64,000 bases of DNA from Lishizhenia tianjinensis (lineage in GTDB: Bacteria > Bacteroidota > Bacteroidia > Flavobacteriales_D > Crocinitomicaceae), in the NCBI RefSeq assembly GCF_900116425.1, contig NZ_FPAS01000001.1:806001-870000 (forward strand), read 5' to 3'. A program made the position numbers and the translations under genes. A model generated the notes under the pieces. That model worked only from the letters and a program-made list of their open reading frames with translations, was not told where the DNA came from and ran no database searches. Below are positions 1 to 64,000 of the stretch, in pieces; positions within the stretch are counted from its first letter, which is position 1, and the number at the start of each line of letters is the position of its first letter.

Positions 1-746
1 TCAACTACAAACAGATATTTAATTTAGACCATCTCACACTACATGTTGATCAAGAAACATTAGAGATTGACACATCAATTGATTCTGATAGTTACGTTCG
101 CCCAATATTTTGTGTTAGATGGTATCGTGCATTAATAAAAAAAATAAATCCACAACACTACGCCCAAAAATTTCCAAGAAAAGTAAATCTAAATGATAAG
201 CTAAATCGTCAGATTATTCTTTCAATATTTCCACGATATGTAGAGTTCAAAAACGAAGAGGGTAAATTGATAGAGGTAGACATTTTCGATTACTTCGCAA
301 ATAACTTCAATTTAGGTACTGGTAATACAATACCAAGGTTAATCCTAATCTTTCTAAAAAAATGGTTAGCTATAACAACCAATTATTACATGGAAAACCC
401 TGATCAAATGCCTGTAAAAAGAAATGAACAGGGCTGTTTTGAATTAGTACGAAGTGGATTTTTTGAAAGAGCCTTTGAAGAATTTAAAAATGAAATACAC
501 TTGAATTTTGCCAAGCTAAATCCAGAGTTCGAGTCTCAGATTAAGCTTTTCAAAGAAAGGATTGGATATAGATATACATTTAGAGCTAAAGAACTAAAAG
601 GACTTTTAGGTATTACTGAAGATGAAGATTTATACCACTTTTGTAATTACCTCCTGCACATTGGTTATTTACAAAGAACTAATAGTACTACCACAATAGA
701 GAATATGAAATTTGAACTTCCACATATGTTTAGAAATATTAAATAG
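1..746 (+). CDS. C-terminal part of a large P-loop ATPase-like protein (truncated by window edge)
   Basis: The frame is open from base 3 to the stop at 744-746, so this is the last ~247 residues of a longer protein whose start lies outside the window; the internal TTG at 267 is not a real start. The segment has an RW-Y-ALI stretch near residue 40, an IFPR motif, then an FDYFANNF...GTGN..PR.LI helix block and a C-terminal winged-helix-like tail. This arrangement resembles the C-terminus of P-loop ATPases of the Sll1717/STAND-like type found in defence islands, but the nucleotide-binding part is not visible, so the assignment is an inference. The putative nuclease at 849 follows after 102 bases on the same strand and may be its partner. 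Confidence 0.45.
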   Translation, partial: NYKQIFNLDHLTLHVDQETLEIDTSIDSDSYVRPIFCVRWYRALIKKINPQHYAQKFPRKVNLNDKLNRQIILSIFPRYVEFKNEEGKLIEVDIFDYFANNFNLGTGNTIPRLILIFLKKWLAITTNYYMENPDQMPVKRNEQGCFELVRSGFFERAFEEFKNEIHLNFAKLNPEFESQIKLFKERIGYRYTFRAKELKGLLGITEDEDLYHFCNYLLHIGYLQRTNSTTTIENMKFELPHMFRNIK

Positions 747-848
747 TTCGGCTAACAACAAATAAACAAAAGCGCCAAAACGATTATATTTAAAAAGTCG
801 CATTTGCCTATTTACAAATCGTTAAATAGAACTAACCAACACTCAAAA

Positions 849-1928
849 ATGACACTTGATCAGAAATTACTTAAAGAAATCGACAAAGATCTAACTACTG
901 AACTCAGGGCTAGACAGGATTATATAATGGAAAAGCTAAGGGTTCGTTTAAATCAAGACCGGTATTCTTTTCAAAGATTCAATGGTCTTTTTGGAGGCAA
1001 GAACAACACATATGTAGATAGTGTTAGAACTCAATTCACAGACTTCAATGATTTCTACTCTCAATGGTTAAAGGGGGTGACTGATCATTATGAGGAGCGC
1101 TACTACAATGGTAAAGCAGTTAACAACCATAATGCTGTACTATTAAAAGACGCGGAAATAGAAAAGTACGTTAGAATATTTCTTGAAAGAAACTTTTACA
1201 GAAACCTGAAGGAGCGCACTAGGAGTAAGCCAGATGAACGACTTTGGACCATTTGGTTTGGTTACAACTTAGTTTTTGGACTACTAATTGCTCCAAGGTA
1301 CATTCAAGGAGTGTGGAATAATGACAAAAGCGAAATACGTCGTGTTAACTACAAATACTGGACACTGGGTCATGTAATCTCCGAAGGGTTCGTTGATAAC
1401 AATACAGATTCAACATTCAAAATAAGGAACCTTAGAGAGTTCGAAGCGGTCTACATCTCAATCCTTAAACAACTATCAAACTCGCAATATGAAAAGGAAA
1501 TTTATGATCGATACATCCAGTATCTAAAGGATTCTACTAATTATTTGGAAGAACCTTTGTTAATTCCTGAGTTACGATATAATGGACTAGATAAAAAACA
1601 TAAGTATCGCGTCGATTTCACGGTACTAAATGCACACACCATGGATTATGTTGGATTTGAAATCAGCCCAGCTTCTTCACATATGAGTGTCTTAAAATTA
1701 AAGGAAAAACAAAAAGCGGTAAATGAAGAGTTGAGTATTAAATGGGGAAAGGAAATGGACAAACGAAACGACTATTTTAAGGATTTCGGAATAACCATTA
1801 TTACATTCACTGATGAATCTCTTATGGATATAGACAATTGTTGGCTACAAATTGAGAACATACTTAAAAGAAGGGCAAATGAGAAGACCAGTGTGAGAGC
1901 TGAACTCGCTAGAATAGCATCCATATAA
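849..1928 (+). CDS. Putative PD-(D/E)XK-like nuclease of unknown family, 359 aa
   Basis: No family is recognised with certainty. The N-terminal ~100 residues are charged and helical. The C-terminal third has a strand pattern typical of restriction-like folds: a YRVDF motif near residue 252, then GFEISP near residue 268, then a long Lys-rich helix and a hydrophobic strand (GITIITF). Acid residues on successive strands followed by an E-x-S would fit a diverged PD-(D/E)XK active site; this is inference from motif spacing. The ATG at 849 is preferred over an in-frame TTG at 804, because the 15 extra residues look non-conserved. It follows the ATPase-like gene in the same direction, so a two-gene effector/ATPase unit is plausible. 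Confidence 0.5.
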   Translation: MTLDQKLLKEIDKDLTTELRARQDYIMEKLRVRLNQDRYSFQRFNGLFGGKNNTYVDSVRTQFTDFNDFYSQWLKGVTDHYEERYYNGKAVNNHNAVLLKDAEIEKYVRIFLERNFYRNLKERTRSKPDERLWTIWFGYNLVFGLLIAPRYIQGVWNNDKSEIRRVNYKYWTLGHVISEGFVDNNTDSTFKIRNLREFEAVYISILKQLSNSQYEKEIYDRYIQYLKDSTNYLEEPLLIPELRYNGLDKKHKYRVDFTVLNAHTMDYVGFEISPASSHMSVLKLKEKQKAVNEELSIKWGKEMDKRNDYFKDFGITIITFTDESLMDIDNCWLQIENILKRRANEKTSVRAELARIASI

Positions 1929-1980
1929 CAACAATTTAGCAAAATAGAGCAGATAAGGCTCGAGATTTGAGCTACTTCAC

Positions 1981-2304
1981 CTATTTTGGTGCGTCACTCC
2001 CCCCATTCCTCTTCACACTCTCTATACCCTTATCTCTCATCTGCTTGGTCGTATACATCTCACTAGTCCCAATAACTTGACCATTACCCGCCTTCAGATT
2101 AAAATAAAACGAACCATCCTTGGCCACCAATCGTTCATAGTTATCATCATCAACACAATTCTCATTCACAGAATTCACTCCATTTTCAGCTCCAGCTTTG
2201 CTCACATAACCCTGACTCGCCAAAATAATCTCATGATTCCCTGCCTTTAAATGAAAATACCATTGTCCGTTTTTATCCGATTGAAAGATCTCGTAATATC
2301 CCAT
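1981..2304 (-). CDS. YegP/DUF1508-family protein with two tandem repeats, 107 aa
   Basis: Two copies of the ~48-residue YegP (DUF1508) unit are visible: each has a short strand followed by G-W/S-F-Y-F-x-L-K-A-G-N and an ending like GxxSVxxN. The first unit begins at GYYEIF, the second at NYERLV. Family members are small beta-rich cytoplasmic proteins of unsettled function, often single-domain; the duplicated form is common in proteobacteria and bacteroidetes. The ATG at 2304 is chosen because the repeat starts immediately after it; ten further upstream residues (to 2334) would be unrelated. It is monocistronic and convergent with the putative nuclease gene. Confidence 0.85.
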   Translation of the reverse strand: MGYYEIFQSDKNGQWYFHLKAGNHEIILASQGYVSKAGAENGVNSVNENCVDDDNYERLVAKDGSFYFNLKAGNGQVIGTSEMYTTKQMRDKGIESVKRNGGSDAPK

Positions 2305-2473
2305 AGTTTTGTTTTTACAGTAAGATAGTAACATTTACTATACTTACATAGCTTTCAACATAGTAAATGTATAAATTGAACCGCTCATCATTTGTTCTCT
2401 TGCGTTAATCACAACTTGTTCCAGTTTGTTAGAATCGTAAAGAAAAGAATACACCTCTCTCTAAAATTTAACT

Positions 2474-2481
2474 TAAATTCG
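2474..2481 (+). promoter_or_regulatory. Bacteroidota-type -10 box (TAAATTCG)
   Basis: The box fits the TAnnTTTG consensus except for one base and lies 25 bases before the ATG at 2506. A transcription start about 7 bases downstream would leave a short leader for that ATG and would exclude the longer in-frame start at 2392. No convincing -33 box is seen. Confidence 0.35.
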
Positions 2482-2505
2482 CAATACCAAAAACCCCAAA
2501 TTAGA

Positions 2506-2934
2506 ATGACTATCCTAATATCACAATACACCAAGACCGGCAATCTTGAACTTACGCATAAAGTCGAGCAAGCGTTAAAGTCTCATTTTGAACACCTAAA
2601 ACTGATCAAAAATGAACCGCTACCTCAGATTTTTCAAAAACCAGATTTGCAAATAACAATACTTTGCAATCACAATGATGCCAATCAGAGCTTCGTAGAT
2701 GACTGGCTTTATTGTCAGAAAAAAGGCATTGCTTCTCTCCTATTTGTAGAACAAGACCGATGGGTACCTAATAAGTTCAAAAACATTTTAGTCAATTATA
2801 CAAACGAAAATTTCCAACAGGGTTTAGAAGATTTAATTTCAAATATCAAAACAATGAAAATCGACGAAAAAGAAGACCTAAAACCGAAATCAAACAAGTT
2901 TTTCAATAAGATATTTAACACATTTATAGCTTAA
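2506..2934 (+). CDS. Small cytoplasmic protein of unknown function, 142 aa
   Basis: Not recognised. The protein starts with a strand (MTILISQY), followed by an amphipathic helix, a second strand (LQITILCNH), a DDWLYCQKKG helix and a third strand ending in LFVEQDRW. This alternating pattern resembles small flavodoxin-like/TIR-like or nucleoside-deoxyribosyltransferase-like folds, but no catalytic Glu in the right context can be identified, so no function is claimed. The last ~25 residues are Lys-rich. The ATG at 2506 is preferred because a -10-like box lies at 2474. The TraB/GumN-like gene begins 11 bases after its stop, so the two are probably co-transcribed. Confidence 0.6.
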   Translation: MTILISQYTKTGNLELTHKVEQALKSHFEHLKLIKNEPLPQIFQKPDLQITILCNHNDANQSFVDDWLYCQKKGIASLLFVEQDRWVPNKFKNILVNYTNENFQQGLEDLISNIKTMKIDEKEDLKPKSNKFFNKIFNTFIA

Positions 2935-2945
2935 CGCCATTCACC

Positions 2946-3827
2946 ATGAATTTGAGATCTATTTTTCTTTTAATTCCATTGTTGCTCCTTTGTCTTATTG
3001 CATCTAGTTTTCAAAATAAGGACACCTTAAATACAGTACTTTTCAAATTAACGCACCCAAAGACAAACACAACTTCATACCTTTTCGGAACACACCATGC
3101 CTTTGGTAAAGCATTTTTCGATACACTCATCAATGCAAATCAAGCTTTAATCCATTCAAATCTTCTTATTACGGAGAATTTAAATGTTCCAGGGGAAATG
3201 GCACAAGATATTATCAATGCGAGAAAAGAAACCACAACTTGGAAAAAGTATTTGAATAAAACTGACTTATACTTTGTTGATTCATTGTTTGCACAAAGTC
3301 CGACCGATTACCATAAAATGACACCGACAGAAATGCACGTTTTTCTAACGCGACATTTTAAACAAACATTTTGCTTACAAAAACAAGCTGCAGACACCAC
3401 CTTATCCTTAGACAATTACATTGCTTCACTGGCCAAAGCAAATGAAATCAAAACATTAGGACTCGAAACCACAAAAGAACAAATAGCACTCATTAATAAG
3501 GATGTAGAAGGTATGCCGCGAAAAGTGCATAAAAGAAGACTTTCAAATATCATTGAATTGCTACAATCTGAAAATCCAAACTACTGTGAAGAAACAGATT
3601 GGTACGCCAATATGCAAATCAACTACAAACGCAAACACCCCTGTCATAACACCCTAATGTTAACCAATAGAAACAATAAATGGATCACTATCCTAGACCA
3701 AAACCTACAAACCCAAAATTGTTTCATTGCCGTAGGTTTAAGCCACCTCATGTATGAATGTGGGTTACTGAATCAATTGGAGGTGTTGGGATACGAAATA
3801 GTACCCGTAGAACTAAATAAAGAATAA
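2946..3827 (+). CDS. Exported TraB/GumN-family protein, 293 aa
   Basis: An N-terminal hydrophobic segment (residues 4-21) acts as signal peptide or anchor. The TraB/GumN fold is shown by YLFGTHHAFG near residue 45 (the family's GxxH motif) and by the C-terminal GLSHLMYECGLL near residue 264 (second G-x-x-H-L motif), with the helical region between them. Members of this family are proposed metal-dependent hydrolases related to TIKI proteases; activity of this one is unknown. Length (~290 aa) is normal. It lies directly after the small gene at 2506 and is followed by a GC-rich hairpin at 3834. Confidence 0.85.
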   Translation: MNLRSIFLLIPLLLLCLIASSFQNKDTLNTVLFKLTHPKTNTTSYLFGTHHAFGKAFFDTLINANQALIHSNLLITENLNVPGEMAQDIINARKETTTWKKYLNKTDLYFVDSLFAQSPTDYHKMTPTEMHVFLTRHFKQTFCLQKQAADTTLSLDNYIASLAKANEIKTLGLETTKEQIALINKDVEGMPRKVHKRRLSNIIELLQSENPNYCEETDWYANMQINYKRKHPCHNTLMLTNRNNKWITILDQNLQTQNCFIAVGLSHLMYECGLLNQLEVLGYEIVPVELNKE

Positions 3828-3833
3828 AAACTT

Positions 3834-3853
3834 AGGGGAATTTCCCCCTTTTG
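3834..3853 (+). terminator. Weak intrinsic terminator after the TraB/GumN-like gene
   Basis: A short GGGG/CCCC stem with an AATTT loop is followed by TTTTG. The stem is only 4-5 bp, so efficiency is uncertain. Confidence 0.4.
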
Positions 3854-3936
3854 TACTACAAAATCTCGAATTCTTTTCTTCAATGGTTAATTTAGCAACG
3901 AAAAATTTAAATAATCAATCTGTAATAAGTTCACCT

Positions 3937-4305
3937 ATGAAACTAATTTTAACAGTATTTACACTCCTATGTCTTTCATTGAATAGTCTATCACAAACCT
4001 GTGATGAATTAATGGAAACCGTTAAATCTAAAAGCTTTGGAACGACATATACTAGCTATACCAGTACTGCAATATCTAAAGTTACCTTTTATACTGTCTA
4101 CTTAGATTATTCTCTATATTACTTTGCCATTGTATGCTTCAAACCAAATGAATATTCATATGATTGTTCAGAATATATATACCAAGTAGCTTCCAATACT
4201 CAGACAAATTACGCTATGAACTATATGGAAAGTGCCGGTGAGGCATTTTGGGACTACATACAGCCCTATGCGGATGTATTGGAATGCTCACCAAGTTTTG
4301 AATAA
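3937..4305 (+). CDS. Secreted small protein with KTSC-like domain, 122 aa
   Basis: The ATG at 3937 gives an ideal signal peptide (MKLILTVFTLLCLSLNSLSQ); the upstream in-frame start at 3883 would bury it. After cleavage, residues ~40-110 show a pattern like the KTSC domain: S-x-A-I-S-K-V, then alternating hydrophobics with YYF, then Y-I-Y-Q-V and A-F-W-D-Y-I. KTSC is named after a lysyl-tRNA synthetase-associated domain and its function is unknown; a secreted version is somewhat unusual. The similarity is judged by eye. The gene stands alone. Confidence 0.55.
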   Translation: MKLILTVFTLLCLSLNSLSQTCDELMETVKSKSFGTTYTSYTSTAISKVTFYTVYLDYSLYYFAIVCFKPNEYSYDCSEYIYQVASNTQTNYAMNYMESAGEAFWDYIQPYADVLECSPSFE

Positions 4306-4489
4306 AATAAATCCCAGAGAATTTAATAAAGAAAATAATCTGATTGTTAATTAATGAGTCCCATAAAACCATAAGAAGTATTGGACAAGAAATTTACCTT
4401 TCAATAAATTGTATGGGAATCTGGTTTTAATTCTTCTTTCAGAATAACTAACTGTAAACTGTGTGAAACAGAAGTAAAAACTTAAAAAT

Positions 4490-4885
4490 ATGAAAATTCT
4501 AATTTTAGCATTAGCGCTATTTACTTGTACCTTTGGGGTGCAAGCTCAAAAAAATGTACAATTATTTAACCATGTAAAAATCATCATTAACGGTGAAGAA
4601 AAAATCGTAAAAAAAGATATTATCATGACAATAAATGACGGTTTAATCTCCATTTCCGGTAGTTTGGACAACACCCACCATTATAGAATTATCGAGACAA
4701 TAGACAGAGGTGAATCCAAAGAATACCAGTTGAAAGGTTTTGATGGTTCAAGGTCCGTTATTATATATGGACCAAGTGTAGATGAGCAAGGAAACAGCCT
4801 TGGAAATATAGCTATTCAAGTTTTTTTTGACCCAGAAACACAAGAAGAAATTGGCCGAATAATATATACTCATCAAAATACTTAA
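4490..4885 (+). CDS. Secreted protein of unknown function, 131 aa
   Basis: A typical signal peptide (residues 1-19, ending in VQAQ) precedes a beta-rich domain of about 110 residues with alternating hydrophobic strands (HVKIIINGEEKIV, GLISISGSL, HYRIIETI). No catalytic or metal-binding motif is seen and no family is recognised. A 185-base gap separates it from the KTSC-like gene. The repeat-rich non-coding region begins about 140 bases after its stop. Confidence 0.6.
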   Translation: MKILILALALFTCTFGVQAQKNVQLFNHVKIIINGEEKIVKKDIIMTINDGLISISGSLDNTHHYRIIETIDRGESKEYQLKGFDGSRSVIIYGPSVDEQGNSLGNIAIQVFFDPETQEEIGRIIYTHQNT

Positions 4886-5042
4886 AAATTAAGTATTTAA
4901 TAACATCTACTCATTTTTCTATAAAAAAATCAACTTCACTAAAATTTAACTTCGGGTTTGAGATATAAATCAAACACACCTGCTGTTGTCCTAAAATGAA
5001 ATTTCCCTTTTCTAAATTTGAACCTTAATTCTTGAATAATAG

Positions 5043-5233
5043 TCGACCTTGAAAACAATTCTTATTAAAACAAGAATAAGTGCCGGGAAGTGAACCCAGC
5101 AAAATCAGCATAGAGTTTTGAGAAGAGAGTATTGAAGAAGTTGTATGAAAAAACACGCTAAAATTAATCATCAAATCCCTCAAATAAATCAAATTTGAAT
5201 CTTTGAATTGTCGAATCTTTGAATCATCTAAGC
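5043..5233. repeat. Repeat element C, copy 1
   Basis: About 190 bases that recur at 8645-8843 with high identity, including the blocks TTCTTATTAAAACAAGAATAAG-like, GGGAAGTGAACCCAGC and the AATCTTTGAATTGT run. Both copies lead straight into an element A. No coding capacity is credible. Confidence 0.75.
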
Positions 5234-5312
5234 CTAGCGTTTTCTTTGGTTCGTTTCTTTTGGGCGATGCAAAAAAAATGAACAGAACCCAAGTCTCGGA
5301 GAAAGATCTCAA
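5233..5312. repeat. Repeat element A, copy 1 (hairpin repeat)
   Basis: The element has the order CTAGCGTTTTCTTTGGTTCG, a U-rich arm, a short GC loop, a complementary A-rich arm with GAAC, and a tail ending CGGAG. The two arms can form a long hairpin. Seven copies occur between 5.2 and 9.1 kb. Reading frames through it are not genes. Confidence 0.8.
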
Positions 5313-5384
5313 GTCCTCAACAATCCAACCTCAAATTATAAGCTTCCTCAAAAAAAATAAAAAGATTTCACCTTAAAAACACCC

Positions 5385-5510
5385 CAAGGGGTTGCGCCCA
5401 AACCACCAGTAATTACTGAGGGTTGCACTGGGGTTGCGTTTCAAAGTGCAACCCCTAAAATCACCCCATCCGCAACCTTGCGCAACCCCAACCCAACCCC
5501 TCGTAAATGA
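5385..5510. repeat. Repeat element D, copy 1 (GGTTGC/GCAACC cluster)
   Basis: Three direct GGGTTGC-type units are followed by the inverted GCAACCCC; GGGGTTGC at 5430-5437 and GCAACCCC at 5448-5455 form an 8-bp stem. TTGCGCAACC units follow. The same block occurs at 5810 and, directly upstream of the HTH gene, at 6480. Confidence 0.75.
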
Positions 5511-5592
5511 GACTTCATTTACACCTAAAAACACTCCTTTAAAAGTGCTTTTTCTGACAAACCTCAAGCATACGAAGCTTATCTTAGTCCGG

Positions 5593-5707
5593 CCTTGTAA
5601 ATGAAACTTTATTTTTCAAAATGGAAGCTTAGGGAGTTCGTTTAGCTCGATAGAGATCCAACGAACAAACTTAGTTTTCATGTAGTAAAAGGAAGTTTTA
5701 GTTACAC
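5593..5707. repeat. Repeat element B, copy 1 (structured)
   Basis: About 115 bases found again at 6094 and 8937. Complementary ends (GTAAATGAAACTT-like and AAGTTTTAGTTAC) enclose a GTTCGTT/AACGAAC hairpin at 5636-5642/5660-5666. It is followed immediately by an element A. Confidence 0.75.
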
Positions 5708-5710
5708 AGC

Positions 5711-5792
5711 CTAGAGTTTTCTTTGGTTCGTTTCTTTTTGGCAATGCAAAAGAAATGAACAGAACCCATGATTCGGAGAATTATCTCTAGTC
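5711..5792. repeat. Repeat element A, copy 2
   Basis: Same hairpin repeat as at 5233, directly after element B copy 1. Arms GTTCGTTTCTTTT and AAAAGAAATGAAC pair with one G-T wobble around a TGGCAATGC loop. Confidence 0.8.
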
Positions 5793-5809
5793 CTCAATAA
5801 TTTAACCTC

Positions 5810-5917
5810 AGGGGTTGCTTCCAAACCCTCAATAAACACTAAGGGTTGCACGGGGTTGCGTTTCAAAGTGCAACCCCTAAAAACATCTCATCCGCAACCT
5901 TGCGCAACCACTCGTAA
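5810..5917. repeat. Repeat element D, copy 2
   Basis: Second GGTTGC/GCAACC cluster; the 8-bp stem is GGGGTTGC 5852-5859 with GCAACCCC 5870-5877. Somewhat diverged from copies 1 and 3 in the leading part. Confidence 0.7.
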
Positions 5918-6093
5918 ATTCAGAAAACATTTGCACTTAAATGCTACCCGTAAAAGTGCTTTTCAAATCACCCAATAAAATCATCTACGTACAATTATCC
6001 TACTCATCCTTCAAACTACTACTTAATGAAAAATTTAAAAGTCACGCTAAAACAACATTATTACCTGTAAGCTCAAACTAGAAATGAATTTCG

Positions 6094-6211
6094 CCTAATA
6101 ACGGAAAGTTTCATTTTCAAAATGTCGACTTAGCGACTTCGTTTAGCTCGTTAGAGATCCAACGAAGGAGGTTAGTCTACATGAAGTAAAGGGAAGTTTT
6201 CGTTATTCAGC
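6094..6211. repeat. Repeat element B, copy 2 (diverged, pairing conserved)
   Basis: The inner hairpin here is CTTCGTT (6137-6143) with AACGAAG (6161-6167): compared with the other copies both partners of the closing pair have changed, from G-C to C-G. The outer arms (ATAACGGAAAG-like and AAGTTTTCGTTAT) also changed together. Confidence 0.7.
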
Positions 6212-6280
6212 GACGGCTTTTTTTGGTTACTTTTTTCAGCTGCAGGAAAAAAGTGACAACCCAAGTACCGGAGCATGAAC
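6211..6280. repeat. Repeat element A variant, copy 3 (different stem sequence)
   Basis: It keeps TTTGGTT at the left and the CAACCCAAG...CGGAG end at the right, but the stem is now ACTTTTTTC with GAAAAAAGT around AGCTGCAG. Architecture is conserved while the sequence of both arms differs from the other copies. Confidence 0.65.
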
Positions 6281-6325
6281 TAAGTTTTCGAAGATTGATC
6301 TAAAACACAAGGGTTCAAACTGATG

Positions 6326-6412
6326 CCTAGCGTTTTCTTTGGTTCGTTTCTTTTTGGCAATGCAAAAGAAATGAACAGAACCCAAGCTTCGGAGAAAGAA
6401 CTCAAGTCCTCA
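6326..6412. repeat. Repeat element A, copy 4
   Basis: Near-identical to copies 1 and 2, in the same orientation, 45 bases after variant copy 3 and upstream of element D copy 3. Confidence 0.8.
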
Positions 6413-6479
6413 ACAATCCAACCTCAAATTATATGCTCCCTCAAAAAAAATAAAAAATTTTCATCCTTAAAAAACGCCC

Positions 6480-6590
6480 TCAGGGGTTGCGCCCAAACCA
6501 CCAGTAAACACTGAGGGTTGCACTGGGGTTGCGTTTTAAAGTGCAACCCCTAAAAACACCCAATTGCGCAACCCTTGCGCAACCCCATTA
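6480..6590. repeat. Repeat element D, copy 3, in the leader of the HTH gene
   Basis: GGGGTTGC 6525-6532 and GCAACCCC 6543-6550 form a hairpin. Two palindromic TTGCGCAA units follow at 6564-6571 and 6575-6582, exactly 11 bp apart. The block ends about 50 bases before the HTH start, a position suited to an operator, a leader structure or a replication origin. Confidence 0.65.
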
Positions 6591-6641
6591 ATCGAAATTA
6601 ATTTCATCTATTTGCTAGTAAATCATTTAAAAATTTACAGC

Positions 6642-6941
6642 ATGGCAGCTACAATTATTACACTAGAAGATTTAACACAGTTTAAACAAGAAATTATCGA
6701 AGAGATGCGTGCTTTGGTCGCGCATCAAAGTTTTCTACCTGTTGAAGAACCGGAACCTAAGAAAGAGGAAAAGAAACTCATCAAGTCGCACCAGGTGCAA
6801 CGATTGTTGGGTATTAGTCCAGGTACTTTACAAACGCTTCGTAACAACGGGACCATCCCCTATTCCAAAATTGGTGGCATCCTCTTCTACGACAAGGCCG
6901 AGATTATGAATCTTATCGAATCCAACAAAAGAAATGTCTAA
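6642..6941 (+). CDS. Excisionase-like helix-turn-helix protein, 99 aa
   Basis: Residues ~48-98 form a MerR/excisionase-type winged HTH (HTH_17): KSHQVQRLLGISPGTLQTLR, then the PYSKIGGILFY wing and a D-x-A-E-I-x-x-L-I helix. The N-terminal half is a short charged helix. Such proteins act as excisionases or regulators in Bacteroidota mobile elements. The ATG at 6642 is chosen over 6564 because the upstream part lies in repeat D. It is followed after 19 bases by a replication-type protein, so it heads a small replication/regulation operon. The GGTTGC/TTGCGCAA cluster just upstream is a candidate binding region (inference). Confidence 0.75.
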   Translation: MAATIITLEDLTQFKQEIIEEMRALVAHQSFLPVEEPEPKKEEKKLIKSHQVQRLLGISPGTLQTLRNNGTIPYSKIGGILFYDKAEIMNLIESNKRNV

Positions 6942-6960
6942 CCCCTAAAAATCAATCAAC

Positions 6961-7680
6961 ATGCAACATCAAGTCAATTATATCTTTCACCTAGAAGGCG
7001 TATTTAAAAAGTTCGACGAGGACGAAAATATGTCCCCTTGGCACATCAGTCTTTATTTGGCCATATTCCGTCTTTGGAACAATGCAAAATTCAAAAATCC
7101 AATTTCAGTTTCGCGTTCGGAACTAATGAAAATGTCCAAAACGGGATCGGTAAATACCTACTACAAATGCATCAAAGATTTACATGCTTTGGGCTACCTA
7201 AAATACACCCCTTCAAAAAGCAAATATGTGGGGAGTAAAATCAGCGTTTTTCACTACGATGAAAAGGGTGAAAATCTCGGTATCACCTCTTGTATCGAAA
7301 GTGATAGTACTGGCGATACTACTGCCGATAGTACTGGTGAAAAAGTGGTGAGACCATACTTAAACAATATAAAACATAATAAACATATAAAACATTTATA
7401 TAGGGAGGATGATAAAAAAAAGAGGTCCAAAAAGTTTATAAAACCTTCTCTCGATGAGGTCAAAAATTACTTCCTCGAGAAGGGTTCAGAATCCACCAAT
7501 GCAGAACGCTTTTTCAACCACTTTGAATCCAACGGTTGGTTAGTGTCTGGAAAGTCCCCCATGAAGGATTGGAAAGCCGCTGCTCGCAATTGGATGCTCA
7601 ATGGCCAACGTTTCAACAAAACTGAAAAAGCAAATCACCTACAAACCGAAAACGAAAAGAACTATGATATCCCTCTCTAA
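6961..7680 (+). CDS. Phage-type replication (replisome organiser-like) protein, 239 aa
   Basis: The N-terminal ~100 residues look like a winged helix: SLYLAIFRLWN, then SRSELMKMSK and a CIKDLHALGYLKY recognition-like part. A low-complexity Ser/Thr/Asp linker follows. The C-terminal part ends in a block well known from phage O-type or DnaD-like initiators: FFNHFESNGWLVSG, then PMKDWKAAARNWMLN. Such proteins bind an origin and recruit the helicase loader. The downstream gene encoding a DnaC-like loader overlaps its end by 17 bases, which fits a replication module. Function is inferred from architecture and order. Confidence 0.65.
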   Translation: MQHQVNYIFHLEGVFKKFDEDENMSPWHISLYLAIFRLWNNAKFKNPISVSRSELMKMSKTGSVNTYYKCIKDLHALGYLKYTPSKSKYVGSKISVFHYDEKGENLGITSCIESDSTGDTTADSTGEKVVRPYLNNIKHNKHIKHLYREDDKKKRSKKFIKPSLDEVKNYFLEKGSESTNAERFFNHFESNGWLVSGKSPMKDWKAAARNWMLNGQRFNKTEKANHLQTENEKNYDIPL

Positions 7681-8314
7681 CATTCCAGAAGATCAAAAGC
7701 CCTTCATAATTGAAGGTGATACCAAGGTTTACCATTACGGCAATACGCTTCGAATACTCCAAAAACTCGGAAAACTCACCTACGGTTCCAGCTTCTTTTA
7801 ACGAAGAGAAGACAAAGCCATCCTCTACAAGCTTCTCATTTACGCCATAGGAGACACAGAGAACTGCAATAAACGAGGTTTAGACCTTTCGAAAGGTATT
7901 TTGCTGTCGGGACCAATTGGATGCGGTAAAACGTCACTTATGGTTCTTTTGAATTATTTCATCGAACACAAGCAAAAACACCTCATCAAATCCACCCGAG
8001 AAATCAATGCTGAAATCCACAAGGAAGGCATGGATGTCATTCAGAAATACGCCAAAAAGCACAAAACCATTTGCTTCGATGACTTGGGCGTAGAAGCAAC
8101 CACCAAGTACTATGGCAACGACTGTCACACCATGGCTGAAATCCTCCTGGGCCGCTACGAACTACAAATCCACCAAAACATCAAAACCCACGCCACCACC
8201 AACCTCAACGCCGATGAGCTCGAAAAAATCTACGGCAACCGAGTCCGCTCCCGCCTCCGCAGCATGTTCAACCTCATCACCTTCCCCACTGGCACCAAAG
8301 ACAAACGATCATGA
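7664..8314 (+). pseudogene. DnaC-like helicase-loader ATPase interrupted by an in-frame stop
   Basis: The frame starting at ATG 7664 runs to a TAA at 7799 (codon 46) and continues in the same frame to 8314 with no indel. The downstream part has a Walker A (GPIGCGKTS), a Walker B-like ICFDDLGVE and the sensor region HATTNLNADELEKIYGNRVRSRL-type block typical of DnaC/IstB loaders. Homologous reading across the stop (RREDKAILYKLLIYAIGD) looks like normal protein. An initiation at TTG 7901 could still yield a shortened ATPase core. The third position is C-rich compared with neighbours, suggesting transfer. Either a single-base nonsense mutation or stop readthrough would explain the pattern. Confidence 0.75.
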
Positions 8315-8395
8315 AACACACACCACAAAACCACTCAAACAAGATGAACTCAAAAATAAAACTCAGGATTTATGGCTTCCCATAAAACGAGAACC

Positions 8396-8526
8396 GTCGA
8401 TTCTTCAGAGATAGTGGTCAGACTTGCGGAGATGCGTTCCGATGCTAATCGGAAAAGAGCACGCAGCGTAGTCTGAACCACGGTTTGCAACTTTGGTAAA
8501 AGTTGCGAAATCTCCTAAGAATCGAC
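8396..8526 (+). ncRNA. Candidate structured RNA/DNA element S with three-way-junction fold
   Basis: Bases 8396-8412 pair with 8510-8526 (15 of 17 positions). Inside, GTGGTCAGACT (8414-8424) pairs with 8470-8481 and is capped by a TTCCGAT/ATCGGAA hairpin (8437-8454); a second arm is formed by 8484-8494 with 8499-8509. The result is a closed three-way junction of 131 bases. It lies between the broken helicase-loader gene and an element A. No Rfam family is recognised; strand is assumed from neighbours. Confidence 0.5.
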
Positions 8527-8606
8527 TAGCGTTTTCTTTGGTTCGTTTCTTTTTGGCAATGCAAAAGAAATGAACAAAACCCAAGTTTCGGAGCAAGATC
8601 TCAAAC
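8526..8606. repeat. Repeat element A, copy 5
   Basis: Abuts element S without a gap. Same hairpin arms and CGGAG-containing tail as the other copies. Confidence 0.8.
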
Positions 8607-8644
8607 TTCAAACAAGAATACATTTTTTGAATTTTGAACTATAA

Positions 8645-8843
8645 TTTTTGAATTAACCGCGGCCTTGAAAACATTTCTTATTAAAACAAGAATAAGCGAC
8701 GGGAAGTGAACCCAGCAAAATCAGCATAGAGTTTGAGTAGAGAGTAATGAGATAGTACTGTAAAAAAACAAGCAAAAATTAATCATCAAATCCCTCAAAG
8801 CAAATTTGAATCTTTGAATTGTTGAATCTTTGAATCGTCCAAG
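8645..8843. repeat. Repeat element C, copy 2
   Basis: Homologous to 5043-5233 over its whole length with scattered substitutions and small indels; again followed directly by an element A. Confidence 0.75.
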
Positions 8844-8920
8844 CCTAGATTTTTCTTTGGTTCGTTTCTTTTCATCGATGGAAAAGAAATGAACAAAACG
8901 CTAGTACGAAGTCAGATCTA
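8844..8920. repeat. Repeat element A, copy 6 (altered loop)
   Basis: Arms GGTTCGTTTCTTTT and GAAAAGAAATGAAC are kept, but the TGGCAATGC loop is replaced by CATCGATG. The tail is diverged. Confidence 0.75.
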
Positions 8921-8936
8921 AAACCACCATGAAGAT

Positions 8937-9057
8937 TGGCCTTGTAAATGAAACTTTATTTTTCAAAATGAAAGCTTAGGGAGTTCGTTTAGCTCGATAG
9001 AGATCCAACGAACGAACTTAGTTTTCATGAAGTAAAAGGAAGTTTTAGTTACACAGC
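8937..9057. repeat. Repeat element B, copy 3
   Basis: Nearly identical to copy 1. The inner hairpin is GTTCGTT 8983-8989 with AACGAAC 9007-9013. Followed directly by element A copy 7. Confidence 0.75.
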
Positions 9058-9137
9058 CTAGCGTTTTCTTTGGTTCGTTTCTTTTTGGCAATGCAAAAGA
9101 AATGAACAATACTCAAGTTTCGGAGCAAGATCTCCAG
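9057..9137. repeat. Repeat element A, copy 7, next to the amidase gene
   Basis: Last copy of the hairpin repeat in the window, ending about 30 bases before the amidase start codon. Confidence 0.8.
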
Positions 9138-9165
9138 TCTCAACAAATCAACAAAAACAACCACC

Positions 9166-9810
9166 ATGAACATCCTCAACACTCTCCCCCTAATCCAAAC
9201 CCCTTTGGACAATTCTCAATACTACCGCAAGCGTTGCGACAAAAAACAAATCGTCCTCCACCACACCGTAAGCAACGGAATCGCCGAAAACGTAATTGCA
9301 GGTTGGAACAAAAACGCCCCCCATATCGCCACCGCATTCGTCATCGCCGGAGACGGCACCATCCACCAATGCTTTTACTCAGAGTACTGGGCACATCACT
9401 TGGGCGTAAAAGCCCAAAACAACACTGTCCTCAACCAACAATCCATTGGCATAGAACTCTGTTCCTGGGGACCATTAGAATTCCGCAACAACAAATTCTA
9501 CAACACCTACAACCAAGAAGTAACCGACACCGAAATCCAACACTACAAAAACACCTATCGCGGACACCATTACTACCAGCGCTACAAACAAAAACAATTA
9601 GCATCCCTCCAAGCCCTCCTCTTCTACCTCTGCCTCAAATACAAAATCCCTATGGACTATGATCCCCTAATCTGGGAAGTCCACCAAGGAGCTTTGAATT
9701 CAAAGCCAGGGATTTATTCACATGTGAGTTACAGGAAGGATAAGGCGGATTGTCATCCGCAGAGGGAGTTGATTGAGTTTATAAAAAACTTAAAATCAAT
9801 TAAAATTTAA
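9166..9810 (+). CDS. Phage-type N-acetylmuramoyl-L-alanine amidase (Amidase_2), 214 aa
   Basis: Amidase_2/PGRP fold: KKQIVLHHTVS with the first zinc His pair near residue 26, a FVIAGDGTIHQ strand, WAHHLG near residue 84, IGIELCSWG near residue 104, and the final zinc-ligand motif KADCHP near residue 196. No signal peptide is seen, as in phage endolysins that need a holin. It would cleave the bond between muramic acid and L-alanine. It lies between repeat A7 and a cargo block. Base composition is strongly C-rich up to ~9680 and then changes abruptly; the tail after that point is duplicated at 13690. Two small two-helix membrane proteins at 18.8-19.3 kb could act as holins (inference). Confidence 0.85.
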   Translation: MNILNTLPLIQTPLDNSQYYRKRCDKKQIVLHHTVSNGIAENVIAGWNKNAPHIATAFVIAGDGTIHQCFYSEYWAHHLGVKAQNNTVLNQQSIGIELCSWGPLEFRNNKFYNTYNQEVTDTEIQHYKNTYRGHHYYQRYKQKQLASLQALLFYLCLKYKIPMDYDPLIWEVHQGALNSKPGIYSHVSYRKDKADCHPQRELIEFIKNLKSIKI

Positions 9811-10353
9811 AACTCCCTACACTCTCTACGTACCCGAAACGCAACATTTATCAAACTTTTCCAACACTTATGACATCAATCCGAATGAGGAATTTAGATG
9901 AAATATTTCGGCTTATTTCGGCTTAGGATAGTTAGGAAAAATCCCCTTTTTGCAGTTCAACAAACTTTGTTCAGACAAATATTTCTATCTTCGATAAACC
10001 TCTAACTAATTACTAAATTTTAAGTTTGAGAAATTTTAGCATATTTTAATGATTTTGGTAAGAATGACCAATTTCTTAAATTCTCTTGAGTCAGTTAAAT
10101 AAAACCAAACAATGCCACGTCATTTTGAAAAACAGAATAAAAGCAACCTTAAAACACCAAGGAGTAAAACACCTCAAATTCAAAAACATCCCAGGGTTTA
10201 ATCATTTTAATAACCGTAAGCAAATGTGCCGTATCGAAAGCCAATATTTAAAAGGACAAGCTTCGCCTATTGTCTAATTATATACAGATACATCAGTAAA
10301 CAATTACATATTATATGTACATTTTGTAAAAGAATATTGAAAAGCTAAAAAAA
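9811..10353. other. AT-rich gap without a convincing gene
   Basis: The first ~45 bases after the amidase stop match the sequence after the second amidase tail at 13837-13880. The rest is AT-rich. A 63-codon frame at 10086-10277 has a TTG start, a biased composition and no recognisable domain, and is not called. Confidence 0.5.
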
Positions 10354-10965
10354 ATGGTAGTACTAATTACTAGAATAATATTAACCGCAATAATGGTGTT
10401 TTTTATTTATTTAATTTGGACCAAAGATGTTAATATTCTTCGTTGGTTTAATGAAAAAGCTATCAAGGTACTTCCAATTGATAATTCACTAGATAAACAA
10501 CTGGAACTTGTAAATGTTTTGATTAGTCCAAATCAAAATAAACAATTAGCCTTGTACATACATATAGACGAATCGGTAGACAAAATTCAAGACATTTCAC
10601 TAACAATAACAACTAATGATCAAGGTTCTAAAGGTACTGTTGGTTTACTTAAAACTATTAGAGACTTTAAATACTTTAGCGACTTATTGTCCACTCCCTA
10701 TTCAACAACTGACTTTATTGACCACCAAATTATCAATTATCAGAAATGGTCAAATACCGGTCCAAATGGTTTAGATACAACAAAAATTAATTTGGAAGCA
10801 TTTAATGGTGATGAGATAATTTTAGAATGGAGGGATGCTGAGAATAAAAAACACATAAAAAAATGGCCATATATACGATATAGAAATATTGTGGACGGCC
10901 TTAAAAAAGGACCGATACCATCAGAAAAAAGCAAAAATGTTTTTGTAAATGAGATGAAACTTTAA
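10354..10965 (+). CDS. Membrane-anchored protein of unknown function, 203 aa
   Basis: An N-terminal transmembrane helix (residues ~3-22, IILTAIMVFFIYLIW) is followed by a soluble domain of ~180 residues with mixed strands (LALYIHIDES, DISLTITTN) and a charged C-terminus. No family is recognised. The M48-like peptidase gene begins 19 bases after its stop, so they are probably one transcription unit. Base composition is much more AT-rich than the amidase gene just upstream, in line with separate cargo. Confidence 0.65.
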   Translation: MVVLITRIILTAIMVFFIYLIWTKDVNILRWFNEKAIKVLPIDNSLDKQLELVNVLISPNQNKQLALYIHIDESVDKIQDISLTITTNDQGSKGTVGLLKTIRDFKYFSDLLSTPYSTTDFIDHQIINYQKWSNTGPNGLDTTKINLEAFNGDEIILEWRDAENKKHIKKWPYIRYRNIVDGLKKGPIPSEKSKNVFVNEMKL

Positions 10966-10984
10966 ATTAATCAAAAACATACCT

Positions 10985-12637
10985 ATGAAAAAGATAATCC
11001 CTATTATAATCACTTTGTGTTCTTATGCACCTTTATTAAGTCAACAAACCTGTGCGTATTCCAGTGTAGATTACAACCTGAACATTTGTCTTAATTACCA
11101 TAACACATCTCATGTTTCGGTATCAATGAATCGAGCTGTTGATGAAATATTAGAAAAAATTGGGGTTTTTAATAAAAATTTTATTGTTAAAAATTGCAAT
11201 GGAATTTTTAATGCTCTCGCAACTAATTACAATAATAACCGCTACATATTAATGGATGAAACTTTCTTCTATCAGTCCATTTCAAACAATAGCATTGGTT
11301 ACCATTTAATATTATCCCATGAAATTGCTCATCATTTAAACGGACACACTTTAAAAAGTTCTACATCAAGACTAGAAAGTCAAAGAATGGAGCTCGAATG
11401 TGACTATTTTGCAGGTTTTGTTCTAAGTAAGTTCGGTTATAACATTGAAGATTGTATCAAAGAGGCAAAAAACATATTAAAAGATGATAATTGGACACCA
11501 AACTCAACCCATCCTAATTTAGAAAGCAGAATTACTGCTATAAAGAAAGGTTATCTGGCTGATTTTTCACAAAAACAAAAACTCGCGCATAAAATCAGTA
11601 ATATTATCGAAAATGAGTATCAAAAGGCATTCAACGAAGCTATTACCAACTATCAAAATAAATTAAGCAATACCCAAGATAAACGTTTAGCATTTTTAAT
11701 TGATGACGCTGAACGTGGCTACCGTGATATAATTATCAATAACAAATTTGAAAAAATTGATGAAATCATAAGCAAATATCAAAAGATAGATATTATCACT
11801 AAAGAAATGGCAACAATAAAGTACCAGTTAGGAAGCCTATATTACAGAAAGAGAGAGTTTAACGAAGCCTACAATTATTTTATTAGCGCCTACAATCTGA
11901 AAAATGATATTAATTTTCTCATTTCAGCCTTTGGGGTAAGTTATGAAGGTGGTTTAACAATAGATGAAAAGATCTTTCAACCTTTGCAGTATTGTGATTT
12001 TACGGCCTTGAATCACCCCAATCTTTATAAATACCTTGCAATTTATTTAGCTGACAAAAAGATTGAAAGAGCTATAACGGTACTAAAATATGCAATAGAA
12101 AATTGGTCAAAATTTAATTTATTAGATCATGAGTTTTTTTTATTACCAAATCTTACAAGTGATTTATCACTACTTTATTTGAAAAACAATCAATTAGAGT
12201 TGGCATATCAATACAATTTAAAAGCAGGAAAATTATTTGATATAGAGAATAGACTTAATTCTAACCTTACAGAGTTCGACAAGAATGACTTTTCTGTAAT
12301 AATGAGTAATAGAGCCCTTATAGAAATGTTCCTAGAAAAGTATAATGATTGTATTACTACCTGTGATAAAATAATAACGTATTTAACAGACTCAAATCAT
12401 AGTGATGTTTATTATTTATTAGGAAGAAGTTATTATGGTTTAGGGGATTATGAAATGGCTGTTGTCTATTTTAATCAGTCAATAAAAACATCTAAAATAA
12501 AGACTGACACATATTACATGAAATATTATTATAGGGGGTTAACAAATAAAGAATTAGGAAATATTGATAAATCAAAAATCGATTTTACCGTTGCTTGTGA
12601 TAACAACCTACCTTTTGCCTGTAAAGAACTTAATTAA
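10985..12637 (+). CDS. Secreted M48-like zinc metalloprotease with TPR tail, 550 aa
   Basis: A signal peptide (residues 1-19, ending in LLSQ) is followed by a short protease domain. The zinc motif HEIAHHLNGH lies near residue 112 and the third ligand region ELECDYFAGFVL near residue 135, with STHPNLESRI downstream; this is the M48-type order. Residues ~270-545 consist of tetratricopeptide-like helix pairs (for example LGSLYYRKREFNEAYNYF and YYLLGRSYYGLGDYEMAV). Such proteins are periplasmic or envelope proteases with a protein-interaction tail. The next gene starts 10 bases downstream. Role in the island is unknown. Confidence 0.8.
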   Translation: MKKIIPIIITLCSYAPLLSQQTCAYSSVDYNLNICLNYHNTSHVSVSMNRAVDEILEKIGVFNKNFIVKNCNGIFNALATNYNNNRYILMDETFFYQSISNNSIGYHLILSHEIAHHLNGHTLKSSTSRLESQRMELECDYFAGFVLSKFGYNIEDCIKEAKNILKDDNWTPNSTHPNLESRITAIKKGYLADFSQKQKLAHKISNIIENEYQKAFNEAITNYQNKLSNTQDKRLAFLIDDAERGYRDIIINNKFEKIDEIISKYQKIDIITKEMATIKYQLGSLYYRKREFNEAYNYFISAYNLKNDINFLISAFGVSYEGGLTIDEKIFQPLQYCDFTALNHPNLYKYLAIYLADKKIERAITVLKYAIENWSKFNLLDHEFFLLPNLTSDLSLLYLKNNQLELAYQYNLKAGKLFDIENRLNSNLTEFDKNDFSVIMSNRALIEMFLEKYNDCITTCDKIITYLTDSNHSDVYYLLGRSYYGLGDYEMAVVYFNQSIKTSKIKTDTYYMKYYYRGLTNKELGNIDKSKIDFTVACDNNLPFACKELN

Positions 12638-12647
12638 AACTTTTCTA

Positions 12648-13532
12648 ATGAAGAATCTACTTCTTGTCACATTTTCTTTATGCACTGCATTAAATTGTTT
12701 TTCTCAAAACAAGGAAAATCCATTACACCCATTCACATATTACAATAATATTGAATATGCGAACCTCCGAATTAAATCAGTAAAAACAACCTCAGAGTAT
12801 TCCGAATTAGTATTTTCTTACACCAATACGGAACATATTAAAGATGGATGGTTTAACATCAACAAAAATACTTGCTTGAGAGATTCTCAAAAAGGAAAGA
12901 AGTATAAACTTAAAAAAGTTAAAAACATCCCATACTCACCAGAAAGAAAAAGTATTGCCTTTAATGAAAACTGCGAATTCACACTCTATTTTGAAATATT
13001 AAACAAGGATTGCAAAACTTTTGATTTTATTGAAGGAGATAATATAGGAGACGGTTTTACCTTGGAAAATATTCGTTTGGATGGTAATCAATTAGAATAC
13101 CAAAGGAATATTGATGAAATACAAAAACACATTCCTATTGGGCTGCTTTTAACCCTTAGAAATGGCCGAATATTTAAGTTCGCCGAACTCTATGAATATT
13201 ACAAAACATCCGCTGAACATGACCCTTCAAACTTTTCTAATTTTGTTAAAATAACCGAGCAAGACGATGGATCAAAAATTAAAAAGGATATTTATAAATT
13301 CAGTTATAATGGAAGCAACATATATCTAATAACAAATAGTGAAACAAAAGATAACATACAAGTAATAGTTCAATTGAAGGATGATTTTGAATACACTAGG
13401 TTTTGGTATAATTTAAAAAAAATCCATTTTTTAAACGACAATGGTAATGGAACTTGGAGTTTGCCAGATAGGATTTTTAGCGTAGTTTCCCCCATTAAAA
13501 AGAATAAAATGGTTAGTTGGCTAGCAATTTGA
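12648..13532 (+). CDS. Secreted protein of unknown function, 294 aa
   Basis: The ATG at 12648 gives a signal peptide (MKNLLLVTFSLCTALNCFSQ); an earlier in-frame start at 12564 lies inside the preceding gene and would spoil it. The mature part is beta-rich with Lys/Asn/Asp-rich loops (YSELVFSYTN, NCEFTLYFEIL, NIQVIVQLKDD). No family or active site is recognised. Its position 10 bases after the M48-TPR gene suggests a common transcript and perhaps a shared envelope role. Confidence 0.6.
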   Translation: MKNLLLVTFSLCTALNCFSQNKENPLHPFTYYNNIEYANLRIKSVKTTSEYSELVFSYTNTEHIKDGWFNINKNTCLRDSQKGKKYKLKKVKNIPYSPERKSIAFNENCEFTLYFEILNKDCKTFDFIEGDNIGDGFTLENIRLDGNQLEYQRNIDEIQKHIPIGLLLTLRNGRIFKFAELYEYYKTSAEHDPSNFSNFVKITEQDDGSKIKKDIYKFSYNGSNIYLITNSETKDNIQVIVQLKDDFEYTRFWYNLKKIHFLNDNGNGTWSLPDRIFSVVSPIKKNKMVSWLAI

Positions 13533-13689
13533 AATTATTTCAACCAGAATATCACAACTTTAAGTTAAAGCTTTTTCCTCAACCAGATTTACAGAAGCTA
13601 GGTAATAACCTTGATACCCTCCGTGTAAATACTAATATTACAAAAATTAGGGACTCCTTTTTTAACCAGAACCTATAAGTTACTAAAAT

Positions 13690-13836
13690 CCCCAAATCTG
13701 AAAAGTCCACCAAGGAGCTTTGAATTCTAAGCCAGGCATATATCCTCATTTGAGATACAGGGAGGATAAAGCGGTTTGTCATCCGCAAGAGGAGTTGGTT
13801 GGTGTTTTAAAAATTTTAAAATCAGATAATATTTAA
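13690..13836 (+). pseudogene. Degenerate duplicate of the amidase C-terminus
   Basis: The stretch 13705-13836 translates as a 43-residue relative of the last part of the amidase at 9166 (GALNSKPGIYPH..YREDKAVCHPQEEL against GALNSKPGIYSH..YRKDKADCHPQREL). Homology begins near 13690, where the amidase frame is broken by a stop, and continues past the stop to about 13880. No start or catalytic N-terminus remains. It brackets the 10.4-13.5 kb cargo genes together with the intact gene. Confidence 0.85.
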
Positions 13837-13880
13837 TACTTCCTAAACTTAAGTTTCCGAAACGCAACACTTATAACACT

Positions 13881-14167
13881 TCCTCGTCTTTGTTAACCTT
13901 AATTAATTATGGTTTTTGAAAGAATCTCATTCAAAAACTTGCAACAAAACAGTACGGGAAGTCCTCAAAATAAAATTACAGTTGTTTGAGGTACTTTAGT
14001 GAACTTAATTTACCAATAAAGGTTCGTTCGTAACAAAAAATTCAGAATAATGCCTTCCATAAATAAGCTGTTTTAACAATTACCCGTTTTAGAGCTATGT
14101 CTTAAAAACTCTAAAAGCGATCAATGGAATTAATTCACTATACAAACCAAGTCAGTTACTTTTTTTT
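13881..14167. other. Non-coding gap, no feature recognised
   Basis: AT-rich sequence between the amidase relic and the promoter of the 96-aa gene. No repeat, hairpin or credible reading frame was identified. Confidence 0.4.
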
Positions 14168-14175
14168 TATATTTG
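14168..14175 (+). promoter_or_regulatory. Bacteroidota -10 box (TATATTTG)
   Basis: Perfect TAnnTTTG match 33 bases before the ATG at 14209. A clear -33 box is not seen. Confidence 0.5.
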
Positions 14176-14208
14176 AGTTGAAAAATTAACACATTAACTG
14201 CTTAAATT

Positions 14209-14499
14209 ATGAATTCAACAAAAGGTAGAATATCTATCAGTGACAAATCACTATCAATAAAGAACACGTTTGGTACAGATGTTATAAACAGAGAAAGAAT
14301 TTTTGAAATAAGATACAGAACTAATTTATTCTGGAAAGTAACACGCTTTTTTACGTTGAGTCCTGTGTATTTTATTAATGCTCTCAAAGGTAAATATCAC
14401 GTTGAATTAATATACCGCGAAACAGAATACGGTTCTAAAAAAGAAAAATCATTCATGTTTACTCCTGCTGAAATCCAATTTCTAAGGGAGAATTTGTAG
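14209..14499 (+). CDS. Small protein of unknown function, 96 aa
   Basis: Begins with a beta-type segment (GRISISDKSLSIKN), followed by a basic helix and a moderately hydrophobic stretch (FTLSPVYFINAL), then two strands and a helix (FTPAEIQFLREN). The layout resembles small PH-like or membrane-associated domains, but nothing is specific. A perfect -10 box at 14168 supports expression. It stands alone. Confidence 0.5.
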   Translation: MNSTKGRISISDKSLSIKNTFGTDVINRERIFEIRYRTNLFWKVTRFFTLSPVYFINALKGKYHVELIYRETEYGSKKEKSFMFTPAEIQFLRENL

Positions 14500-14890
14500 G
14501 AATAACTAAATACTTTTTAAGTATTAAATGTTGGACAGTTATTCTTTATATAACATATAAATTATTATAAATCAATTTCCATCCTAACTCTACACATCCA
14601 ATTAACGACAAACTAAAACAATGAAATTCAATTAGTGTGATAGTATTTGCTCTTGTTGCAATACACTTCAAACCTTATCTACCTTTTTAATTAAAGTATA
14701 ACAACAGAACGGATTCCAAATAGATTAAAATAATTTAAACTAAAACTAGTAATAATAAGAAATCTGAGTAATTTATTTACTAGTTCACATTTTACTCCCA
14801 TAGCAAAGTTTAACATACGTAATGAATAATAAATCCCATAAATATCTGATGTCATAATATCGACTATCCTTATATATTAATAACACACCT
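14500..14890. other. AT-rich gap without a gene
   Basis: About 390 bases with no credible reading frame; very AT-rich, probably containing the promoter of the zinc-finger/TerB gene. No repeats shared with the rest of the island were seen. Confidence 0.4.
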
Positions 14891-17440
14891 ATGAACAAAT
14901 TAGAAGAAAAATCTTTAAGTAAAATTGAAGAATCACAAAAGAAAGATTTAGATTTTATCAAATTGAAAATCAAAGACAGTAATCCTACTTTATACGACCA
15001 ATTATTAATTAGCTCAGAAGAAAGAAAGTATTATTTCTATACAGAATATACCGCAGAATCGCTGAGTAGAGTTGTGAAAGAATATAAATTCCCACTACTA
15101 CCATCGGTAAATTCGGATTTTCGTTCTACATTTTTAACAAAAAAATCTTCTATTCAAAAAATAGAAAATGTTGAGATATTTGAATCAATAGAACGACTAG
15201 GGGTGTATTCCAATTTAGTACCATCATTGAATAATGAGAAGCTCGTATATTACGACGAAATACCTTTAGAATTAAATAAGGGTAAAGTAATTTCCAATCA
15301 ACCCTATTATTACATTCCTGAATTAACTAAAAGTGAAACATGTCATCAATGTAACGGTGAGAAATATACAACTTGCGAAGATAAGGAATGTCAAGGACAG
15401 CACGTTTATACATGTTCAGACTGTCGTGGACAAGGAGAGATTAGTTGCGGTAAATGTGATGGAAGACATGAATACAGATGTCCATCATGTCAAGGAAAAG
15501 GAGAATTAAAATGTACCAGGTGCAGAGGCATAGGTAATGTACAATGTGATAATTGTAATGGAAAAGGTTATAGGAATATTAATGGAAGAGATGAAAAATG
15601 TTTAAGATGTAGAGGAGGACAGAAAACTTGTAATGAGTGCAAAGGAACTGGATCCAGAAAATGTTCTTCTTTATCGGGGCATGGTCTAATTGGCGCCGTA
15701 ATTAAAAAAGGAGTTGGCCATGAATATTGTGGAGGAAAGGGTGTTATAACATGTAAAGTATGTAAACCTAACGGAAAAATAGATTGCGAAAGATGTCATA
15801 CTAGTGGTGACATCACATGTGAAATATGTTATGGAGACCAAATAGATAATAGATGTGGTAAAATTGACTGTAAGACTTGTAAAACAACGGGAGAAATTGG
15901 TACCTTATCGTTTATAGAAAGTAAAATAGACTACCACAGGGACAAGACAATTAATTGTACTAATGCACATATTAGAACAGATAAGTTTTCGATTAATAAT
16001 ATTAAAAAATTCATTCAGGCTTCTGAACCTTTGGAAGTTTATAGAAACATCAATAATGATGAAGAAATTAAATACGATCAATATAGTAAAGATCTATCTC
16101 AAGTAATAGAAAAAAAACTTGGCATTTCTAAAACATCATACCCAAAGCTATTAGTAGAAAATTTATTTTATGAATGTGTACCATGTACGACAGTCACATA
16201 CAGTCATATACTGTCGGGTACGGAGCATAAAGTTTCATTAATAGGAATTGATACTGATGAACCTGAAGTTATATTTCATTCTGATCCAACCAAAATAGAT
16301 TCAAAAAAAGGACTAGAAAAAAATGTATTCAAAGATTTAACTGGACGAGCTTTCACGACCAAAACTTATAAACAAAAAATTGAAAAAAGAAATGAAATAA
16401 TTTTAATGGTACATATTGCCAAGGCTGATGGTCTTATAGAAGATAGTGAAAAGCAAGTCTTAGCAAAATACATCACTAGTTTAGATAACTTTACGAATAA
16501 AGAAAAACAAGAATTGTTTGATTTAATGAGTACCAGTGAATTACCTGAATTAAAAGAAGATAGAGCCATTTTTTATTCAGAGGAAAGTATTCTCAAGGCT
16601 ATTGATAAAATGACTGAATTAGCTACAAATGCGGATGGCACTTTCGAAGAAGCTGAAAAAGTCAAGATACAAGAACTGAAAGAATTTATTCTGCATGCTA
16701 GCGCCTCAAAAAAAGGAAGACTTGCTAATTTCTTCGGTACTTGGCAAATTAGTATTCCAATTTTAGTAACTCTTTCTTCTATAATATTTACCTGTATCTG
16801 GTTCTTATTTCTTTCTCCAATAGAGACGAATCCTAAAAATCAATTAGTAACTGAAAATAATTCAATTTTACCAATTAAAACTGAGTTAGCAGATACAATT
16901 GAAAAATACACAACAAATGATCCAAAGACAGAGACATCCGTCATAGAAAACAAAATTGAATATGGAATCGTTGAGGCTCAATTTAGCTATATTGAGTTTG
17001 GTGATTTTTATTATTTCGTTTTTACTGATAATAACGGAAAAGAATGGGATTTTGGAAAGGGTGAAAATAATCTAGAGGACTATGACTTTGGAGAGGAAGG
17101 TAGCAACCCAGAACTTGTTGGGCAAAAATTCAAAATAAATTGGAAAAAAGAGGTTGTAACGTCCACTGATATGAATGGGAATAATGAAAATAAATATGAC
17201 ATACTAAGCATTGTCTCTATTGAAAGGATTAATAATAATACAATTTCTAAGTATAAAATAAATGACCCAGATGGCTTCTCAAATCTAAGAGACAAACCAA
17301 ATGGACAGGTACTACAAAAGATTTACGACAATGAAACATTTGAAGTGGTCGGAGAGGTTGATGATTGGAAAAAAGTTAAACTTTCAAATGGCATTTTAGG
17401 ATTCATACACACCTCTAGAGTAGTACTGATAAATGAATAA
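14891..17440 (+). CDS. Mosaic membrane protein: DnaJ-type zinc fingers, TerB-like domain, TM helix, SH3b domain; 849 aa
   Basis: Residues 1-~140 are helical and unrecognised. Residues ~150-330 hold a long run of CxxCxG-type repeats (CSDCRGQGE, CPSCQGKGE, CDNCNGKGY, CNECKGTGS) like the DnaJ central zinc domain but with many more units. Residues ~490-600 match the TerB pattern (HIAKADGLIEDSEKQVLAKY and a second LATNADGTFEEAEKVKI block). A transmembrane helix lies near 620-641, and residues ~785-847 form a bacterial SH3 domain (SNLRDKPNGQVL...GFIHTSRVV), likely facing the periplasm. The N-terminal part would be cytoplasmic. TerB domains are tied to stress and phage-related functions; the function of this combination is unknown. 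The gene stands alone in the accessory island. Confidence 0.75.
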   Translation: MNKLEEKSLSKIEESQKKDLDFIKLKIKDSNPTLYDQLLISSEERKYYFYTEYTAESLSRVVKEYKFPLLPSVNSDFRSTFLTKKSSIQKIENVEIFESIERLGVYSNLVPSLNNEKLVYYDEIPLELNKGKVISNQPYYYIPELTKSETCHQCNGEKYTTCEDKECQGQHVYTCSDCRGQGEISCGKCDGRHEYRCPSCQGKGELKCTRCRGIGNVQCDNCNGKGYRNINGRDEKCLRCRGGQKTCNECKGTGSRKCSSLSGHGLIGAVIKKGVGHEYCGGKGVITCKVCKPNGKIDCERCHTSGDITCEICYGDQIDNRCGKIDCKTCKTTGEIGTLSFIESKIDYHRDKTINCTNAHIRTDKFSINNIKKFIQASEPLEVYRNINNDEEIKYDQYSKDLSQVIEKKLGISKTSYPKLLVENLFYECVPCTTVTYSHILSGTEHKVSLIGIDTDEPEVIFHSDPTKIDSKKGLEKNVFKDLTGRAFTTKTYKQKIEKRNEIILMVHIAKADGLIEDSEKQVLAKYITSLDNFTNKEKQELFDLMSTSELPELKEDRAIFYSEESILKAIDKMTELATNADGTFEEAEKVKIQELKEFILHASASKKGRLANFFGTWQISIPILVTLSSIIFTCIWFLFLSPIETNPKNQLVTENNSILPIKTELADTIEKYTTNDPKTETSVIENKIEYGIVEAQFSYIEFGDFYYFVFTDNNGKEWDFGKGENNLEDYDFGEEGSNPELVGQKFKINWKKEVVTSTDMNGNNENKYDILSIVSIERINNNTISKYKINDPDGFSNLRDKPNGQVLQKIYDNETFEVVGEVDDWKKVKLSNGILGFIHTSRVVLINE

Positions 17441-17445
17441 AATCG

Positions 17446-17480
17446 TCCCTCCTACCTTTTATAATTTATGAGGTGGGACA
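17446..17480 (+). terminator. Weak hairpin after the TerB-like gene
   Basis: GTCCC..ACCT and AGGTGGGAC can pair imperfectly around an AT-rich loop; no long T run follows. Confidence 0.3.
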
Positions 17481-17519
17481 AAAGGTATTCGCAAAAAAGC
17501 ACTACATAAAAATAAAATT

Positions 17520-17562
17520 AAACCAAGGGTAATACAAAGCAGCTAGGCGCTGCCCTTGGTTT
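17520..17562. repeat. Strong two-part inverted repeat
   Basis: AAACCAAGGG (17520-17529) pairs with CCCTTGGTTT, enclosing a second stem GCAGC/GCTGC. The 43-base hairpin starts the long non-coding block to 18.4 kb. Confidence 0.7.
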
Positions 17563-17566
17563 AAAC

Positions 17567-17612
17567 GCCCGTATAAAACAGTTGATACAACACTTTTATA
17601 CGGGCTTTTTAT
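17567..17612. terminator. 12-bp inverted repeat followed by T run
   Basis: GCCCGTATAAAA (17567-17578) pairs perfectly with TTTTATACGGGC (17594-17605), followed by TTTTTATTTTT. It reads as an intrinsic terminator on the plus strand, but given its position it could also be a recombination-site structure. Confidence 0.6.
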
Positions 17613-18470
17613 TTTTCTTCCGTTTGCTTTTGTGCTCATCCGCAGCTACTCTGTCTTTTTGTATATTTTCCGCTGGGCTCCAAATACCCAAAAATCCACC
17701 GCTGCTTCATGTTAGGCTCGCCTGCTTCATCAGTCAGGCTTCGTCGCAATGTATGCAGTTTTCGTTTTAGATGAGGTGCATTTTCATTTCCGCGCTGCTT
17801 CAACTCAAAAGCACTTTAGGTTTATTACTCTTTGTTTAAATCTTGGTGGGAGGCAAGCAATTTGTGCTTCATCCTTTCCGTACCTCCATTCCTTCAACCC
17901 AAATCCCTTGCTTATTATTCCATGGTTTGCAAACATTACTCCTCGTGTTCTTCATAAAAAATACTCGCATACTCCGCTTTTTTATTCAAACATTGGTCAC
18001 TCTATTATTTTCCAAATAGTCCCCGTTCCTCACCTTCCTTCAACTCGCAATCGGCTCGCGCCTTTGTATGGATTTAGCTGCGCAGCTTTTGGTAATAATG
18101 AATAGTGTTTGGTATAATTATTTTGACCGTTCACGGTAAGGAAATGAATAAACACAGCAAAAGTAAAGGGGGCCAAAAACGGCCTGTAAAGTTCAAGCCT
18201 TCGGTTTTGTAAAAAATCTCCACCTTGGTTGTTGTGTGGTGTCTTTAGTTCTTATGCTTCTTACTCCTACTCCATCTTAAATGCTCAGGTATTTTGACTT
18301 CTTCTATTCGGTAGTATTTTTCACAAAAAACTTGACAGTCCTAAGCCCCCTTTGTTCTATAGGCATGTTTTTTCCTTTCCGAAAGAAATATTTTAAAAAT
18401 TGTAAGCAGGTTAGCAACATCATGTACAATTTTTGATTTCAATTAACTTCAGGATATCTTTAAATAAAAA
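17613..18470. other. Pyrimidine-rich non-coding block with short hairpins
   Basis: About 860 bases with strong C/T bias on the plus strand, GCAGCTTTT-type and CGCTGCTTC repeats, and small palindromes such as ACCGTTCACGGT near 18126. Frames of 62 and 118 codons run through it but have no domain, no normal start context and His/Phe/Pro-rich composition, so they are not called. Function unknown; it may be a relic of a mobile element. Confidence 0.4.
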
Positions 18471-18797
18471 ATGATTGTAGGGAACATAGATTTAGAAATT
18501 CTGAACAGAAAAAAGGAGCTGTTAGAAAGATGGTACAAAGTGAAGGAAACAATTGAAAACAAGCCTTATTTACACAGTTACAATGAAACTGACATTCCAA
18601 AAATTATAGAATTATTAAAACGAATAAGTATTAAAGAGATCGAAGGAGAATTAGAGTTCCTTCCTCCTTACTTAAAGAAAATAGATATAGTTCTACATAC
18701 TTATATCAAGGAAACTAAAACCTTTTCTGAAGAATTGAAAATTAAAATAAATCTGAACCAACTTCTTAACATTATCAATTCAAAGCCTAATAAATAA
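18471..18797 (+). CDS. Small helical protein of unknown function, 108 aa
   Basis: Not recognised. Composition is rich in Lys, Glu, Ile and Leu, with a predicted all-helical layout (LEILNRKKELLERWYKV, DIPKIIELLKRI, LKINLNQLLNII) and no membrane segment. It is convergent with the minus-strand operon at 18836 and shares the hairpin at 18801 as terminator. Confidence 0.55.
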   Translation: MIVGNIDLEILNRKKELLERWYKVKETIENKPYLHSYNETDIPKIIELLKRISIKEIEGELEFLPPYLKKIDIVLHTYIKETKTFSEELKIKINLNQLLNIINSKPNK

Positions 18798-18800
18798 CCA

Positions 18801-18831
18801 AAACCCCGATGCAGTGCACCGGGGTTTCTTT
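18801..18831. terminator. Bidirectional intrinsic terminator
   Basis: AAACCCCG (18801-18808) and CGGGGTTT (18820-18827) form an 8-bp stem followed by CTTTTGTT. It sits between the convergent gene at 18471 and the minus-strand operon ending at 18836, so it can serve both. Confidence 0.8.
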
Positions 18832-18835
18832 TGTT

Positions 18836-19012
18836 CTATTTTTTGGACATTATCAGTTTGAGGAGATAACTGACCAGGAAACTTACTACAGCACCTATCG
18901 CAGCCAGTACTATTGTTTTGAGGACGTCTTGTATATCTACGATGGCAAATATTGAAAGTACGGTTCCTCCTAGTGTTCCAAAAAGCGTGTTGTTAGGTGT
19001 TGTATGGTTCAT
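18836..19012 (-). CDS. 58-aa two-helix membrane protein (holin-like)
   Basis: The reading frame on the minus strand starts with ATG at 19012 and ends with TAG at 18836. The product has a short polar N-terminus, a first hydrophobic helix (TLGGTVLSIFAIV), a loop with DIQD, a second helix (TIVLAAIGAVVSFLVSYLL) and ends in SKK. Two short helices with a positively charged tail are typical of small holins, but sequence alone cannot prove it. It starts one base after the stop of the 79-aa gene, so the two are translationally coupled, and the terminator at 18801 follows directly. It is below usual ORF-calling length. Confidence 0.6.
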   Translation of the reverse strand: MNHTTPNNTLFGTLGGTVLSIFAIVDIQDVLKTIVLAAIGAVVSFLVSYLLKLIMSKK

Positions 19013-19013
19013 T

Positions 19014-19253
19014 TTATTCCTCCTTTCCTTCTACTACGGTTTGACTCACTGTGGTGAGTATACTTCCTCCTAAAATGAGGTAACCGGCTACACTTGACAT
19101 TACTGCAGGTAATGCGATGGGTGAAGCTAATACACTTGTTCCAACCGCGGCCAAGATCAAACCTACTGTTCTCAATTTCTTGAAAAACGGTGGTGTATCG
19201 GCTTTCATGCGGTCTACAACTTCACGGAGTGCATTTTGTTTGGGGGTCTGCAT
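19014..19253 (-). CDS. 79-aa two-helix membrane protein (holin-like)
   Basis: N-terminal ~25 residues are charged and amphipathic (NALREVVDRMKADTPPFFKK); two hydrophobic helices follow at residues ~30-48 (VGLILAAVGTSVLAS) and ~53-70 (VMSSVAGYLILGGSILT), with a short acidic tail (VEGKEE). It lies between the 249-aa gene (one base upstream) and the 58-aa membrane gene (one base downstream). Size and topology fit a holin or antiholin. The amidase at 9166, which lacks a signal peptide, would be the matching lysin, if the two once formed one element (inference). Confidence 0.65.
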   Translation of the reverse strand: MQTPKQNALREVVDRMKADTPPFFKKLRTVGLILAAVGTSVLASPIALPAVMSSVAGYLILGGSILTTVSQTVVEGKEE

Positions 19254-19254
19254 C

Positions 19255-20004
19255 TTAGTCGATTTGCAAGATGTTTAACACGTTGTAGGCTCCGTTTTTA
19301 AGGGAGTACAAGTTACCGTTCACTTCTTGCAAGAACTCGATCAAAAGCACTGCAACTTTGTTGGTTGTAATCGCTCCTGGAGGTGTCACTGCAATGGTAA
19401 CGGTTGTTTGTGTTGCATCTATGGGCAATATCTGAGCTGTACCTGCAGTAAACTCTTGTTCACCATTGTCAAAGTCTAATTCCAAAACACCCATATTAAT
19501 GCTTACATGCGTAGCGCCTGATGGGGCATTGAAGTCGTTTGAGGGTACCAAATCAACAATACTCACCTCATGGGTTGCATTATCGTAGTTCACCGTTGCA
19601 AACAACACAGAATTCAATACGGATTTGTTGTTGAAATTAAAACCTTGCAAAGCTGCAATTCCAAGAGGGGTTTGGATACCAGTTCCCACGGTTCTTTTTC
19701 CTCTTTCATTGGTGGCATCATACTTCTTGATTTCCGTCATCTTTTTGGTCAAACGAGAAGTAATGCGTTTGTCACCCGCTACTTGTAAGAAAGGTCTTAA
19801 TCCATCTCTCAAGAGTTTACCAGCTTTGGCAGCAACTCCGAATTCAGCTCCGTTTTCACGTGTTCTTGCAAAGGCCGGGTCATTTTTAATACGGTCGGCT
19901 TCAATTCCACCTTTTTCTCTGGCCAAGTAGCCATCTTTGGTTTTGTAAAAGGAGATATCACCTATCTTCCCTTTCAACTTGATTATTCCTTTTTGTCTTG
20001 CCAT
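19255..20004 (-). CDS. Unknown protein of a Bacteroidota mobile-element family (DUF6266-like), 249 aa
   Basis: The N-terminus (MARQKGIIKLKGKIGDISFY, then KTKDGYLAREKGG) and the basic segment RTRENGAEFGVAAKAGKLLR resemble a protein type seen in many Flavobacteriia, loosely similar to DUF6266. The first ~95 residues are Lys/Arg-rich; the rest is beta-rich with a repeated strand pattern (THEVSIVDLVPS, TTVTIAVTPPG, NKVAVLLIEFLQEV), possibly an immunoglobulin-like domain. No signal peptide. It heads a three-gene minus-strand operon with two tiny membrane proteins, and is divergent from a small DNA-binding-like gene. A structural or nucleic-acid-binding role is conceivable but unproven. Confidence 0.65.
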   Translation of the reverse strand: MARQKGIIKLKGKIGDISFYKTKDGYLAREKGGIEADRIKNDPAFARTRENGAEFGVAAKAGKLLRDGLRPFLQVAGDKRITSRLTKKMTEIKKYDATNERGKRTVGTGIQTPLGIAALQGFNFNNKSVLNSVLFATVNYDNATHEVSIVDLVPSNDFNAPSGATHVSINMGVLELDFDNGEQEFTAGTAQILPIDATQTTVTIAVTPPGAITTNKVAVLLIEFLQEVNGNLYSLKNGAYNVLNILQID

Positions 20005-20262
20005 GTTTTCTAATTTTTAATTCAGGCCATCCCTGATTTTCAGAGACACATCTCCGCGCGTTTTGATGTTTATCTTAAAATTAGAGTTTGGTGTTCCCTT
20101 CAGCAAAAAGTGCCTTCCGTAGCTCGTTAGCATTTCCTAAAAAGCGTGTTTTTTCGTACCTTAATAGAACAAGGCATACACGTTATTCTCTTTTGAATTA
20201 CTTTGCTTTTATCTCTTCCTAATTGCTCTATTTTGACTTTTAAGAGCAAAGGCATAGATACA
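20005..20262. other. Divergent intergenic region
   Basis: About 260 bases between the minus-strand operon and the plus-strand DNA-binding-like gene; must hold both promoters. No clear TAnnTTTG box was identified on either strand. Confidence 0.4.
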
Positions 20263-20300
20263 GTATGGATAAAGTATGGATAGTGTATGGTTAAGGTATG
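20263..20300 (+). promoter_or_regulatory. Four GTATG(G) repeats at exact 11-bp spacing
   Basis: GTATGG occurs at 20263, 20274 and 20285, and GTATG at 20296: one unit every 11 bp, that is, on one face of the helix. The block ends 9 bases before the start codon at 20309. It has the look of an operator or iteron bound cooperatively, perhaps by the adjacent product. Confidence 0.65.
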
Positions 20301-20308
20301 AAATGCAC

Positions 20309-20500
20309 ATGGAACGTTTGATCATCTATCCTAAAGACGTAATGATAGTCACCGGCAAAACCGAAAGACATGCCAGGTATTTGTTGCAGCGCATTAAAAA
20401 ATCACTTCAAAAAGAGGAACATCAGGTAATCACCATTGCGGAGTTTGCGGAATATTTAGGGGTGGATTTGGAGGAGGTGAAGAGGGTGATATTTCTGTAA
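20309..20500 (+). CDS. Small putative DNA-binding protein, 63 aa
   Basis: The product has MERLIIYPKDVMIVTGKTERHA followed by RYLLQRIKKSLQKE and EFAEYLGVDLEEVKRVIF: two helix pairs with a T-G-K-T-E turn that look like a helix-turn-helix, then a second AEYLGV helix-turn-helix-like unit. Similar short proteins are common in Flavobacteriia next to mobile genes. Alternative starts at 20276 and 20303 lie in or against the phased repeats, so 20309 is chosen. It is divergent from the 249-aa/holin-like operon and may regulate it (inference). Confidence 0.6.
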   Translation: MERLIIYPKDVMIVTGKTERHARYLLQRIKKSLQKEEHQVITIAEFAEYLGVDLEEVKRVIFL

Positions 20501-20676
20501 GCTAATCTTAAAAAACACCAATAGCCAAGATATCTAAGTGAGATTCCAACAAACAATATAAACTTTACTTTGAGACGCCTAAAGAATACTGACAGATCAT
20601 TAGTTCTAGCCTTTCAAGAATTGGCCATTAACTTACTTTTAGTTTTAAAAATTCCCTCCTACATTGTTCTTCAGTT

Positions 20677-21096
20677 ATGTTAAAAGTCCTGAAATTATAT
20701 TTCTTAATTACGATCATGCTTGTGGCACAAATTGGCTCTACAGGTGTGATGTATTTTGAAAATACATGTTTGGCTCTTAACACAACAGAGATATCTTTCC
20801 GAACAGATTCATGCAGCTGTCAACCAGAATTGAACTGTTCCAAAACAGAAGAACCATATATTCAAAGTACATGTTGTTATCACACATCGCATGTACTGCA
20901 GACTTCTGTGGAATCAAAAAGCATATCAAAAGTTGTAAAGACAAATTTCACGAAAAACCTTAAATCTCCAAAGAACTTTCTTAGTAGTAACTATGTTTAC
21001 CTTGGAAGTAAAACAAAGTCTACTGTTCAGGATCCTCCTTTACTTAAAGGAATAACACTCTCCAAAAGAATCCTATTTCAATCTTTTCAAATTTGA
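20677..21096 (+). CDS. HYC_CC_PP-like small membrane/periplasmic protein, 139 aa
   Basis: An N-terminal hydrophobic helix (residues 6-24) is followed by a Cys-rich segment (CSCQPELNC, STCCYHTSH) and a late DPPLL motif. The order hydrophobic helix, Cys, CC, PP is that of the HYC_CC_PP proteins that accompany copper/silver efflux genes in Bacteroidota, though the usual HYC triplet is replaced by ENTC. A clearer family member is encoded at 23342. The function of the family is unknown; metal sensing or binding is a guess from Cys content and context. Confidence 0.6.
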   Translation: MLKVLKLYFLITIMLVAQIGSTGVMYFENTCLALNTTEISFRTDSCSCQPELNCSKTEEPYIQSTCCYHTSHVLQTSVESKSISKVVKTNFTKNLKSPKNFLSSNYVYLGSKTKSTVQDPPLLKGITLSKRILFQSFQI

Positions 21097-21170
21097 TTTC
21101 TAATAATTCTGATTACAAATAAACTGAATTATTACCCCCTCAACCCAGGTTGTGAAAATCAAATATTATC

Positions 21171-23225
21171 ATGAAAAAACTATACAAAATAACATTAGGT
21201 TTTGCTGCCCTAATGTTTCAATTCCATGCACAAGCACAATGTGTAAATGGAGAAGCTGAAGTAGAAATTGTTGTACATACAGTCGATTATGGATATGAAG
21301 GATATTGGGAACTTACCCCTGCAGGAAACGGCTGTGGAAATGGAACAATAGCTTCTGGAGGAAATACAATTGTCGGATGTAATGGTTCTGGATTGCAAAA
21401 TCAACCCAATGGAGGTTACGGAGACAATACGCAATACACTGAAGGACCTTGGTGCTTAATTGAAGGAAATCAATACGACCTTATCTATAGTGACGATTGG
21501 GGTGATGGAGGATTTATGTTCGAGGTTTTTGTTAACGGATACAAAATCAAAACTTTTGACGGAGTGGGACTTGGCGCTACTTTCACCTTCACAGTAGAAG
21601 AACCACCTGCCTACGATTTAGCAGTTACAAATTCTAACATTTACGCGTATGTAACGACAGGTAATTATGATCTTCATGCACATATTTTTAACGCTGGAAC
21701 AAGCACTATTTCTTCTTTTGACCTGAACTATACCGTTAATGGAGGAAATGTGCAAACACATAGTGTAAATGGACTTGCAATGAGTAATTACGCAAGTGAA
21801 GAAATTGAACACAACATCCCCTTAAGTATCTCAACCAATGGAGTTTATACTTTAAAAATTTGGGTGGATAACATTAATGGCGGAAACCAAGACATGAATA
21901 CTTCAAACGATACGCTAACTCGTCAAACAGAAGCAGGCCCAGGTAGACCTAATTATATTGACGACTATGTAAACCAAACAACAAGCATCGTACAAATTGC
22001 TGGTTTTTCAGAACAAATCAGTGCTCCCACAGATTTAGACTTTCATCCAGTTTTAACCAATAAGGAACTTTGGGTTATTAACAAAGGTATAGAAAGTACA
22101 GGTGGAAGTAGTGTTACCTTGTACAATGCTGGAGAAGCCAATCAAACACATGCCTATAAACAAGACGGTAACGCATGGCACTTTATGTCTCTCCCCACTG
22201 CTCTAGCATTCAGTTTAAATGGAAATTGGGCAACTGCACCAGGTGTATACGATGCCAATCATAATGGTGGTTCAGCTTTTACAGGGCCAAGTTTATGGTC
22301 GAGCGACATGAGTATATATGCCCAACCTTCGGGTGGTAACGGAAGTCATTTAGACATGCTACACCTTAGTCCGTATTCGCAAGGAATTGCCGCAGAAACA
22401 GATAATGTTTTCTGGGTATTTGATGGATATACAAATGACATTGTTCGCTATGACTTCGTTGACGATCATGGTCCTGGAAATGATTTCCACGGTGATGCCA
22501 TCGTTAGAAGGTATTCAGATGATGCCGTAGCGAAAGATCCTAATAATGAAGTAGTAAGTCACCTTGTGTTAGATGAAAACCAACAATGGTTATATGTGGT
22601 TGACCACGGAAATGGCAGAGTTATACGCATAGACATTACTACAGGTAGTGATATGGGGGGAACGCCTAATTACCCGATGAATGAGCCAATAGCCGAGTAC
22701 AAAGAATATACCGGATACACCCAGGAAACAGTAGTGAGTGGTTTAAACAAACCGGCAGGAATCGACGTTATAGACGATAGAATGATTATCAGTGAACATA
22801 CTACAGGAGAGATTATTATCTATGATATCTCTACTATCCCTGCTGTTGAATTAGATAGAATCCCAACTGGAACATCAAGTGTACAAGGTGTTAAAATTGG
22901 TCCTGAAGGAAGAATTTGGTTTGTAGATCAAAATGCAAATGGAGTGTATAGAATAGACAGTGAATTATTGGCTACATCAGATGTTAACCCCATAGATTTT
23001 AAGATTTACCCCAATCCTAGTACAGACTTATTTTGGGTCAACGTTGAAGATTTCAACCAACAAGAAATAAATATCTATGATGCTACCGGTAAACTAATTC
23101 TAAATCAGCGATTAGAAGGAACAAAAACACAAATAAATTTAGATGTTCAACCCGGAATGTATATCATAGAGATGCGAAATCAACAAGGTGCAAGTACGCA
23201 ACAAAAACTGATAATAGAGAACTAA
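21171..23225 (+). CDS. Secreted T9SS-sorted beta-propeller protein, 684 aa
   Basis: A signal peptide (1-22) precedes an N-terminal beta domain with Gly/Asn-rich repeats (residues ~25-130, containing YSDDWGDGGF), a CARDB-like Ig segment (~135-240), and a large NHL/SMP-30-like beta-propeller (~250-600; VSHLVLDENQQWLYVVDHGNGRVIRID and GPEGRIWFVDQNANGVYRID blades). The last ~85 residues are a type A T9SS sorting domain (KIYPNPSTD...INIYDATGKLI...PGMYIIEM). The protein would be secreted through the T9SS and attached to the surface. Ligand unknown. It lies between the two HYC_CC_PP genes; whether it belongs to the metal locus is unclear. Confidence 0.85.
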   Translation: MKKLYKITLGFAALMFQFHAQAQCVNGEAEVEIVVHTVDYGYEGYWELTPAGNGCGNGTIASGGNTIVGCNGSGLQNQPNGGYGDNTQYTEGPWCLIEGNQYDLIYSDDWGDGGFMFEVFVNGYKIKTFDGVGLGATFTFTVEEPPAYDLAVTNSNIYAYVTTGNYDLHAHIFNAGTSTISSFDLNYTVNGGNVQTHSVNGLAMSNYASEEIEHNIPLSISTNGVYTLKIWVDNINGGNQDMNTSNDTLTRQTEAGPGRPNYIDDYVNQTTSIVQIAGFSEQISAPTDLDFHPVLTNKELWVINKGIESTGGSSVTLYNAGEANQTHAYKQDGNAWHFMSLPTALAFSLNGNWATAPGVYDANHNGGSAFTGPSLWSSDMSIYAQPSGGNGSHLDMLHLSPYSQGIAAETDNVFWVFDGYTNDIVRYDFVDDHGPGNDFHGDAIVRRYSDDAVAKDPNNEVVSHLVLDENQQWLYVVDHGNGRVIRIDITTGSDMGGTPNYPMNEPIAEYKEYTGYTQETVVSGLNKPAGIDVIDDRMIISEHTTGEIIIYDISTIPAVELDRIPTGTSSVQGVKIGPEGRIWFVDQNANGVYRIDSELLATSDVNPIDFKIYPNPSTDLFWVNVEDFNQQEINIYDATGKLILNQRLEGTKTQINLDVQPGMYIIEMRNQQGASTQQKLIIEN

Positions 23226-23233
23226 TAATTAAT

Positions 23234-23266
23234 AAAGGGAACCCAAAGTTTCACGGGGTTCCCTTT
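23234..23266 (+). terminator. Strong intrinsic terminator after the T9SS protein
   Basis: AAAGGGAACCC (23234-23244) pairs with GGGTTCCCTTT (ending 23266), loop of about 11 bases. Confidence 0.8.
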
Positions 23267-23301
23267 AAACTATTTTAATAAGTAGATAAACACAAGTACT
23301 T

Positions 23302-23330
23302 TTAGTTAAACGAGATAATCCTTATATTTG
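23302..23330 (+). promoter_or_regulatory. Promoter of the copper/silver efflux locus
   Basis: A perfect -10 box TATATTTG lies at 23323-23330, with TTAGTT about 20 bases upstream as a poor -33. The ATG of the HYC_CC_PP gene is 12 bases downstream, leaving a very short leader. Confidence 0.6.
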
Positions 23331-23341
23331 TTCCATCAATA

Positions 23342-23794
23342 ATGACCAGCAATAAGACATATAAATTCATTTTGTTTCAACTCGCAGTCTTAATTTTTGT
23401 GAGCGCGTCTGGATTTGCCATTAATGTTCATTATTGTGGTGAGGATATGCAGAATTTTTCTCTTTTGGGAGAAGCAGAGGCCTGTAATGGAACCGAAAAA
23501 TTAGATAAGCAGCTTGAAATTGATTCCTGCATGCTTTCACAAAAGTCTTCACAAGAAGAAATCCAACCTGAAAAATGTTGTTCCAACAAGACTTATAAAA
23601 TTGAGAACAATAGCGATAAAAAAGAAACTGAAAAAGGAGTCAACACCAACAAAACACAGCTCATTGCTACATACCTAGCAGTGCACAACTTGGTTGATTT
23701 AATTATCGGTGAAACTAGCATAAATTACTCTCATTACTCGCCCCCAGCGCTTATCAAAAAGCGCAACCTAGTCTTCGAGTGCTTTCTTATATGA
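23342..23794 (+). CDS. HYC_CC_PP-family protein, 150 aa
   Basis: The three name-giving motifs are present: HYCG near residue 30 after an N-terminal hydrophobic helix, the CC pair near residue 80 (EKCCSNK), and PP near residue 139 (YSPPALIKK). Members are found in Bacteroidota next to CusA-like RND pumps and copper ATPases; their role is unknown, with extracytoplasmic metal binding the usual suggestion. It is the first gene of the metal locus, just after the promoter at 23302, and is followed after 68 bases by the RND pump. Confidence 0.85.
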   Translation: MTSNKTYKFILFQLAVLIFVSASGFAINVHYCGEDMQNFSLLGEAEACNGTEKLDKQLEIDSCMLSQKSSQEEIQPEKCCSNKTYKIENNSDKKETEKGVNTNKTQLIATYLAVHNLVDLIIGETSINYSHYSPPALIKKRNLVFECFLI

Positions 23795-23862
23795 TTAATA
23801 CTGAACTTTTTGCACTAACTTAATAGTGCCAATTCGTTTAGCTATTCATCAAATAAAGAAAG

Positions 23863-26800
23863 ATGTTAAATAAAATCATTGGTTTTTTTCTCGAAAACAA
23901 ACTTGTTACATGGATTATGTTGGGAGGTTTTATACTCTGGGGACTCGTAACCTCTCCTTTCAACTTTTCAATTTCAGGTATGCCTAAAGACCCTGTGGCG
24001 GTAGACGCAATTCCTGACATTGGAGAAAATCAACAAATAATATTTACGAAATGGAAAGGTAGATCTCCACAAGATGTGGAAGATCAAATCACCTATCCTT
24101 TAACCACAACTTTACTCGGAATTCCAGGAGTAAAAAGTGTGCGAAGCAACTCTATGTTTGGCTTCTCCAGTATTTACTTAATCTTCGAGGAAGATGTGGA
24201 ATTTTACTGGAGTAGAAGTAGAATTTTAGAAAAATTAAATGCACTGCCCAGTAATTTACTTCCAGAGGATGTACAACCTAGTTTAGGTCCAGATGCAACA
24301 GCGCTCGGGCAAATATTCTGGTATACTTTAGAAGGAAGAGATAGCCAGGGTAAGGCTACGGGAGAATGGGATTTACATGAGTTAAGAAGTGTCCAAGATT
24401 TCTACGTTAAAAACGCCTTACAATCATCAGGAGGAGTTGCTGAAGTTGCCTCCATTGGTGGATTTGTGAAGGAATATCAAGTAGATTTGATTCCCGATAA
24501 AATGAAATATTACGGCATTTCTCTTCCACAAGTAATGCAGGCAATTAAATCTTCAAATCTCGACATCGGTGCGCAAACCTTAGAAATAAATATGGCCGAA
24601 TATTTTGTTCGAGGTTTAGGTTATGTGAAATCCATAGAAGATATAGAGAACAGTGTTGTAAAAGTCACTAACAACACGCCTATCACTATTAAAGAAATTG
24701 CCAAAGTCCATTTAGGTCCGGCAACTAGAAGGGGTATTCTAGACAAAGAAGGTGCCCCTGCGGTAGGAGGAGTTGTGGTGGCGCGATATGGCGCTAACCC
24801 ACTTGAAGTGATCAATAATGTAAAAGAAAAAATAAAAGAAATTGAAGCGGGACTACCACAAAAGACTCTAAAAGATGGGCGAATTTCTCAACTGACCATT
24901 GTTCCTTTTTACGATAGAACACAATTGATTAAAGAAACTATAGGAACATTAGAAGAAGCACTTACATTAGAGATTTTCATCACCATAATCGTGGTGTTGC
25001 TCATGCTCCTAAACCTTAAGTCATCCCTACTCATTTCAGCCTCTTTACCTGTTGCAGTTTTGATGTGTTTTATTGCCATGAAATATGCCGGTGTTGACGC
25101 TAACATAGTTGCACTTTCCGGAATTGCAATAGCTATTGGAACGATGGTGGATATGGGGATAGTACTTACAGAAAGTATGATTAGCCATTTAAAAACAGCA
25201 CCACCCGACCAACCTTTACAGCGCACCATTTATTTGGCAACAACGAAAGTGGCATCTGCTGTTATTACGGCTGTAATCACCACCATCGTTAGTTTTTTAC
25301 CCGTGTTTACCATGCAAGCAGCGGAAGGAAAATTATTTAGACCCTTGGCCTTTACAAAAACATTCGCCTTGTTGGCCTCTATCCTTTTAGCTGTAACTGT
25401 AATCCCAACACTAGCTGTACAACTTTTCAGATTTAAAGAAAAAGGAAAGGTAACGCACTACTTCACAAATATCTCCTTACTTGTTTTATCCTCCTTTTTA
25501 CTTTTTACAGACTATCAAGTCCTTGGCTTTTTAGGATTAAGTATAGGTTTCTTGGGTAGCACAAGTGTTTATTTTGAGCACAAAAAATCTGACCTTTGGA
25601 ACACGCGATTTAACTACATTAAGAACATTATTTACGCGCTACTTGTGGCTTGGATACTCTCCAAAACATGGATGCCCTTGGGCGTTATAGCATCTGAATG
25701 GACCAATTTCTTTTTCGTAATCATTATCATAGGAGTATTGATAGGATGTTTCTATGTGGTTATTCATTATTACGAGCGAATTTTACGTTTCCTTATCCAA
25801 TTCAAATTCATCTTTTTAGGCCTGTTAGTACTTCTACTGATAAGTGGCTACAGAATTTTTAAGAATACAGGACAAGAATTTATGCCAGCTCTTAACGAGG
25901 GATCTTTTTTACTGATGCCTACCTCCATGCCTCATGCCGGTATGGAAATGAATGAAGTGAATTTAAGGCTTCTTGACATGGCCGTAACAGCTATTCCTGA
26001 AGTTGAATCTGTTGTCGGTAAAGCTGGTAGGGTGGAAAGTTCATTAGATCCAGCTCCCATGAGTATGTATGAAAATATCATTGCCTACAAATCCGAATAT
26101 AAAACGGATGAAAATGGTCACCGTTTGCGTTTCAAAACCAATGAAGAAGGCGCTTTTGAACGAACAGAAACAGGAGAGTTAATTGAAGATAAAAACGGTA
26201 ATTATTTTAGACAATGGCGTTCTCACATTCAATCTCCAGATGATATTTGGCAAGAAATAGTAGAAGCAACAAAATTGCCTGGACTTACATCAGCTCCTAA
26301 ATTACAACCCATTGAAACCCGATTGGTTATGCTCCAAACGGGCATGCGTGCTCCAATGGGAATTAAAGTAAAAGGTGAAGATCTTAAAACCATAGAACAA
26401 TTTGGTCTTCGTTTGGAAAAAGAACTAAAATCCATAGAGGGAGTAAAAAGTTCTGCTGTATTTGCAGAACGAATTGTAGGAAAACCCTATTTAAAACTAG
26501 ATATTAAGCGAAAAATCATTGCCAAACACGGATTAAGTATAGAGGCTGTTCAACAGCAAATACAAGCCGCTATTGGTGGTATGGTAATGACCTCAACCGT
26601 AGAAGGAAGAGAAAGGTATGGCATTCGCCTGCGCTATCCCTTGGAGTTAAGAAATAGTCCTGAAAAATTAAAATCTATTTATATCGCTGCACCAAACGGA
26701 AATCAGGTTCCTTTAGGAGATTTGGTTGAAGTAAAGTATGAACAAGGACCACAATCCATTAAAAGTGAAGATGGATTTTTAGTCGGCTATGTGCTTTTTG

Positions 26801-27558
26801 ATAAAGAGGCAGCATACGCAGAAGTTGAATTGGTAAACAAAATTCAAGCTTACCTTGACAAGGAAATTACCCAAGGAAGAATTGTTGTTCCAAAAGGTAT
26901 TACCTACAAATTTGCAGGAAATTACGAGCAACAATTGCGTGCCAACAAACGGTTAGCACTCGTTATCCCAATAGCCTTAGTACTCATCTTTCTTATTCTA
27001 TATTTCCAATTTAAATCTGTACTTACCTCACTGTTTGTTTTCTCTGGGGTTTTCGTAGCCTTTTCAGGAGGGTTTATTATGATTTGGCTCTATGGACAAG
27101 ATTGGTTCTTGAACTTCGATTTCTTCGGAGTGAACCTAAGGGAATTATTCCAAATGAAAAATATAAACCTGAGTGTAGCAGTTTGGGTTGGATTCTTGGC
27201 TCTGTTTGGCATCGCCACAGATGACGGTGTTTTGGTTGCAAGTTACTTGAAATCTAGTTTCAAAAGTAATGCGCCGCAAAACATTCAAGAAATACAAGAT
27301 GCGGTTGTAGAGGGTGGCTTGCGAAGAGTTAAACCTGCCATGATGACTACAGCCACTACCCTACTCGCACTTCTTCCCATTTTAACCTCAACAGGAAAGG
27401 GTGCTGACATCATGCTTCCTATGGCTATTCCCTCTTTTGGGGGTATGATCTTGAACGTCATTACCATGTTCACTGTACCCATCCTCTATTATACTTGGAA
27501 GGAATTAAGTTTTAAATGGAAACAGCGAAAAAACTTTACAAAAAACATTGAATCATGA
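23863..27558 (+). CDS. cusA: CusA/CzcA-type heavy-metal RND efflux pump, 1231 aa
   Basis: Inner-membrane proton-driven pump of the HME-RND family. N-terminal TM1 (LVTWIMLGGFILWGLV), TM2-TM6 block near 360-520 with IAIGTMVDMGIVLTES holding the proton-relay acid, the GKAGRVESSLDPAPMSMYENI motif typical of metal pumps near 720-735, and the C-terminal TM block with FGIATDDGVLVASYL. Met residues around 700 fit copper/silver transport. The protein is ~190 aa longer than E. coli CusA; residues ~525-650 contain extra hydrophobic segments between TM6 and TM7. The TolC-like gene overlaps its stop by 4 bases (ATGA), so channel and pump are co-translated. Copper/silver is favoured over zinc/cobalt by the neighbours. 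Confidence 0.92.
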   Translation: MLNKIIGFFLENKLVTWIMLGGFILWGLVTSPFNFSISGMPKDPVAVDAIPDIGENQQIIFTKWKGRSPQDVEDQITYPLTTTLLGIPGVKSVRSNSMFGFSSIYLIFEEDVEFYWSRSRILEKLNALPSNLLPEDVQPSLGPDATALGQIFWYTLEGRDSQGKATGEWDLHELRSVQDFYVKNALQSSGGVAEVASIGGFVKEYQVDLIPDKMKYYGISLPQVMQAIKSSNLDIGAQTLEINMAEYFVRGLGYVKSIEDIENSVVKVTNNTPITIKEIAKVHLGPATRRGILDKEGAPAVGGVVVARYGANPLEVINNVKEKIKEIEAGLPQKTLKDGRISQLTIVPFYDRTQLIKETIGTLEEALTLEIFITIIVVLLMLLNLKSSLLISASLPVAVLMCFIAMKYAGVDANIVALSGIAIAIGTMVDMGIVLTESMISHLKTAPPDQPLQRTIYLATTKVASAVITAVITTIVSFLPVFTMQAAEGKLFRPLAFTKTFALLASILLAVTVIPTLAVQLFRFKEKGKVTHYFTNISLLVLSSFLLFTDYQVLGFLGLSIGFLGSTSVYFEHKKSDLWNTRFNYIKNIIYALLVAWILSKTWMPLGVIASEWTNFFFVIIIIGVLIGCFYVVIHYYERILRFLIQFKFIFLGLLVLLLISGYRIFKNTGQEFMPALNEGSFLLMPTSMPHAGMEMNEVNLRLLDMAVTAIPEVESVVGKAGRVESSLDPAPMSMYENIIAYKSEYKTDENGHRLRFKTNEEGAFERTETGELIEDKNGNYFRQWRSHIQSPDDIWQEIVEATKLPGLTSAPKLQPIETRLVMLQTGMRAPMGIKVKGEDLKTIEQFGLRLEKELKSIEGVKSSAVFAERIVGKPYLKLDIKRKIIAKHGLSIEAVQQQIQAAIGGMVMTSTVEGRERYGIRLRYPLELRNSPEKLKSIYIAAPNGNQVPLGDLVEVKYEQGPQSIKSEDGFLVGYVLFDKEAAYAEVELVNKIQAYLDKEITQGRIVVPKGITYKFAGNYEQQLRANKRLALVIPIALVLIFLILYFQFKSVLTSLFVFSGVFVAFSGGFIMIWLYGQDWFLNFDFFGVNLRELFQMKNINLSVAVWVGFLALFGIATDDGVLVASYLKSSFKSNAPQNIQEIQDAVVEGGLRRVKPAMMTTATTLLALLPILTSTGKGADIMLPMAIPSFGGMILNVITMFTVPILYYTWKELSFKWKQRKNFTKNIES

Positions 27559-28790
27559 AAAACATTAGAAATATACTGGTAATTCTCTTGAGCTCAACTG
27601 CACTAAACACTTGGGCCCAATCACTTGACTCTCTGTTCCATCTTGCTGTAGAAAACAACCTAGAGCTCAAAACTTTAACCTTGGAGTATGAAGCAATTTT
27701 AAGCAGAGAAGATCAAGTTACTCAGCTTCCCAATACTCAAGTAGGTGTTGGCGTGCCTGTTTTACGTCCAGAAACACGATTGGGTGCACAAATGGTAATG
27801 GTTAGTGCGGCACAGATGTTTCCCTGGTTTGGAAGTTTTGAGGCGAAAAAGGACGTAGTCATAGAAATGTCTAAAGCCAAATACGAAGCCTTGAATGCAT
27901 TAAAACTAGATCTACAATTCGAGCTCAAATCCACTTACTATCAACTCCTTTTTCTGGAAAAACGCAAAAACTTGTTTACCGAAACCTTGCAAAATTATCA
28001 ACGCATAGAAAAAGTAGTGTTGGCAAAGGTAGAGGCCAATCAAGCCTCTTTAGCTTATGCACTAAGGGTTCAAGCCAAAACAGACGAATACAATGCATTG
28101 CTCGCTCAAATAGAAATCCAGAAACATCATCTTCATGCTCAAATCAATAAAATAACGCATCAAGATTTAAGTGGAAAGATACTTTTGGTTGATAGTATGG
28201 ATTACAGCTTTATGAATTATGACTTTGAAGCATACCGCTCTAAAATCGCACTCTACCATCCGGCAATACAACAAATCAGTCATCAAATATCTGTTTCAGA
28301 AAGTGTCATTGCTGTTCAAGAAAAAGCCAAAAAACCTTCTTTGGGCATTGGTGTAGATTATAGTATTGTACAGGCCCGAACGGATGCTAACCCTATGTAT
28401 AACGGGAGAGATATTTTTGTTCCAAAAGTTTCTTTAAACATTCCTATTTCACAAAAAGTTTACAACAGTAAGATAAAGGAAGAAAGGCTCAACCAAGAAG
28501 CTTTGGGTACACAGAAAGAGAGCATAATTGAAAATATACTGACACAAATCATCACCTATAAAACAGAGTATGATAAAGCACGAATTGACTTCAACCTCAG
28601 TTTGAATCAAAGCAAGAAAATAGAAAGTGCCTATCAAATACTACTGGCAAAATACAGTGCCGACGGAAACAATTTTGAAGAACTTTTATCTACTCAAAAC
28701 GAGTTATTACAACTTCAGTTGAAGCGCGATTTAAGTGAATTAACTATGGCTTTGGCGAAAGCCAAAATTGAACGTTTAACAAATTATTAA
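27555..28790 (+). CDS. cusC: TolC/CusC-type outer-membrane efflux channel, 411 aa
   Basis: A signal peptide (ends WAQS near residue 22) precedes the two long helical repeats typical of outer-membrane efflux proteins: [15 protein letters not shown] at the start and the second repeat with [19 protein letters not shown] near residue 320; a [11 protein letters not shown] helix lies in the middle. It would carry metal from the RND/adaptor complex across the outer membrane. It is slightly shorter than E. coli CusC and lacks a lipobox. It overlaps the pump gene by 4 bases and is followed after 4 bases by the copper ATPase. Confidence 0.9.
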
Positions 28791-28794
28791 TCCC

Positions 28795-31293
28795 ATGAAA
28801 ACAATGAAACACAGTTATAGAGTATCAGGGATGACCTGTAATGGTTGTAAAGACCATGTTACAAAATCCTTGTTATCTCACCCTCAAATTAAAGAAGTTC
28901 AAATTGATCTTTCTTCGGGAAAGTCCACAATTACTATGCTTCAACATTTACATCTTAACGAACTTCAGGACCTTCTAAAAGACTCCAATTATAGTATTCA
29001 CGCCTTGGATGAAGAGCTTCCATCAAAAGCGCATCAAAATAAAGAAACAAAAGCCCTAAAGGGTACAAAATTCTATTGTCGCATGCATTGCGAAGGAGAT
29101 AAAACATACGCTAAACCGGGAAATTGTCCGGTCTGTGGTATGGATTTGATTCCGGAAGCCAACAGCACCTCGCAAGAAGGTCAATTTACCTGCCCTATGC
29201 ACCCTGAGATAATAAAAGATGAAATGGGCTCATGTCCGAAGTGTGGCATGGACTTAGTCCCTTTACAGAATGAAAGCGCTGAAGAAAAACAATACAAGGC
29301 CTTGTTAAAAAAATTCTGGGTAGCTGCAGGATTTACCCTTCCTATTTTTCTGATCGCCATGTCTGAAATGATTCCCAATAACCCCATATATCAATGGCTC
29401 TCCCCTAAATATTGGAATTGGGTGCAATTTGTACTTTCCATTCCAGTAGTTTTTTATGCTACTTGGATGTTCTTCCAACGTGCTTACAGTTCCATTAGAA
29501 GAATGAATTTAAACATGTTCACTCTTATTGGAATAGGATCTGGAGCAGCTTGGATTTTTAGTTTTGGAGCATTGCTTTTCCCTTCTGTAATTCCAGAAGA
29601 CTTTAAGTCAGAAGGCGGAACAGTACACGTGTATTTCGAAGCGGCAACCGTTATATTAACTTTGGTATTGCTCGGACAATTGCTCGAAGCAAAAGCCCAT
29701 AGTAAAACCAATAATGCCGTTAAAGAACTCCTAAAACTCGCCCCTAACACCGCAGTTAGAATTAGTAGTGGTAAAGAAGAAGAAATTTCCATTGATGAAA
29801 TCAAAGTAGGAGATTTGCTTCGTGTAAAACCTGGAGATAAAATTCCTGTGGATGGAAAAATAACCGAAGGTGAAAGTTCTGTTGATGAATCTATGATTAC
29901 CGGTGAACCTATTCCTGTTGATAAGCAAGTAGATGACAAAGTTACATCGGGAACCATCAATGGGAACCAATCTTTTGTAATGCAAGCTGAGAAAATTGGA
30001 TCAGATACCCTCTTATCTCAAATTATTCACATGGTAAATGATGCCAGTAGAAGTAGAGCTCCCATTCAAAAGTTAGCCGATAAAATTTCGAGTTATTTTG
30101 TTCCAGCAGTCATCCTCAGTGCGATTATTACCTTTTTCGTGTGGTATATCTATGGTCCTTCTCCTCAACTGGCTTTTGCCTTTGTAAATGCCATAGCAGT
30201 ATTGATCATCGCTTGCCCTTGTGCCTTAGGACTTGCAACCCCGATGTCTGTAATGGTGGGTGTAGGAAAAGGAGCACAAGAAGGTGTATTGATTAAAAAC
30301 GCCGAATCGCTCGAAAAAATGAACCAAGTTGAAGTATTGATTATCGATAAAACAGGAACAGTAACTGAAGGAAAACCTTCAGTAGAAAAGGTTCATTCTT
30401 TTTCCTCTTTTTCAGAAGATGAATTGACTTCTTTGATTGCTAGTGTTAATAAACAAAGTGAACACCCTTTGGCAAAAGCTACAGTAAAGTACGCTGAAGG
30501 TAAAAATCTACCCTTCAAAGAACTACAAAACTTTGAAGCCATAACAGGCAAAGGAGTAAAAGCTACGATTGATGAACAAACCGTATGGGTAGGAAACGAA
30601 AAACTGATGTCGGACAATCAACTTGCGCTTTCAGAAGAAATCAAAACGGCTTCACAAAAAGAGAAATCTAAAGGAAAAACGGTCCCCTACATTGCCATTG
30701 CAAATAAAGTAGTAGGCTTTGTAGTGATTAGTGATGCAATTAAAAAATCCAGTGCGAAGGCCATAAAACAATTGCAAAACAAAGGCATATCAGTAATTAT
30801 GATGACAGGAGATAACAAGTTTACGGCTAAGGCCGTTGCAGAAACCCTTGGCTTGGAAAATTTTGAGGCAGATTGTTTACCTGAAGATAAACTCAATAAA
30901 GTAAAAACACTCCAAGCTGAAGGTAAAATTGTTGCAATGGCCGGAGATGGGATAAATGATGCTCCAGCACTAGCGCTTTCAGATATCGGTATTTCCATGG
31001 GAACAGGTACGGATGTGGCCATAGAAAGTTCGGAAATCACTTTGGTCAAAGGTGATTTACACGGAATAGTAAAAGCAAGAAACTTGAGTCACCTTGTAAT
31101 GCGCAACATTAAACAAAACCTTTTCTTCGCATTGATCTACAACACACTCGGTATTCCTGTAGCTTCAGGCCTTTTGTATCCAGTTTTTGGAATATTATTA
31201 TCTCCAATGATTGCTGCACTAGCCATGAGTTTTAGTTCCGTTTCTGTGATTGCCAATGCCCTACGCTTAAGATCTCAAAACATAAATAATTAG
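28795..31293 (+). CDS. copA: CopA-type copper-translocating P-type ATPase, 832 aa
   Basis: Domain order: an HMA metal-binding domain with MTCNGC (residues 13-18); two YHS-like heavy-metal-binding units (CRMHC...[11 protein letters not shown] and CPMHPE...[11 protein letters not shown], residues ~95-160); TM helices; the TGEP actuator motif; the ion-binding [12 protein letters not shown] near residue 473; phosphorylation site DKTGTVTEG near 518; HPLAKA; and [11 protein letters not shown] near 717. This is a P1B-1 ATPase that pumps Cu(I)/Ag(I) out of the cytoplasm. The two tandem HxxC..CxxCGM units are typical of Bacteroidota. It sits between the channel and the adaptor in one operon; an alternative ATG at 28804 is possible. 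Confidence 0.95.
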
Positions 31294-31295
31294 TC

Positions 31296-33020
31296 ATGAA
31301 AAAATACATCATATATATACTCTTAATTCTTTTGGGTGCCATACTAGGTTGGGGTATTTCTGGAGGATTTAAAACACCCAATTCCGAAGCATCAGAACAT
31401 CAACATTCTCATGAGGGAAAAGAAGAGATTTGGACCTGTTCTATGCATCCACAGATACGCCAAGATCATCCTGGAAAATGTCCCATTTGTGGCATGGAGT
31501 TAATACCTGCCTCACAAGTTGAAAAAGGTGATAAAAGTACCTTTAAGATGAGTGAAGAAGCTATACGCATTGCCAATATCCAAACCTCTGTAATAGGTTC
31601 AAACAGTACCAATAAACGCTTACAATTATCTGGAAAAATTAAGGCAGACGAAAGGCGTGAATCGAGTATAGTTACTCACTTTACCGGACGTATAGAGCAA
31701 CTATATGTTAGTTTCACCGGTGAACAAATCCGAAAAGGACAAAAAATAGCTGAATTATATGCTCCTGAATTGATTGCTGCCCAACAAGAACTATTGGAAG
31801 CTTATCAAATAAAGGGAACAAGTCCGGAGTTATTCAGAGCAGCAAAACAAAAGCTATTAGCATTAAAAATCAGTGAAAGTCAAATACAACAAGTTCTGGA
31901 AAGACAAAACATACAGGAGAATTTTGTGATTTATGCCGAGCAATCGGGTGCAATAAACCAGAAAAAAATAAGTGTTGGAGATTATTTAAAAAGAGGTCAA
32001 GTACTCTTTACGCTACAGGATTTATCTAAAGTTTGGGTTGAATTTGATGTTTACGAACAAGATTTGGAGCTACTCAATTCACATGGAGTGTTAAACTTTA
32101 CTACTCCTGCCCTTCCCAACGAAACTTTCACAGCTAAGGTAGAATTTGTTGACCCCATTATTCAGGCTACTTCACGAACGGCAAAAGTGCGCGCAACTCT
32201 CAACAATTCTCAACAAAAATTAAAACCTGAAATGTTCGTAGAAGGAACTTTTGAAGGTTTACAACAGGCACATTCACAAATATTGGTACCGAAAAGTGCC
32301 GTATTATGGACAGGAGAGCGCTCTGTTGTTTATCTAAAAAAACAAGATGAAACAGCTCCAACTTTTGAATACAAAACCATAGAGATTGGAAATGCTTACA
32401 GAGATCAATACGAGGTGTTAAATGGGCTTAATATTGGCGACGAGGTGGTAACGAATGGAGCCTTTGTGTTAGATGCTTCCGCACAATTGAATAACCAATA
32501 CAGTATGATGAACCAAAATTTATTGTCCGCCACCTCTGATTCAGAAATAAAAACTTTTAAAAACACCACATCAAAGACCTTTAAAAAACAATTGAACCAG
32601 ACACTCCTTTCCTATTTAGAATTAAAAAATGCCTTAGCCGCCGACGATCAAGAAAAGGCCATAGAAGCCTTGAATAAATTCGTGCAAGCTTTAAATAAAG
32701 TAGATATGAATTTGGTTAAAGGAGATGCGCACATCACTTGGATGAAACTAAAAAAGGAGCTTGACAGCGATATAGAAGTGATACAAAACAATGATGAACT
32801 TGATCAAATGCGCAAGGGGTTTATTCAACTCTCTGATCATTGGATAACATGTCTTAAAACATTTGGCATAGAAAACAAATTGCTTTATGTCCAATATTGT
32901 CCTATGGCCGATAACAACAAAGGAGCCTCTTGGATAAGTGAAGAAGAGGATATCATTAACCCTTACTATGGTAGCTCCATGTTAAGTTGTGGTGAAATAG
33001 TAGATACAATTAAGGAATAA
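31296..33020 (+). CDS. cusB: CusB-type RND adaptor with metal-binding and DUF3347 domains, 574 aa
   Basis: An N-terminal membrane helix (4-22) precedes a His-rich stretch and a heavy-metal-binding unit (CSMHPQIRQDHPGKCPICGM, residues ~47-66). Then come the barrel-sandwich and alpha-hairpin parts (TGRIEQLYVSFTGEQIRKGQ; LELLNS), the beta-barrel and the membrane-proximal domain (NGLNIGDEVVTNGAFVLD). Residues ~425-570 are a DUF3347 domain with a WITCLKTFG and QYCPMADNNKGASWIS block, expected to bind copper. It is the periplasmic adaptor joining CusA to the TolC-like protein and may collect metal. It begins 2 bases after copA. Confidence 0.93.
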   Translation: MKKYIIYILLILLGAILGWGISGGFKTPNSEASEHQHSHEGKEEIWTCSMHPQIRQDHPGKCPICGMELIPASQVEKGDKSTFKMSEEAIRIANIQTSVIGSNSTNKRLQLSGKIKADERRESSIVTHFTGRIEQLYVSFTGEQIRKGQKIAELYAPELIAAQQELLEAYQIKGTSPELFRAAKQKLLALKISESQIQQVLERQNIQENFVIYAEQSGAINQKKISVGDYLKRGQVLFTLQDLSKVWVEFDVYEQDLELLNSHGVLNFTTPALPNETFTAKVEFVDPIIQATSRTAKVRATLNNSQQKLKPEMFVEGTFEGLQQAHSQILVPKSAVLWTGERSVVYLKKQDETAPTFEYKTIEIGNAYRDQYEVLNGLNIGDEVVTNGAFVLDASAQLNNQYSMMNQNLLSATSDSEIKTFKNTTSKTFKKQLNQTLLSYLELKNALAADDQEKAIEALNKFVQALNKVDMNLVKGDAHITWMKLKKELDSDIEVIQNNDELDQMRKGFIQLSDHWITCLKTFGIENKLLYVQYCPMADNNKGASWISEEEDIINPYYGSSMLSCGEIVDTIKE

Positions 33021-33040
33021 CTATAAATAAATAATACAAA

Positions 33041-33400
33041 ATGAAAAAACTAAAATTAACAACAGGACTTTTTCTTGCATTATTAACCGTATCAAGTTGT
33101 GGTAATAATGCCGAGAACGCAGAAAACACAGTAAATGAAAGTTTCAAAGTTTACGGAAACTGTGGTATGTGCGAAAAAACGATTGAAGGCGCATTAAAAG
33201 ATATTGATGGTATCTACAGTGCAGATTGGGATAGACAAACAAAAATGATGGCTGTTTCCTACGATAAAACAAAGCACAACCAGAGAGAATTAAAAGAAAA
33301 GATTTCTAAAGTGGGTTACGACACAGAAGACACAAAAAGTACAGCCGAAACTTATGATCAATTACCCGCGTGTTGTCACTATGACAGACCGGAAAAATAA
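33041..33400 (+). CDS. Periplasmic HMA-domain lipoprotein (copper chaperone), 119 aa
   Basis: The signal sequence ends in a lipobox (TVSSCG, Cys at residue 20). The mature part is one heavy-metal-associated domain with GNCGMCEKTIEGAL carrying the CxxC pair, followed by the usual beta-alpha-beta pattern (YSADWDRQTKMMAVSYD; KISKVGYDTED) and a C-terminal CCHYD motif that may add a second metal site. It would hold Cu(I) in the periplasm and pass it to the efflux complex. Last gene of the copper operon, 20 bases after cusB. Confidence 0.88.
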   Translation: MKKLKLTTGLFLALLTVSSCGNNAENAENTVNESFKVYGNCGMCEKTIEGALKDIDGIYSADWDRQTKMMAVSYDKTKHNQRELKEKISKVGYDTEDTKSTAETYDQLPACCHYDRPEK

Positions 33401-33591
33401 TACCGATTCCTTACCACCAAATTATAGCTTTAGAATATCTATCCCCATTTCAATAATTGAATTGGGGATATTTTTTGTCATTTATTCCCTTTACTTTTAT
33501 CTTTGCAAGAGCGCTCTTTACATCAAAAAAGAACAATTTAAATCAGTTGTTAGTAGTCTATAAATAGACCATTTTTGGATAGACCTTTATA

Positions 33592-33614
33592 AAACCCTTG
33601 TATTACTAGGGTTT
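33592..33614 (+). terminator. Probable terminator of the copper operon
   Basis: AAACCC and GGGTTT form a 6-bp stem with an 11-base loop, followed by GAAAAAAA rather than T, so it is at best part of a terminator region; stronger hairpins follow at 33651. Confidence 0.35.
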
Positions 33615-33628
33615 GAAAAAAATAATCG

Positions 33629-33683
33629 AATCCCTGCGGGATCACAAAAGAAAGCCTTTCACGATAGTGAGAGGCTTTTTTAT
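33629..33683 (+). repeat. tRNA-3'-end-like direct repeat plus terminator, copy 1
   Basis: AATCCCTGCGGGATCACAA (33629-33647) resembles the T-arm/acceptor end of a tRNA gene but no 5' part is present. It is followed by a hairpin (AAGCCTTTCAC with GTGAGAGGCTT, 33652-33677) and a T run. A second copy of the 19-mer lies at 33802. Confidence 0.6.
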
Positions 33684-33801
33684 TTTACGACGTTTTGAAA
33701 CCTATTCAAATAAGTTGGAAAATAAAAAAGTCACTAGCAGTGACAACTGCTAAAAGGCTTTTATGCTTGGGTAATAAATCCTAATTAAGGATCATAGCAA
33801 T

Positions 33802-33850
33802 AATCCCTGCGGGATCACAAGAAGGCTTTCAAATTGGAAGCCTTTTTTTT
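33802..33850 (+). repeat. tRNA-3'-end-like direct repeat plus terminator, copy 2
   Basis: The same 19-mer (33802-33820) is again followed by a terminator hairpin, AAGGCTT (33822-33828) with AAGCCTT (33837-33843) and T8. The two copies are 173 bp apart. Confidence 0.6.
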
Positions 33851-33878
33851 GGCTTAATATATTAAACGCAAAAAAAAC

Positions 33879-33934
33879 AGTATTGAGTGTGAGTAGGGAG
33901 TAATGAGTATAATACTCGATTTACTCTCAATACT
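33879..33934. repeat. Imperfect inverted repeat
   Basis: AGTATTGAGTGTGAGTA (33879-33895) is complementary, with a 4-base interruption, to TACTCTCAATACT (33922-33934). Part of it resembles the GAGTAGAGAGTAATGAG segment of element C. Confidence 0.5.
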
Positions 33935-34373
33935 CACTCTCCACCTCACACTGCTCTCCCCCTATTCATTCTCTATTCAATAGATCTGAACTAGACCTAA
34001 ATAATTTCAAATCATAAAAGAGCTTTCCTCCTCTACCCTCACTCTAGATAATGCACAATTGAAAATATTATTCAACTATATTTTTAGTAGATAAATATTT
34101 TATTATCTTAGAGCTCAGACGACGAACCCTTATTATTTACCGCAACTTCCGATTTATCTAACCTACCGTTTGCTTTTCTTACTTTAAGCTACTTTCTCTT
34201 ATCGTAAATGGCCTACAGGAATTGTAAAAAATGACAAAGGTCTAGTAAGGGAATACTTCGTCATTTTGCCTTTGCAAATTCTGAGTGAATCAAAAAATTA
34301 TTTTATACCTTACCCTAAAGAAATTTACTCGAATTCAAATAGATTAGATTTTGTATATCGTAACATTGACTGT
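33935..34373. other. AT/CT-rich gap before the TPR-kinase gene
   Basis: About 440 bases without a credible gene. Expected to hold the promoter of the kinase gene; TTAGATTTTG near 34344 is a near match to the -10 consensus. Nothing else recognised. Confidence 0.35.
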
Positions 34374-36224
34374 ATGACCAACAAAACAAGCTCGTTCAAC
34401 CTATTTTTCACACTTCTACTCCTACTTTCCACCTCCTTATCTTTTGGACAAGATCAATTCTTTTCAAAACTAGATAGCCTAAATGCGGCCAATAATGACC
34501 TTGAATACATCAAAGAACTCCACCGTTTAAACGACAATTACAACTTTGAAGATGAACCGCTTGTACATTTAAAGATCTACGTAAAAATGGTTCAATATTA
34601 CAGGCTACATGAATATTCCAAAGACTCCATTATTAAATATTATCAGGCAGGTAAACAACTAGCTACCCAAGAAAACAACCAGGAATTTCTCTGCAATTTG
34701 GAATTTCTTTATGGTTCTTACCTAATAGATGAAGGTCAGTTTGACAAAGCCTTGGAGGTGATGAACGCCGTACGCCCCGTCATAGAAAAAGAACAATATG
34801 AGTTTTTGCCCCACCTGTATGACTCTTACGCCAAACTTTACTACCTCACCAACAACCCGGAAAAAGCCTTTGATTATTTAAAGATAGAAGCGGCTATTTT
34901 CAAACAAAGAAATGACATACCCAATACGAGATCCACCTACAACAACTTAGGCATTTTGTATTCGGTTAGCGCCAAATACGATTCAGCCTTATACTATCAC
35001 CAAATTTCAGAAGAAATCAACAAACAAGTTAAAGACACCTTTAACCTAATCAAAACCTATTCTAATATTGCCAACCTTTACCTACAACAACAGGATCTCG
35101 AAAAAGCAGATAGTGTGTTTCGATTGGCCCTAGATATAAGTTCGAACAATGCTAACAATGAACTCATCATCAACTATGTAGATGTTTTGATTGATAAAAA
35201 AGAATACAAACTCGCAGAAGAACTACTTATTGATGAATTGAAGAAAATCCCTGCTACTTATTTACAAAAGGATTTGTACAGGCAGTTAATGGCCGTAAAT
35301 AAGGCCAAGGGTGATTATCAACAGGCTTTGACTTACAGTGAAAAGCTCCGTGAAGTATCTGAAATTATTCTAGATGAAACAAAAATTAAAGCCATAGAAA
35401 GACTAACCGTGGAGTTTGAAACAGAACAAAAAGAACAAGAAATTGCTAATCTTCATATATTAACCAACAATCAACAGCTTGAACTTTCGAGAAGCAGATT
35501 ATTGATCATCATTTCTATAACCCTTTTAGTGGTCGTTATCCTTGTGTTTTTACTCTTTTACAGAACTAAATCCTACCAAACAAAATTGAACCAATTGGTT
35601 ATGGAACAAAAACTGTTGCGCTCAAAAATGAATCCTCATTTCATCTTTAACTCCCTTTCCAATATACAAACTAACATACTGAAAGGTGAAAAAGAAGTCG
35701 CCATTAAATATTTGGCCAAATTTGCCAAGTTACTCCGTTACAACCTCGAACACTCAACCCATGATTCACTGAATTTCTCGGATGAAATGAAAAGTATTGA
35801 GGATTACCTGGACATGCAAAATTTACGCTTAAATGGGGCCTTAACCTACCTTATTGAAAAAGATGAATCCTTAGAAATGGAAGAGCTCAAAATTCCTGGG
35901 ATGATGATACAACCCATAGTGGAGAATAGTTTAGAGCATGGTTTAGAGGGACATGAGCATCCTAAAATTTGGATAAAAATTAAAGACGAAGACGAAAGAT
36001 TAATCATAACCGTAGAAGACAATGGCGTTGGTTTAAGCAAAACCCTTCAAAAGCAAAACCCCAATAAAAAATCTTTTGCCAGTGATATTCTTAAAAGACG
36101 ACTTGCAATATTGAGTAAAAAATTAAACTTAGAATTAACTTATCACATTGAAGATAAGAAAAATGAGCATGGAGAAACCACAGGGGCAATGGCTACTTTG
36201 ATTTTACCAGTTTTAAATTTATAG
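34374..36224 (+). CDS. TPR-containing LytS-type sensor histidine kinase, 616 aa
   Basis: The ATG at 34374 yields a signal peptide (ending LSFGQ near residue 25); 36 extra upstream residues in frame would hide it. Residues ~60-350 are tetratricopeptide repeats (TRSTYNNLGILYSVSAKYDS; KTYSNIANLYLQQQDLEKA) in the periplasm. A transmembrane helix near 377-397 leads to a coiled coil and the LytS-type H-box KMNPHFIFNSLSNIQTN near 418, followed by an HATPase with EDNGVGLS near 548. Such kinases normally pair with a LytTR response regulator, and none is in the window, so it is an orphan here. TPR-LytS kinases are frequent in Bacteroidota. Confidence 0.85.
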   Translation: MTNKTSSFNLFFTLLLLLSTSLSFGQDQFFSKLDSLNAANNDLEYIKELHRLNDNYNFEDEPLVHLKIYVKMVQYYRLHEYSKDSIIKYYQAGKQLATQENNQEFLCNLEFLYGSYLIDEGQFDKALEVMNAVRPVIEKEQYEFLPHLYDSYAKLYYLTNNPEKAFDYLKIEAAIFKQRNDIPNTRSTYNNLGILYSVSAKYDSALYYHQISEEINKQVKDTFNLIKTYSNIANLYLQQQDLEKADSVFRLALDISSNNANNELIINYVDVLIDKKEYKLAEELLIDELKKIPATYLQKDLYRQLMAVNKAKGDYQQALTYSEKLREVSEIILDETKIKAIERLTVEFETEQKEQEIANLHILTNNQQLELSRSRLLIIISITLLVVVILVFLLFYRTKSYQTKLNQLVMEQKLLRSKMNPHFIFNSLSNIQTNILKGEKEVAIKYLAKFAKLLRYNLEHSTHDSLNFSDEMKSIEDYLDMQNLRLNGALTYLIEKDESLEMEELKIPGMMIQPIVENSLEHGLEGHEHPKIWIKIKDEDERLIITVEDNGVGLSKTLQKQNPNKKSFASDILKRRLAILSKKLNLELTYHIEDKKNEHGETTGAMATLILPVLNL

Positions 36225-36335
36225 TCCTAAAACACTCCTTTTTAGAAGCGATGATAAATTATCCCTAAAAGCAAAATTTAAATTCATATATTCGCTATTC
36301 ACCCCGCAAAAATTATTTACCATAAACTTATTCTC

Positions 36336-36938
36336 ATGAAAATTTGGAACAAAATAAAATGGGTCTCTGGAGTAGTACTAGTTTTTGCAATTGTATTAGC
36401 CACCAATTTAATAGACAGAGACAACTTTAGTAAACTAAGGCAATCTACAACAACAATCTACAAGGATAGAATTGTAGCCAGTGACATACTTTTTGATCTC
36501 TCTCACCTTATTCAACAAAAAAAGCTGACCCTTGCAACGGCAGATACCAATTTGTTTAAGCGCAGTAATGCGACGTTAAGCGATAGTATCCAAGCATTGT
36601 TATCCAACTATGAACAAACCAAGTTAACGGATAAAGAAGCTGGTATTTTCAACAGTTTGAAAGGCCAATTAATTAGTTTTGAAGAACTAGAAAACGATTA
36701 TTTTACCGGAGATATAGACAAGGAGGCTTTTGTTCAATTGATTGCAGGTATTGATGAAAACCTGTACAAACTCTCGAAGGTTCAGCTCTACGAGGGTAAA
36801 CTTCAAATGTTAAAGAGCAATAAGGCCATGGAGTCGGTTGAACTATTTACCCAAATAGAAATCATTTTCTTAGTAATTGCAGGTATACTCATACAGGTTA
36901 TCATCTTATATACGCCTAAATCCAAAAGGAAATTTTAA
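36336..36938 (+). CDS. Two-helix membrane sensor protein with four-helix-bundle domain, 200 aa
   Basis: An N-terminal TM helix (residues ~9-26) and a C-terminal TM helix (~172-190, QIEIIFLVIAGILIQVIIL) enclose a helical periplasmic domain like the 4HB_MCP sensor domain (YKDRIVASDILFDLSHLIQQ...). No signalling domain follows the second helix, so it must act through a partner. The NtrB-like kinase gene starts 60 bases downstream and has no membrane segment; the two may form a split transmembrane sensor (inference). Confidence 0.7.
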   Translation: MKIWNKIKWVSGVVLVFAIVLATNLIDRDNFSKLRQSTTTIYKDRIVASDILFDLSHLIQQKKLTLATADTNLFKRSNATLSDSIQALLSNYEQTKLTDKEAGIFNSLKGQLISFEELENDYFTGDIDKEAFVQLIAGIDENLYKLSKVQLYEGKLQMLKSNKAMESVELFTQIEIIFLVIAGILIQVIILYTPKSKRKF

Positions 36939-36998
36939 CCACCATAGACCTATACCTAACTACTAGGATATTTTACTTGTGGACAAAACAAAATTTCT

Positions 36999-38090
36999 AT
37001 GGACTTTACCAGCAGTCAACTTTCCATCAATTTAGCCGAACGTGTTAAAGAACTAGAATGTCTTTACAATATTTCGCGCATAGTACGTACAAAGAAACAC
37101 TCGTTGGACGTTGCTCTTGACCTTATTTTACAGGAAATTCCCAAAGGATGGCAATTTCCTGAACACATGGCGGCCTATTTAAAATACGGTCCCAATACTA
37201 TAGGTACAGCACCAACAGATGGCAATTACCAATCGGTATACTTGCAAATCACCAACGATTTAAACGGGGAACTGTATGTCTATTTTAAAAGTTCTCCCAA
37301 CAACATGCACAACGTTTACTTTTTAAGGGAAGAACAAGCTTTGTTGAATCAAATCGGCAATGAAGTAGCAAGTTTAATAGAGTTGAATGTGAACCTTCAA
37401 AAGGAAAAACTCATTCAAGAAAAAATGCGTAGTTCTGATCGTTTAAAACTACTTTCAGAACTCACAGCCGGCGTTGCTCATGAGCTCAATACACCCTTGG
37501 GAAATATTTTGGGGTACTCCGAATTATTGTTGCAATCAGAGGTTAATGCACAACAAGAACACGATTTAAATAAGGTGATTAAATCTGTAAAACACGCCAG
37601 AGAAATCGTTAAGAAACTAATGTTTTTTTCCTGCGAGATGCCTTCTCAATTTAAACCTACGGCCCTTAATCCTCTGATTACGGAATGTGTGGATTTATTA
37701 CGTATACAACTCAAGGAAAAGGATATTCGCGTTAAATTCAATTTACAAGAAAATATACCCGACTTACGTTTGGATCCTGTTCAATTTACGCAGGTGATAT
37801 TTAACCTTTTACTCAATGCCATTAATGCGCTAGATAAGAAAGGAGAAATTACCATTTCCACGCAACAATCGCAGCAAGAAATTCGACTCAAAATAGAGGA
37901 TAACGGCAAGGGAATTCCCGAAAATGAACTCCCCTTTTTGTTCAGGCCCTTTTATACAAAAAACACCAATACTGGAATGGGCTTAGGTTTGGCAGTAACC
38001 CATGGAATTGTGCAGGCACACGGCGGTAGTATACAAGTAGAATCTACCTTAGGAAAAGGAAGTTCATTCATCATTTTATTAAAAGCTTAG
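36999..38090 (+). CDS. Cytoplasmic histidine kinase, NtrB-like, 363 aa
   Basis: Residues ~10-140 look like a GAF-type sensor domain (LYNISRIVRTKKHSLDVALDL). HisKA with the H-box TAGVAHELNTPLGNILGYS near residue 157-175, the N-box FNLLLNAINALD near 269, G1 DNGKGIP near 301 and G2 GMGLGLAV near 326 show a complete kinase. It lacks membrane segments. The response regulator gene follows 2 bases after the stop, so they form a cognate NtrB/NtrC-type pair; the signal is unknown. Confidence 0.88.
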   Translation: MDFTSSQLSINLAERVKELECLYNISRIVRTKKHSLDVALDLILQEIPKGWQFPEHMAAYLKYGPNTIGTAPTDGNYQSVYLQITNDLNGELYVYFKSSPNNMHNVYFLREEQALLNQIGNEVASLIELNVNLQKEKLIQEKMRSSDRLKLLSELTAGVAHELNTPLGNILGYSELLLQSEVNAQQEHDLNKVIKSVKHAREIVKKLMFFSCEMPSQFKPTALNPLITECVDLLRIQLKEKDIRVKFNLQENIPDLRLDPVQFTQVIFNLLLNAINALDKKGEITISTQQSQQEIRLKIEDNGKGIPENELPFLFRPFYTKNTNTGMGLGLAVTHGIVQAHGGSIQVESTLGKGSSFIILLKA

Positions 38091-38092
38091 GC

Positions 38093-39412
38093 ATGAAAAA
38101 CTCACCCTCCATACTCATTGTAGACGATTCGAGAGACATGCTCGAACTACTGCGCAGACAACTCGAAAGTTTTCATTTAATTCCTATTGTTTCGGATAAT
38201 GTTATAGATGCAATAGAAATTCTAGAAACCACACAAATTGATGTATTGATTACCGATATCAATATGCCTGAAGTGAGTGGAGAACAGCTCATTCGTTACG
38301 CCAGTGAACATTTCACCAAACTCCCCATACTCGTCATTTCTGGATATCCCAATTTAGAAACAGCCGTTAATGTGATGAAACTCGGTGCGTTGGAATATTT
38401 GGTAAAACCCTTTTCATCGGATGAATTAAAAGAAGCTGTATTTTCTTTGTTACCTGAAGAAACGCTAAAGGAAGAGAAAACACAAATTACAGCTCAGAAC
38501 TCGTTTCAAGGCATAATTGGCTCTTCTCCTAAAATGCAGGAACTCTTTAAAACCATAGAACGCACCAAATCCAACAAAGCTACCATACTCATCTCAGGTG
38601 AAAGCGGAACGGGAAAGGAATTAATTGCCCGTGCCATTCATTACAACAGTGATTTTTCTGCTTCCCCTTTCGTTCCGGTAAATTGTGGCGCCATACCAGA
38701 TAATTTAATAGAAAGTGAATTATTTGGTCATGTTAAAGGGAGTTTCACAGGAGCCATTGCCGATAGAGTTGGATTTTTTCAAGCGGCTCATACCGGTACC
38801 TTATTTTTAGATGAAATCAGTAATACTTCGCAAGAATTACAAGCAAAATTATTACGTGTTATTCAAGAAAAAGAAGTCACAAGGATTGGGGATACCAAGG
38901 CCAAGAAGATAGACTTAAGAATTATTACTGCCAGTAACGTAAACCTTCAAAACCTCATCGATAAAGGGCAGTTTAGAGAAGATTTGTATTACAGGCTTAA
39001 CGTCATTTCCTTAAATATCCCTCCACTAAGAGAACGAAATGGTGACATTAAACCTTTGGTAAATTTCTTCAATAAAAAATACAGTAAGGAGTTCAATAAG
39101 AAGCCTTTAAAAATAGCTCCAAGGGTTTACACCACTTTTGAGAATTACAGCTGGCCAGGAAACGTGCGAGAATTGGAAAACCTCATCCAACGCTTGGTTG
39201 TCATGCATGATGATGCTATAGGTTTAGACGAAATTCCGCAACACATCAAAACTCAAATCGATACGCTACCGGAGAAGGACAGCTTTGAAACGTTGAAAGA
39301 ACACGAAATTAAATACATTAAACGCGTTTTGTTGCATTGTGATAATAACAAAACTAAGGCAGCACAAATATTAGATATTGATAGAAAAACGCTGCGCGAA
39401 AAACTAAAGTAA
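38093..39412 (+). CDS. NtrC-family sigma-54-dependent response regulator, 439 aa
   Basis: Receiver domain: acidic DD near residues 10-11, phosphoacceptor Asp in ITDINMPEVSG near 54, Lys in LVKPFS near 103. The AAA+ domain has Walker A GESGTGKE near 169, the sigma-54 contact loop as GSFTGA near 216 (usual GAFTGA with Ala to Ser), and Walker B LFLDEIS. The C-terminus is a Fis-type HTH (KTKAAQILDIDRKTLREKL). It would activate sigma-54 promoters when phosphorylated by the adjacent kinase. A sigma-54-like promoter lies 140 bases after its stop, upstream of the Cys-rich/glutamate dehydrogenase genes, making these a likely target. Confidence 0.92.
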   Translation: MKNSPSILIVDDSRDMLELLRRQLESFHLIPIVSDNVIDAIEILETTQIDVLITDINMPEVSGEQLIRYASEHFTKLPILVISGYPNLETAVNVMKLGALEYLVKPFSSDELKEAVFSLLPEETLKEEKTQITAQNSFQGIIGSSPKMQELFKTIERTKSNKATILISGESGTGKELIARAIHYNSDFSASPFVPVNCGAIPDNLIESELFGHVKGSFTGAIADRVGFFQAAHTGTLFLDEISNTSQELQAKLLRVIQEKEVTRIGDTKAKKIDLRIITASNVNLQNLIDKGQFREDLYYRLNVISLNIPPLRERNGDIKPLVNFFNKKYSKEFNKKPLKIAPRVYTTFENYSWPGNVRELENLIQRLVVMHDDAIGLDEIPQHIKTQIDTLPEKDSFETLKEHEIKYIKRVLLHCDNNKTKAAQILDIDRKTLREKLK

Positions 39413-39432
39413 TAGGTGAGTAATTCTGTACC

Positions 39433-39461
39433 AAACCGGGGAAATACTCCCCGGTTTTTTT
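39433..39461 (+). terminator. Intrinsic terminator after the NtrC-like gene
   Basis: AAACCGGGG (39433-39441) pairs perfectly with CCCCGGTTT (39449-39457), followed by further T. It separates the regulator from the sigma-54 promoter at 39552. Confidence 0.88.
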
Positions 39462-39551
39462 ATTCATTTTTTTGACCTTTAAAAATCAACAAAATCACTA
39501 AACCTTTATTACCAATGCCTTACATCGAAACTACCCCTTCCCCACTTGTTT

Positions 39552-39567
39552 TGGCACCCAACTTGAC
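39552..39567 (+). promoter_or_regulatory. Sigma-54-type promoter (-24/-12)
   Basis: TGGCAC (39552-39557), a 5-base spacer and TTGAC (39563-39567) match the consensus TGGCAC-N5-TTGCW except for one base in the -12 box. Spacing is exact. It lies 20 bases before the ATG at 39588 and just downstream of a gene for a sigma-54 activator. Confidence 0.7.
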
Positions 39568-39587
39568 TATAGGTGGAAAAACATAAA

Positions 39588-39839
39588 ATGGAAACTATTC
39601 TTTGCAGCAATTGCGCACACAGTTTGGCTTGTATCCATGAGGCTGAACAGAACAGAATTCAACGGTTGAATTGTGAATTACATGAGTCGCTTGATAGCGG
39701 GGTGAATCGAACAAGTACTCTACAAATTACAACTCCAACTCCTAGAATTTCTGATCTCTGTTCACTTTGTGATTTTCAGGCCAACTGTTCGCTTAGAGGT
39801 GGAAATGAATTCATTTTTTACTGTGAAGAATACCAATAA
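39588..39839 (+). CDS. Small Cys-rich protein, 83 aa
   Basis: The protein has Cys in CSNCAHSLACIHE at the start and CSLCDFQANCSLRGG at the end, that is two C-x2-C / C-x5-6-C clusters plus His, and a short linker; a metal site (zinc or Fe-S) is likely. No family is recognised; similar short proteins are found next to glutamate dehydrogenase genes in some Flavobacteriia (recollection, not checked). ATG 39588 is preferred over the GTG at 39573. The stop overlaps the glutamate dehydrogenase start by one base, so the two are coupled and both under the sigma-54-like promoter. Confidence 0.65.
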   Translation: METILCSNCAHSLACIHEAEQNRIQRLNCELHESLDSGVNRTSTLQITTPTPRISDLCSLCDFQANCSLRGGNEFIFYCEEYQ

Positions 39840-41140
39840 TGATAAATCCTATAAACATGGAAGTGATGAAAAGCGCAGTCCCAAAGAAGGGAATGTATGA
39901 AAATGTTTTGCGTCAATTTAATGAAGCTGCTGACATTGTAAAATTAGATGCTGGTATCCGTAAAATCTTGATGAATACCAACAATGAGATACTCGTGAAT
40001 TTCCCTGTGAAATTAGACGATGGAACTGTGGAAGTTTTTAAGGGATACAGGGTACAGCACAACAACGCCTTAGGTCCATACAAAGGAGGTTTGAGATACC
40101 ACCCTACTGTAGACATAGACGCTGCCAGAGCTTTGGCCATTTGGATGACTTGGAAATCTGCCCTTGTAGGTTTGCCTTACGGAGGCGGTAAAGGAGGAAT
40201 TCAAATCGATCCCAACCAATATTCAAATTCTGAATTGGAAAGAATTACTCGAAGATTTACCTATGCCTTAGGAGATAATATAGGACCAGACATAGATATA
40301 CCTGCACCCGACGTGAACACCAATGCTAAAATCATGGCATGGATAGCAGATACCTACTGTTCGATTAAGTCGCCTACGGTACGTCAAATTAACATGCACG
40401 TGGTAACGGGAAAACCAGTTGGGTCTGGAGGTTTGGTTGGACGTGACAGAGCTACAGGATTCGGTGTTGTAAAAAACATCAAACTATGGGCAGCCTTAAA
40501 TAAGGTTGATTTAAAAGGGAAAACTTTCATCGTTCAAGGATTTGGAAATGTAGGTTACTGGGCTTCTCACTTCTTAGCCTTAGAAGGTGCGAAACTAATT
40601 GCCGTACAAGATGCAAGTGCAACTTTATACAACAAAGAAGGTTTAGATCCTGAAGCTTTGAACGCCCATGCAACGCAAAACAAAGGTCAAGTTCAAGGCT
40701 TTGAAAATGCAAGTGTATTGGAGGCTCAAGACTTCTTTGGAATAGAGTGTGACATCATCATTCCCGCAGCCTTAGGTAATCAAATTACGATAGAGAACTG
40801 TCATGAAATAAAAGCCCAAGTAATCGCTGAAGGAGCTAACGGTCCTACAACCATAGATGCCGAAAGAGAATTACTAAGTCGAGGAATTACCATCATACCA
40901 GACATCCTTTGTAATTCAGGAGGTGTGATAGGAAGTTACTACGAGTGGCTACAAAACAAGCGTAGTGAAAACTGGAAGTTAGATACGGTTTTAGAAATGA
41001 TAGCCGATAAATTAGAAACTGCCTTCCAGCACATGCTAGAAAAATCAGAAGAATACAAAGTGAATTGGAGAGTGGGAGCCTACGCGGTTGCCCTTACCAA
41101 ACTAGAACAAACGTACAAAGAAAGAGGGGTATTCCCATAG
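39839..41140 (+). CDS. gdhA: Glutamate dehydrogenase (Glu/Leu/Phe/Val family), 433 aa
   Basis: Catalyses the reversible amination of 2-oxoglutarate to glutamate with NAD(P)H. Visible: KGGLRYHP with substrate-binding Lys near residue 82, the PYGGGKGGI loop near 115, the catalytic-Asp region IPAPDVNTN near 165, and a Rossmann GFGNVGYWAS near 238. Length is normal for hexameric GDH. First large gene of a run with pntAA-pntAB-pntB, which suggests that NADPH made by the transhydrogenase feeds ammonia assimilation (inference). Cofactor preference cannot be fixed by eye. Confidence 0.93.
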   Translation: MINPINMEVMKSAVPKKGMYENVLRQFNEAADIVKLDAGIRKILMNTNNEILVNFPVKLDDGTVEVFKGYRVQHNNALGPYKGGLRYHPTVDIDAARALAIWMTWKSALVGLPYGGGKGGIQIDPNQYSNSELERITRRFTYALGDNIGPDIDIPAPDVNTNAKIMAWIADTYCSIKSPTVRQINMHVVTGKPVGSGGLVGRDRATGFGVVKNIKLWAALNKVDLKGKTFIVQGFGNVGYWASHFLALEGAKLIAVQDASATLYNKEGLDPEALNAHATQNKGQVQGFENASVLEAQDFFGIECDIIIPAALGNQITIENCHEIKAQVIAEGANGPTTIDAERELLSRGITIIPDILCNSGGVIGSYYEWLQNKRSENWKLDTVLEMIADKLETAFQHMLEKSEEYKVNWRVGAYAVALTKLEQTYKERGVFP

Positions 41141-41142
41141 GT

Positions 41143-42231
41143 ATGAAATCCATAGCTTTATTAAAAGAAAAGGATGACCGTAACATAGTAGCATTATCGC
41201 CAGCGAACGTGAAAGCGCTGGCGGTAAACTACACGGTTATGATAGAAAGCGGAGCTGGCCTAAAAGCTGGTTTCACCGATGATGAGTATGCCCATCATGG
41301 CGGACATATAATTGAAAACAAAGAAAAGCTTTTAGCAAATGCAGATATACTTATTTCCTATGCTGCAGAGATACCTGTAAACAGTTTTACAGAAGCTAAT
41401 ATGGTTATTGGTTGTTACCATGTATTGGATGGTTTAGATGACTTTAGCTTTTACAAAAAGAAACTAGAATTCTACAGTTTGGATCTTTTACCAAGAACTA
41501 CGCTAGCGCAATCTATGGATGTATTGTCTAGCCTAGCCTCTCTCGCAGGATACCAAGCAGTAATAGAAGGATTAAACAAAGTCAAAAAAGTAGCACCTAT
41601 GATAGCCGGTGCCGGGGGAACGCTTCAACCCATGCATGTACTGGTGTTAGGCGTAGGTGTTGCTGGCTTACAAGCTATAGCCACAGCCAAGAGAATGGGT
41701 GCTGTAGTTTCTGCCTTTGATGTGAGAAAACAAACCCAACTAGAAGTGGAAAGTTTAGGGGCGAAATTCATAGAAATTGAAGGAGCCAAAGAAGACCAAG
41801 AAAGTGGTGGTTACGCCATAGAACAAGGCGAAGACTTTAATCAAATGGTACAAGATACCATAGCTAAGAATTGTGAGCACATAGATGTCATTATTACTAC
41901 AGCAAGAATTCCGGGTAGAAAGGCACCTATCCTCATTAATGAAGCAGCCCTTAAAGCACTCAAAAAAGACAGCATAATTATCGATTTAGCAGCAAGTACG
42001 GGAGGTAACGTAATACAGCAAGATATCTCTAAACATTATGCGCTGGTATCGAATTCCGAGTTATTCGATCAACTTGCGTATTCGTCCTCCCTACTCTTGG
42101 GCAATAACATTTGCAATTTCCTCAAACACTGGGAAAAGCAAGCAGACAAAGATGAAAAAGACGACATTCTCAAAGGTGCCTTAGTGGCCAAAGGGGGTCA
42201 AATTGTTCACCCAAGACTAATACAAAACTAA
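41143..42231 (+). CDS. pntAA: NAD(P) transhydrogenase subunit alpha part 1 (PntAA), 362 aa
   Basis: NAD(H)-binding dI subunit of the proton-translocating transhydrogenase. It has the alanine-dehydrogenase/PNT N-terminal domain (MIESGAGLKAGFTDDEY) and the Rossmann motif VLGVGVAGLQAIATAKRMGA with DVR at the end of strand 2 (residues ~168-193), then the TARIPGRKAPILI segment. Start at ATG 41143, 2 bases after the gdhA stop. The membrane part is encoded separately (next gene), the usual three-subunit arrangement of many bacteria. Confidence 0.93.
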   Translation: MKSIALLKEKDDRNIVALSPANVKALAVNYTVMIESGAGLKAGFTDDEYAHHGGHIIENKEKLLANADILISYAAEIPVNSFTEANMVIGCYHVLDGLDDFSFYKKKLEFYSLDLLPRTTLAQSMDVLSSLASLAGYQAVIEGLNKVKKVAPMIAGAGGTLQPMHVLVLGVGVAGLQAIATAKRMGAVVSAFDVRKQTQLEVESLGAKFIEIEGAKEDQESGGYAIEQGEDFNQMVQDTIAKNCEHIDVIITTARIPGRKAPILINEAALKALKKDSIIIDLAASTGGNVIQQDISKHYALVSNSELFDQLAYSSSLLLGNNICNFLKHWEKQADKDEKDDILKGALVAKGGQIVHPRLIQN

Positions 42232-42232
42232 A

Positions 42233-42541
42233 ATGGAATTCTCATTCAATTTATCTCCCATAGATGGCTTATACACTGTCTTGCTTTGTATACTCATAGG
42301 TATAGAAGTGATACGCAATGTACCCGCAATTTTACATACGCCGCTGATGTCCGGTTCCAATGCCATTAGTGGTATCATCATTATTGGAGGTATACTTCAA
42401 CTCATGCAATACGATCCGGCATTTGACGCGCGCACAATAATTTCAAGCATAGGTGTCCTTATTGGAACAATCAACGTTTCTGGGGGCTTTTTTGTTACCC
42501 ACCGCATGCTCAAAATGTTCAAACCAAAAAAAATTAAATAG
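42233..42541 (+). CDS. pntAB: NAD(P) transhydrogenase subunit alpha part 2 (PntAB), 102 aa
   Basis: Small membrane subunit with three hydrophobic helices and the conserved TPLMSGSNAISGIIIIGG segment (residues ~37-54). Together with the PntB membrane domain it forms the proton channel. One base after pntAA and directly followed by pntB. Confidence 0.93.
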   Translation: MEFSFNLSPIDGLYTVLLCILIGIEVIRNVPAILHTPLMSGSNAISGIIIIGGILQLMQYDPAFDARTIISSIGVLIGTINVSGGFFVTHRMLKMFKPKKIK

Positions 42542-43933
42542 ATGGCACTATTCGGAAATTTCGGCTACCTCTTCTCTACTGCATTCTTTGCCTTAGGAAT
42601 GGTCTACATGGGAAATCCCAAAAGGGCCTCAAAGGGTAACGCCCTTCTTATTTTAGGGATGATAACTGCTGTAGTCAGCACACTCGGTTTTAATGCCTCA
42701 GAAGGTTTGGATTTTAATTGGAACAGACTCCTACTCATCCTTGCTCTGTTAATAGTCGGTATAGTAGCAGGAAGAAAAATATCCTTCTCCTTTAAGATAA
42801 CCCGTATGCCAGAGTTGGTTTCTCTGTTTAATGGTTTTGGTGGACTCTGTGCTGCACTTATCGGATGGGTAAGCTTGTTTCAAACCAATGTTGAACTTAG
42901 TCAAAGCTCTCAAGTAATTCTTCTACTCTCCCTCTTTATGGGATTCTCTACTTTTTCAGGAAGTATGATTGCCTTCTTTAAACTTGGAGGGAAATTGAAA
43001 AAAGCCTGGAGAGGAAATAATGCCTATATGTGGTTAACACTCTTACTTAGTGGTGTTACCTTCCTAAGTAGTTTACAACCCAACACTTTTATAGATGTGA
43101 AAACATCTGTATTGCTCCTCGGGTTATTTAGTCTGAGTTATGGAGTTTTCTTTGCGAATGGCGTGGGAGGTGGTGACATGCCCGTGCTCATCTCTGTGTT
43201 AAACGGATTGACAGGAGTATTGACCACAATTTCTGGTATCTACTTTGAAAACACCATCATGATATTATTAGGAGTTTTCGTTGGAGCTACAGGGGTTATC
43301 CTAACCATACAGATGTGTAAGGCAATGAACAAATCCTTTGTAAAAATATTTTTCAATACAGCCAAGAAAGCCATACACATACAAGGCGAGGCCGAAGAGT
43401 TGGATATTAAAGAAACCTCAAGTGCAAGCATAGTAGCCGATTTAACGCTTGCTAAAAAAGTAGCGATTGTACCAGGTTATGGTTTGGCTATAGCACAGGC
43501 TCAAAAGGCGTGTTATGAATTGAAAAATCTACTCAATGCCTACGATACAGATGTGAAATTTGTCATTCACCCCGTGGCAGGAAGAATGCCGGGGCACATG
43601 AATGTATTGCTTGCCGAAGCAAACATCCCTTATGCAGATATACTAGATCTAGATAAAGGAAACGAATACTTAGCTGAAAGTGATCTCTGTTTTGTAATCG
43701 GAGCGAATGACGTGGTGAATACCTCTGCAGAAACAAATGAGAATAGTCCCATATACGGCATGCCCATCATACAAACGTATTTAGCTCAAAAAGTGGTGAT
43801 TATTAAACGAAGTTTGAGCAATGGATATGCAGACATTCAAAACCCTGTATTCGGTTTAGAAAACAGTTCGATGTATTTCACAGATGCCAAAGTTGGACTC
43901 GAAAGTATAGTAACAGAATTAAAAGAAAGATAA
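42542..43933 (+). CDS. pntB: NAD(P) transhydrogenase subunit beta (PntB), 463 aa
   Basis: About nine membrane helices (residues 1-260, including the MPELVSLFNGFGGLCAA segment) precede the NADP(H)-binding dIII domain: VAIVPGYGLAIAQAQ near 302, HPVAGRMPGHMNVLLAEA near 340 and a VIGANDVVNTSA segment near 380. It couples hydride transfer from NADH to NADP with proton entry. The next gene overlaps its stop by one base. Confidence 0.95.
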   Translation: MALFGNFGYLFSTAFFALGMVYMGNPKRASKGNALLILGMITAVVSTLGFNASEGLDFNWNRLLLILALLIVGIVAGRKISFSFKITRMPELVSLFNGFGGLCAALIGWVSLFQTNVELSQSSQVILLLSLFMGFSTFSGSMIAFFKLGGKLKKAWRGNNAYMWLTLLLSGVTFLSSLQPNTFIDVKTSVLLLGLFSLSYGVFFANGVGGGDMPVLISVLNGLTGVLTTISGIYFENTIMILLGVFVGATGVILTIQMCKAMNKSFVKIFFNTAKKAIHIQGEAEELDIKETSSASIVADLTLAKKVAIVPGYGLAIAQAQKACYELKNLLNAYDTDVKFVIHPVAGRMPGHMNVLLAEANIPYADILDLDKGNEYLAESDLCFVIGANDVVNTSAETNENSPIYGMPIIQTYLAQKVVIIKRSLSNGYADIQNPVFGLENSSMYFTDAKVGLESIVTELKER

Positions 43934-44298
43934 TGGTTAAAACAGAAGTTAAAGTCAAAGAAGTAGAAAGAGACAAGATTTTAAAACTCTTTGAAAACAA
44001 AACATTAAACAGTTTCCATTTGACTTTAAAAGAGAAATTAGAGAACAGTAAAATTTGTAAAGATGATGAGTTACCGGCCAAAACCATCAGTTTAGGAAAA
44101 TTGGTCTCCTTTAAAACCTCCTTTGGTTTAAAAACGAAGATCAAACTGGTATTGCCGCAAGATACAGATCCAAATCTAAATAAGTTTTCCATACTCTCCA
44201 CCCTAGGCTGTACGATCTTTGGGTATAGCGAGGGCGATAAAGTAATATGGAAATCAGAAGGGATATACGAAGAGATTGAAATCACTGAAGTGAAGTAG
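43933..44298 (+). CDS. GreA/GreB C-terminal-domain (Rnk-like) protein, 121 aa
   Basis: Residues ~50-120 match the GreA/GreB FKBP-like C-terminal domain as in Rnk: SLGKLVSFKTSF, then IKLVLPQDTDPNLNKFSILSTLGCTIFGYSEGD and a final IEITEVK strand. The N-terminal part is short and lacks the full coiled coil with catalytic acids of GreA, as in Rnk. It would bind RNA polymerase's secondary channel without stimulating cleavage. Translational overlap with pntB shows it belongs to the gdhA-pnt transcript, an unusual company. Confidence 0.75.
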   Translation: MVKTEVKVKEVERDKILKLFENKTLNSFHLTLKEKLENSKICKDDELPAKTISLGKLVSFKTSFGLKTKIKLVLPQDTDPNLNKFSILSTLGCTIFGYSEGDKVIWKSEGIYEEIEITEVK

Positions 44299-44371
44299 CA
44301 GAGCTGGAAGGTTTTTTTGGTAAATAACGAATGCATACACTTGACATTAGTAATTACCTTCCAGTGGTTTA

Positions 44372-44408
44372 CAACGGTTGGACTTCCCTGCCAACCGTTG
44401 TTTTTTTT
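44372..44408 (+). terminator. Intrinsic terminator of the gdhA-pnt operon
   Basis: CAACGGTTGG (44372-44381) pairs perfectly with CCAACCGTTG (44391-44400), followed by T8. Confidence 0.92.
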
Positions 44409-44470
44409 ATATTTTAGGAAAAGGTCAAATAACAACTTAATTATTCAAATTATTTCAAACAAACATCATT

Positions 44471-45784
44471 ATGAGGTTAGACCCTATCGACAAAATTTTA
44501 ATCATACCAGTAACCAAATTCATCAGTAACTCAACTACCAGTGGAATTTTGCTTTTTGCCTCCGCGGTAATTGCACTTATTCTAGCCAACTCCCCCATTC
44601 AAGAAGAATATCATCACTTTTGGGAACAAACCTTTACCATAGGCTTTGATCAATTCATCGTTTCTAAATCTTTGCACCACTGGATCAATGACGGGTTAAT
44701 GTCCATCTTCTTTTTTGTTGTAGGATTAGAACTTAAACGAGAAATAATGGGCGGTGAACTCTCTCGACCTAAAGATGCCATTTTACCCGTATTTGCAGGC
44801 TTGGGAGGTATGCTTGTTCCCGCTGCAATTTATTTAATGTTTAACTCCTCGGGGAACACGGCAGATGGATGGGGAATTCCTATGGCTACAGATATAGCGT
44901 TCGCCTTGGGAATACTCTACCTTTTAGGAGATAAAGTTCCGGTTTCACTGAAAGTATTTTTAACAGCCTTGGCCATTGCTGATGACTTGGGCGCTGTGCT
45001 TGTCATCGCTTTTTTCTACACTTCAGATATTTCTACGATGAGTCTATTGGCCGGAGGTATCTTCCTATTGATTTTATTCATAGCCAATTTAATGGGCGTT
45101 CGAAATACAGTATTTTACGGTATAGTAGGTATAGGTGGATTATGGTTAGCCTTTTTAATGTCTGGAATTCACGCTACCATTGCGGGAGTTTTGGCCGCCA
45201 TAACCATACCTGCCAAGGTTAAAATCCAAGATAAAAAGTACGTACAAAAAATGAATGCCCTCACCAACGAATTCGAAAATTCCACGCCGAACAATGTTTC
45301 CCTTATTACCTCAGATCAATTACACATTCTAGAAAAAATCAGGTTCTATTCTAAGGCAGCAATGACGCCTTTACAACGTCTAGAACATGCCATGCACCCT
45401 TTGGTAGCTTTCGTGATTATGCCCGTATTTGCTTTAGCCAACGCAGGTATTACCTTTTCAGATAACTTTCTAAGTGACTTAACGAGTACGGTAAGTTTAG
45501 GCGTCATTTTCGGTTTGGTATTCGGTAAGTTCCTAGGAATAGTTGTGATTTCAAAAATCTTGGTTAAGCTAGGTATTGCCGCTCTTCCCAAAGGTGTAAG
45601 TTGGCGACATTTATATGGTGCAGCTACCCTGGCGGGTGTTGGATTTACCATGTCTTTGTTTATAAGTGATTTAGCTTTTACCAATAAGGAGTATATTCTC
45701 CAGGCTAAAATTGGAGTATTTCTAGCTTCTTTAATTTGTGGAATTATAGGTTATTTCATTTTGATAAAGACGAAAAAAACATAA
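44471..45784 (+). CDS. nhaA: Na+/H+ antiporter NhaA, 437 aa
   Basis: NhaA-type antiporter with about 12 membrane helices. The ion-binding Asp pair lies in ALAIADDLGAVLVIAFFY near residue 175; FFFVVGLELKREIMGGEL near 80, ATDIAFALGILYLLG near 140 and AGVGFTMSLFISDLAF near 393 are family signatures. A ~45-residue hydrophilic loop (~255-300) is typical of Bacteroidota members. It exchanges sodium for protons in the inner membrane. Single gene, bounded by terminators at 44372 and 45810. Confidence 0.95.
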   Translation: MRLDPIDKILIIPVTKFISNSTTSGILLFASAVIALILANSPIQEEYHHFWEQTFTIGFDQFIVSKSLHHWINDGLMSIFFFVVGLELKREIMGGELSRPKDAILPVFAGLGGMLVPAAIYLMFNSSGNTADGWGIPMATDIAFALGILYLLGDKVPVSLKVFLTALAIADDLGAVLVIAFFYTSDISTMSLLAGGIFLLILFIANLMGVRNTVFYGIVGIGGLWLAFLMSGIHATIAGVLAAITIPAKVKIQDKKYVQKMNALTNEFENSTPNNVSLITSDQLHILEKIRFYSKAAMTPLQRLEHAMHPLVAFVIMPVFALANAGITFSDNFLSDLTSTVSLGVIFGLVFGKFLGIVVISKILVKLGIAALPKGVSWRHLYGAATLAGVGFTMSLFISDLAFTNKEYILQAKIGVFLASLICGIIGYFILIKTKKT

Positions 45785-45809
45785 AATAGCATAGTCCTTC
45801 TCACACTAA

Positions 45810-45837
45810 AAGTCTTCCCCCTATGGAAGACTTTTTT
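45810..45837 (+). terminator. Intrinsic terminator after nhaA
   Basis: AAGTCTTCC (45810-45818) pairs with GGAAGACTT (45825-45833), followed by TTTTG. It overlaps the start of a 103-codon reading frame, which argues against that frame being a gene. Confidence 0.88.
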
Positions 45838-46021
45838 GTTTTACTCAAAGGTTTAAAAGATGATTATCCTAGTGATTTAATAGGGTTTTATCATTCAGAC
45901 CAACTACTTCATAAAAAATTAACAAAAAAAATACACCACTCTACAAAGCCTATAAATCCTACTATTTTAATAGGATATATTGATTTCAAAGGCTTTGAAT
46001 TTAAAATATATTTAAAAACTA

Positions 46022-46054
46022 TTTGGAATCATCAAAAAAACTCTTCTATATTTG
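46022..46054 (+). promoter_or_regulatory. Promoter of the cys leader and operon
   Basis: TTTG (46022-46025) and a perfect TATATTTG (46047-46054) with a 21-base spacer. Predicted transcription start near 46061, about 23 bases before the first leader peptide. Confidence 0.7.
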
Positions 46055-46083
46055 CCCCAGTGAAAACAAATAACAAGAACAAT

Positions 46084-46134
46084 ATGTGTTGCTTGATGTG
46101 TATAGAAATGTACGCAAAGGGGAAAATTATATAG
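46084..46134 (+). CDS. Cysteine leader peptide 1, 16 aa
   Basis: Sequence MCCLMCIEMYAKGKII: three Cys codons among the first six. It starts about 23 bases after the predicted transcription start and ends 24 bases before an intrinsic terminator. Codons for Tyr-Ala-Lys-Gly contain GCAAAGG (46114-46120), which can pair with CCTTTGC (46163-46169), the 5' arm of that terminator. A ribosome stalled at the Cys codons would leave this segment free to block termination; one reaching the stop codon would cover it. This is the logic of amino-acid attenuation. Confidence 0.75.
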   Translation: MCCLMCIEMYAKGKII

Positions 46135-46158
46135 TGCTTTAAAGCCAATAAAAATTTG

Positions 46159-46191
46159 AACGCCTTTGCTCTTAGCAAGGGCGTTTTTTTT
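46159..46191 (+). terminator. Attenuator terminator 1
   Basis: AACGCCTTTGCT (46159-46170) pairs with AGCAAGGGCGTT (46174-46185) with one wobble/mismatch, followed by T8. It lies between the two leader peptides, with no other gene end before it, as expected of an attenuator. Confidence 0.88.
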
Positions 46192-46209
46192 GAACTGAGA
46201 ATTAAAAAA

Positions 46210-46290
46210 ATGAATACTACATACCAAATGTGTTGTTGTCTTATGGCAATGTGCTGCGCGCACATAATGGAATTGTATTACCCTAATTGA
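46210..46290 (+). CDS. Cysteine leader peptide 2, 26 aa
   Basis: The peptide has MCCCLMAMCCAHIM in its middle: five Cys codons in two runs. An alternative start is the ATG at 46228, right before the CCC run. Near its end, TGTATTACC (46274-46282) is perfectly complementary to GGTAATACA (46323-46331) in the loop of the next terminator, so it can act as a competing pairing partner when the ribosome stalls upstream at Cys codons. Five Met codons are also notable and might add sensitivity to methionine. Confidence 0.72.
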   Translation: MNTTYQMCCCLMAMCCAHIMELYYPN

Positions 46291-46311
46291 ACGATAATTA
46301 AACACGGTTTA

Positions 46312-46348
46312 AAAGTCCCTTTGGTAATACATCAAAGGGACTTTTTTT
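46312..46348 (+). terminator. Attenuator terminator 2
   Basis: AAAGTCCCTTTG (46312-46323) pairs perfectly with CAAAGGGACTTT (46333-46344), followed by T4 more. It ends 20 bases before the first structural gene of the cys operon. Confidence 0.9.
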
Positions 46349-46367
46349 ATTCAATACTCAGCATAAA

Positions 46368-46604
46368 ATGAACTTAAATACAAAAACAATGGAACAAACC
46401 CTTCCGAAAGAAGACATCAAAAGAAGCTTGGCAAAAACCATCAGCTGGCGCTTAGTAGGAACACTAGACACAGTACTCATCTCCTACCTACTCACAGGAA
46501 CCTTAGCCATTGCTTTTAGCATAGGCGCTATAGAACTGGTTACTAAAATGCTTTTGTACTTCTTTCATGAAAGAGCTTGGAACAACATAAAATGGGGAAA
46601 ATAA
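46368..46604 (+). CDS. DUF2061 small membrane protein, 78 aa
   Basis: DUF2061 pattern: KRSLAKTISWRLVGTLDTVLIS, then a hydrophobic second half (GTLAIAFSIGAIELVTKMLLYFFHERAW). Two membrane helices. Genes of this family are often in sulfate-assimilation operons of Bacteroidota and proteobacteria, which suggests a role in sulfate or sulfite handling, but none is established. First gene after the attenuators; a start at 46389 is also possible. cysH begins 2 bases after the stop. Confidence 0.85.
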   Translation: MNLNTKTMEQTLPKEDIKRSLAKTISWRLVGTLDTVLISYLLTGTLAIAFSIGAIELVTKMLLYFFHERAWNNIKWGK

Positions 46605-46606
46605 AA

Positions 46607-47215
46607 ATGAATCTTACAGCAATTAACAAAGAGCTTAGGGATAAGTCACCTAAGGAAATCGTACAATGGGCACTGTACGCAGCAAAACGCCCTGTGGTAA
46701 CAACCAACTTTAGACCTTATGAAGCAGCGATTCTACACGCCACCTCGCAGATAAAACAAGATTTAAAAATCATTTGGTGCGATACCGGGTACAACACTTC
46801 TTATACCTACAAACACGCAGAGGAACTCATTCATCAACTTGGGTTAAACATCCATCTCTATGTTCCCAAGCAAACCACTGCCCACAGAGATGTAGTACTT
46901 GGAATTCCAGGGTTGGATGATCCTAATCATGCCAAGTTTAGTGAACAAGTAAAGCTAGAACCCTTTAAACGTGCCATGGAAGAACATAAACCTGACGTGT
47001 GGTTTACCAATTTGCGCAAAGGACAAACAGCTTTGAGAGACACCTTAGACATCGTGAGTTTATCCGAAGATGGTGTATTAAAGGTGAGTCCCTTCTACCA
47101 TTGGTCAGATGAAGAATTAGACAGTTATCTCAAAGCACATAAACTTCCAAACGAAGAACGCTATTACGACCCAACCAAATTATTGAGTAACAGAGAATGT
47201 GGAATCCATAAATAA
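46607..47215 (+). CDS. cysH: Phosphoadenylyl-sulfate reductase (CysH), 202 aa
   Basis: PP-loop ATPase-like fold with IIWCDTGYNTSYTYKHAEEL in the middle, VWFTNLRKGQTALRDTLD, FYHWSDEELDSYLKAHKLP, and the C-terminal catalytic ECGIH. It reduces (P)APS to sulfite using thioredoxin. The paired CC and CxxC motifs that bind the [4Fe-4S] cluster of APS reductases are absent, which places it with the PAPS type, yet no APS kinase gene (cysC) is in this operon. Start at ATG 46607; the preceding in-frame ATG overlaps the DUF2061 gene. Second gene of the operon, 5 bases before cysD. Confidence 0.88.
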   Translation: MNLTAINKELRDKSPKEIVQWALYAAKRPVVTTNFRPYEAAILHATSQIKQDLKIIWCDTGYNTSYTYKHAEELIHQLGLNIHLYVPKQTTAHRDVVLGIPGLDDPNHAKFSEQVKLEPFKRAMEEHKPDVWFTNLRKGQTALRDTLDIVSLSEDGVLKVSPFYHWSDEELDSYLKAHKLPNEERYYDPTKLLSNRECGIHK

Positions 47216-47220
47216 ACAAC

Positions 47221-48123
47221 ATGAAAACAACATTAAGTATTAACCCTTTGGAAAATGAAGCCATCTACATCTTGCGAGAGGTAGCTGCACAATTTGAGCG
47301 ACCTGTACTACTTTTTTCTGGAGGAAAAGATTCTATCACCTTGGTGAGATTGGCACAAAAAGCCTTTTATCCAGCCAAGATACCTTTTCCTTTATTGCAT
47401 GTGGATACGGGACATAATTTCCCAGAAACTATTGCTTTCCGTGATGCATTGGTAGAGGAATTAGGATTAGAACTCATCGTGCGTAATGTACAAGACGCCA
47501 TAGATGAAGGAAAAGTAGTGGAAGAAAGTGGAAAGTATGCTTCACGTAATATACTACAAACCACTACCCTTTTAGATGCTATTGAAGAATTCAAATTCGA
47601 CGCTTGTATAGGAGGTGCTAGAAGAGACGAAGAAAAAGCGAGAGCGAAGGAACGAATTTTCTCTGTTCGTGATGATTTTGGTCAATGGGATGAAAAGAAC
47701 CAACGTCCGGAGTTATTTGATATGCTCAATGGACAAATAGAATTAGGACAAAACGTAAGAGTCTTCCCTATTTCTAACTGGACTGAATTAGATGTATGGT
47801 CATATATTCAAAAGGAAAAAATTGAAATTCCATCCATCTACTTTGCCCACAAGAGAAAGGTCTTTTTACGAGACGGTTTGATTTGGTCATTCGACGATGA
47901 CAAAGTATACAGAGACGAAGAAGAAATTGTAGAAGAACGCACAGTAAGATTCAGAACTGTGGGAGACATGAGCTGTACAGCGGCAGTATTGTCTGAGGCA
48001 GCTGATATAGACACTGTAGTTGAAGAAATCAGAGTTTCAACCATTTCTGAGCGAGGCGCCCGAATAGATGATAAACGCTCTGAGGCGGCCATGGAGAAAA
48101 GAAAACAACAAGGATATTTCTAA
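47221..48123 (+). CDS. cysD: Sulfate adenylyltransferase subunit 2 (CysD), 300 aa
   Basis: ATP-sulfurylase small subunit. PP-loop LLFSGGKDSITLVRLA near residue 28, LLHVDTGHNFPETIAFRD near 58, the CIGGARRDEEKARAKERIFS block near 131, and WTELDVWSYIQKEKIEIPSIYFAHKRK near 185. Forms APS from sulfate and ATP with the CysN GTPase encoded next. Length is normal. Confidence 0.96.
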   Translation: MKTTLSINPLENEAIYILREVAAQFERPVLLFSGGKDSITLVRLAQKAFYPAKIPFPLLHVDTGHNFPETIAFRDALVEELGLELIVRNVQDAIDEGKVVEESGKYASRNILQTTTLLDAIEEFKFDACIGGARRDEEKARAKERIFSVRDDFGQWDEKNQRPELFDMLNGQIELGQNVRVFPISNWTELDVWSYIQKEKIEIPSIYFAHKRKVFLRDGLIWSFDDDKVYRDEEEIVEERTVRFRTVGDMSCTAAVLSEAADIDTVVEEIRVSTISERGARIDDKRSEAAMEKRKQQGYF

Positions 48124-48142
48124 ACAAAGAATTCAAAATAAA

Positions 48143-49393
48143 ATGGAAGTTTTAAAAATAGCTACAGCCGGTAGCGTAGATGATGGTAAAAGTACCCTCA
48201 TCGGAAGAATATTATACGATACACAATCGCTTACACTCGATAAGCTAGAAGCCATAGAAAGAACCAGTAAACAAAAGGGTTACGACTATTTGGATTTCTC
48301 ATTAGCAACGGATGGTTTGGTAGCCGAACGCGAGCAAGGAATTACTATAGATGTGGCACACATTTACTTTTCTACACCGAGTAAAAGCTACATTATTGCA
48401 GATACTCCTGGTCACGTAGAATACACCAGAAACATGGTTACTGGTGCTTCAACTTCTCAGGCATCCATCATACTTATAGATGCTAGAAAAGGGGTAACGG
48501 AACAAACTTACAGACACTTTTTCATCAATAATTTACTGCGTGTAAAGGATGTGGTGGTAGCCATTAACAAGATGGACTTGGTAGATTATTCTGAAGAGGT
48601 TTTCAACGAAATCAAACGTAATTTTGAAGCATTGAATGCCAAAAGCAATTACACAGAACAAAACATAAGCTTTATACCCGTCAGTGCTTTACACGGAGAC
48701 AATGTGGTAAATGGTTCTACACAAATGCTTTGGTATACAGGAGGTAGTGTTTTGGATCATTTTGAATCACTTACGCAAGAAAAAATCTACAACACCGGTA
48801 CTCCACGCTTCCCTGTGCAAATGGTCATTCGACCAAAAACAGAAGAATTCCATGATTTCAGGGCTTTTGCAGGAAAAGTATATGGTGGGGATTTACATCG
48901 CGGTGATGAGGTAATTGCCCTGCCTTCTCAACAAAAGTCAAGAATTAAAGATATCTATTTCTACAACGAGAAATATGATACCGCTGCAAGAAGGTCATCT
49001 GTGTCTATAACGCTGGAAGATGAAATCAATGTGAGTCGTGGTGACATGTTGGTAAAAGCCAATGAAATCCCAACTATATCTAAAGAAGTTGAGGCTATCG
49101 TGTGTTGGATGGACAACAAGAGTTTAGCTCTTCGCAATAAGTATACTCTGCAACACGGTGTAAACAAAGTATTGGCTGTGGTTACCGAAGTTCAGCACAA
49201 AATAAATACGGACTTCAGCGGAATAGATGAAAATGTGGAGCAAGTCAACATGAATGACATCACAAAAATTAAACTGAAATTGAATAAAGCCATATACAGT
49301 GATCCCTTTGAGGAACACCGCACCAACGGTTCTTTTATCCTCATAGATAATACAACAAATCATACGGTTGGTGTTGGCTTTATACAGGCCTAA
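48143..49393 (+). CDS. cysN: Sulfate adenylyltransferase subunit 1 (CysN, GTPase), 416 aa
   Basis: Translation-factor-type GTPase: P-loop TAGSVDDGKSTLIGRIL near residue 7, switch region REQGITIDVAHIYF near 68, DTPGHVEYTRNMVTGAS near 86, and NKMDL near 142. The beta-barrel domains follow (RPKTEEFHDFRAFAGKV). It lacks the C-terminal APS-kinase domain seen in CysNC fusions. GTP hydrolysis drives APS synthesis by CysD. Start at ATG 48143, 19 bases after cysD. Confidence 0.95.
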   Translation: MEVLKIATAGSVDDGKSTLIGRILYDTQSLTLDKLEAIERTSKQKGYDYLDFSLATDGLVAEREQGITIDVAHIYFSTPSKSYIIADTPGHVEYTRNMVTGASTSQASIILIDARKGVTEQTYRHFFINNLLRVKDVVVAINKMDLVDYSEEVFNEIKRNFEALNAKSNYTEQNISFIPVSALHGDNVVNGSTQMLWYTGGSVLDHFESLTQEKIYNTGTPRFPVQMVIRPKTEEFHDFRAFAGKVYGGDLHRGDEVIALPSQQKSRIKDIYFYNEKYDTAARRSSVSITLEDEINVSRGDMLVKANEIPTISKEVEAIVCWMDNKSLALRNKYTLQHGVNKVLAVVTEVQHKINTDFSGIDENVEQVNMNDITKIKLKLNKAIYSDPFEEHRTNGSFILIDNTTNHTVGVGFIQA

Positions 49394-49403
49394 GAAAATA
49401 GAG

Positions 49404-51491
49404 ATGCAAAGTTTTAGAACAGAAATAGAAAACCCACTAGTTGAGCAAGATATAATTGAGTTAGCCACTAAAATTGAACAATTCAAACACGGTAAAATTG
49501 ACGAGGAAAAATTTAGAAGTCTGCGCTTAGCCCGAGGAATTTACGGTCAACGTCAACCGGGTGTACAAATGATACGCATAAAGCTTCCTTATGGTCAACT
49601 TACAAGCGCTCAACTTCGAAGAATTGCCGATGTATCTGATGAATACTCGAGAGGACGATTGCACATTACAACACGTCAAGACATCCAAATTCATCACGTA
49701 GCTTTAGATAGAACCCCAGAATTATGGGCAGAGTTGGAAAAAGATGATATTACCCTTAGAGAAGCATGTGGAAACACAGTAAGAAATATTACAGCTTCAG
49801 AATTGACAGGTTTAGATCCTAAGGAAGCTTTTGATGTGGCACCTTACGCCGAAGCTATTTTCAAATACTTCTTGCGCAATCCAATTGGGCAGGAAATGGG
49901 ACGAAAGTTTAAGGTCTCCTTCTCTTCTTCGGATGAAGATACTGGTTTGTCTTACATGCACGACTTAGGTTTCATCGCTAAAAAGAATGGTGAAACAAGA
50001 GGTTTTAAAGTGATGATAGGCGGTGGTTTGGGATCACAACCCAGACATGCAGATGTTTTGTACGATTTTCTTCCTACAGACCAAATCATTCCGTTAATGG
50101 AAGGAGTTGTTAGGATATTTGACAGACACGGAGAACGAAAAAGTAGAGCAAAGGCACGGTTAAAGTTTTTAATCAAAGATTTGGGATTAGAGGCCTTTAT
50201 TCAATTAGTAGAAGAAGAACAAAAGGCACTTCCTTTTCACAACTTTCCTATCGTTGTTGAAGGTTTACCTGATTTGAAGGTGACTAAGGTTGATTTTCCA
50301 AAAGTTGAAATCGGAAACATTGATCACTTTCAAGCATGGAAGGAAAGTAATGTAATTCAACAAAAACAAGATGGTTTTTACACCATAGGTTTAAAGGTTC
50401 ACTTGGGAGATTTTTATACGGATCAAGCCAGAAAATTGGCCGATTTAGCCGAAGATTATGCTGCAGGACAATTGCGCTTGAGTTTGCGTCAAAACTTATT
50501 AATTCCTTTTGTAGCCGAGGAAGGATTGGCTTTTTTCTACTCAAAATTAAAAGAGATGAGATTGGCTGATGTTGGTTACAATAAAGTGGTAGACATCACT
50601 GCTTGTCCGGGAACCGACACGTGTAACTTGGGAATTGCTAGTAGCACAGGTATCGCTACAGAACTAGAACGCGTCTTATATGCTGAATTCGATGAATTGA
50701 TAAAAACTACGGATTTGGTCATTAAAATTAGCGGATGTATGAATGCATGCGGTCAACACAGCATGGCCAACATAGGTTTCCAAGGCATGTCTATAAAAAC
50801 AAAAGACAAGTTACACGCTCCTGCCCTACAAGTATTACTCGGTGGTGGAAACTTAGGAGATCGCAAAGCAACTTTTGCAGATAAGGTGATAAAAATCCCT
50901 AGTAAAAGAGGTCCAGAAGCCTTGCGTAGAATTTTGTTGGATTATAAGGCAAATGGCCAGGGAAAAAAGTTTGCTGAATACTATGCCTTAAAGGAACAGA
51001 AATACTTCTACGATTTATTAAAGGATTTAGCACAAACAGACAATTTAATTGCAGAAGATTTCTTGGATTGGGGAAGCAATGAAAAATACGTTCAAGCCAT
51101 AGGTATAGGAGAATGTGCCGGTGTTGTTATTGATTTAATTGCAACGCTTTTTCTAGAAAGTGAAGAAAAGATTAGTGCAGGAGAAAAAGCTTTAAAAGAA
51201 GCCAAATATGCAGATGCAATTTATCATGCTTACAGTGCCTTGTTGAATTCAGCTAAAGCAATTTTATTGGCTGAGGGTAAAAAAACCAATGCACAAAGTT
51301 CTATTGTTACTGGCTTTGATGATTTTATCAATGAAACGGACGCAATTTCGCTAAAGCAAGACTTTGCAACCCTTGTGTATCAAATTAAAGAAAACGCTCC
51401 TGAAAAGGAATTTGCAGAACACTATTTACAAAACGCTGTCGACTTCTTAGAACTAGTTCGCTCTTATCATGAAAAGAAGAAAACAAAATGA
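49404..51491 (+). CDS. Siroheme-dependent (ferredoxin-type) sulfite reductase fused to a HEPN domain, 695 aa
   Basis: Nitrite/sulfite reductase repeats (residues ~1-560): GIYGQRQPGVQMIRIKLPYG, GRLHITTRQDIQIHHV, and the [4Fe-4S]/siroheme ligands ACPGTDTCNLG and SGCMNACGQHSM (Cys near 401, 407, 444, 448; C-x5-C and C-x3-C). Reduces sulfite to sulfide with six electrons. The last ~125 residues (ALKEAKYADAIYHAYSALLNSAKAIL) look like a HEPN domain, absent from classical sulfite reductases. Electron supply probably comes from the ferredoxin reductase and ferredoxin encoded downstream. Start at ATG 49404. Confidence 0.92.
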   Translation: MQSFRTEIENPLVEQDIIELATKIEQFKHGKIDEEKFRSLRLARGIYGQRQPGVQMIRIKLPYGQLTSAQLRRIADVSDEYSRGRLHITTRQDIQIHHVALDRTPELWAELEKDDITLREACGNTVRNITASELTGLDPKEAFDVAPYAEAIFKYFLRNPIGQEMGRKFKVSFSSSDEDTGLSYMHDLGFIAKKNGETRGFKVMIGGGLGSQPRHADVLYDFLPTDQIIPLMEGVVRIFDRHGERKSRAKARLKFLIKDLGLEAFIQLVEEEQKALPFHNFPIVVEGLPDLKVTKVDFPKVEIGNIDHFQAWKESNVIQQKQDGFYTIGLKVHLGDFYTDQARKLADLAEDYAAGQLRLSLRQNLLIPFVAEEGLAFFYSKLKEMRLADVGYNKVVDITACPGTDTCNLGIASSTGIATELERVLYAEFDELIKTTDLVIKISGCMNACGQHSMANIGFQGMSIKTKDKLHAPALQVLLGGGNLGDRKATFADKVIKIPSKRGPEALRRILLDYKANGQGKKFAEYYALKEQKYFYDLLKDLAQTDNLIAEDFLDWGSNEKYVQAIGIGECAGVVIDLIATLFLESEEKISAGEKALKEAKYADAIYHAYSALLNSAKAILLAEGKKTNAQSSIVTGFDDFINETDAISLKQDFATLVYQIKENAPEKEFAEHYLQNAVDFLELVRSYHEKKKTK

Positions 51492-51503
51492 AAATAATGA
51501 ATA

Positions 51504-52271
51504 ATGAAGACTCCGAAATTGACTGTTGTTGGTGCAGGTCCGGGTGACCCTCGTTTACTCACCCTAAAAGCCATAGATGCACTCAAAAATGCCGATGTTG
51601 TTTTATACGACGCATTGGTAAATGAATCTTTATTGACCTATGCTGAGCACGCCGCTGAAATCGTTTTCGTTGGAAAACGCAAAGGATATGCACGCTACTC
51701 TCAGGATGAAATCAACGAAATGATTGTCCAAAAGGCCTATACGCATGGACACGTTGTTCGTTTGAAAGGTGGGGATCCCTTTGTCTTTGGGAGAGGTACA
51801 GAAGAACTAGTGTACGCCAGTTTATACAATTTGGAAACCGAAAGTGTACCCGGTATTTCTTCTGCCTTGGCCGTTGCAAGCGGACAAAACATCCCCCTTA
51901 CACTACGGGGAAATGCCGAGAGTTTTTGGGTGATTACAGGAACGACGAAAAACAAAAAACTATCTGACGACGTTGCACTTGCTGCCAGATCTACTGCTAC
52001 TATAGTAATTCTCATGGGCATGTCGCACCTACCAGAAATTGTTCAAATTTTTGAAAAGGTCGGTAAATCAGAGCTTCCTGTTGCCATCATCCAAAACGGC
52101 ACAACCCCTCATGAAAAAATTGGAGTGGGAAGGGTGAAAAATATAATCGAAGTTGTTCGCAACAATAAGCTAACCAACCCCGCAATCATCGTTTTGGGTG
52201 AAGTAGTAAATCAACGCGAACGCATATTACAAATTCAGGCAGAACATGCCTTTAACAGCTTGATAGCATGA
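51504..52271 (+). CDS. cobA: Uroporphyrinogen-III C-methyltransferase (CobA), 255 aa
   Basis: SAM-dependent tetrapyrrole methylase: VVGAGPGDPRLLTLKAI near residue 7, VRLKGGDPFVFGRGTEEL near 84, VPGISSALAVASGQNIPLTLRG near 115 and AIIQNGTTPHEKI near 194. Makes precorrin-2, the first step to siroheme for the sulfite reductase. Stop and the next start overlap by 4 bases (ATGA). Confidence 0.95.
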   Translation: MKTPKLTVVGAGPGDPRLLTLKAIDALKNADVVLYDALVNESLLTYAEHAAEIVFVGKRKGYARYSQDEINEMIVQKAYTHGHVVRLKGGDPFVFGRGTEELVYASLYNLETESVPGISSALAVASGQNIPLTLRGNAESFWVITGTTKNKKLSDDVALAARSTATIVILMGMSHLPEIVQIFEKVGKSELPVAIIQNGTTPHEKIGVGRVKNIIEVVRNNKLTNPAIIVLGEVVNQRERILQIQAEHAFNSLIA

Positions 52272-52852
52272 GAAAAGAAACCAACGAACTCTTCCCTATT
52301 TTCCTGAAAGCTGAAGAGTTAAACATACTGATCGTAGGAGGAGGAAATGTTGCCTTGGAAAAACTGAGTTTTTTACTCAAGTCGAGTCCAAAAGCTAAGG
52401 TTAAATTATTAGCTAAGAATTACCTAGCAGAAGTGGAAGAATTGGGCTTGCGACATAACATTCCCCTTCATATTGGCGCTTATCATTCTAATGTACTTCA
52501 AAACATTCAAATCGTAATTGCAGCTACCAATAACCAAATGGTGAATCAAGGTATTTATGATGATTGTAAGTCCAAGCAAATCTTAGTAAACGTGGCAGAT
52601 ACCCCCTACCTGTGTGATTACTATTTAGGAGGAATTGTTTCCAAAGGGAATTTAAAACTAGGGATCTCCACTAATGGAAAATCTCCAACCCTTGCCAAAC
52701 GTTTGCGCGAATTCTTCGAGGATTTTCTTCCAGAAGAGATGGACGAATTGATTTTGAATTTAAACACATATAGAAAAGAGTTGAAAGGTGATTTCAGCCA
52801 AAAAGTGAAACAATTAAACGAAGTAACTGCCGACTTACTTCACAAAAAATAA
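52268..52852 (+). CDS. Precorrin-2 dehydrogenase / sirohydrochlorin ferrochelatase, CysG N-terminal type, 194 aa
   Basis: Rossmann motif ILIVGGGNVALEKLSFLLK near residue 21 followed by VIAATNNQMVNQGI near 87, VNVADTPYLCDYYLGGIV near 108 and LKLGISTNGKSPTLAKRLR near 129, as in Met8p/CysG(N). Oxidises precorrin-2 to sirohydrochlorin and inserts iron. Completes siroheme synthesis together with the preceding gene. Confidence 0.92.
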   Translation: MRKETNELFPIFLKAEELNILIVGGGNVALEKLSFLLKSSPKAKVKLLAKNYLAEVEELGLRHNIPLHIGAYHSNVLQNIQIVIAATNNQMVNQGIYDDCKSKQILVNVADTPYLCDYYLGGIVSKGNLKLGISTNGKSPTLAKRLREFFEDFLPEEMDELILNLNTYRKELKGDFSQKVKQLNEVTADLLHKK

Positions 52853-52856
52853 TAAG

Positions 52857-53903
52857 ATGATAGAAACAGATATTTTAATTATAGGTGCAGGTCCAACAGG
52901 TTTATTTGCGGTTTTTGAAGCTGGATTATTGCGAATGAAATGTCATCTGATTGATGCTTTGCCCCAACCAGGCGGACAATGTTCTGAGTTATATCCAAAG
53001 AAACCGATTTATGACATTCCAGGTTCTCCCGAAATACTTGCCGGAGATTTAACCAAGAATTTATTAAAGCAAAGTGAACAGTTCCAACCCGGCTTTACTT
53101 TAGGAGAACGCGCAGATACGATTGAAAAATTAGAGGATGGAAGTTTTATAGTAAGGACCAACAAAGGAACTGAACACAAGGCTAAAGTTATTGCTATCGC
53201 TGGTGGATTGGGTTCTTTTGAGCCGCGTAAACCACCTTTAGAAGGCATAGAAAAATACGAAGATAAGGGGGTGAACTATTTCATTAAAAATCCTGAGATC
53301 TACAGAGATAAAAAAGTAGTAATCGCCGGAGGTGGAGATTCTGCCTTAGACTGGAGTATTTACTTAACGGATATTGCCAAGGAGGTAAAACTTATACATC
53401 GTCGCAATGAATTTAGAGGAGCGTTGGATTCTGTAGAAAAACTTCGAGAATTAAAAAATGAAGGTAAAATTGAAATCATCACTCCGGCAGAGGTTGATGC
53501 CTTACATGGGGCTGAAAAACTTGAAGGAATAACCATTTCTAGCAAGGGTGAAGAAAGAGAAATAGTAACCGATCATTTCATTCCATTGTTTGGGTTATCG
53601 CCAAAATTAGGGCCTATCGCCAACTGGGGCTTAGAGATAGAAAACAACGCCATAAAGGTGAATACGTTTGACTATCAAACCAATGTTCCTGGAATTTACG
53701 CCATTGGAGATGTCAATACATATCCAGGAAAATTGAAGTTAATTCTTTGTGGTTTTCACGAAGCTACATTGATGTGTCAATCGGCCTTTCAACACATCAA
53801 CCCAGGAAAAAGAAATGTACTTAAATACACCACAGTAAGTGGAATTGACGGTTTTGATGGTTCAAGAAAAGAAGCCGAAAAAGCCGTTGTAGAAGCGATA
53901 TAA
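52857..53903 (+). CDS. Ferredoxin-NADP+ reductase, thioredoxin-reductase-like type, 348 aa
   Basis: FAD motif IIGAGPTGLFAVFEAGL near residue 7, the DALPQPGGQCSELYPKKPIYDIPG block near 37 (no redox CxxC, unlike thioredoxin reductase), NADPH motif VVIAGGGDSALDWSIYL near 156 and PGIYAIGDVNTYPGKLKLI near 278. These features mark the TrxR-like FNR class. It lies one base before the ferredoxin gene, so it most likely reduces that ferredoxin with NADPH to drive sulfite reduction (inference from order). Confidence 0.93.
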   Translation: MIETDILIIGAGPTGLFAVFEAGLLRMKCHLIDALPQPGGQCSELYPKKPIYDIPGSPEILAGDLTKNLLKQSEQFQPGFTLGERADTIEKLEDGSFIVRTNKGTEHKAKVIAIAGGLGSFEPRKPPLEGIEKYEDKGVNYFIKNPEIYRDKKVVIAGGGDSALDWSIYLTDIAKEVKLIHRRNEFRGALDSVEKLRELKNEGKIEIITPAEVDALHGAEKLEGITISSKGEEREIVTDHFIPLFGLSPKLGPIANWGLEIENNAIKVNTFDYQTNVPGIYAIGDVNTYPGKLKLILCGFHEATLMCQSAFQHINPGKRNVLKYTTVSGIDGFDGSRKEAEKAVVEAI

Positions 53904-53904
53904 A

Positions 53905-54225
53905 ATGGAAGATATCACAATTACAATTAAAGATCGTGATGGAAAAGCTCACGATCTACTCGCCCCTACTGATATGGCGATGAACATTATGGAGCTTTGT
54001 AAATCTTATGCGCTACCCGTTGAAGGAACGTGTGGAGGTATGGCCCTCTGCGCATCCTGTCAATGTTATGTGTTGTCAGATCACACATTGCCTCCGTCTA
54101 CAGACGACGAGGAAGCTATGCTCTCAGAAGCATTTTATGTAAAAGAAAATAGTCGCTTAGGTTGTCAACTCCCCATTACCAAAGATATGGATGGATTAGT
54201 TCTGGAATTGGCACCAGAATATTAA
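53905..54225 (+). CDS. [2Fe-2S] ferredoxin, 106 aa
   Basis: Adrenodoxin/plant-like ferredoxin with cluster ligands in EGTCGGMALCASCQCYVL (C-x5-C-x2-C near residues 45-53) and the fourth Cys in RLGCQLPI near residue 87. The electron carrier between the preceding reductase and the sulfite reductase. cysE starts 5 bases after its stop. Confidence 0.93.
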   Translation: MEDITITIKDRDGKAHDLLAPTDMAMNIMELCKSYALPVEGTCGGMALCASCQCYVLSDHTLPPSTDDEEAMLSEAFYVKENSRLGCQLPITKDMDGLVLELAPEY

Positions 54226-54230
54226 AGAAA

Positions 54231-54980
54231 ATGAAAACAGAAAAATTAATATCCTACGATACATCATTGATCAAACTGGTCAATCTATTTACAGACTCCT
54301 TGTATGAAAACATCTTTGTTTGGCCCCAAGGAGCAACACATTACTCAGCCAGTGAGGCTTTGTTTCACGCCATAAATGAACGCACGAAAACAAGTAATAG
54401 TCTTGCGCTTTGGGAGGACTTATCTTCGCAATTCACCTCCATTCGCAAAGATTTAGACCAAGATGCCCTAGAATTTGAAAAGACAGATCCTGCCGTTCAT
54501 TCTTTGGAAGAGGTTTATTTAGCTTACCCGGGCTTCTACGCCATAGTGGTGTATCGTTTGGCACATAAACTTTATGAAATGGAGCTCTACACTTTTGCCC
54601 GAATGATGAGCGAATGTGCCCATAGAACCACAGGTATAGACATACATCCTGGAGCGCAAATTGGTGTTCCTTTTTATATAGATCACGGAACAGGAGTGGT
54701 GATTGGACAAACTACTATCATTAAAAATCGTGTAAAAATATACCAAGGAGTAACCCTGGGTGGACTACAGGTAAAAAAGCAACTTGCTAAAACCAAACGT
54801 CACCCGACGGTAGAAGATAATGTGACCATTTATGCGAATGCCACTATACTTGGAGGAGAGGTTGTTATTGGTGAAAATTCTATTATCGGAGCCAATGTAT
54901 GGATCAGTGAATCTGTTCCTAAAAATTCCATAGTACAATACAAATCAGAGATAAAAATTCATAAAAATGAAAGAATATAG
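54231..54980 (+). CDS. cysE: Serine O-acetyltransferase (CysE/EpsC-like), 249 aa
   Basis: An N-terminal helical domain with FYAIVVYRLAHKLYE precedes a left-handed beta-helix: GIDIHPGAQIGVPFYIDHGTGVVIGQTTIIKNRVKIYQGVTLGG-type hexapeptide repeats (residues ~135-235). The DHGTGVVIG motif is a serine acetyltransferase signature. Makes O-acetylserine from serine and acetyl-CoA. The C-terminus is short, without the long Ile-ending tail. Start at ATG 54231; the cysteine synthase gene overlaps its end by 14 bases. Confidence 0.92.
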   Translation: MKTEKLISYDTSLIKLVNLFTDSLYENIFVWPQGATHYSASEALFHAINERTKTSNSLALWEDLSSQFTSIRKDLDQDALEFEKTDPAVHSLEEVYLAYPGFYAIVVYRLAHKLYEMELYTFARMMSECAHRTTGIDIHPGAQIGVPFYIDHGTGVVIGQTTIIKNRVKIYQGVTLGGLQVKKQLAKTKRHPTVEDNVTIYANATILGGEVVIGENSIIGANVWISESVPKNSIVQYKSEIKIHKNERI

Positions 54981-55860
54981 CAACATCCTGGACCAAATTG
55001 GAAATACTCCCTTGGTAGAATTGCAACATTTACAAAAGAACAAAAACGTAAAAGTGTTGGTGAAATTAGAGGGAAACAACCCTGGAGGAAGTGTTAAAGA
55101 TAGAGCTGCTTATAACATGATTGCTGAAGCATTGAAACGGGGTGATATCAAACAAGGTGATATTTTGGTGGAAGCTACCAGTGGAAACACAGGTATTGCC
55201 CTAGCTTTTATTGCGCAACTCATGGGCTTAAACATGAAATTGGTGATGCCAGAAAATGCCACACAAGAACGCATTTCTACCATGCGTTTCTATGGTGCTG
55301 AACTTATACTTACCCCACAAGCTGAAGGTATTGAAGGTTCTCGAGATTTAGCCTTAAAGCTAAGGGATGAAAAAGGTTATCATATACTCAATCAATTTGG
55401 AAATGATGACAACTGGAAGGCACATTATAAAACAACTGGACCAGAAATTTGGAAAGACACAGACGGTGAAATCACCCATTTTGTTTCTGCCATGGGAACA
55501 ACAGGTACCGTTATGGGTGTTTCTACTTACTTAAAAGAACAAAACCCAACTATTCAAATTATTGGTACAGAACCTACGGAAGGTTCGTCCATACCTGGAA
55601 TCCGTAAATGGGAACCCTCTTATACTCCCCTTTTCTTTGACCCGGAACGCTTGGACGAAGTAATTCCGGTAAGTGAATTAGTAGCTAAAAACACTGTGAA
55701 ATTACTTGCACAAAAAGAAGGTTTGTTTGTAGGTATAAGTAGCGGAGGCGCGGTAGCGACTGCACTTCAAGTAGCTTCAAAACTTGAGCAGGGTGTGGTT
55801 GTAGCCATCATTTGTGATCGTGGAGATAGGTATTTGTCTTCTGACTTTATGAAAATATAG
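54967..55860 (+). CDS. cysM: O-acetylserine sulfhydrylase (cysteine synthase, CysM-like), 297 aa
   Basis: Fold-type II PLP enzyme. PLP-binding Lys in NNPGGSVKDRAAYNMI near residue 44, SGNTGIALAFIA near 71, the phosphate-cup GTTGTVMGVSTYL near 178 and the PLP-ring Ser in VGISSGGAVATAL near 260. Converts O-acetylserine and sulfide to cysteine. At under 300 residues it is nearer CysM than CysK in size. Last gene of the cys operon; terminator at 55878. Confidence 0.92.
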   Translation: MKEYSNILDQIGNTPLVELQHLQKNKNVKVLVKLEGNNPGGSVKDRAAYNMIAEALKRGDIKQGDILVEATSGNTGIALAFIAQLMGLNMKLVMPENATQERISTMRFYGAELILTPQAEGIEGSRDLALKLRDEKGYHILNQFGNDDNWKAHYKTTGPEIWKDTDGEITHFVSAMGTTGTVMGVSTYLKEQNPTIQIIGTEPTEGSSIPGIRKWEPSYTPLFFDPERLDEVIPVSELVAKNTVKLLAQKEGLFVGISSGGAVATALQVASKLEQGVVVAIICDRGDRYLSSDFMKI

Positions 55861-55877
55861 GAGTTTAAATCAAAAAA

Positions 55878-55907
55878 AAAGCACGTAAGTTAATGCGTGC
55901 TTTTTTT
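55878..55907 (+). terminator. Intrinsic terminator of the cys operon
   Basis: AAAGCACG and CGTGCTTT form an 8-bp stem with a 9-10-base loop, followed by TTTTT. Confidence 0.9.
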
Positions 55908-56076
55908 CGTAGTCATTGTTGAATTAAAATCTCAAATCTGAGATAATAAACTTTTTATATGTGTGCTTGTATAATGAATTTGAGGGGTGGCAAATTTTAA
56001 GCGTTAATTATGCCACGAAGATAATATTTTTTTCATTGGGGTTGAGAACAACCTAAATATTTAGGATTAAACCCTA

Positions 56077-56084
56077 ACTTTATA
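56077..56084 (+). promoter_or_regulatory. -10-like box (TAACTTTA)
   Basis: Seven of eight positions match TAnnTTTG; 15 bases before the ATG at 56099. Confidence 0.4.
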
Positions 56085-56098
56085 GAAAGCAAAATCCT

Positions 56099-56611
56099 AT
56101 GCAAACGAAATTATTTTACTTACTTCTCCTTCCTTGTATTAGCCTCTTGGGGTGTAGTTCTCAAACCAATATTAAGGAGCCAAAAAACATACAATTTGAA
56201 CAAAAGAAAGTAGACCTTATCCTGAACGATAGCCTTTTATTGAAAGGGAGTACACACCTTTCTGTTTATTCCAGTATCTATTCTCAAACCGAACATAGAA
56301 CGCATAATCTAACAGCCACCGTAAGTATGCGTAATGTTAACTTAGAAGATAGTTTATACATCACTAAAGCGATTTATCACGACACTAAAGGTAATCCTGT
56401 ACGTACTTATTTTAACTATCCTGTAGGAATGGGACCCTTGGAAACTCTAGAAATCATTATAAACGAAGCGGATCAAGAAGGAGGTACGGGTGGTAACTTT
56501 ATTTTCGAATGGTATACTCCCGCAAATAAACCACATTTCGAAGCCGTTATGATTTCAACCTCTGGACAACAAGGTATATCTTTTAGAACAGAAGGGATTA
56601 ACTTAAAATAA
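56099..56611 (+). CDS. DUF3124 lipoprotein, 170 aa
   Basis: A lipobox (LLGC, Cys at residue 19) follows a hydrophobic signal. The mature part matches DUF3124: LSVYSSIYSQTEHRTHNLTATVSMRN, then YHDTKGNPVRTYFNYPVGMGPLETLE, GGTGGNFIFEW and EAVMISTSGQQGISF. The family is a predicted beta-sandwich of unknown function anchored in the envelope. It stands alone between two terminators. Confidence 0.85.
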   Translation: MQTKLFYLLLLPCISLLGCSSQTNIKEPKNIQFEQKKVDLILNDSLLLKGSTHLSVYSSIYSQTEHRTHNLTATVSMRNVNLEDSLYITKAIYHDTKGNPVRTYFNYPVGMGPLETLEIIINEADQEGGTGGNFIFEWYTPANKPHFEAVMISTSGQQGISFRTEGINLK

Positions 56612-56646
56612 TTCTACAACTGTTAAAATATTAGCCTAAACAGCAC

Positions 56647-56681
56647 AAAAAAAGGGAGGTTCGTACGAACCTCCCTTTTTT
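56647..56681. terminator. Bidirectional intrinsic terminator
   Basis: AAAAGGGAGGTTCG and CGAACCTCCCTTTT form a nearly perfect 14-bp palindrome with A and T runs on either side. It lies between the convergent DUF3124 and PNGase-like genes. Confidence 0.92.
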
Positions 56682-56698
56682 AATTCTAAAATTCATCG

Positions 56699-59600
56699 TT
56701 ATTTCACGATAACTTCTTTGGTATAAACACCTGTAGAAGAAATTAATTTAACGATGTACATTCCTGCATCAACGTGAGATAAATCAACTTGGGTTTGTCC
56801 TATATTTCCTTTTGTATTCATGCTTGAAGAATACACTAAGTTACCAGAAACACTATAAATTTGGATATCTGTTTCCTCACCAATAGGTCCTGATAAAGTC
56901 AATTCAAATAAACCATCCGTAGGATTAGGGTACAATTCGAAAACTACATTTTTTTCAACCTCTTCAGTTCCTACAGTCATACCTACAGAGAAATCATATC
57001 TGTGGTAGTTACCGAAATCAGTTGGGAAGGTTTCAAAAATGAATCCTCCTACTTTACGTAATCTAAATCCACCGTAAGTTTCTCCTTCAACTTGGTTAGA
57101 GTACCAGAAACCAATTCCATCAGAATCAGAATCTTCTAGAATAACACTGTAACATCCAACGGCTAAGTCAAACGTATCTTTGTACTCCGTATTGTTTTGT
57201 AAAGATGTTCTTTCAAAAATTACATTTCCTTGTGCGTCAACCAACTTGTAGCTATTTTCACTTGCTTTGTTGTTGGTTTGGAACCAAATAAAGAAAGGAT
57301 CATTTACTGTTTCAGGTGCTTCAACATCAACGGCCATGTAGTTGTTGTTCATGTATTCATCTTGCCAATCATCTGTAGTGTTCACATTGATAATTTGCGC
57401 ATTGAATTTCATATCACCGTGGTAGCTATTCCACCAGTTATTATTTGTAACTGGAATCTCAACAACTTCTTTTTCTAAGAATCCTAAATTACCTGTCCAT
57501 TGGTATTCAATGTTATCACCGTAAGACATCCAAATTAAGATTGTACAAGACGTTAAATTGTCTGACCCCGTATTTTGAATGATTACGCGTGGATTAGAAC
57601 AAGTTGGGTTCCATTTGCTGTACAACTCGTTAGAGTTAGGGTTTAAGATGTCTACAATAGCTGCATCTCTTTGGAAGTTAGGAGCACCGTAAGACACCAA
57701 ATGCGTTGCCATTACATAGTTACCACCTCTTTCGGTTTGATCTCCGTTGTATACACCAGAAATATCATAATCGATAGATACATTGGTACCTGGTGTAACG
57801 TAAGGTGTTAATTCATGACCGTGATCCTTCACCATATCTCCAGGACACCATCCTTCACGAGCGTATGGCCAAGTTCCACCTTGTCCTATATTTGGATTAT
57901 CTCCACATTCTGTTTCTTGCCAAATATCCCAAGTAAAACGTTCCACACCATCCACTAAGATTTTATGATCTTTTGGAGACCATTCACAACAGTTTGTTTG
58001 TTGACCGTAATGACCATGACCTGTTATACGTGTTACTAATTTGAATTGATCTGAAGTATCTGAAAGAAGAATGTTTTTCGCAGAAAGGTCCACATCATCA
58101 ATTAAGTTACCATAGTTATATTGCTTGGCACTTCCCCATACACGCTCTACGTTGTGTACGTCACGCGGTGGTATACCCTCAATAAATGCAAACTTGACAT
58201 CTATTAACTCCTGTGTATTGTGCGCCATGAAATCTACTGAGTTCTTCAACAATTGTTGGTAATCTGTTACATCATACACCCAAGTAAATCCGTTTGGACC
58301 TAAATCGAATCCAATACCATAAGGAGTAATGAAACGACCGATTTCGTACATTTCCAAGATCTCAAAAGGCTCTTCATAGTATACTATGTCGTTGTTTGAA
58401 ATGGTAGAAGAAGTTCCAATCTGTGTTTGGTTCAACACCGTTGATCCGTCCGTATCGTACTCGAAAACAAAGCCTTCGTCGTTAGCAACAAATGCGTTAG
58501 AAATGATAAATCTTCTGTTCACTGGAGTATACTCAAAAATCACAGATGGCTCTTTTTGAATGTATTTAAAGTTTGTTTCAGTTACCATTGCTCCAGCAAC
58601 CGTACCCGTACCAAAACTAATAGATGGTCTAAACGAAGAAAGCTCTGGACTCACAACTGGCATTTGCGTAAAATCAAAATCACCTTTTCTGTTCGGCATC
58701 ATCAAATGATCGTTGTTCGAAGCATCTGTTGCGTAGGCTACATCATCAAAATTGTGATAAACCAATAAATCCGCAAAATTTGGGTGCGCGCTAGTAATCG
58801 ATTTATTGTACCAAGCACCAATTGTTGCAGCATCTAAGGCTACATTCCACATCTGGAATTCGTCTAATTTTCCTTTCCAACCGAGAAGTTTATTTCTGTT
58901 TGCACCAATAACCAAACGGTGCATCATTCCGATTTCACGTGTTAGACCTGAACCTTGATGCCATAGAGTACCGTTTCTGTAAATTTTCATTGTACCATCA
59001 TTGGCATTCTTAACGAAAGCCCAGTGATTCCAAGAACCGTCAACTACAGATGAATTAACCGTTTTCGCAATTCTATCGTTTTGAGCAGTTGCTCCAGCAT
59101 GGAACATCAATTCATTGTTGTCCCAAGGAAAATGAACATTAAGAATTCTATTTCCATCAACATCATAAGCTTCAAAAACTGAATTTTTCGTTCCGTATGA
59201 ACCTTCACCTTTCGCCCAAAACGCAACCGTTACTTCAGCACCTAAATCTATATCTGAAACTTCAGAAATGGCATAATTATCTACAGCCGATTGATAAACT
59301 CCATTTTGTCGTGGATAAGCAGCAGATAAGTTACCTGTACCATTTACTCCAAAACTTGTAAAGGCATTTGAAGTTTGTCCGGCATCGCTGTGTTCAAATT
59401 CAACGATGATATTGTCTGTACCATTCCAAGTGAAAGGTTGATAAAACAAAAATTCATTATCCCCTGTAATCAAAGGAGCGTCATCGTTTGTTCCATTACC
59501 TCTTTTAGCATTATAAACTTCTGTAAAACCAGTCGTGTGCCATGCTGTAATGTCTGTATCTGTTGTACTTTTAAGTTGAATGGTTAAACCAGATAATTCA

Positions 59601-60190
59601 GCAGAAGTATTTGCAGCTGTACCGTTCAAGGTTAAAGACTGTAAATCATCATTTGCTGATAATCCTGCCGCAGTTAATTCACTCGCAGTAATAATCATTT
59701 GAAAACGTTGTCCTGACGTTGGTCCCTGATTTACAGGATAAATAGAGGAAACGTTTCCTTGAAGCACTTGGTGATTCACCAAAGTTGCATTTGACCTTCT
59801 ATATTGATCGTAGTTTACGGTGTGATTAATCAAGGCACCTGTAACTGCATCGTAATTCTGTGTACTTGGAGATGCTGCATTCACCTCGAAGGCTTTTCCA
59901 TCTACTTGAACAGAATCCATGACACCTGTATGATCATAAATTCTTGAATAAGCGAGGTAATCCCATTCTCCACAATTGTAATTATCCCATGGAGTTGCAG
60001 GATCACATTTCAGGTTGTAATACATCAAGACCTTTTCAAAACGCTTGGTATTTAATTCTTGAGGAAAATCAAAAATTGCTCTACGCGTAGAGATAGAATC
60101 CCAAGTAAAAGTTTGAACCCAAGTGGTGTCTTGTGCCCTACCCTCACTCCAAAAGAAAAGCAGGAGCAAAGCCGGTAATAGTTTTTTCAT
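56699..60190 (-). CDS. Secreted PNGase F-like T9SS protein with LamG domain, 1163 aa
   Basis: A signal peptide (1-19) is followed by WVQTFTWDSISTRRAIFDFPQ and CGEWDYLAYSRIYDH (residues ~24-90), a pattern of peptide-N-glycosidase F-like proteins. Residues ~300-460 are a LamG/concanavalin-like lectin domain (EVTVAFWAKGE, GSWNHWAFVKN, KLDEFQMWNVALD). The middle (~530-800) has a second PNGase F-like block, with WEV-type YDVTDYQQLLK and RITGHGHYG / CCEWSPKDHKILVDG near 720-760. The last ~75 residues are a T9SS type A sorting domain (ELYPNPTDG...DAGMYIVKL). Probably a secreted, surface-attached N-glycan amidase or binding protein; active-site residues could not be assigned with certainty. Confidence 0.82.
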   Translation of the reverse strand: MKKLLPALLLLFFWSEGRAQDTTWVQTFTWDSISTRRAIFDFPQELNTKRFEKVLMYYNLKCDPATPWDNYNCGEWDYLAYSRIYDHTGVMDSVQVDGKAFEVNAASPSTQNYDAVTGALINHTVNYDQYRRSNATLVNHQVLQGNVSSIYPVNQGPTSGQRFQMIITASELTAAGLSANDDLQSLTLNGTAANTSAELSGLTIQLKSTTDTDITAWHTTGFTEVYNAKRGNGTNDDAPLITGDNEFLFYQPFTWNGTDNIIVEFEHSDAGQTSNAFTSFGVNGTGNLSAAYPRQNGVYQSAVDNYAISEVSDIDLGAEVTVAFWAKGEGSYGTKNSVFEAYDVDGNRILNVHFPWDNNELMFHAGATAQNDRIAKTVNSSVVDGSWNHWAFVKNANDGTMKIYRNGTLWHQGSGLTREIGMMHRLVIGANRNKLLGWKGKLDEFQMWNVALDAATIGAWYNKSITSAHPNFADLLVYHNFDDVAYATDASNNDHLMMPNRKGDFDFTQMPVVSPELSSFRPSISFGTGTVAGAMVTETNFKYIQKEPSVIFEYTPVNRRFIISNAFVANDEGFVFEYDTDGSTVLNQTQIGTSSTISNNDIVYYEEPFEILEMYEIGRFITPYGIGFDLGPNGFTWVYDVTDYQQLLKNSVDFMAHNTQELIDVKFAFIEGIPPRDVHNVERVWGSAKQYNYGNLIDDVDLSAKNILLSDTSDQFKLVTRITGHGHYGQQTNCCEWSPKDHKILVDGVERFTWDIWQETECGDNPNIGQGGTWPYAREGWCPGDMVKDHGHELTPYVTPGTNVSIDYDISGVYNGDQTERGGNYVMATHLVSYGAPNFQRDAAIVDILNPNSNELYSKWNPTCSNPRVIIQNTGSDNLTSCTILIWMSYGDNIEYQWTGNLGFLEKEVVEIPVTNNNWWNSYHGDMKFNAQIINVNTTDDWQDEYMNNNYMAVDVEAPETVNDPFFIWFQTNNKASENSYKLVDAQGNVIFERTSLQNNTEYKDTFDLAVGCYSVILEDSDSDGIGFWYSNQVEGETYGGFRLRKVGGFIFETFPTDFGNYHRYDFSVGMTVGTEEVEKNVVFELYPNPTDGLFELTLSGPIGEETDIQIYSVSGNLVYSSSMNTKGNIGQTQVDLSHVDAGMYIVKLISSTGVYTKEVIVK

Positions 60191-60283
60191 AATCTAGTTT
60201 TATTGACTTTACACAAAAATAAACAATTCTTTAAGGAATAGCGGTTTTACACGGGTTAACAAGGGGTAAACACCTTGTTTTGT

Positions 60284-62005
60284 CTAGCGTAATGACTTGT
60301 ACACAGGGAGAACTTTATGTGACCTTTCATAGAAGGGAGAATTCATATAAATGAAGTTTAATTGTGCCCATCTGTTCGCTGAAAAATCGGCATCTTGTTC
60401 TTTTTTTACTTCGAATTCTCTTTTTAAATCGTCATCATTTGCCAATAATTCCATGGCAATATCTTCAAAGACATAGGGAGAAAAATGTTCTTTTTGTTGC
60501 AAATAACTATCGAAAAAACCCCAGTTGAAATAGCTATCAGCGCATTTAGGTTCTAATGTTTCAACAATAAACAACCTTGAAACTTGATGGGTATAAACGA
60601 GAGCGTCACCCTTATGCAGTTTAATGTTTTCAATCGCCTCTTGTACTTTAGTGTTATAATGCAAGTAATGTCCTTCATAAGGAGTGTTAACTGTTTCATA
60701 ATTCAACACCTTGTTTTGTCGAACAAGTAAATTGGTGTCTTTGTCCAGAAATTGTACGGATACATTATTCATCAAAAGGCGCTGGATAACCTCCGTTTCC
60801 CATGATCGAACCACATAATATTCTGGTATGAGCAGAGAATCTTTTGCCTTGAAGTAAAAATCATAAGGAATATTGAAGGTAGTATCTTTAGATCTATCAT
60901 AATATAACCTTGGTGAATTCGTCACCAGACTTAAACTATCTTTATAGGCATAACCTTTTAAGTCAATGTAAGAATCGTTGTTCAAAGTAGTATCTGAAAT
61001 ATAGTTAAAACGATGGTACCTGCTTTGAAGCATTTCGTTTCTGGTAATGCTTTTCACCCTTTCAATTTCGTCATCGAATTTACGGGTATACTTTGCCATT
61101 TCATTAATCAACTTATAGGTTGCTTCTACTCTAGCATGAAAAGGTTTCAACATATGTGTTTCTGAAGTAAAACTCAAGGCGTGAAACAATCTGGCATAAC
61201 CCATAGAGTATCTTCCCTTATCATTAAATGCATGGATACCTTCATGTAACCTCTGCCCATTCATTTCTATGTAGGGAAATAAATATAAACTATCCTTCGC
61301 CCACAAGCTATCTTTTAAAGTTGGTAACATTTCATCGTATACTAGTGAGGCCTGCACAGGGTTTAGTCGCGCCTTTAACGAAGAAATTAAAGTCAAGGTA
61401 TATTGGTAATCTGCTCCATTGCTGGTATGGGTATCTAAAAACACATCTGGATCGAGCGCGTTAAATATTCGGGCAAATCTTTGCATATTCTTGCTATCCA
61501 TCTTTACAAAATCTCTGTTGAGGTCAAAATTTCGTGCATTACCTCTAAAACCATATTCATCAGGTCCCACCTGATTTGCACGGGAGTACGAATTCCTATT
61601 GTGCATCCCTCCTACGTTATAGGCAGGAATAAATGCCATTACAGGATAATTCATTTTTTCATTTTCGCTGAGTTGAACATATTGTTTAACAAAGTCCAAA
61701 GAAGCATTAACCCCGCAAGGTTCTCCGGCATGAATGGCCGTATTAATTAAGAAAACTGTAGAGTTTTTGGCGTATGAAAAAACCATTTGAGAATCTGCTG
61801 CGACCCCAATGACACACAAATAAATCGGCTTTCCATAGTCAGAGCTTCCCATATTGAATAAATGAACATCGCTGTGAGCTCGGGCCAGATCAGAATACTC
61901 AGAAATCAGTTGGTCGTAGGTATAAGTAGTATTTTGTGCTTGTATGAATAGCGGAAAAAGTAGAAGGGGAAGAAAATATAGGGTGTGCAGTATTTTTATG
62001 TTCAT
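60284..62005 (-). CDS. Secreted M14-family zinc carboxypeptidase, 573 aa
   Basis: Signal peptide (ending FIQAQ) then the M14 catalytic domain: HxxE zinc motif IHAGEPCGVNASLDFV near residue 90, AYNVGGMHNRNS, NFDLNRDF near 158 and the third zinc ligand in FLDTHTSNGADYQYT near 190. A SETHML motif lies near 285. The C-terminal ~250 residues are a beta-type extension without a T9SS signal. The enzyme should trim peptides in the periplasm or outside. ATG 62005 is preferred over 62017, because the predicted transcription start is near 62020. The gene begins just outside the insertion sequence at 62043. Confidence 0.85.
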   Translation of the reverse strand: MNIKILHTLYFLPLLLFPLFIQAQNTTYTYDQLISEYSDLARAHSDVHLFNMGSSDYGKPIYLCVIGVAADSQMVFSYAKNSTVFLINTAIHAGEPCGVNASLDFVKQYVQLSENEKMNYPVMAFIPAYNVGGMHNRNSYSRANQVGPDEYGFRGNARNFDLNRDFVKMDSKNMQRFARIFNALDPDVFLDTHTSNGADYQYTLTLISSLKARLNPVQASLVYDEMLPTLKDSLWAKDSLYLFPYIEMNGQRLHEGIHAFNDKGRYSMGYARLFHALSFTSETHMLKPFHARVEATYKLINEMAKYTRKFDDEIERVKSITRNEMLQSRYHRFNYISDTTLNNDSYIDLKGYAYKDSLSLVTNSPRLYYDRSKDTTFNIPYDFYFKAKDSLLIPEYYVVRSWETEVIQRLLMNNVSVQFLDKDTNLLVRQNKVLNYETVNTPYEGHYLHYNTKVQEAIENIKLHKGDALVYTHQVSRLFIVETLEPKCADSYFNWGFFDSYLQQKEHFSPYVFEDIAMELLANDDDLKREFEVKKEQDADFSANRWAQLNFIYMNSPFYERSHKVLPVYKSLR

Positions 62006-62026
62006 GGGGTAATTCATTTGAAAATC

Positions 62027-62056
62027 TAAATGTACTAATATCTGAATATGCGCAAA
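62027..62056 (-). promoter_or_regulatory. Possible hybrid promoter of the M14 gene at the IS end
   Basis: On the minus strand, TTTG (62053-62056, inside the left terminal inverted repeat of the IS) and TACATTTA (62027-62034, outside it) are 18 bases apart, close to the normal spacing. This suggests that the insertion supplies the -33 box. Confidence 0.4.
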
Positions 62057-62956
62057 GCTACCCTTTCCCTGAAATTAGATAAAAAAAGCTCAAAAATTTC
62101 CCCTTCCTACTATGGCGATAATTATACTTAAAACAATATTCATCTAATACTTTTTGAAAATGCAATGGACTTATGTTATGATAGATCCCTTCTATTTCTC
62201 TGATTAAATTACCGCTTAAATTAGAAGACCATTTTTGTTCTAATTTACGTCTTTCGAATTGCCGACCTCTAAATGTAGATAAAGAATTCTTCAATACTTT
62301 TTTATACCTATAACCAACACAGCATATTTTTTGAAGCTGCTCTAATGAACTATTCAACTTCCAATTGTAAGGAACGATTAAGTAAATTTTGTCTAGGGTA
62401 TGATTGACTTCTTTTCCATACCTTATATTCAAATATTCAGGTAAGTTCACCGGTTCTACTTTCATTTTTTTATCTATAGGGAGAATAGATGATTTATCCA
62501 GGAATTCCTTCTTATTCAATCGTCCCAGCTCCACACGAATTTTATGCACCATATAAAAAACAGTTCCATATCTTTTCATTCCTGTTAGCCGATGAATTTC
62601 GGCAATGGACAAGGTCTTTTTTGTTTCCAAGAGTAAAAATATAACCTCCGTCCACTGCCGAAAGCTTACTTTACTGTCTCTCATAAATGAAATGGATTTC
62701 AAAGTAATTTTCTTTTTACAGCATGTGCATCTCCAATGTGCACGTTCTGCGTACCACTTTAATATCTCACATTTACAATGTGAACAAACTCTCACGGAAT
62801 CTTTATAGATGGAGTAAAGAAATTCTATACAATTTTCTTCACTACCGTAGCGCTGATAAAATTGACTAGGTATCATAATAATCTTTTAGGTTGATGTGAT
62901 AAAAGTTAAGGATATTTTCAATCAATTACAAGAAGGAGTAGCTTTGCGCATACTCA
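62043..62956 (-). mobile_element. IS1595-like insertion sequence, 914 bp
   Basis: Terminal inverted repeats of ~25 bp are visible: left TGAATATGCGCAAAGCTAC (62043-62061) and, at the right end, the complement of TGAGTATGCGCAAAGCTAC (62938-62956), with partial matching for 6 more bases inward. A single transposase-type gene fills the element. A clear target-site duplication was not found (only AATAT on both sides). It lies between the M14 gene and trmD. Confidence 0.75.
62058..62876 (-). CDS. IS1595/ISXO2-like transposase with degenerate catalytic motifs, 272 aa
   Basis: The N-terminus has a zinc ribbon (CSHCKCEIL...WRCTCCKKKITLKS, residues ~32-62) and the FRQWTEVIFLLLETKKTLSI helix region of the family; the C-terminus has HNISPLHFQKVLDEYCFKYNYRHS, matching the end of ISXO2-like transposases. 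The expected DDE core (a D-E-x-x-x-G-G segment and a later D and N/E) is not recognisable: at the expected position the protein reads LPIDKKMKVEPV. The frame itself is intact. It could be inactive, very diverged or need a partner. The stop lies within the left terminal inverted repeat. Confidence 0.7.
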   Translation of the reverse strand: MIPSQFYQRYGSEENCIEFLYSIYKDSVRVCSHCKCEILKWYAERAHWRCTCCKKKITLKSISFMRDSKVSFRQWTEVIFLLLETKKTLSIAEIHRLTGMKRYGTVFYMVHKIRVELGRLNKKEFLDKSSILPIDKKMKVEPVNLPEYLNIRYGKEVNHTLDKIYLIVPYNWKLNSSLEQLQKICCVGYRYKKVLKNSLSTFRGRQFERRKLEQKWSSNLSGNLIREIEGIYHNISPLHFQKVLDEYCFKYNYRHSRKGKFLSFFYLISGKG

Positions 62957-63002
62957 AATATATTTTTGTAATAATTTGTTTCAACCATCACCCACAATAC
63001 AC

Positions 63003-63010
63003 TATTTTTG
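63003..63010 (+). promoter_or_regulatory. -10 box (TATTTTTG) almost touching the trmD start
   Basis: Perfect TAnnTTTG match only 4 bases before the ATG at 63015, which would give a leaderless or nearly leaderless mRNA. A second TATTTTTG lies at 62961-62968, just outside the IS, and would give a leader of normal length. Confidence 0.4.
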
Positions 63011-63014
63011 CACC

Positions 63015-63695
63015 ATGAGAATAGACATACTCACCGTATTACCCGATTTGTTGAAAAGTCCCTTCGAGGTTTCCATCATGAAACGCGCCCAAGAAAAAGG
63101 GTTGACAGAAATTCACATCCATAACATTCGCGATTATTCTACACACAAGAATAAAAATGTGGATGACTATCAATATGGCGGAGGTGCTGGTATGGTTATG
63201 TCTATAGAACCTATTGCCCGACTCATCGATAAATTGAAGTCTGAAAGAGATTACTCGGAAATCATTTACATGACCCCCGACGGAGAAGTTCTCGATCAAG
63301 GCATCGCCAACGAACTTTCTCTAAAGGGAAATTTGATGATTCTATGCGGTCATTACAAAGGGGTCGACGAACGCGTGCGAATTAAATACATCACCAAAGA
63401 AATTTCGATAGGATCTTACGTGCTGTCTGGTGGCGAATTGGCTGCGGCCGTTTTGGTTGATAGTGTTGTTCGTCTTTTGCCTGGTGTTTTAAATGATGAA
63501 ACCTCAGCGTTAACGGATAGTTTTCAAGATAATCTACTCTCTCCTCCGGTTTTTACTCGACCTCCAGAATTTGAAGGTATGAAAGTACCAGACGTACTTC
63601 TTTCGGGCGATTTCAAGAAAATAGAAGAATACAGAGAACAAGAGGCGTACAGAAGAACCAAAGAAAGAAGACCAGATTTGTTGGGTGAAGAATAA
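63015..63695 (+). CDS. trmD: tRNA (guanine-N1)-methyltransferase TrmD, 226 aa
   Basis: SPOUT methyltransferase that makes m1G37 in tRNAs. Signatures: [18 protein letters not shown] at the start, [13 protein letters not shown] near residue 55, [12 protein letters not shown] near 112, [17 protein letters not shown] near 131 and the [15 protein letters not shown] block near 174. ATG 63015 gives the canonical N-terminus; 13 upstream in-frame residues (to 62976) are not part of the family. It is normally next to rimM/rpsP/rplS, but here an insertion sequence lies upstream. Confidence 0.96.
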
Positions 63696-63776
63696 ATTTA
63701 TTTCTCGCTTAAATCTTGAGCGCCAGTCGGTAAGACATTTCGCGACAATTTCATTGAAAATTTTACATCTTCCCCA
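63696..63776. other. Short spacer between trmD and the SRP RNA promoter
   Basis: No gene and no strong hairpin seen. Confidence 0.3.
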
Positions 63777-63806
63777 TTGCGAAAATAGATTAAGTTACTA
63801 TCTTTG
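63777..63806 (+). promoter_or_regulatory. Promoter of the SRP RNA gene
   Basis: TTG (63777-63779), a 19-base spacer and TATCTTTG (63799-63806): a full match to the Bacteroidota primary sigma-factor consensus, ending 5 bases before the RNA. Confidence 0.8.
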
Positions 63807-63811
63807 CGGCG

Positions 63812-63908
63812 GGGTAAGTCTTGTACGACCAGCTCCCTCTGAATCCCCCAGGACGGGAACGTAGCAAGGGTATGAGGTTGTAGCGGTGCGATATAAGTAG
63901 CTTACCCT
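63812..63908 (+). ncRNA. ffs: Small signal recognition particle RNA (4.5S-type)
   Basis: GGGTAAG (63812-63818) and CTTACCC (63901-63907) close a ~97-base hairpin whose apical part contains CAGGACGGGAACGTAGCAAG, the conserved asymmetric-loop/GGAA-tetraloop region bound by Ffh in bacterial SRP RNAs (here in the variant typical of Bacteroidota). A T run (TATTTTTTTG) follows as terminator. It guides membrane proteins to the translocon with Ffh and FtsY. Confidence 0.9.
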
Positions 63909-64000
63909 ATTTTTTTGCCTTATATTTTGGCAAACGGCCGGGTCTCCGTTCCTAGTTTCCTTTACTTAGCTTGTTGTTAATAGTCGTTTTAAATGCTTCT

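Follow-up and report, generated by a model that had tools for sequence, protein, structure and literature searches.

The closest described relatives of the locus discussed here are the classical attenuators of the trp, his and leu type, in which a leader peptide rich in codons for the product amino acid is followed by mutually exclusive antiterminator and terminator structures, and the position of the ribosome decides between them. For cysteine, a 2020 report by Canestrari is said, to judge by its title, to concern cysteine-responsive poly-Cys leaderless short ORFs of mycobacteria. PMC13236596 terms the mycobacterial poly-Cys control translational attenuation, and PMC1262725 records Cys leaders upstream of cys operons in Actinobacteria, for which no conserved terminator hairpins were found. 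Two leader ORFs acting as attenuators within one leader RNA are reported for Salmonella mgtCBR, with ATP and proline as the signals (PMC3641672). As of 2010, according to PMC2965389, leader-peptide systems were known, ermC apart, only in Proteobacteria and Actinobacteria, before the Firmicutes case of those authors themselves. For the Bacteroidota there are hints in two sources, namely indications that amino-acid operons of Flavobacterium psychrophilum are preceded by leader-peptide attenuators (PMC9723704) and leader-like short ORFs in long 5' regions in Bacteroides thetaiotaomicron (PMC7366714).

The window, by which we mean the whole 64-kb stretch of DNA that was analysed (positions 806001-870000 of contig C2 in a genome of 3.56 Mb), has two complete leader-terminator units in series behind one promoter and ahead of an operon for cysteine synthesis. 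A sequence-only reading had proposed two attenuators in series, and this remains the best reading, supported by sequence anatomy, a fold model and comparison with relatives. There are no expression data, and we put at about 0.85 the probability that the sulfate-to-cysteine operon is controlled by transcription attenuators of the ribosome-mediated type, two complete ones arranged in series. The promoter, both leaders, both terminators and the operon were confirmed base for base where that reading had placed them, and the elements upstream of the first gene are as follows:

46022-46054, + strand: promoter, comprising TTTG (46022-46025), a 21-nt spacer and TATATTTG (46047-46054); from the sequence, by fit to TAnnTTTG
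46084-46134, + strand: leader peptide 1, MCCLMCIEMYAKGKII, 16 codons, Cys at codons 2, 3 and 6; from the sequence, binomial p for Cys 1.4e-4
46114-46120, + strand: putative antiterminator segment 1, GCAAAGG, complementary to CCTTTGC at 46163-46169; fold model, shuffle p 0.01
46158-46190, + strand: intrinsic terminator 1, a stem at 46158-46186 (13 pairs) and a U-run; terminator scan, dG -18.3
46210-46290, + strand: leader peptide 2, MNTTYQMCCCLMAMCCAHIMELYYPN, 26 codons, Cys at codons 8, 9, 10, 15 and 16; from the sequence, binomial p for Cys 7e-7
46274-46282, + strand: putative antiterminator segment 2, TGTATTACC, complementary to GGTAATACA at 46323-46331; fold model, shuffle p 0.036
46311-46350, + strand: intrinsic terminator 2, a stem at 46311-46345 (15 pairs) and a U-run; terminator scan, dG -19.0

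The promoter had been called perfect. That description holds for the Bacteroidota box, TATATTTG being a match to TAnnTTTG, which PMC9723704 gives for a flavobacterium as its -7 box, or sigma-A motif. The promoter reaches only 9/12 in a generic sigma-70 scan, and we therefore limit the word to the Bacteroidota box. Transcription is inferred to start at about 46060. Among the leaders compared in this study, the same box lies 12-43 nt upstream of 16 of 18 front leaders, against a background expectation of 0.04 per 70 nt; of 12 leaders that come second or lie within an operon, three (L288, L295 and L297) have it as well. In the window (70 nt upstream searched) and in L269, a second tandem locus, the second leader has no TAnnTTTG box ahead of it. 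A 103-codon ORF (45823-46134) in frame with leader 1 begins inside the terminator of the upstream gene and crosses the promoter; it is probably spurious.

Cysteine makes up 8 of the 40 non-start residues of the two leaders (3 + 5; joint binomial p 3e-10), against a background of 0.7% Cys, taken over 3777 residues of proteins encoded nearby. In a scan of 5641 short ORFs on both strands of about 464 kb of the same genome, window included, being Cys/Met-rich and followed by a terminator was a combination met by just three, the two leaders and one ORF with a weak hairpin, and four others were equally Cys/Met-rich under a stricter cut without a terminator. Leaders for other amino acids, sought in the same 464 kb, gave six matches, none of them convincing. 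Between 45700 and 46700 there are 5 terminator-like sites, compared with 0.7 +/- 0.9 in shuffles; one belongs to the upstream gene and one overlaps terminator 1. Rfam 15 has no family at gathering score in window positions 45000-47500, where its 10 weak matches all stand at about half that score or less, and none in four relative loci.

How would a ribosome on a leader choose between antiterminator and terminator? The two complementarities between leader and terminator that had been pointed out, GCAAAGG with CCTTTGC and TGTATTACC with GGTAATACA, are exact, and we folded the RNA from the leading edge of the ribosome to the end of the terminator loop, i.e., before the 3' arm of the terminator is made. 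In this model the antiterminator of leader 1 (GCAAAGG/CCTTTGC plus inner pairs) is predicted at about -14 kcal/mol for all A-sites up to codon 7, is weaker at codon 8 and has vanished once the ribosome stands at the stop codon, and that of leader 2 is predicted at -10.6 kcal/mol up to A-site codon 18, at -6.6 at codon 19 and is absent at the stop. Since the last Cys codons are codons 6 and 16, antitermination should end just past the last Cys. The terminator is the thermodynamically favoured fold once its 3' arm is present, so that the stall model depends on the order of synthesis, as in classical attenuators. The proposed distinction between an arm design and a loop design is softer than was claimed: the leader 2 antiterminator pairs not only with the loop but with the upper end of the 5' arm, its 3' side being GGTAATACA and three further bases of that arm. 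Against shuffled spacers the pairing of leader 1 reaches p 0.01, and that of leader 2 reaches 0.036 with the full loop and about 0.1 with the loop trimmed by one or two bases. As each pairing in the window is, taken alone, only modestly significant, the case rests on the comparison with relatives.

We envisage the following course of events, in which leader translation, stalling, the ligand sensed (charged tRNA-Cys, possibly tRNA-Met) and the response of termination to the amino acid are all inferred. Transcription from the single promoter near 46050 would yield the leader RNA, and a ribosome would trail RNA polymerase through leader 1. With Cys-tRNA plentiful, it would reach the stop codon and cover GCAAAGG, terminator 1 would form and transcription would end. 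With Cys-tRNA scarce, it would stall at Cys codon 2, 3 or 6 and leave the antiterminator segment ahead free to pair with the nascent 5' arm of the terminator, and the polymerase would continue. Leader 2 and terminator 2 would repeat the same choice, so that both units would have to be passed before the operon is transcribed.

The window shares with the classical attenuators, as PMC1262725 and PMC2965389 present them, a leader of product codons, an antiterminator and a terminator that exclude each other, and a logic based on ribosome position. It has a short ORF rich in product codons after a promoter, the leaders encoding the amino acid that the operon makes; it has an intrinsic terminator before the first gene; and, by computation, it has an antiterminator which cannot coexist with the terminator and which becomes free only when a ribosome stalls, a property to which one related locus, L223, is an exception at the stop codon. 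It differs from the classical cases in the amino acid (cysteine, with Met), in having two units in series and in belonging to the Bacteroidota, and a need for a protector hairpin has not been shown. With the mycobacterial and actinobacterial Cys leaders, so far as their sources could be consulted, it has in common a Cys-codon leader ahead of a cys operon; here, in contrast, each leader has an intrinsic terminator and an antiterminator, and the mycobacterial pattern of a leaderless Cys ORF without intrinsic terminator, again as partly accessible sources describe it, is not met, terminators being present and leader 1 lying about 24 nt past the inferred start. Like Salmonella mgtCBR, as far as its source was available, the window has two leader attenuators in one RNA, but both of its leaders carry the same codon type and each has its own intrinsic terminator. 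There are no response data, but different signals for the two window leaders look unlikely because both are Cys/Met-rich. The accessible parts of the F. psychrophilum and B. thetaiotaomicron sources (PMC9723704, PMC7366714) contain neither a cysteine case nor a tandem.

The operon itself had been placed directly after the second terminator. That placement stands, DUF2061 beginning 22 nt past the second stem, and the operon extends further than had been described, comprising eleven genes from DUF2061 to 55860, all on the + strand, that lead from sulfate to cysteine:

46368-46604, + strand: first operon gene, a DUF2061 small membrane protein (PF09834, E 3e-24)
46607-47215, + strand: cysH-like PAPS/APS reductase (PF01507; NCBIfam cysH-type models below cut-off)
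47221-48123, + strand: cysD, sulfate adenylyltransferase small subunit (TIGR02039 over cut-off)
48143-49393, + strand: cysN, sulfate adenylyltransferase large subunit (TIGR02034 over cut-off)
49401-51491, + strand: sulfite/nitrite reductase-type hemoprotein, SiR (PF01077, PF03460; NirA and SiR models below cut-off)
51504-52271, + strand: uroporphyrinogen-III methyltransferase, siroheme (TIGR01469 over cut-off)
52268-52852, + strand: CysG N-terminal-like dehydrogenase, siroheme (TIGR01470 over cut-off)
52857-54225, + strand: thioredoxin-reductase-like flavoprotein and 2Fe-2S ferredoxin-like protein (PF07992, PF00111; thioredoxin-reductase models below cut-off)
54231-54980, + strand: cysE-like hexapeptide transferase (PF00132; name inferred from fold and place)
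54967-55860, + strand: cysK/M-like PLP enzyme, end of the operon (PF00291; name inferred from fold and place)

The thioredoxin-reductase-like and ferredoxin-like proteins are inferred to be possible electron donors of SiR, and the C terminus of the SiR-type protein (49401-51491) matches HEPN (PF05168) weakly, below the cut-off. The window CysD (47221-48120) is 82-89% identical to homologues in three families, f65, f17 and f27, and 76% identical to the best homologue from its own family among the homologues drawn, a pattern that might point to a horizontal origin of the operon. The Rrf2 motif was found in 18 of 29 DUF2061 loci and in 55 of 80 CysH loci of named genomes, and not in the window. 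A single Rrf2-family gene was detected in the genome, L329 (G000:C2:114113-114511), about 740 kb from the sulfate operon; it carries the motif, PCVSLNYYE...C, seen in the copy adjoining the sulfate operon in those 18 of 29 relatives.

Are the leaders conserved where this operon has relatives? The sequence-only reading had held that an absence of Cys codons from related operons would refute it, and the comparison, which draws on sequence alone, did not do so. At the orthologous position conservation failed, no Cys/Met-rich leader being found before DUF2061 (0 of 29 loci) or before CysH at the level of the order (0 of 29); at other genes of the pathway it held, with leaders in 19 of 29 SiR loci and 17 of 100 CysD loci. 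The 29 CysD homologues nearest in sequence to that of the window had no leader within 1.5-kb flanks. The genus is represented by one genome in the comparison set, and the tandem could not be compared with a congener.

In the family of the window (f1), the 19 SiR loci have their leader on the sense strand, 16 of them with a simple terminator, against two on the antisense strand, neither with a terminator. Thirteen of these leaders lie directly before SiR, a place that the window could not offer, since its SiR begins almost directly after cysN and leaves no space for a leader of its own; the other six stand ahead of an aldo/keto-reductase gene, some 1 kb upstream of SiR (the single such gene tested has PF00248). 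In genus g10 (L290, L292, L293, L302, L306 and L307) the putative attenuator precedes the aldo/keto-reductase gene and SiR, and in the three of these loci that were read (L292, L293 and L307) an Rrf2-type gene lies directly upstream of it, so that both types of control may coexist there. The family appears to include Fluviicola sp. XM-24bin1 (Crocinitomicaceae at NCBI), as leader L078 is identical to L284.

A class-wide CysD search matched 227 of 395 genomes; of about 160 places listed, 100 were examined, besides 30 with 1.5-kb flanks. The 17 loci with a leader within 1.2 kb of cysD consist of 15 with Cys>=2 and Cys+Met>=5 and two (L174 and L238) admitted by the terminator criterion, and L217, L228, L232 and L259, in which such ORFs lie only at 2.8-3.6 kb from cysD, were treated as background. 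Under the Cys>=2 and Cys+Met>=5 thresholds this set contains 22 sense short ORFs in 19 of 100 loci against 3 antisense in 3, and none in reversed sequence; leaders with a terminator number 9 sense, 0 antisense and 0 in reversed sequence; and a criterion of Cys only, at >=3 in 12 codons together with a terminator, gives 12 sense and 1 antisense. Eight of the 17 cysD-adjacent leaders pass the simple terminator scan, and a hairpin was found for all the others except L262. Fifteen stand directly before an APS-kinase gene, cysC (motif in 15 of 15; PF01583 in the five tested), and two before cysH (PF01507). In L262 (G774, 4097-4260) a Cys leader, MQFTTTIKFLRMLCFNKCCCC, lacks a terminator, and a stretch of 13 bases over its Cys codons (TTAACAAGTGTTG) can pair without mismatch with the region where the next gene, cysH, starts, a length reached by 1 of 2000 shuffles; the arrangement resembles a form of the switch that would act on translation.

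The 80 CysH loci of named genomes gave a different kind of evidence. No leader with a terminator was found before cysH in these 80 loci, and leaders occur between cysN and SiR in L062, L078 and L107 (uncultured Kordia), i.e., in 3 of the 63 loci in which the SiR start could be located. Cys/Met-rich ORFs were not enriched in the 80 loci (5 sense, 9 antisense), reversed sequence gave 2 with a terminator where real sequence gave 3, and with Cys alone it gave 6 against 2. Since these counts match the controls, the evidence in this set is the place before SiR and not the number. L002/L056 (MCCLYQKK...) was set aside as a leader for want of a terminator.

Over all sets together, we regard it as a well-supported prediction that the window element is one member of a wider class of Cys/Met-rich leader attenuators, which in several Bacteroidia families stand before cysC, cysH or SiR. 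The double arrangement had been thought unusual; it is indeed rare but not unique, for among the loci examined a second case was found in L269 (genome G596, family f65), where a promoter box is followed by MKIQNNNMMMCMCC..., a terminator, ...ACMMMMCCM..., a second terminator and cysH. The tandem thus occurs in two families, and six further CysH loci of the family of L269 had no leader. We infer that two termination steps would multiply the control.

The leader sets were chosen by peptide, place and terminator, and pairing played no part in the choice. In a set of 22 leaders, which leaves out L262 (no terminator), the antiterminator energy is better than that of 95% of shuffled spacers in 17 (Fisher p 4e-18, or 6e-17 without the window); those that miss p 0.05 are leader 2 of the window (loop trimmed), L174, L181, L194 and L255. 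In a set of 16 mutually divergent leaders, which omits near copies (L078/L284, L285, L290, L298-L300, L302 and L306) and most of the cysC group, the same is true of 12, the other four (L288, L292, L293 and L307) missing p 0.05. In this second set the mean pairing is -11.0 kcal/mol with the leader's own terminator arm against -6.2 with foreign arms, and 0 of 200,000 partner permutations equalled the cognate pairing, although only 7 of the 16 spacers pair better with their own arm than with any of the others. With G-U pairs allowed, the examples include, beside GCAAAGG/CCTTTGC in the window, GAGGGGTT/AACTCCTC and CAAGAGGC/GCCTCTTG in L269, AGAAGGC/GCCTTCT in L062, CAAAAGGA/TCCTTTTG in L107 and GAAGGAT/ATCCTTC in L297. 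With the ribosome placed at the stop codon, the pairing falls to -3 kcal/mol or weaker in all 16 divergent leaders; outside this set, about -3.5 kcal/mol would be left in L202, L206 and L216, and in L223 the antiterminator would remain unmasked at -10.6 kcal/mol. Segment and arm are thus seen to keep their pairing while both change, as a conserved switch predicts.

Is cysteine alone the signal? Met is enriched in the leaders too, and the signal may therefore be the sulfur amino acids rather than cysteine alone: in this variant of the attenuator reading a shortage of Cys or of Met, which is made from Cys, would be sensed, and the Met codons would be regulatory. In the window Met accounts for 6 of 40 non-start residues (p 1.3e-4), and in 18 leaders selected for Cys alone, which include the two of the window and about three likely chance peptides, it accounts for 49 of 405 (12%), as against 132 of 6499 (2%) in the 248 Cys-rich short ORFs that served as controls (p 1e-20); this comparison preceded the orientation of all loci by strand, which should dilute the difference and not create it. 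Runs such as MMCCMMCC, MMMCMCC and CMMMMCCM recur across different families. That many leaders are related, however, means that the p value overstates their independence, the final Met codons of the two window leaders, 9 and 20, are beyond the limit for antiterminator formation, and the additional ATGs could act as internal starts instead. We consider the variant possible, although we would place it a little short of even odds; the Met codons might sense Met-tRNA, supply spare starts or set pausing.

That a nascent Cys/Met-rich peptide, or else free thiol, metal or redox state, rather than uncharged tRNA stalls the ribosome is improbable in our judgement. Cys-rich nascent chains could bind metal or oxidise, and the downstream RNA logic would be identical, but the positions and spacing of Cys vary among the leaders without any fixed arrest motif to be seen, and plain codon starvation accounts for the link to the operon. 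We give still less credence to the idea that the ORFs encode real small metal- or redox-binding proteins whose short mRNAs end at ordinary terminators: short Cys-rich proteins exist and some leaders have CC or CxC patterns, yet beyond their Cys/Met runs the peptides vary widely while hairpin and antiterminator co-vary, two units stand behind one promoter, and where they lie follows where cysC, cysH and SiR begin. Mere chance, with Cys-codon short ORFs lying beside unrelated terminators, could draw on the window shuffle p of 0.01-0.04 and on the reversed sequences that matched real counts in the 80 CysH loci, but is scarcely credible in the face of two such units in tandem ahead of a cysteine operon, the sense-strand bias, the lack of any antisense match with terminator in two locus sets (A and B) and the partner permutation test.

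Two attenuators in series thus remain our preferred explanation. In the literature searched, which did not cover subscription papers, an attenuator of the Cys or Cys/Met type was not seen for the Bacteroidota, in keeping with the earlier statement that no description for the phylum was known. A tandem variant of classical attenuation and a class of Cys/Met attenuators in several Bacteroidia families are thus well-supported predictions, and within that search the class was nowhere described. More speculatively, and as a conjecture that we hold to be rather less probable than not, an undescribed class in the Bacteroidota may read Cys and Met jointly, through the charging of tRNA-Cys and tRNA-Met, may have moved among positions before cysC, cysH and SiR, and may have been stacked in at least two lineages as a steeper, two-checkpoint gate. 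Leader-peptide attenuation in the Bacteroidota has so far only been hinted at in the searched literature, and the comparative case made here, which extends over several families, provides a defined set of genes for testing it. It also predicts that cysteine attenuation through intrinsic termination exists outside the Actinobacteria. Finally, nature supplies single as well as tandem versions of the predicted element, and the effect of stacking on gain and leakiness would be directly measurable.
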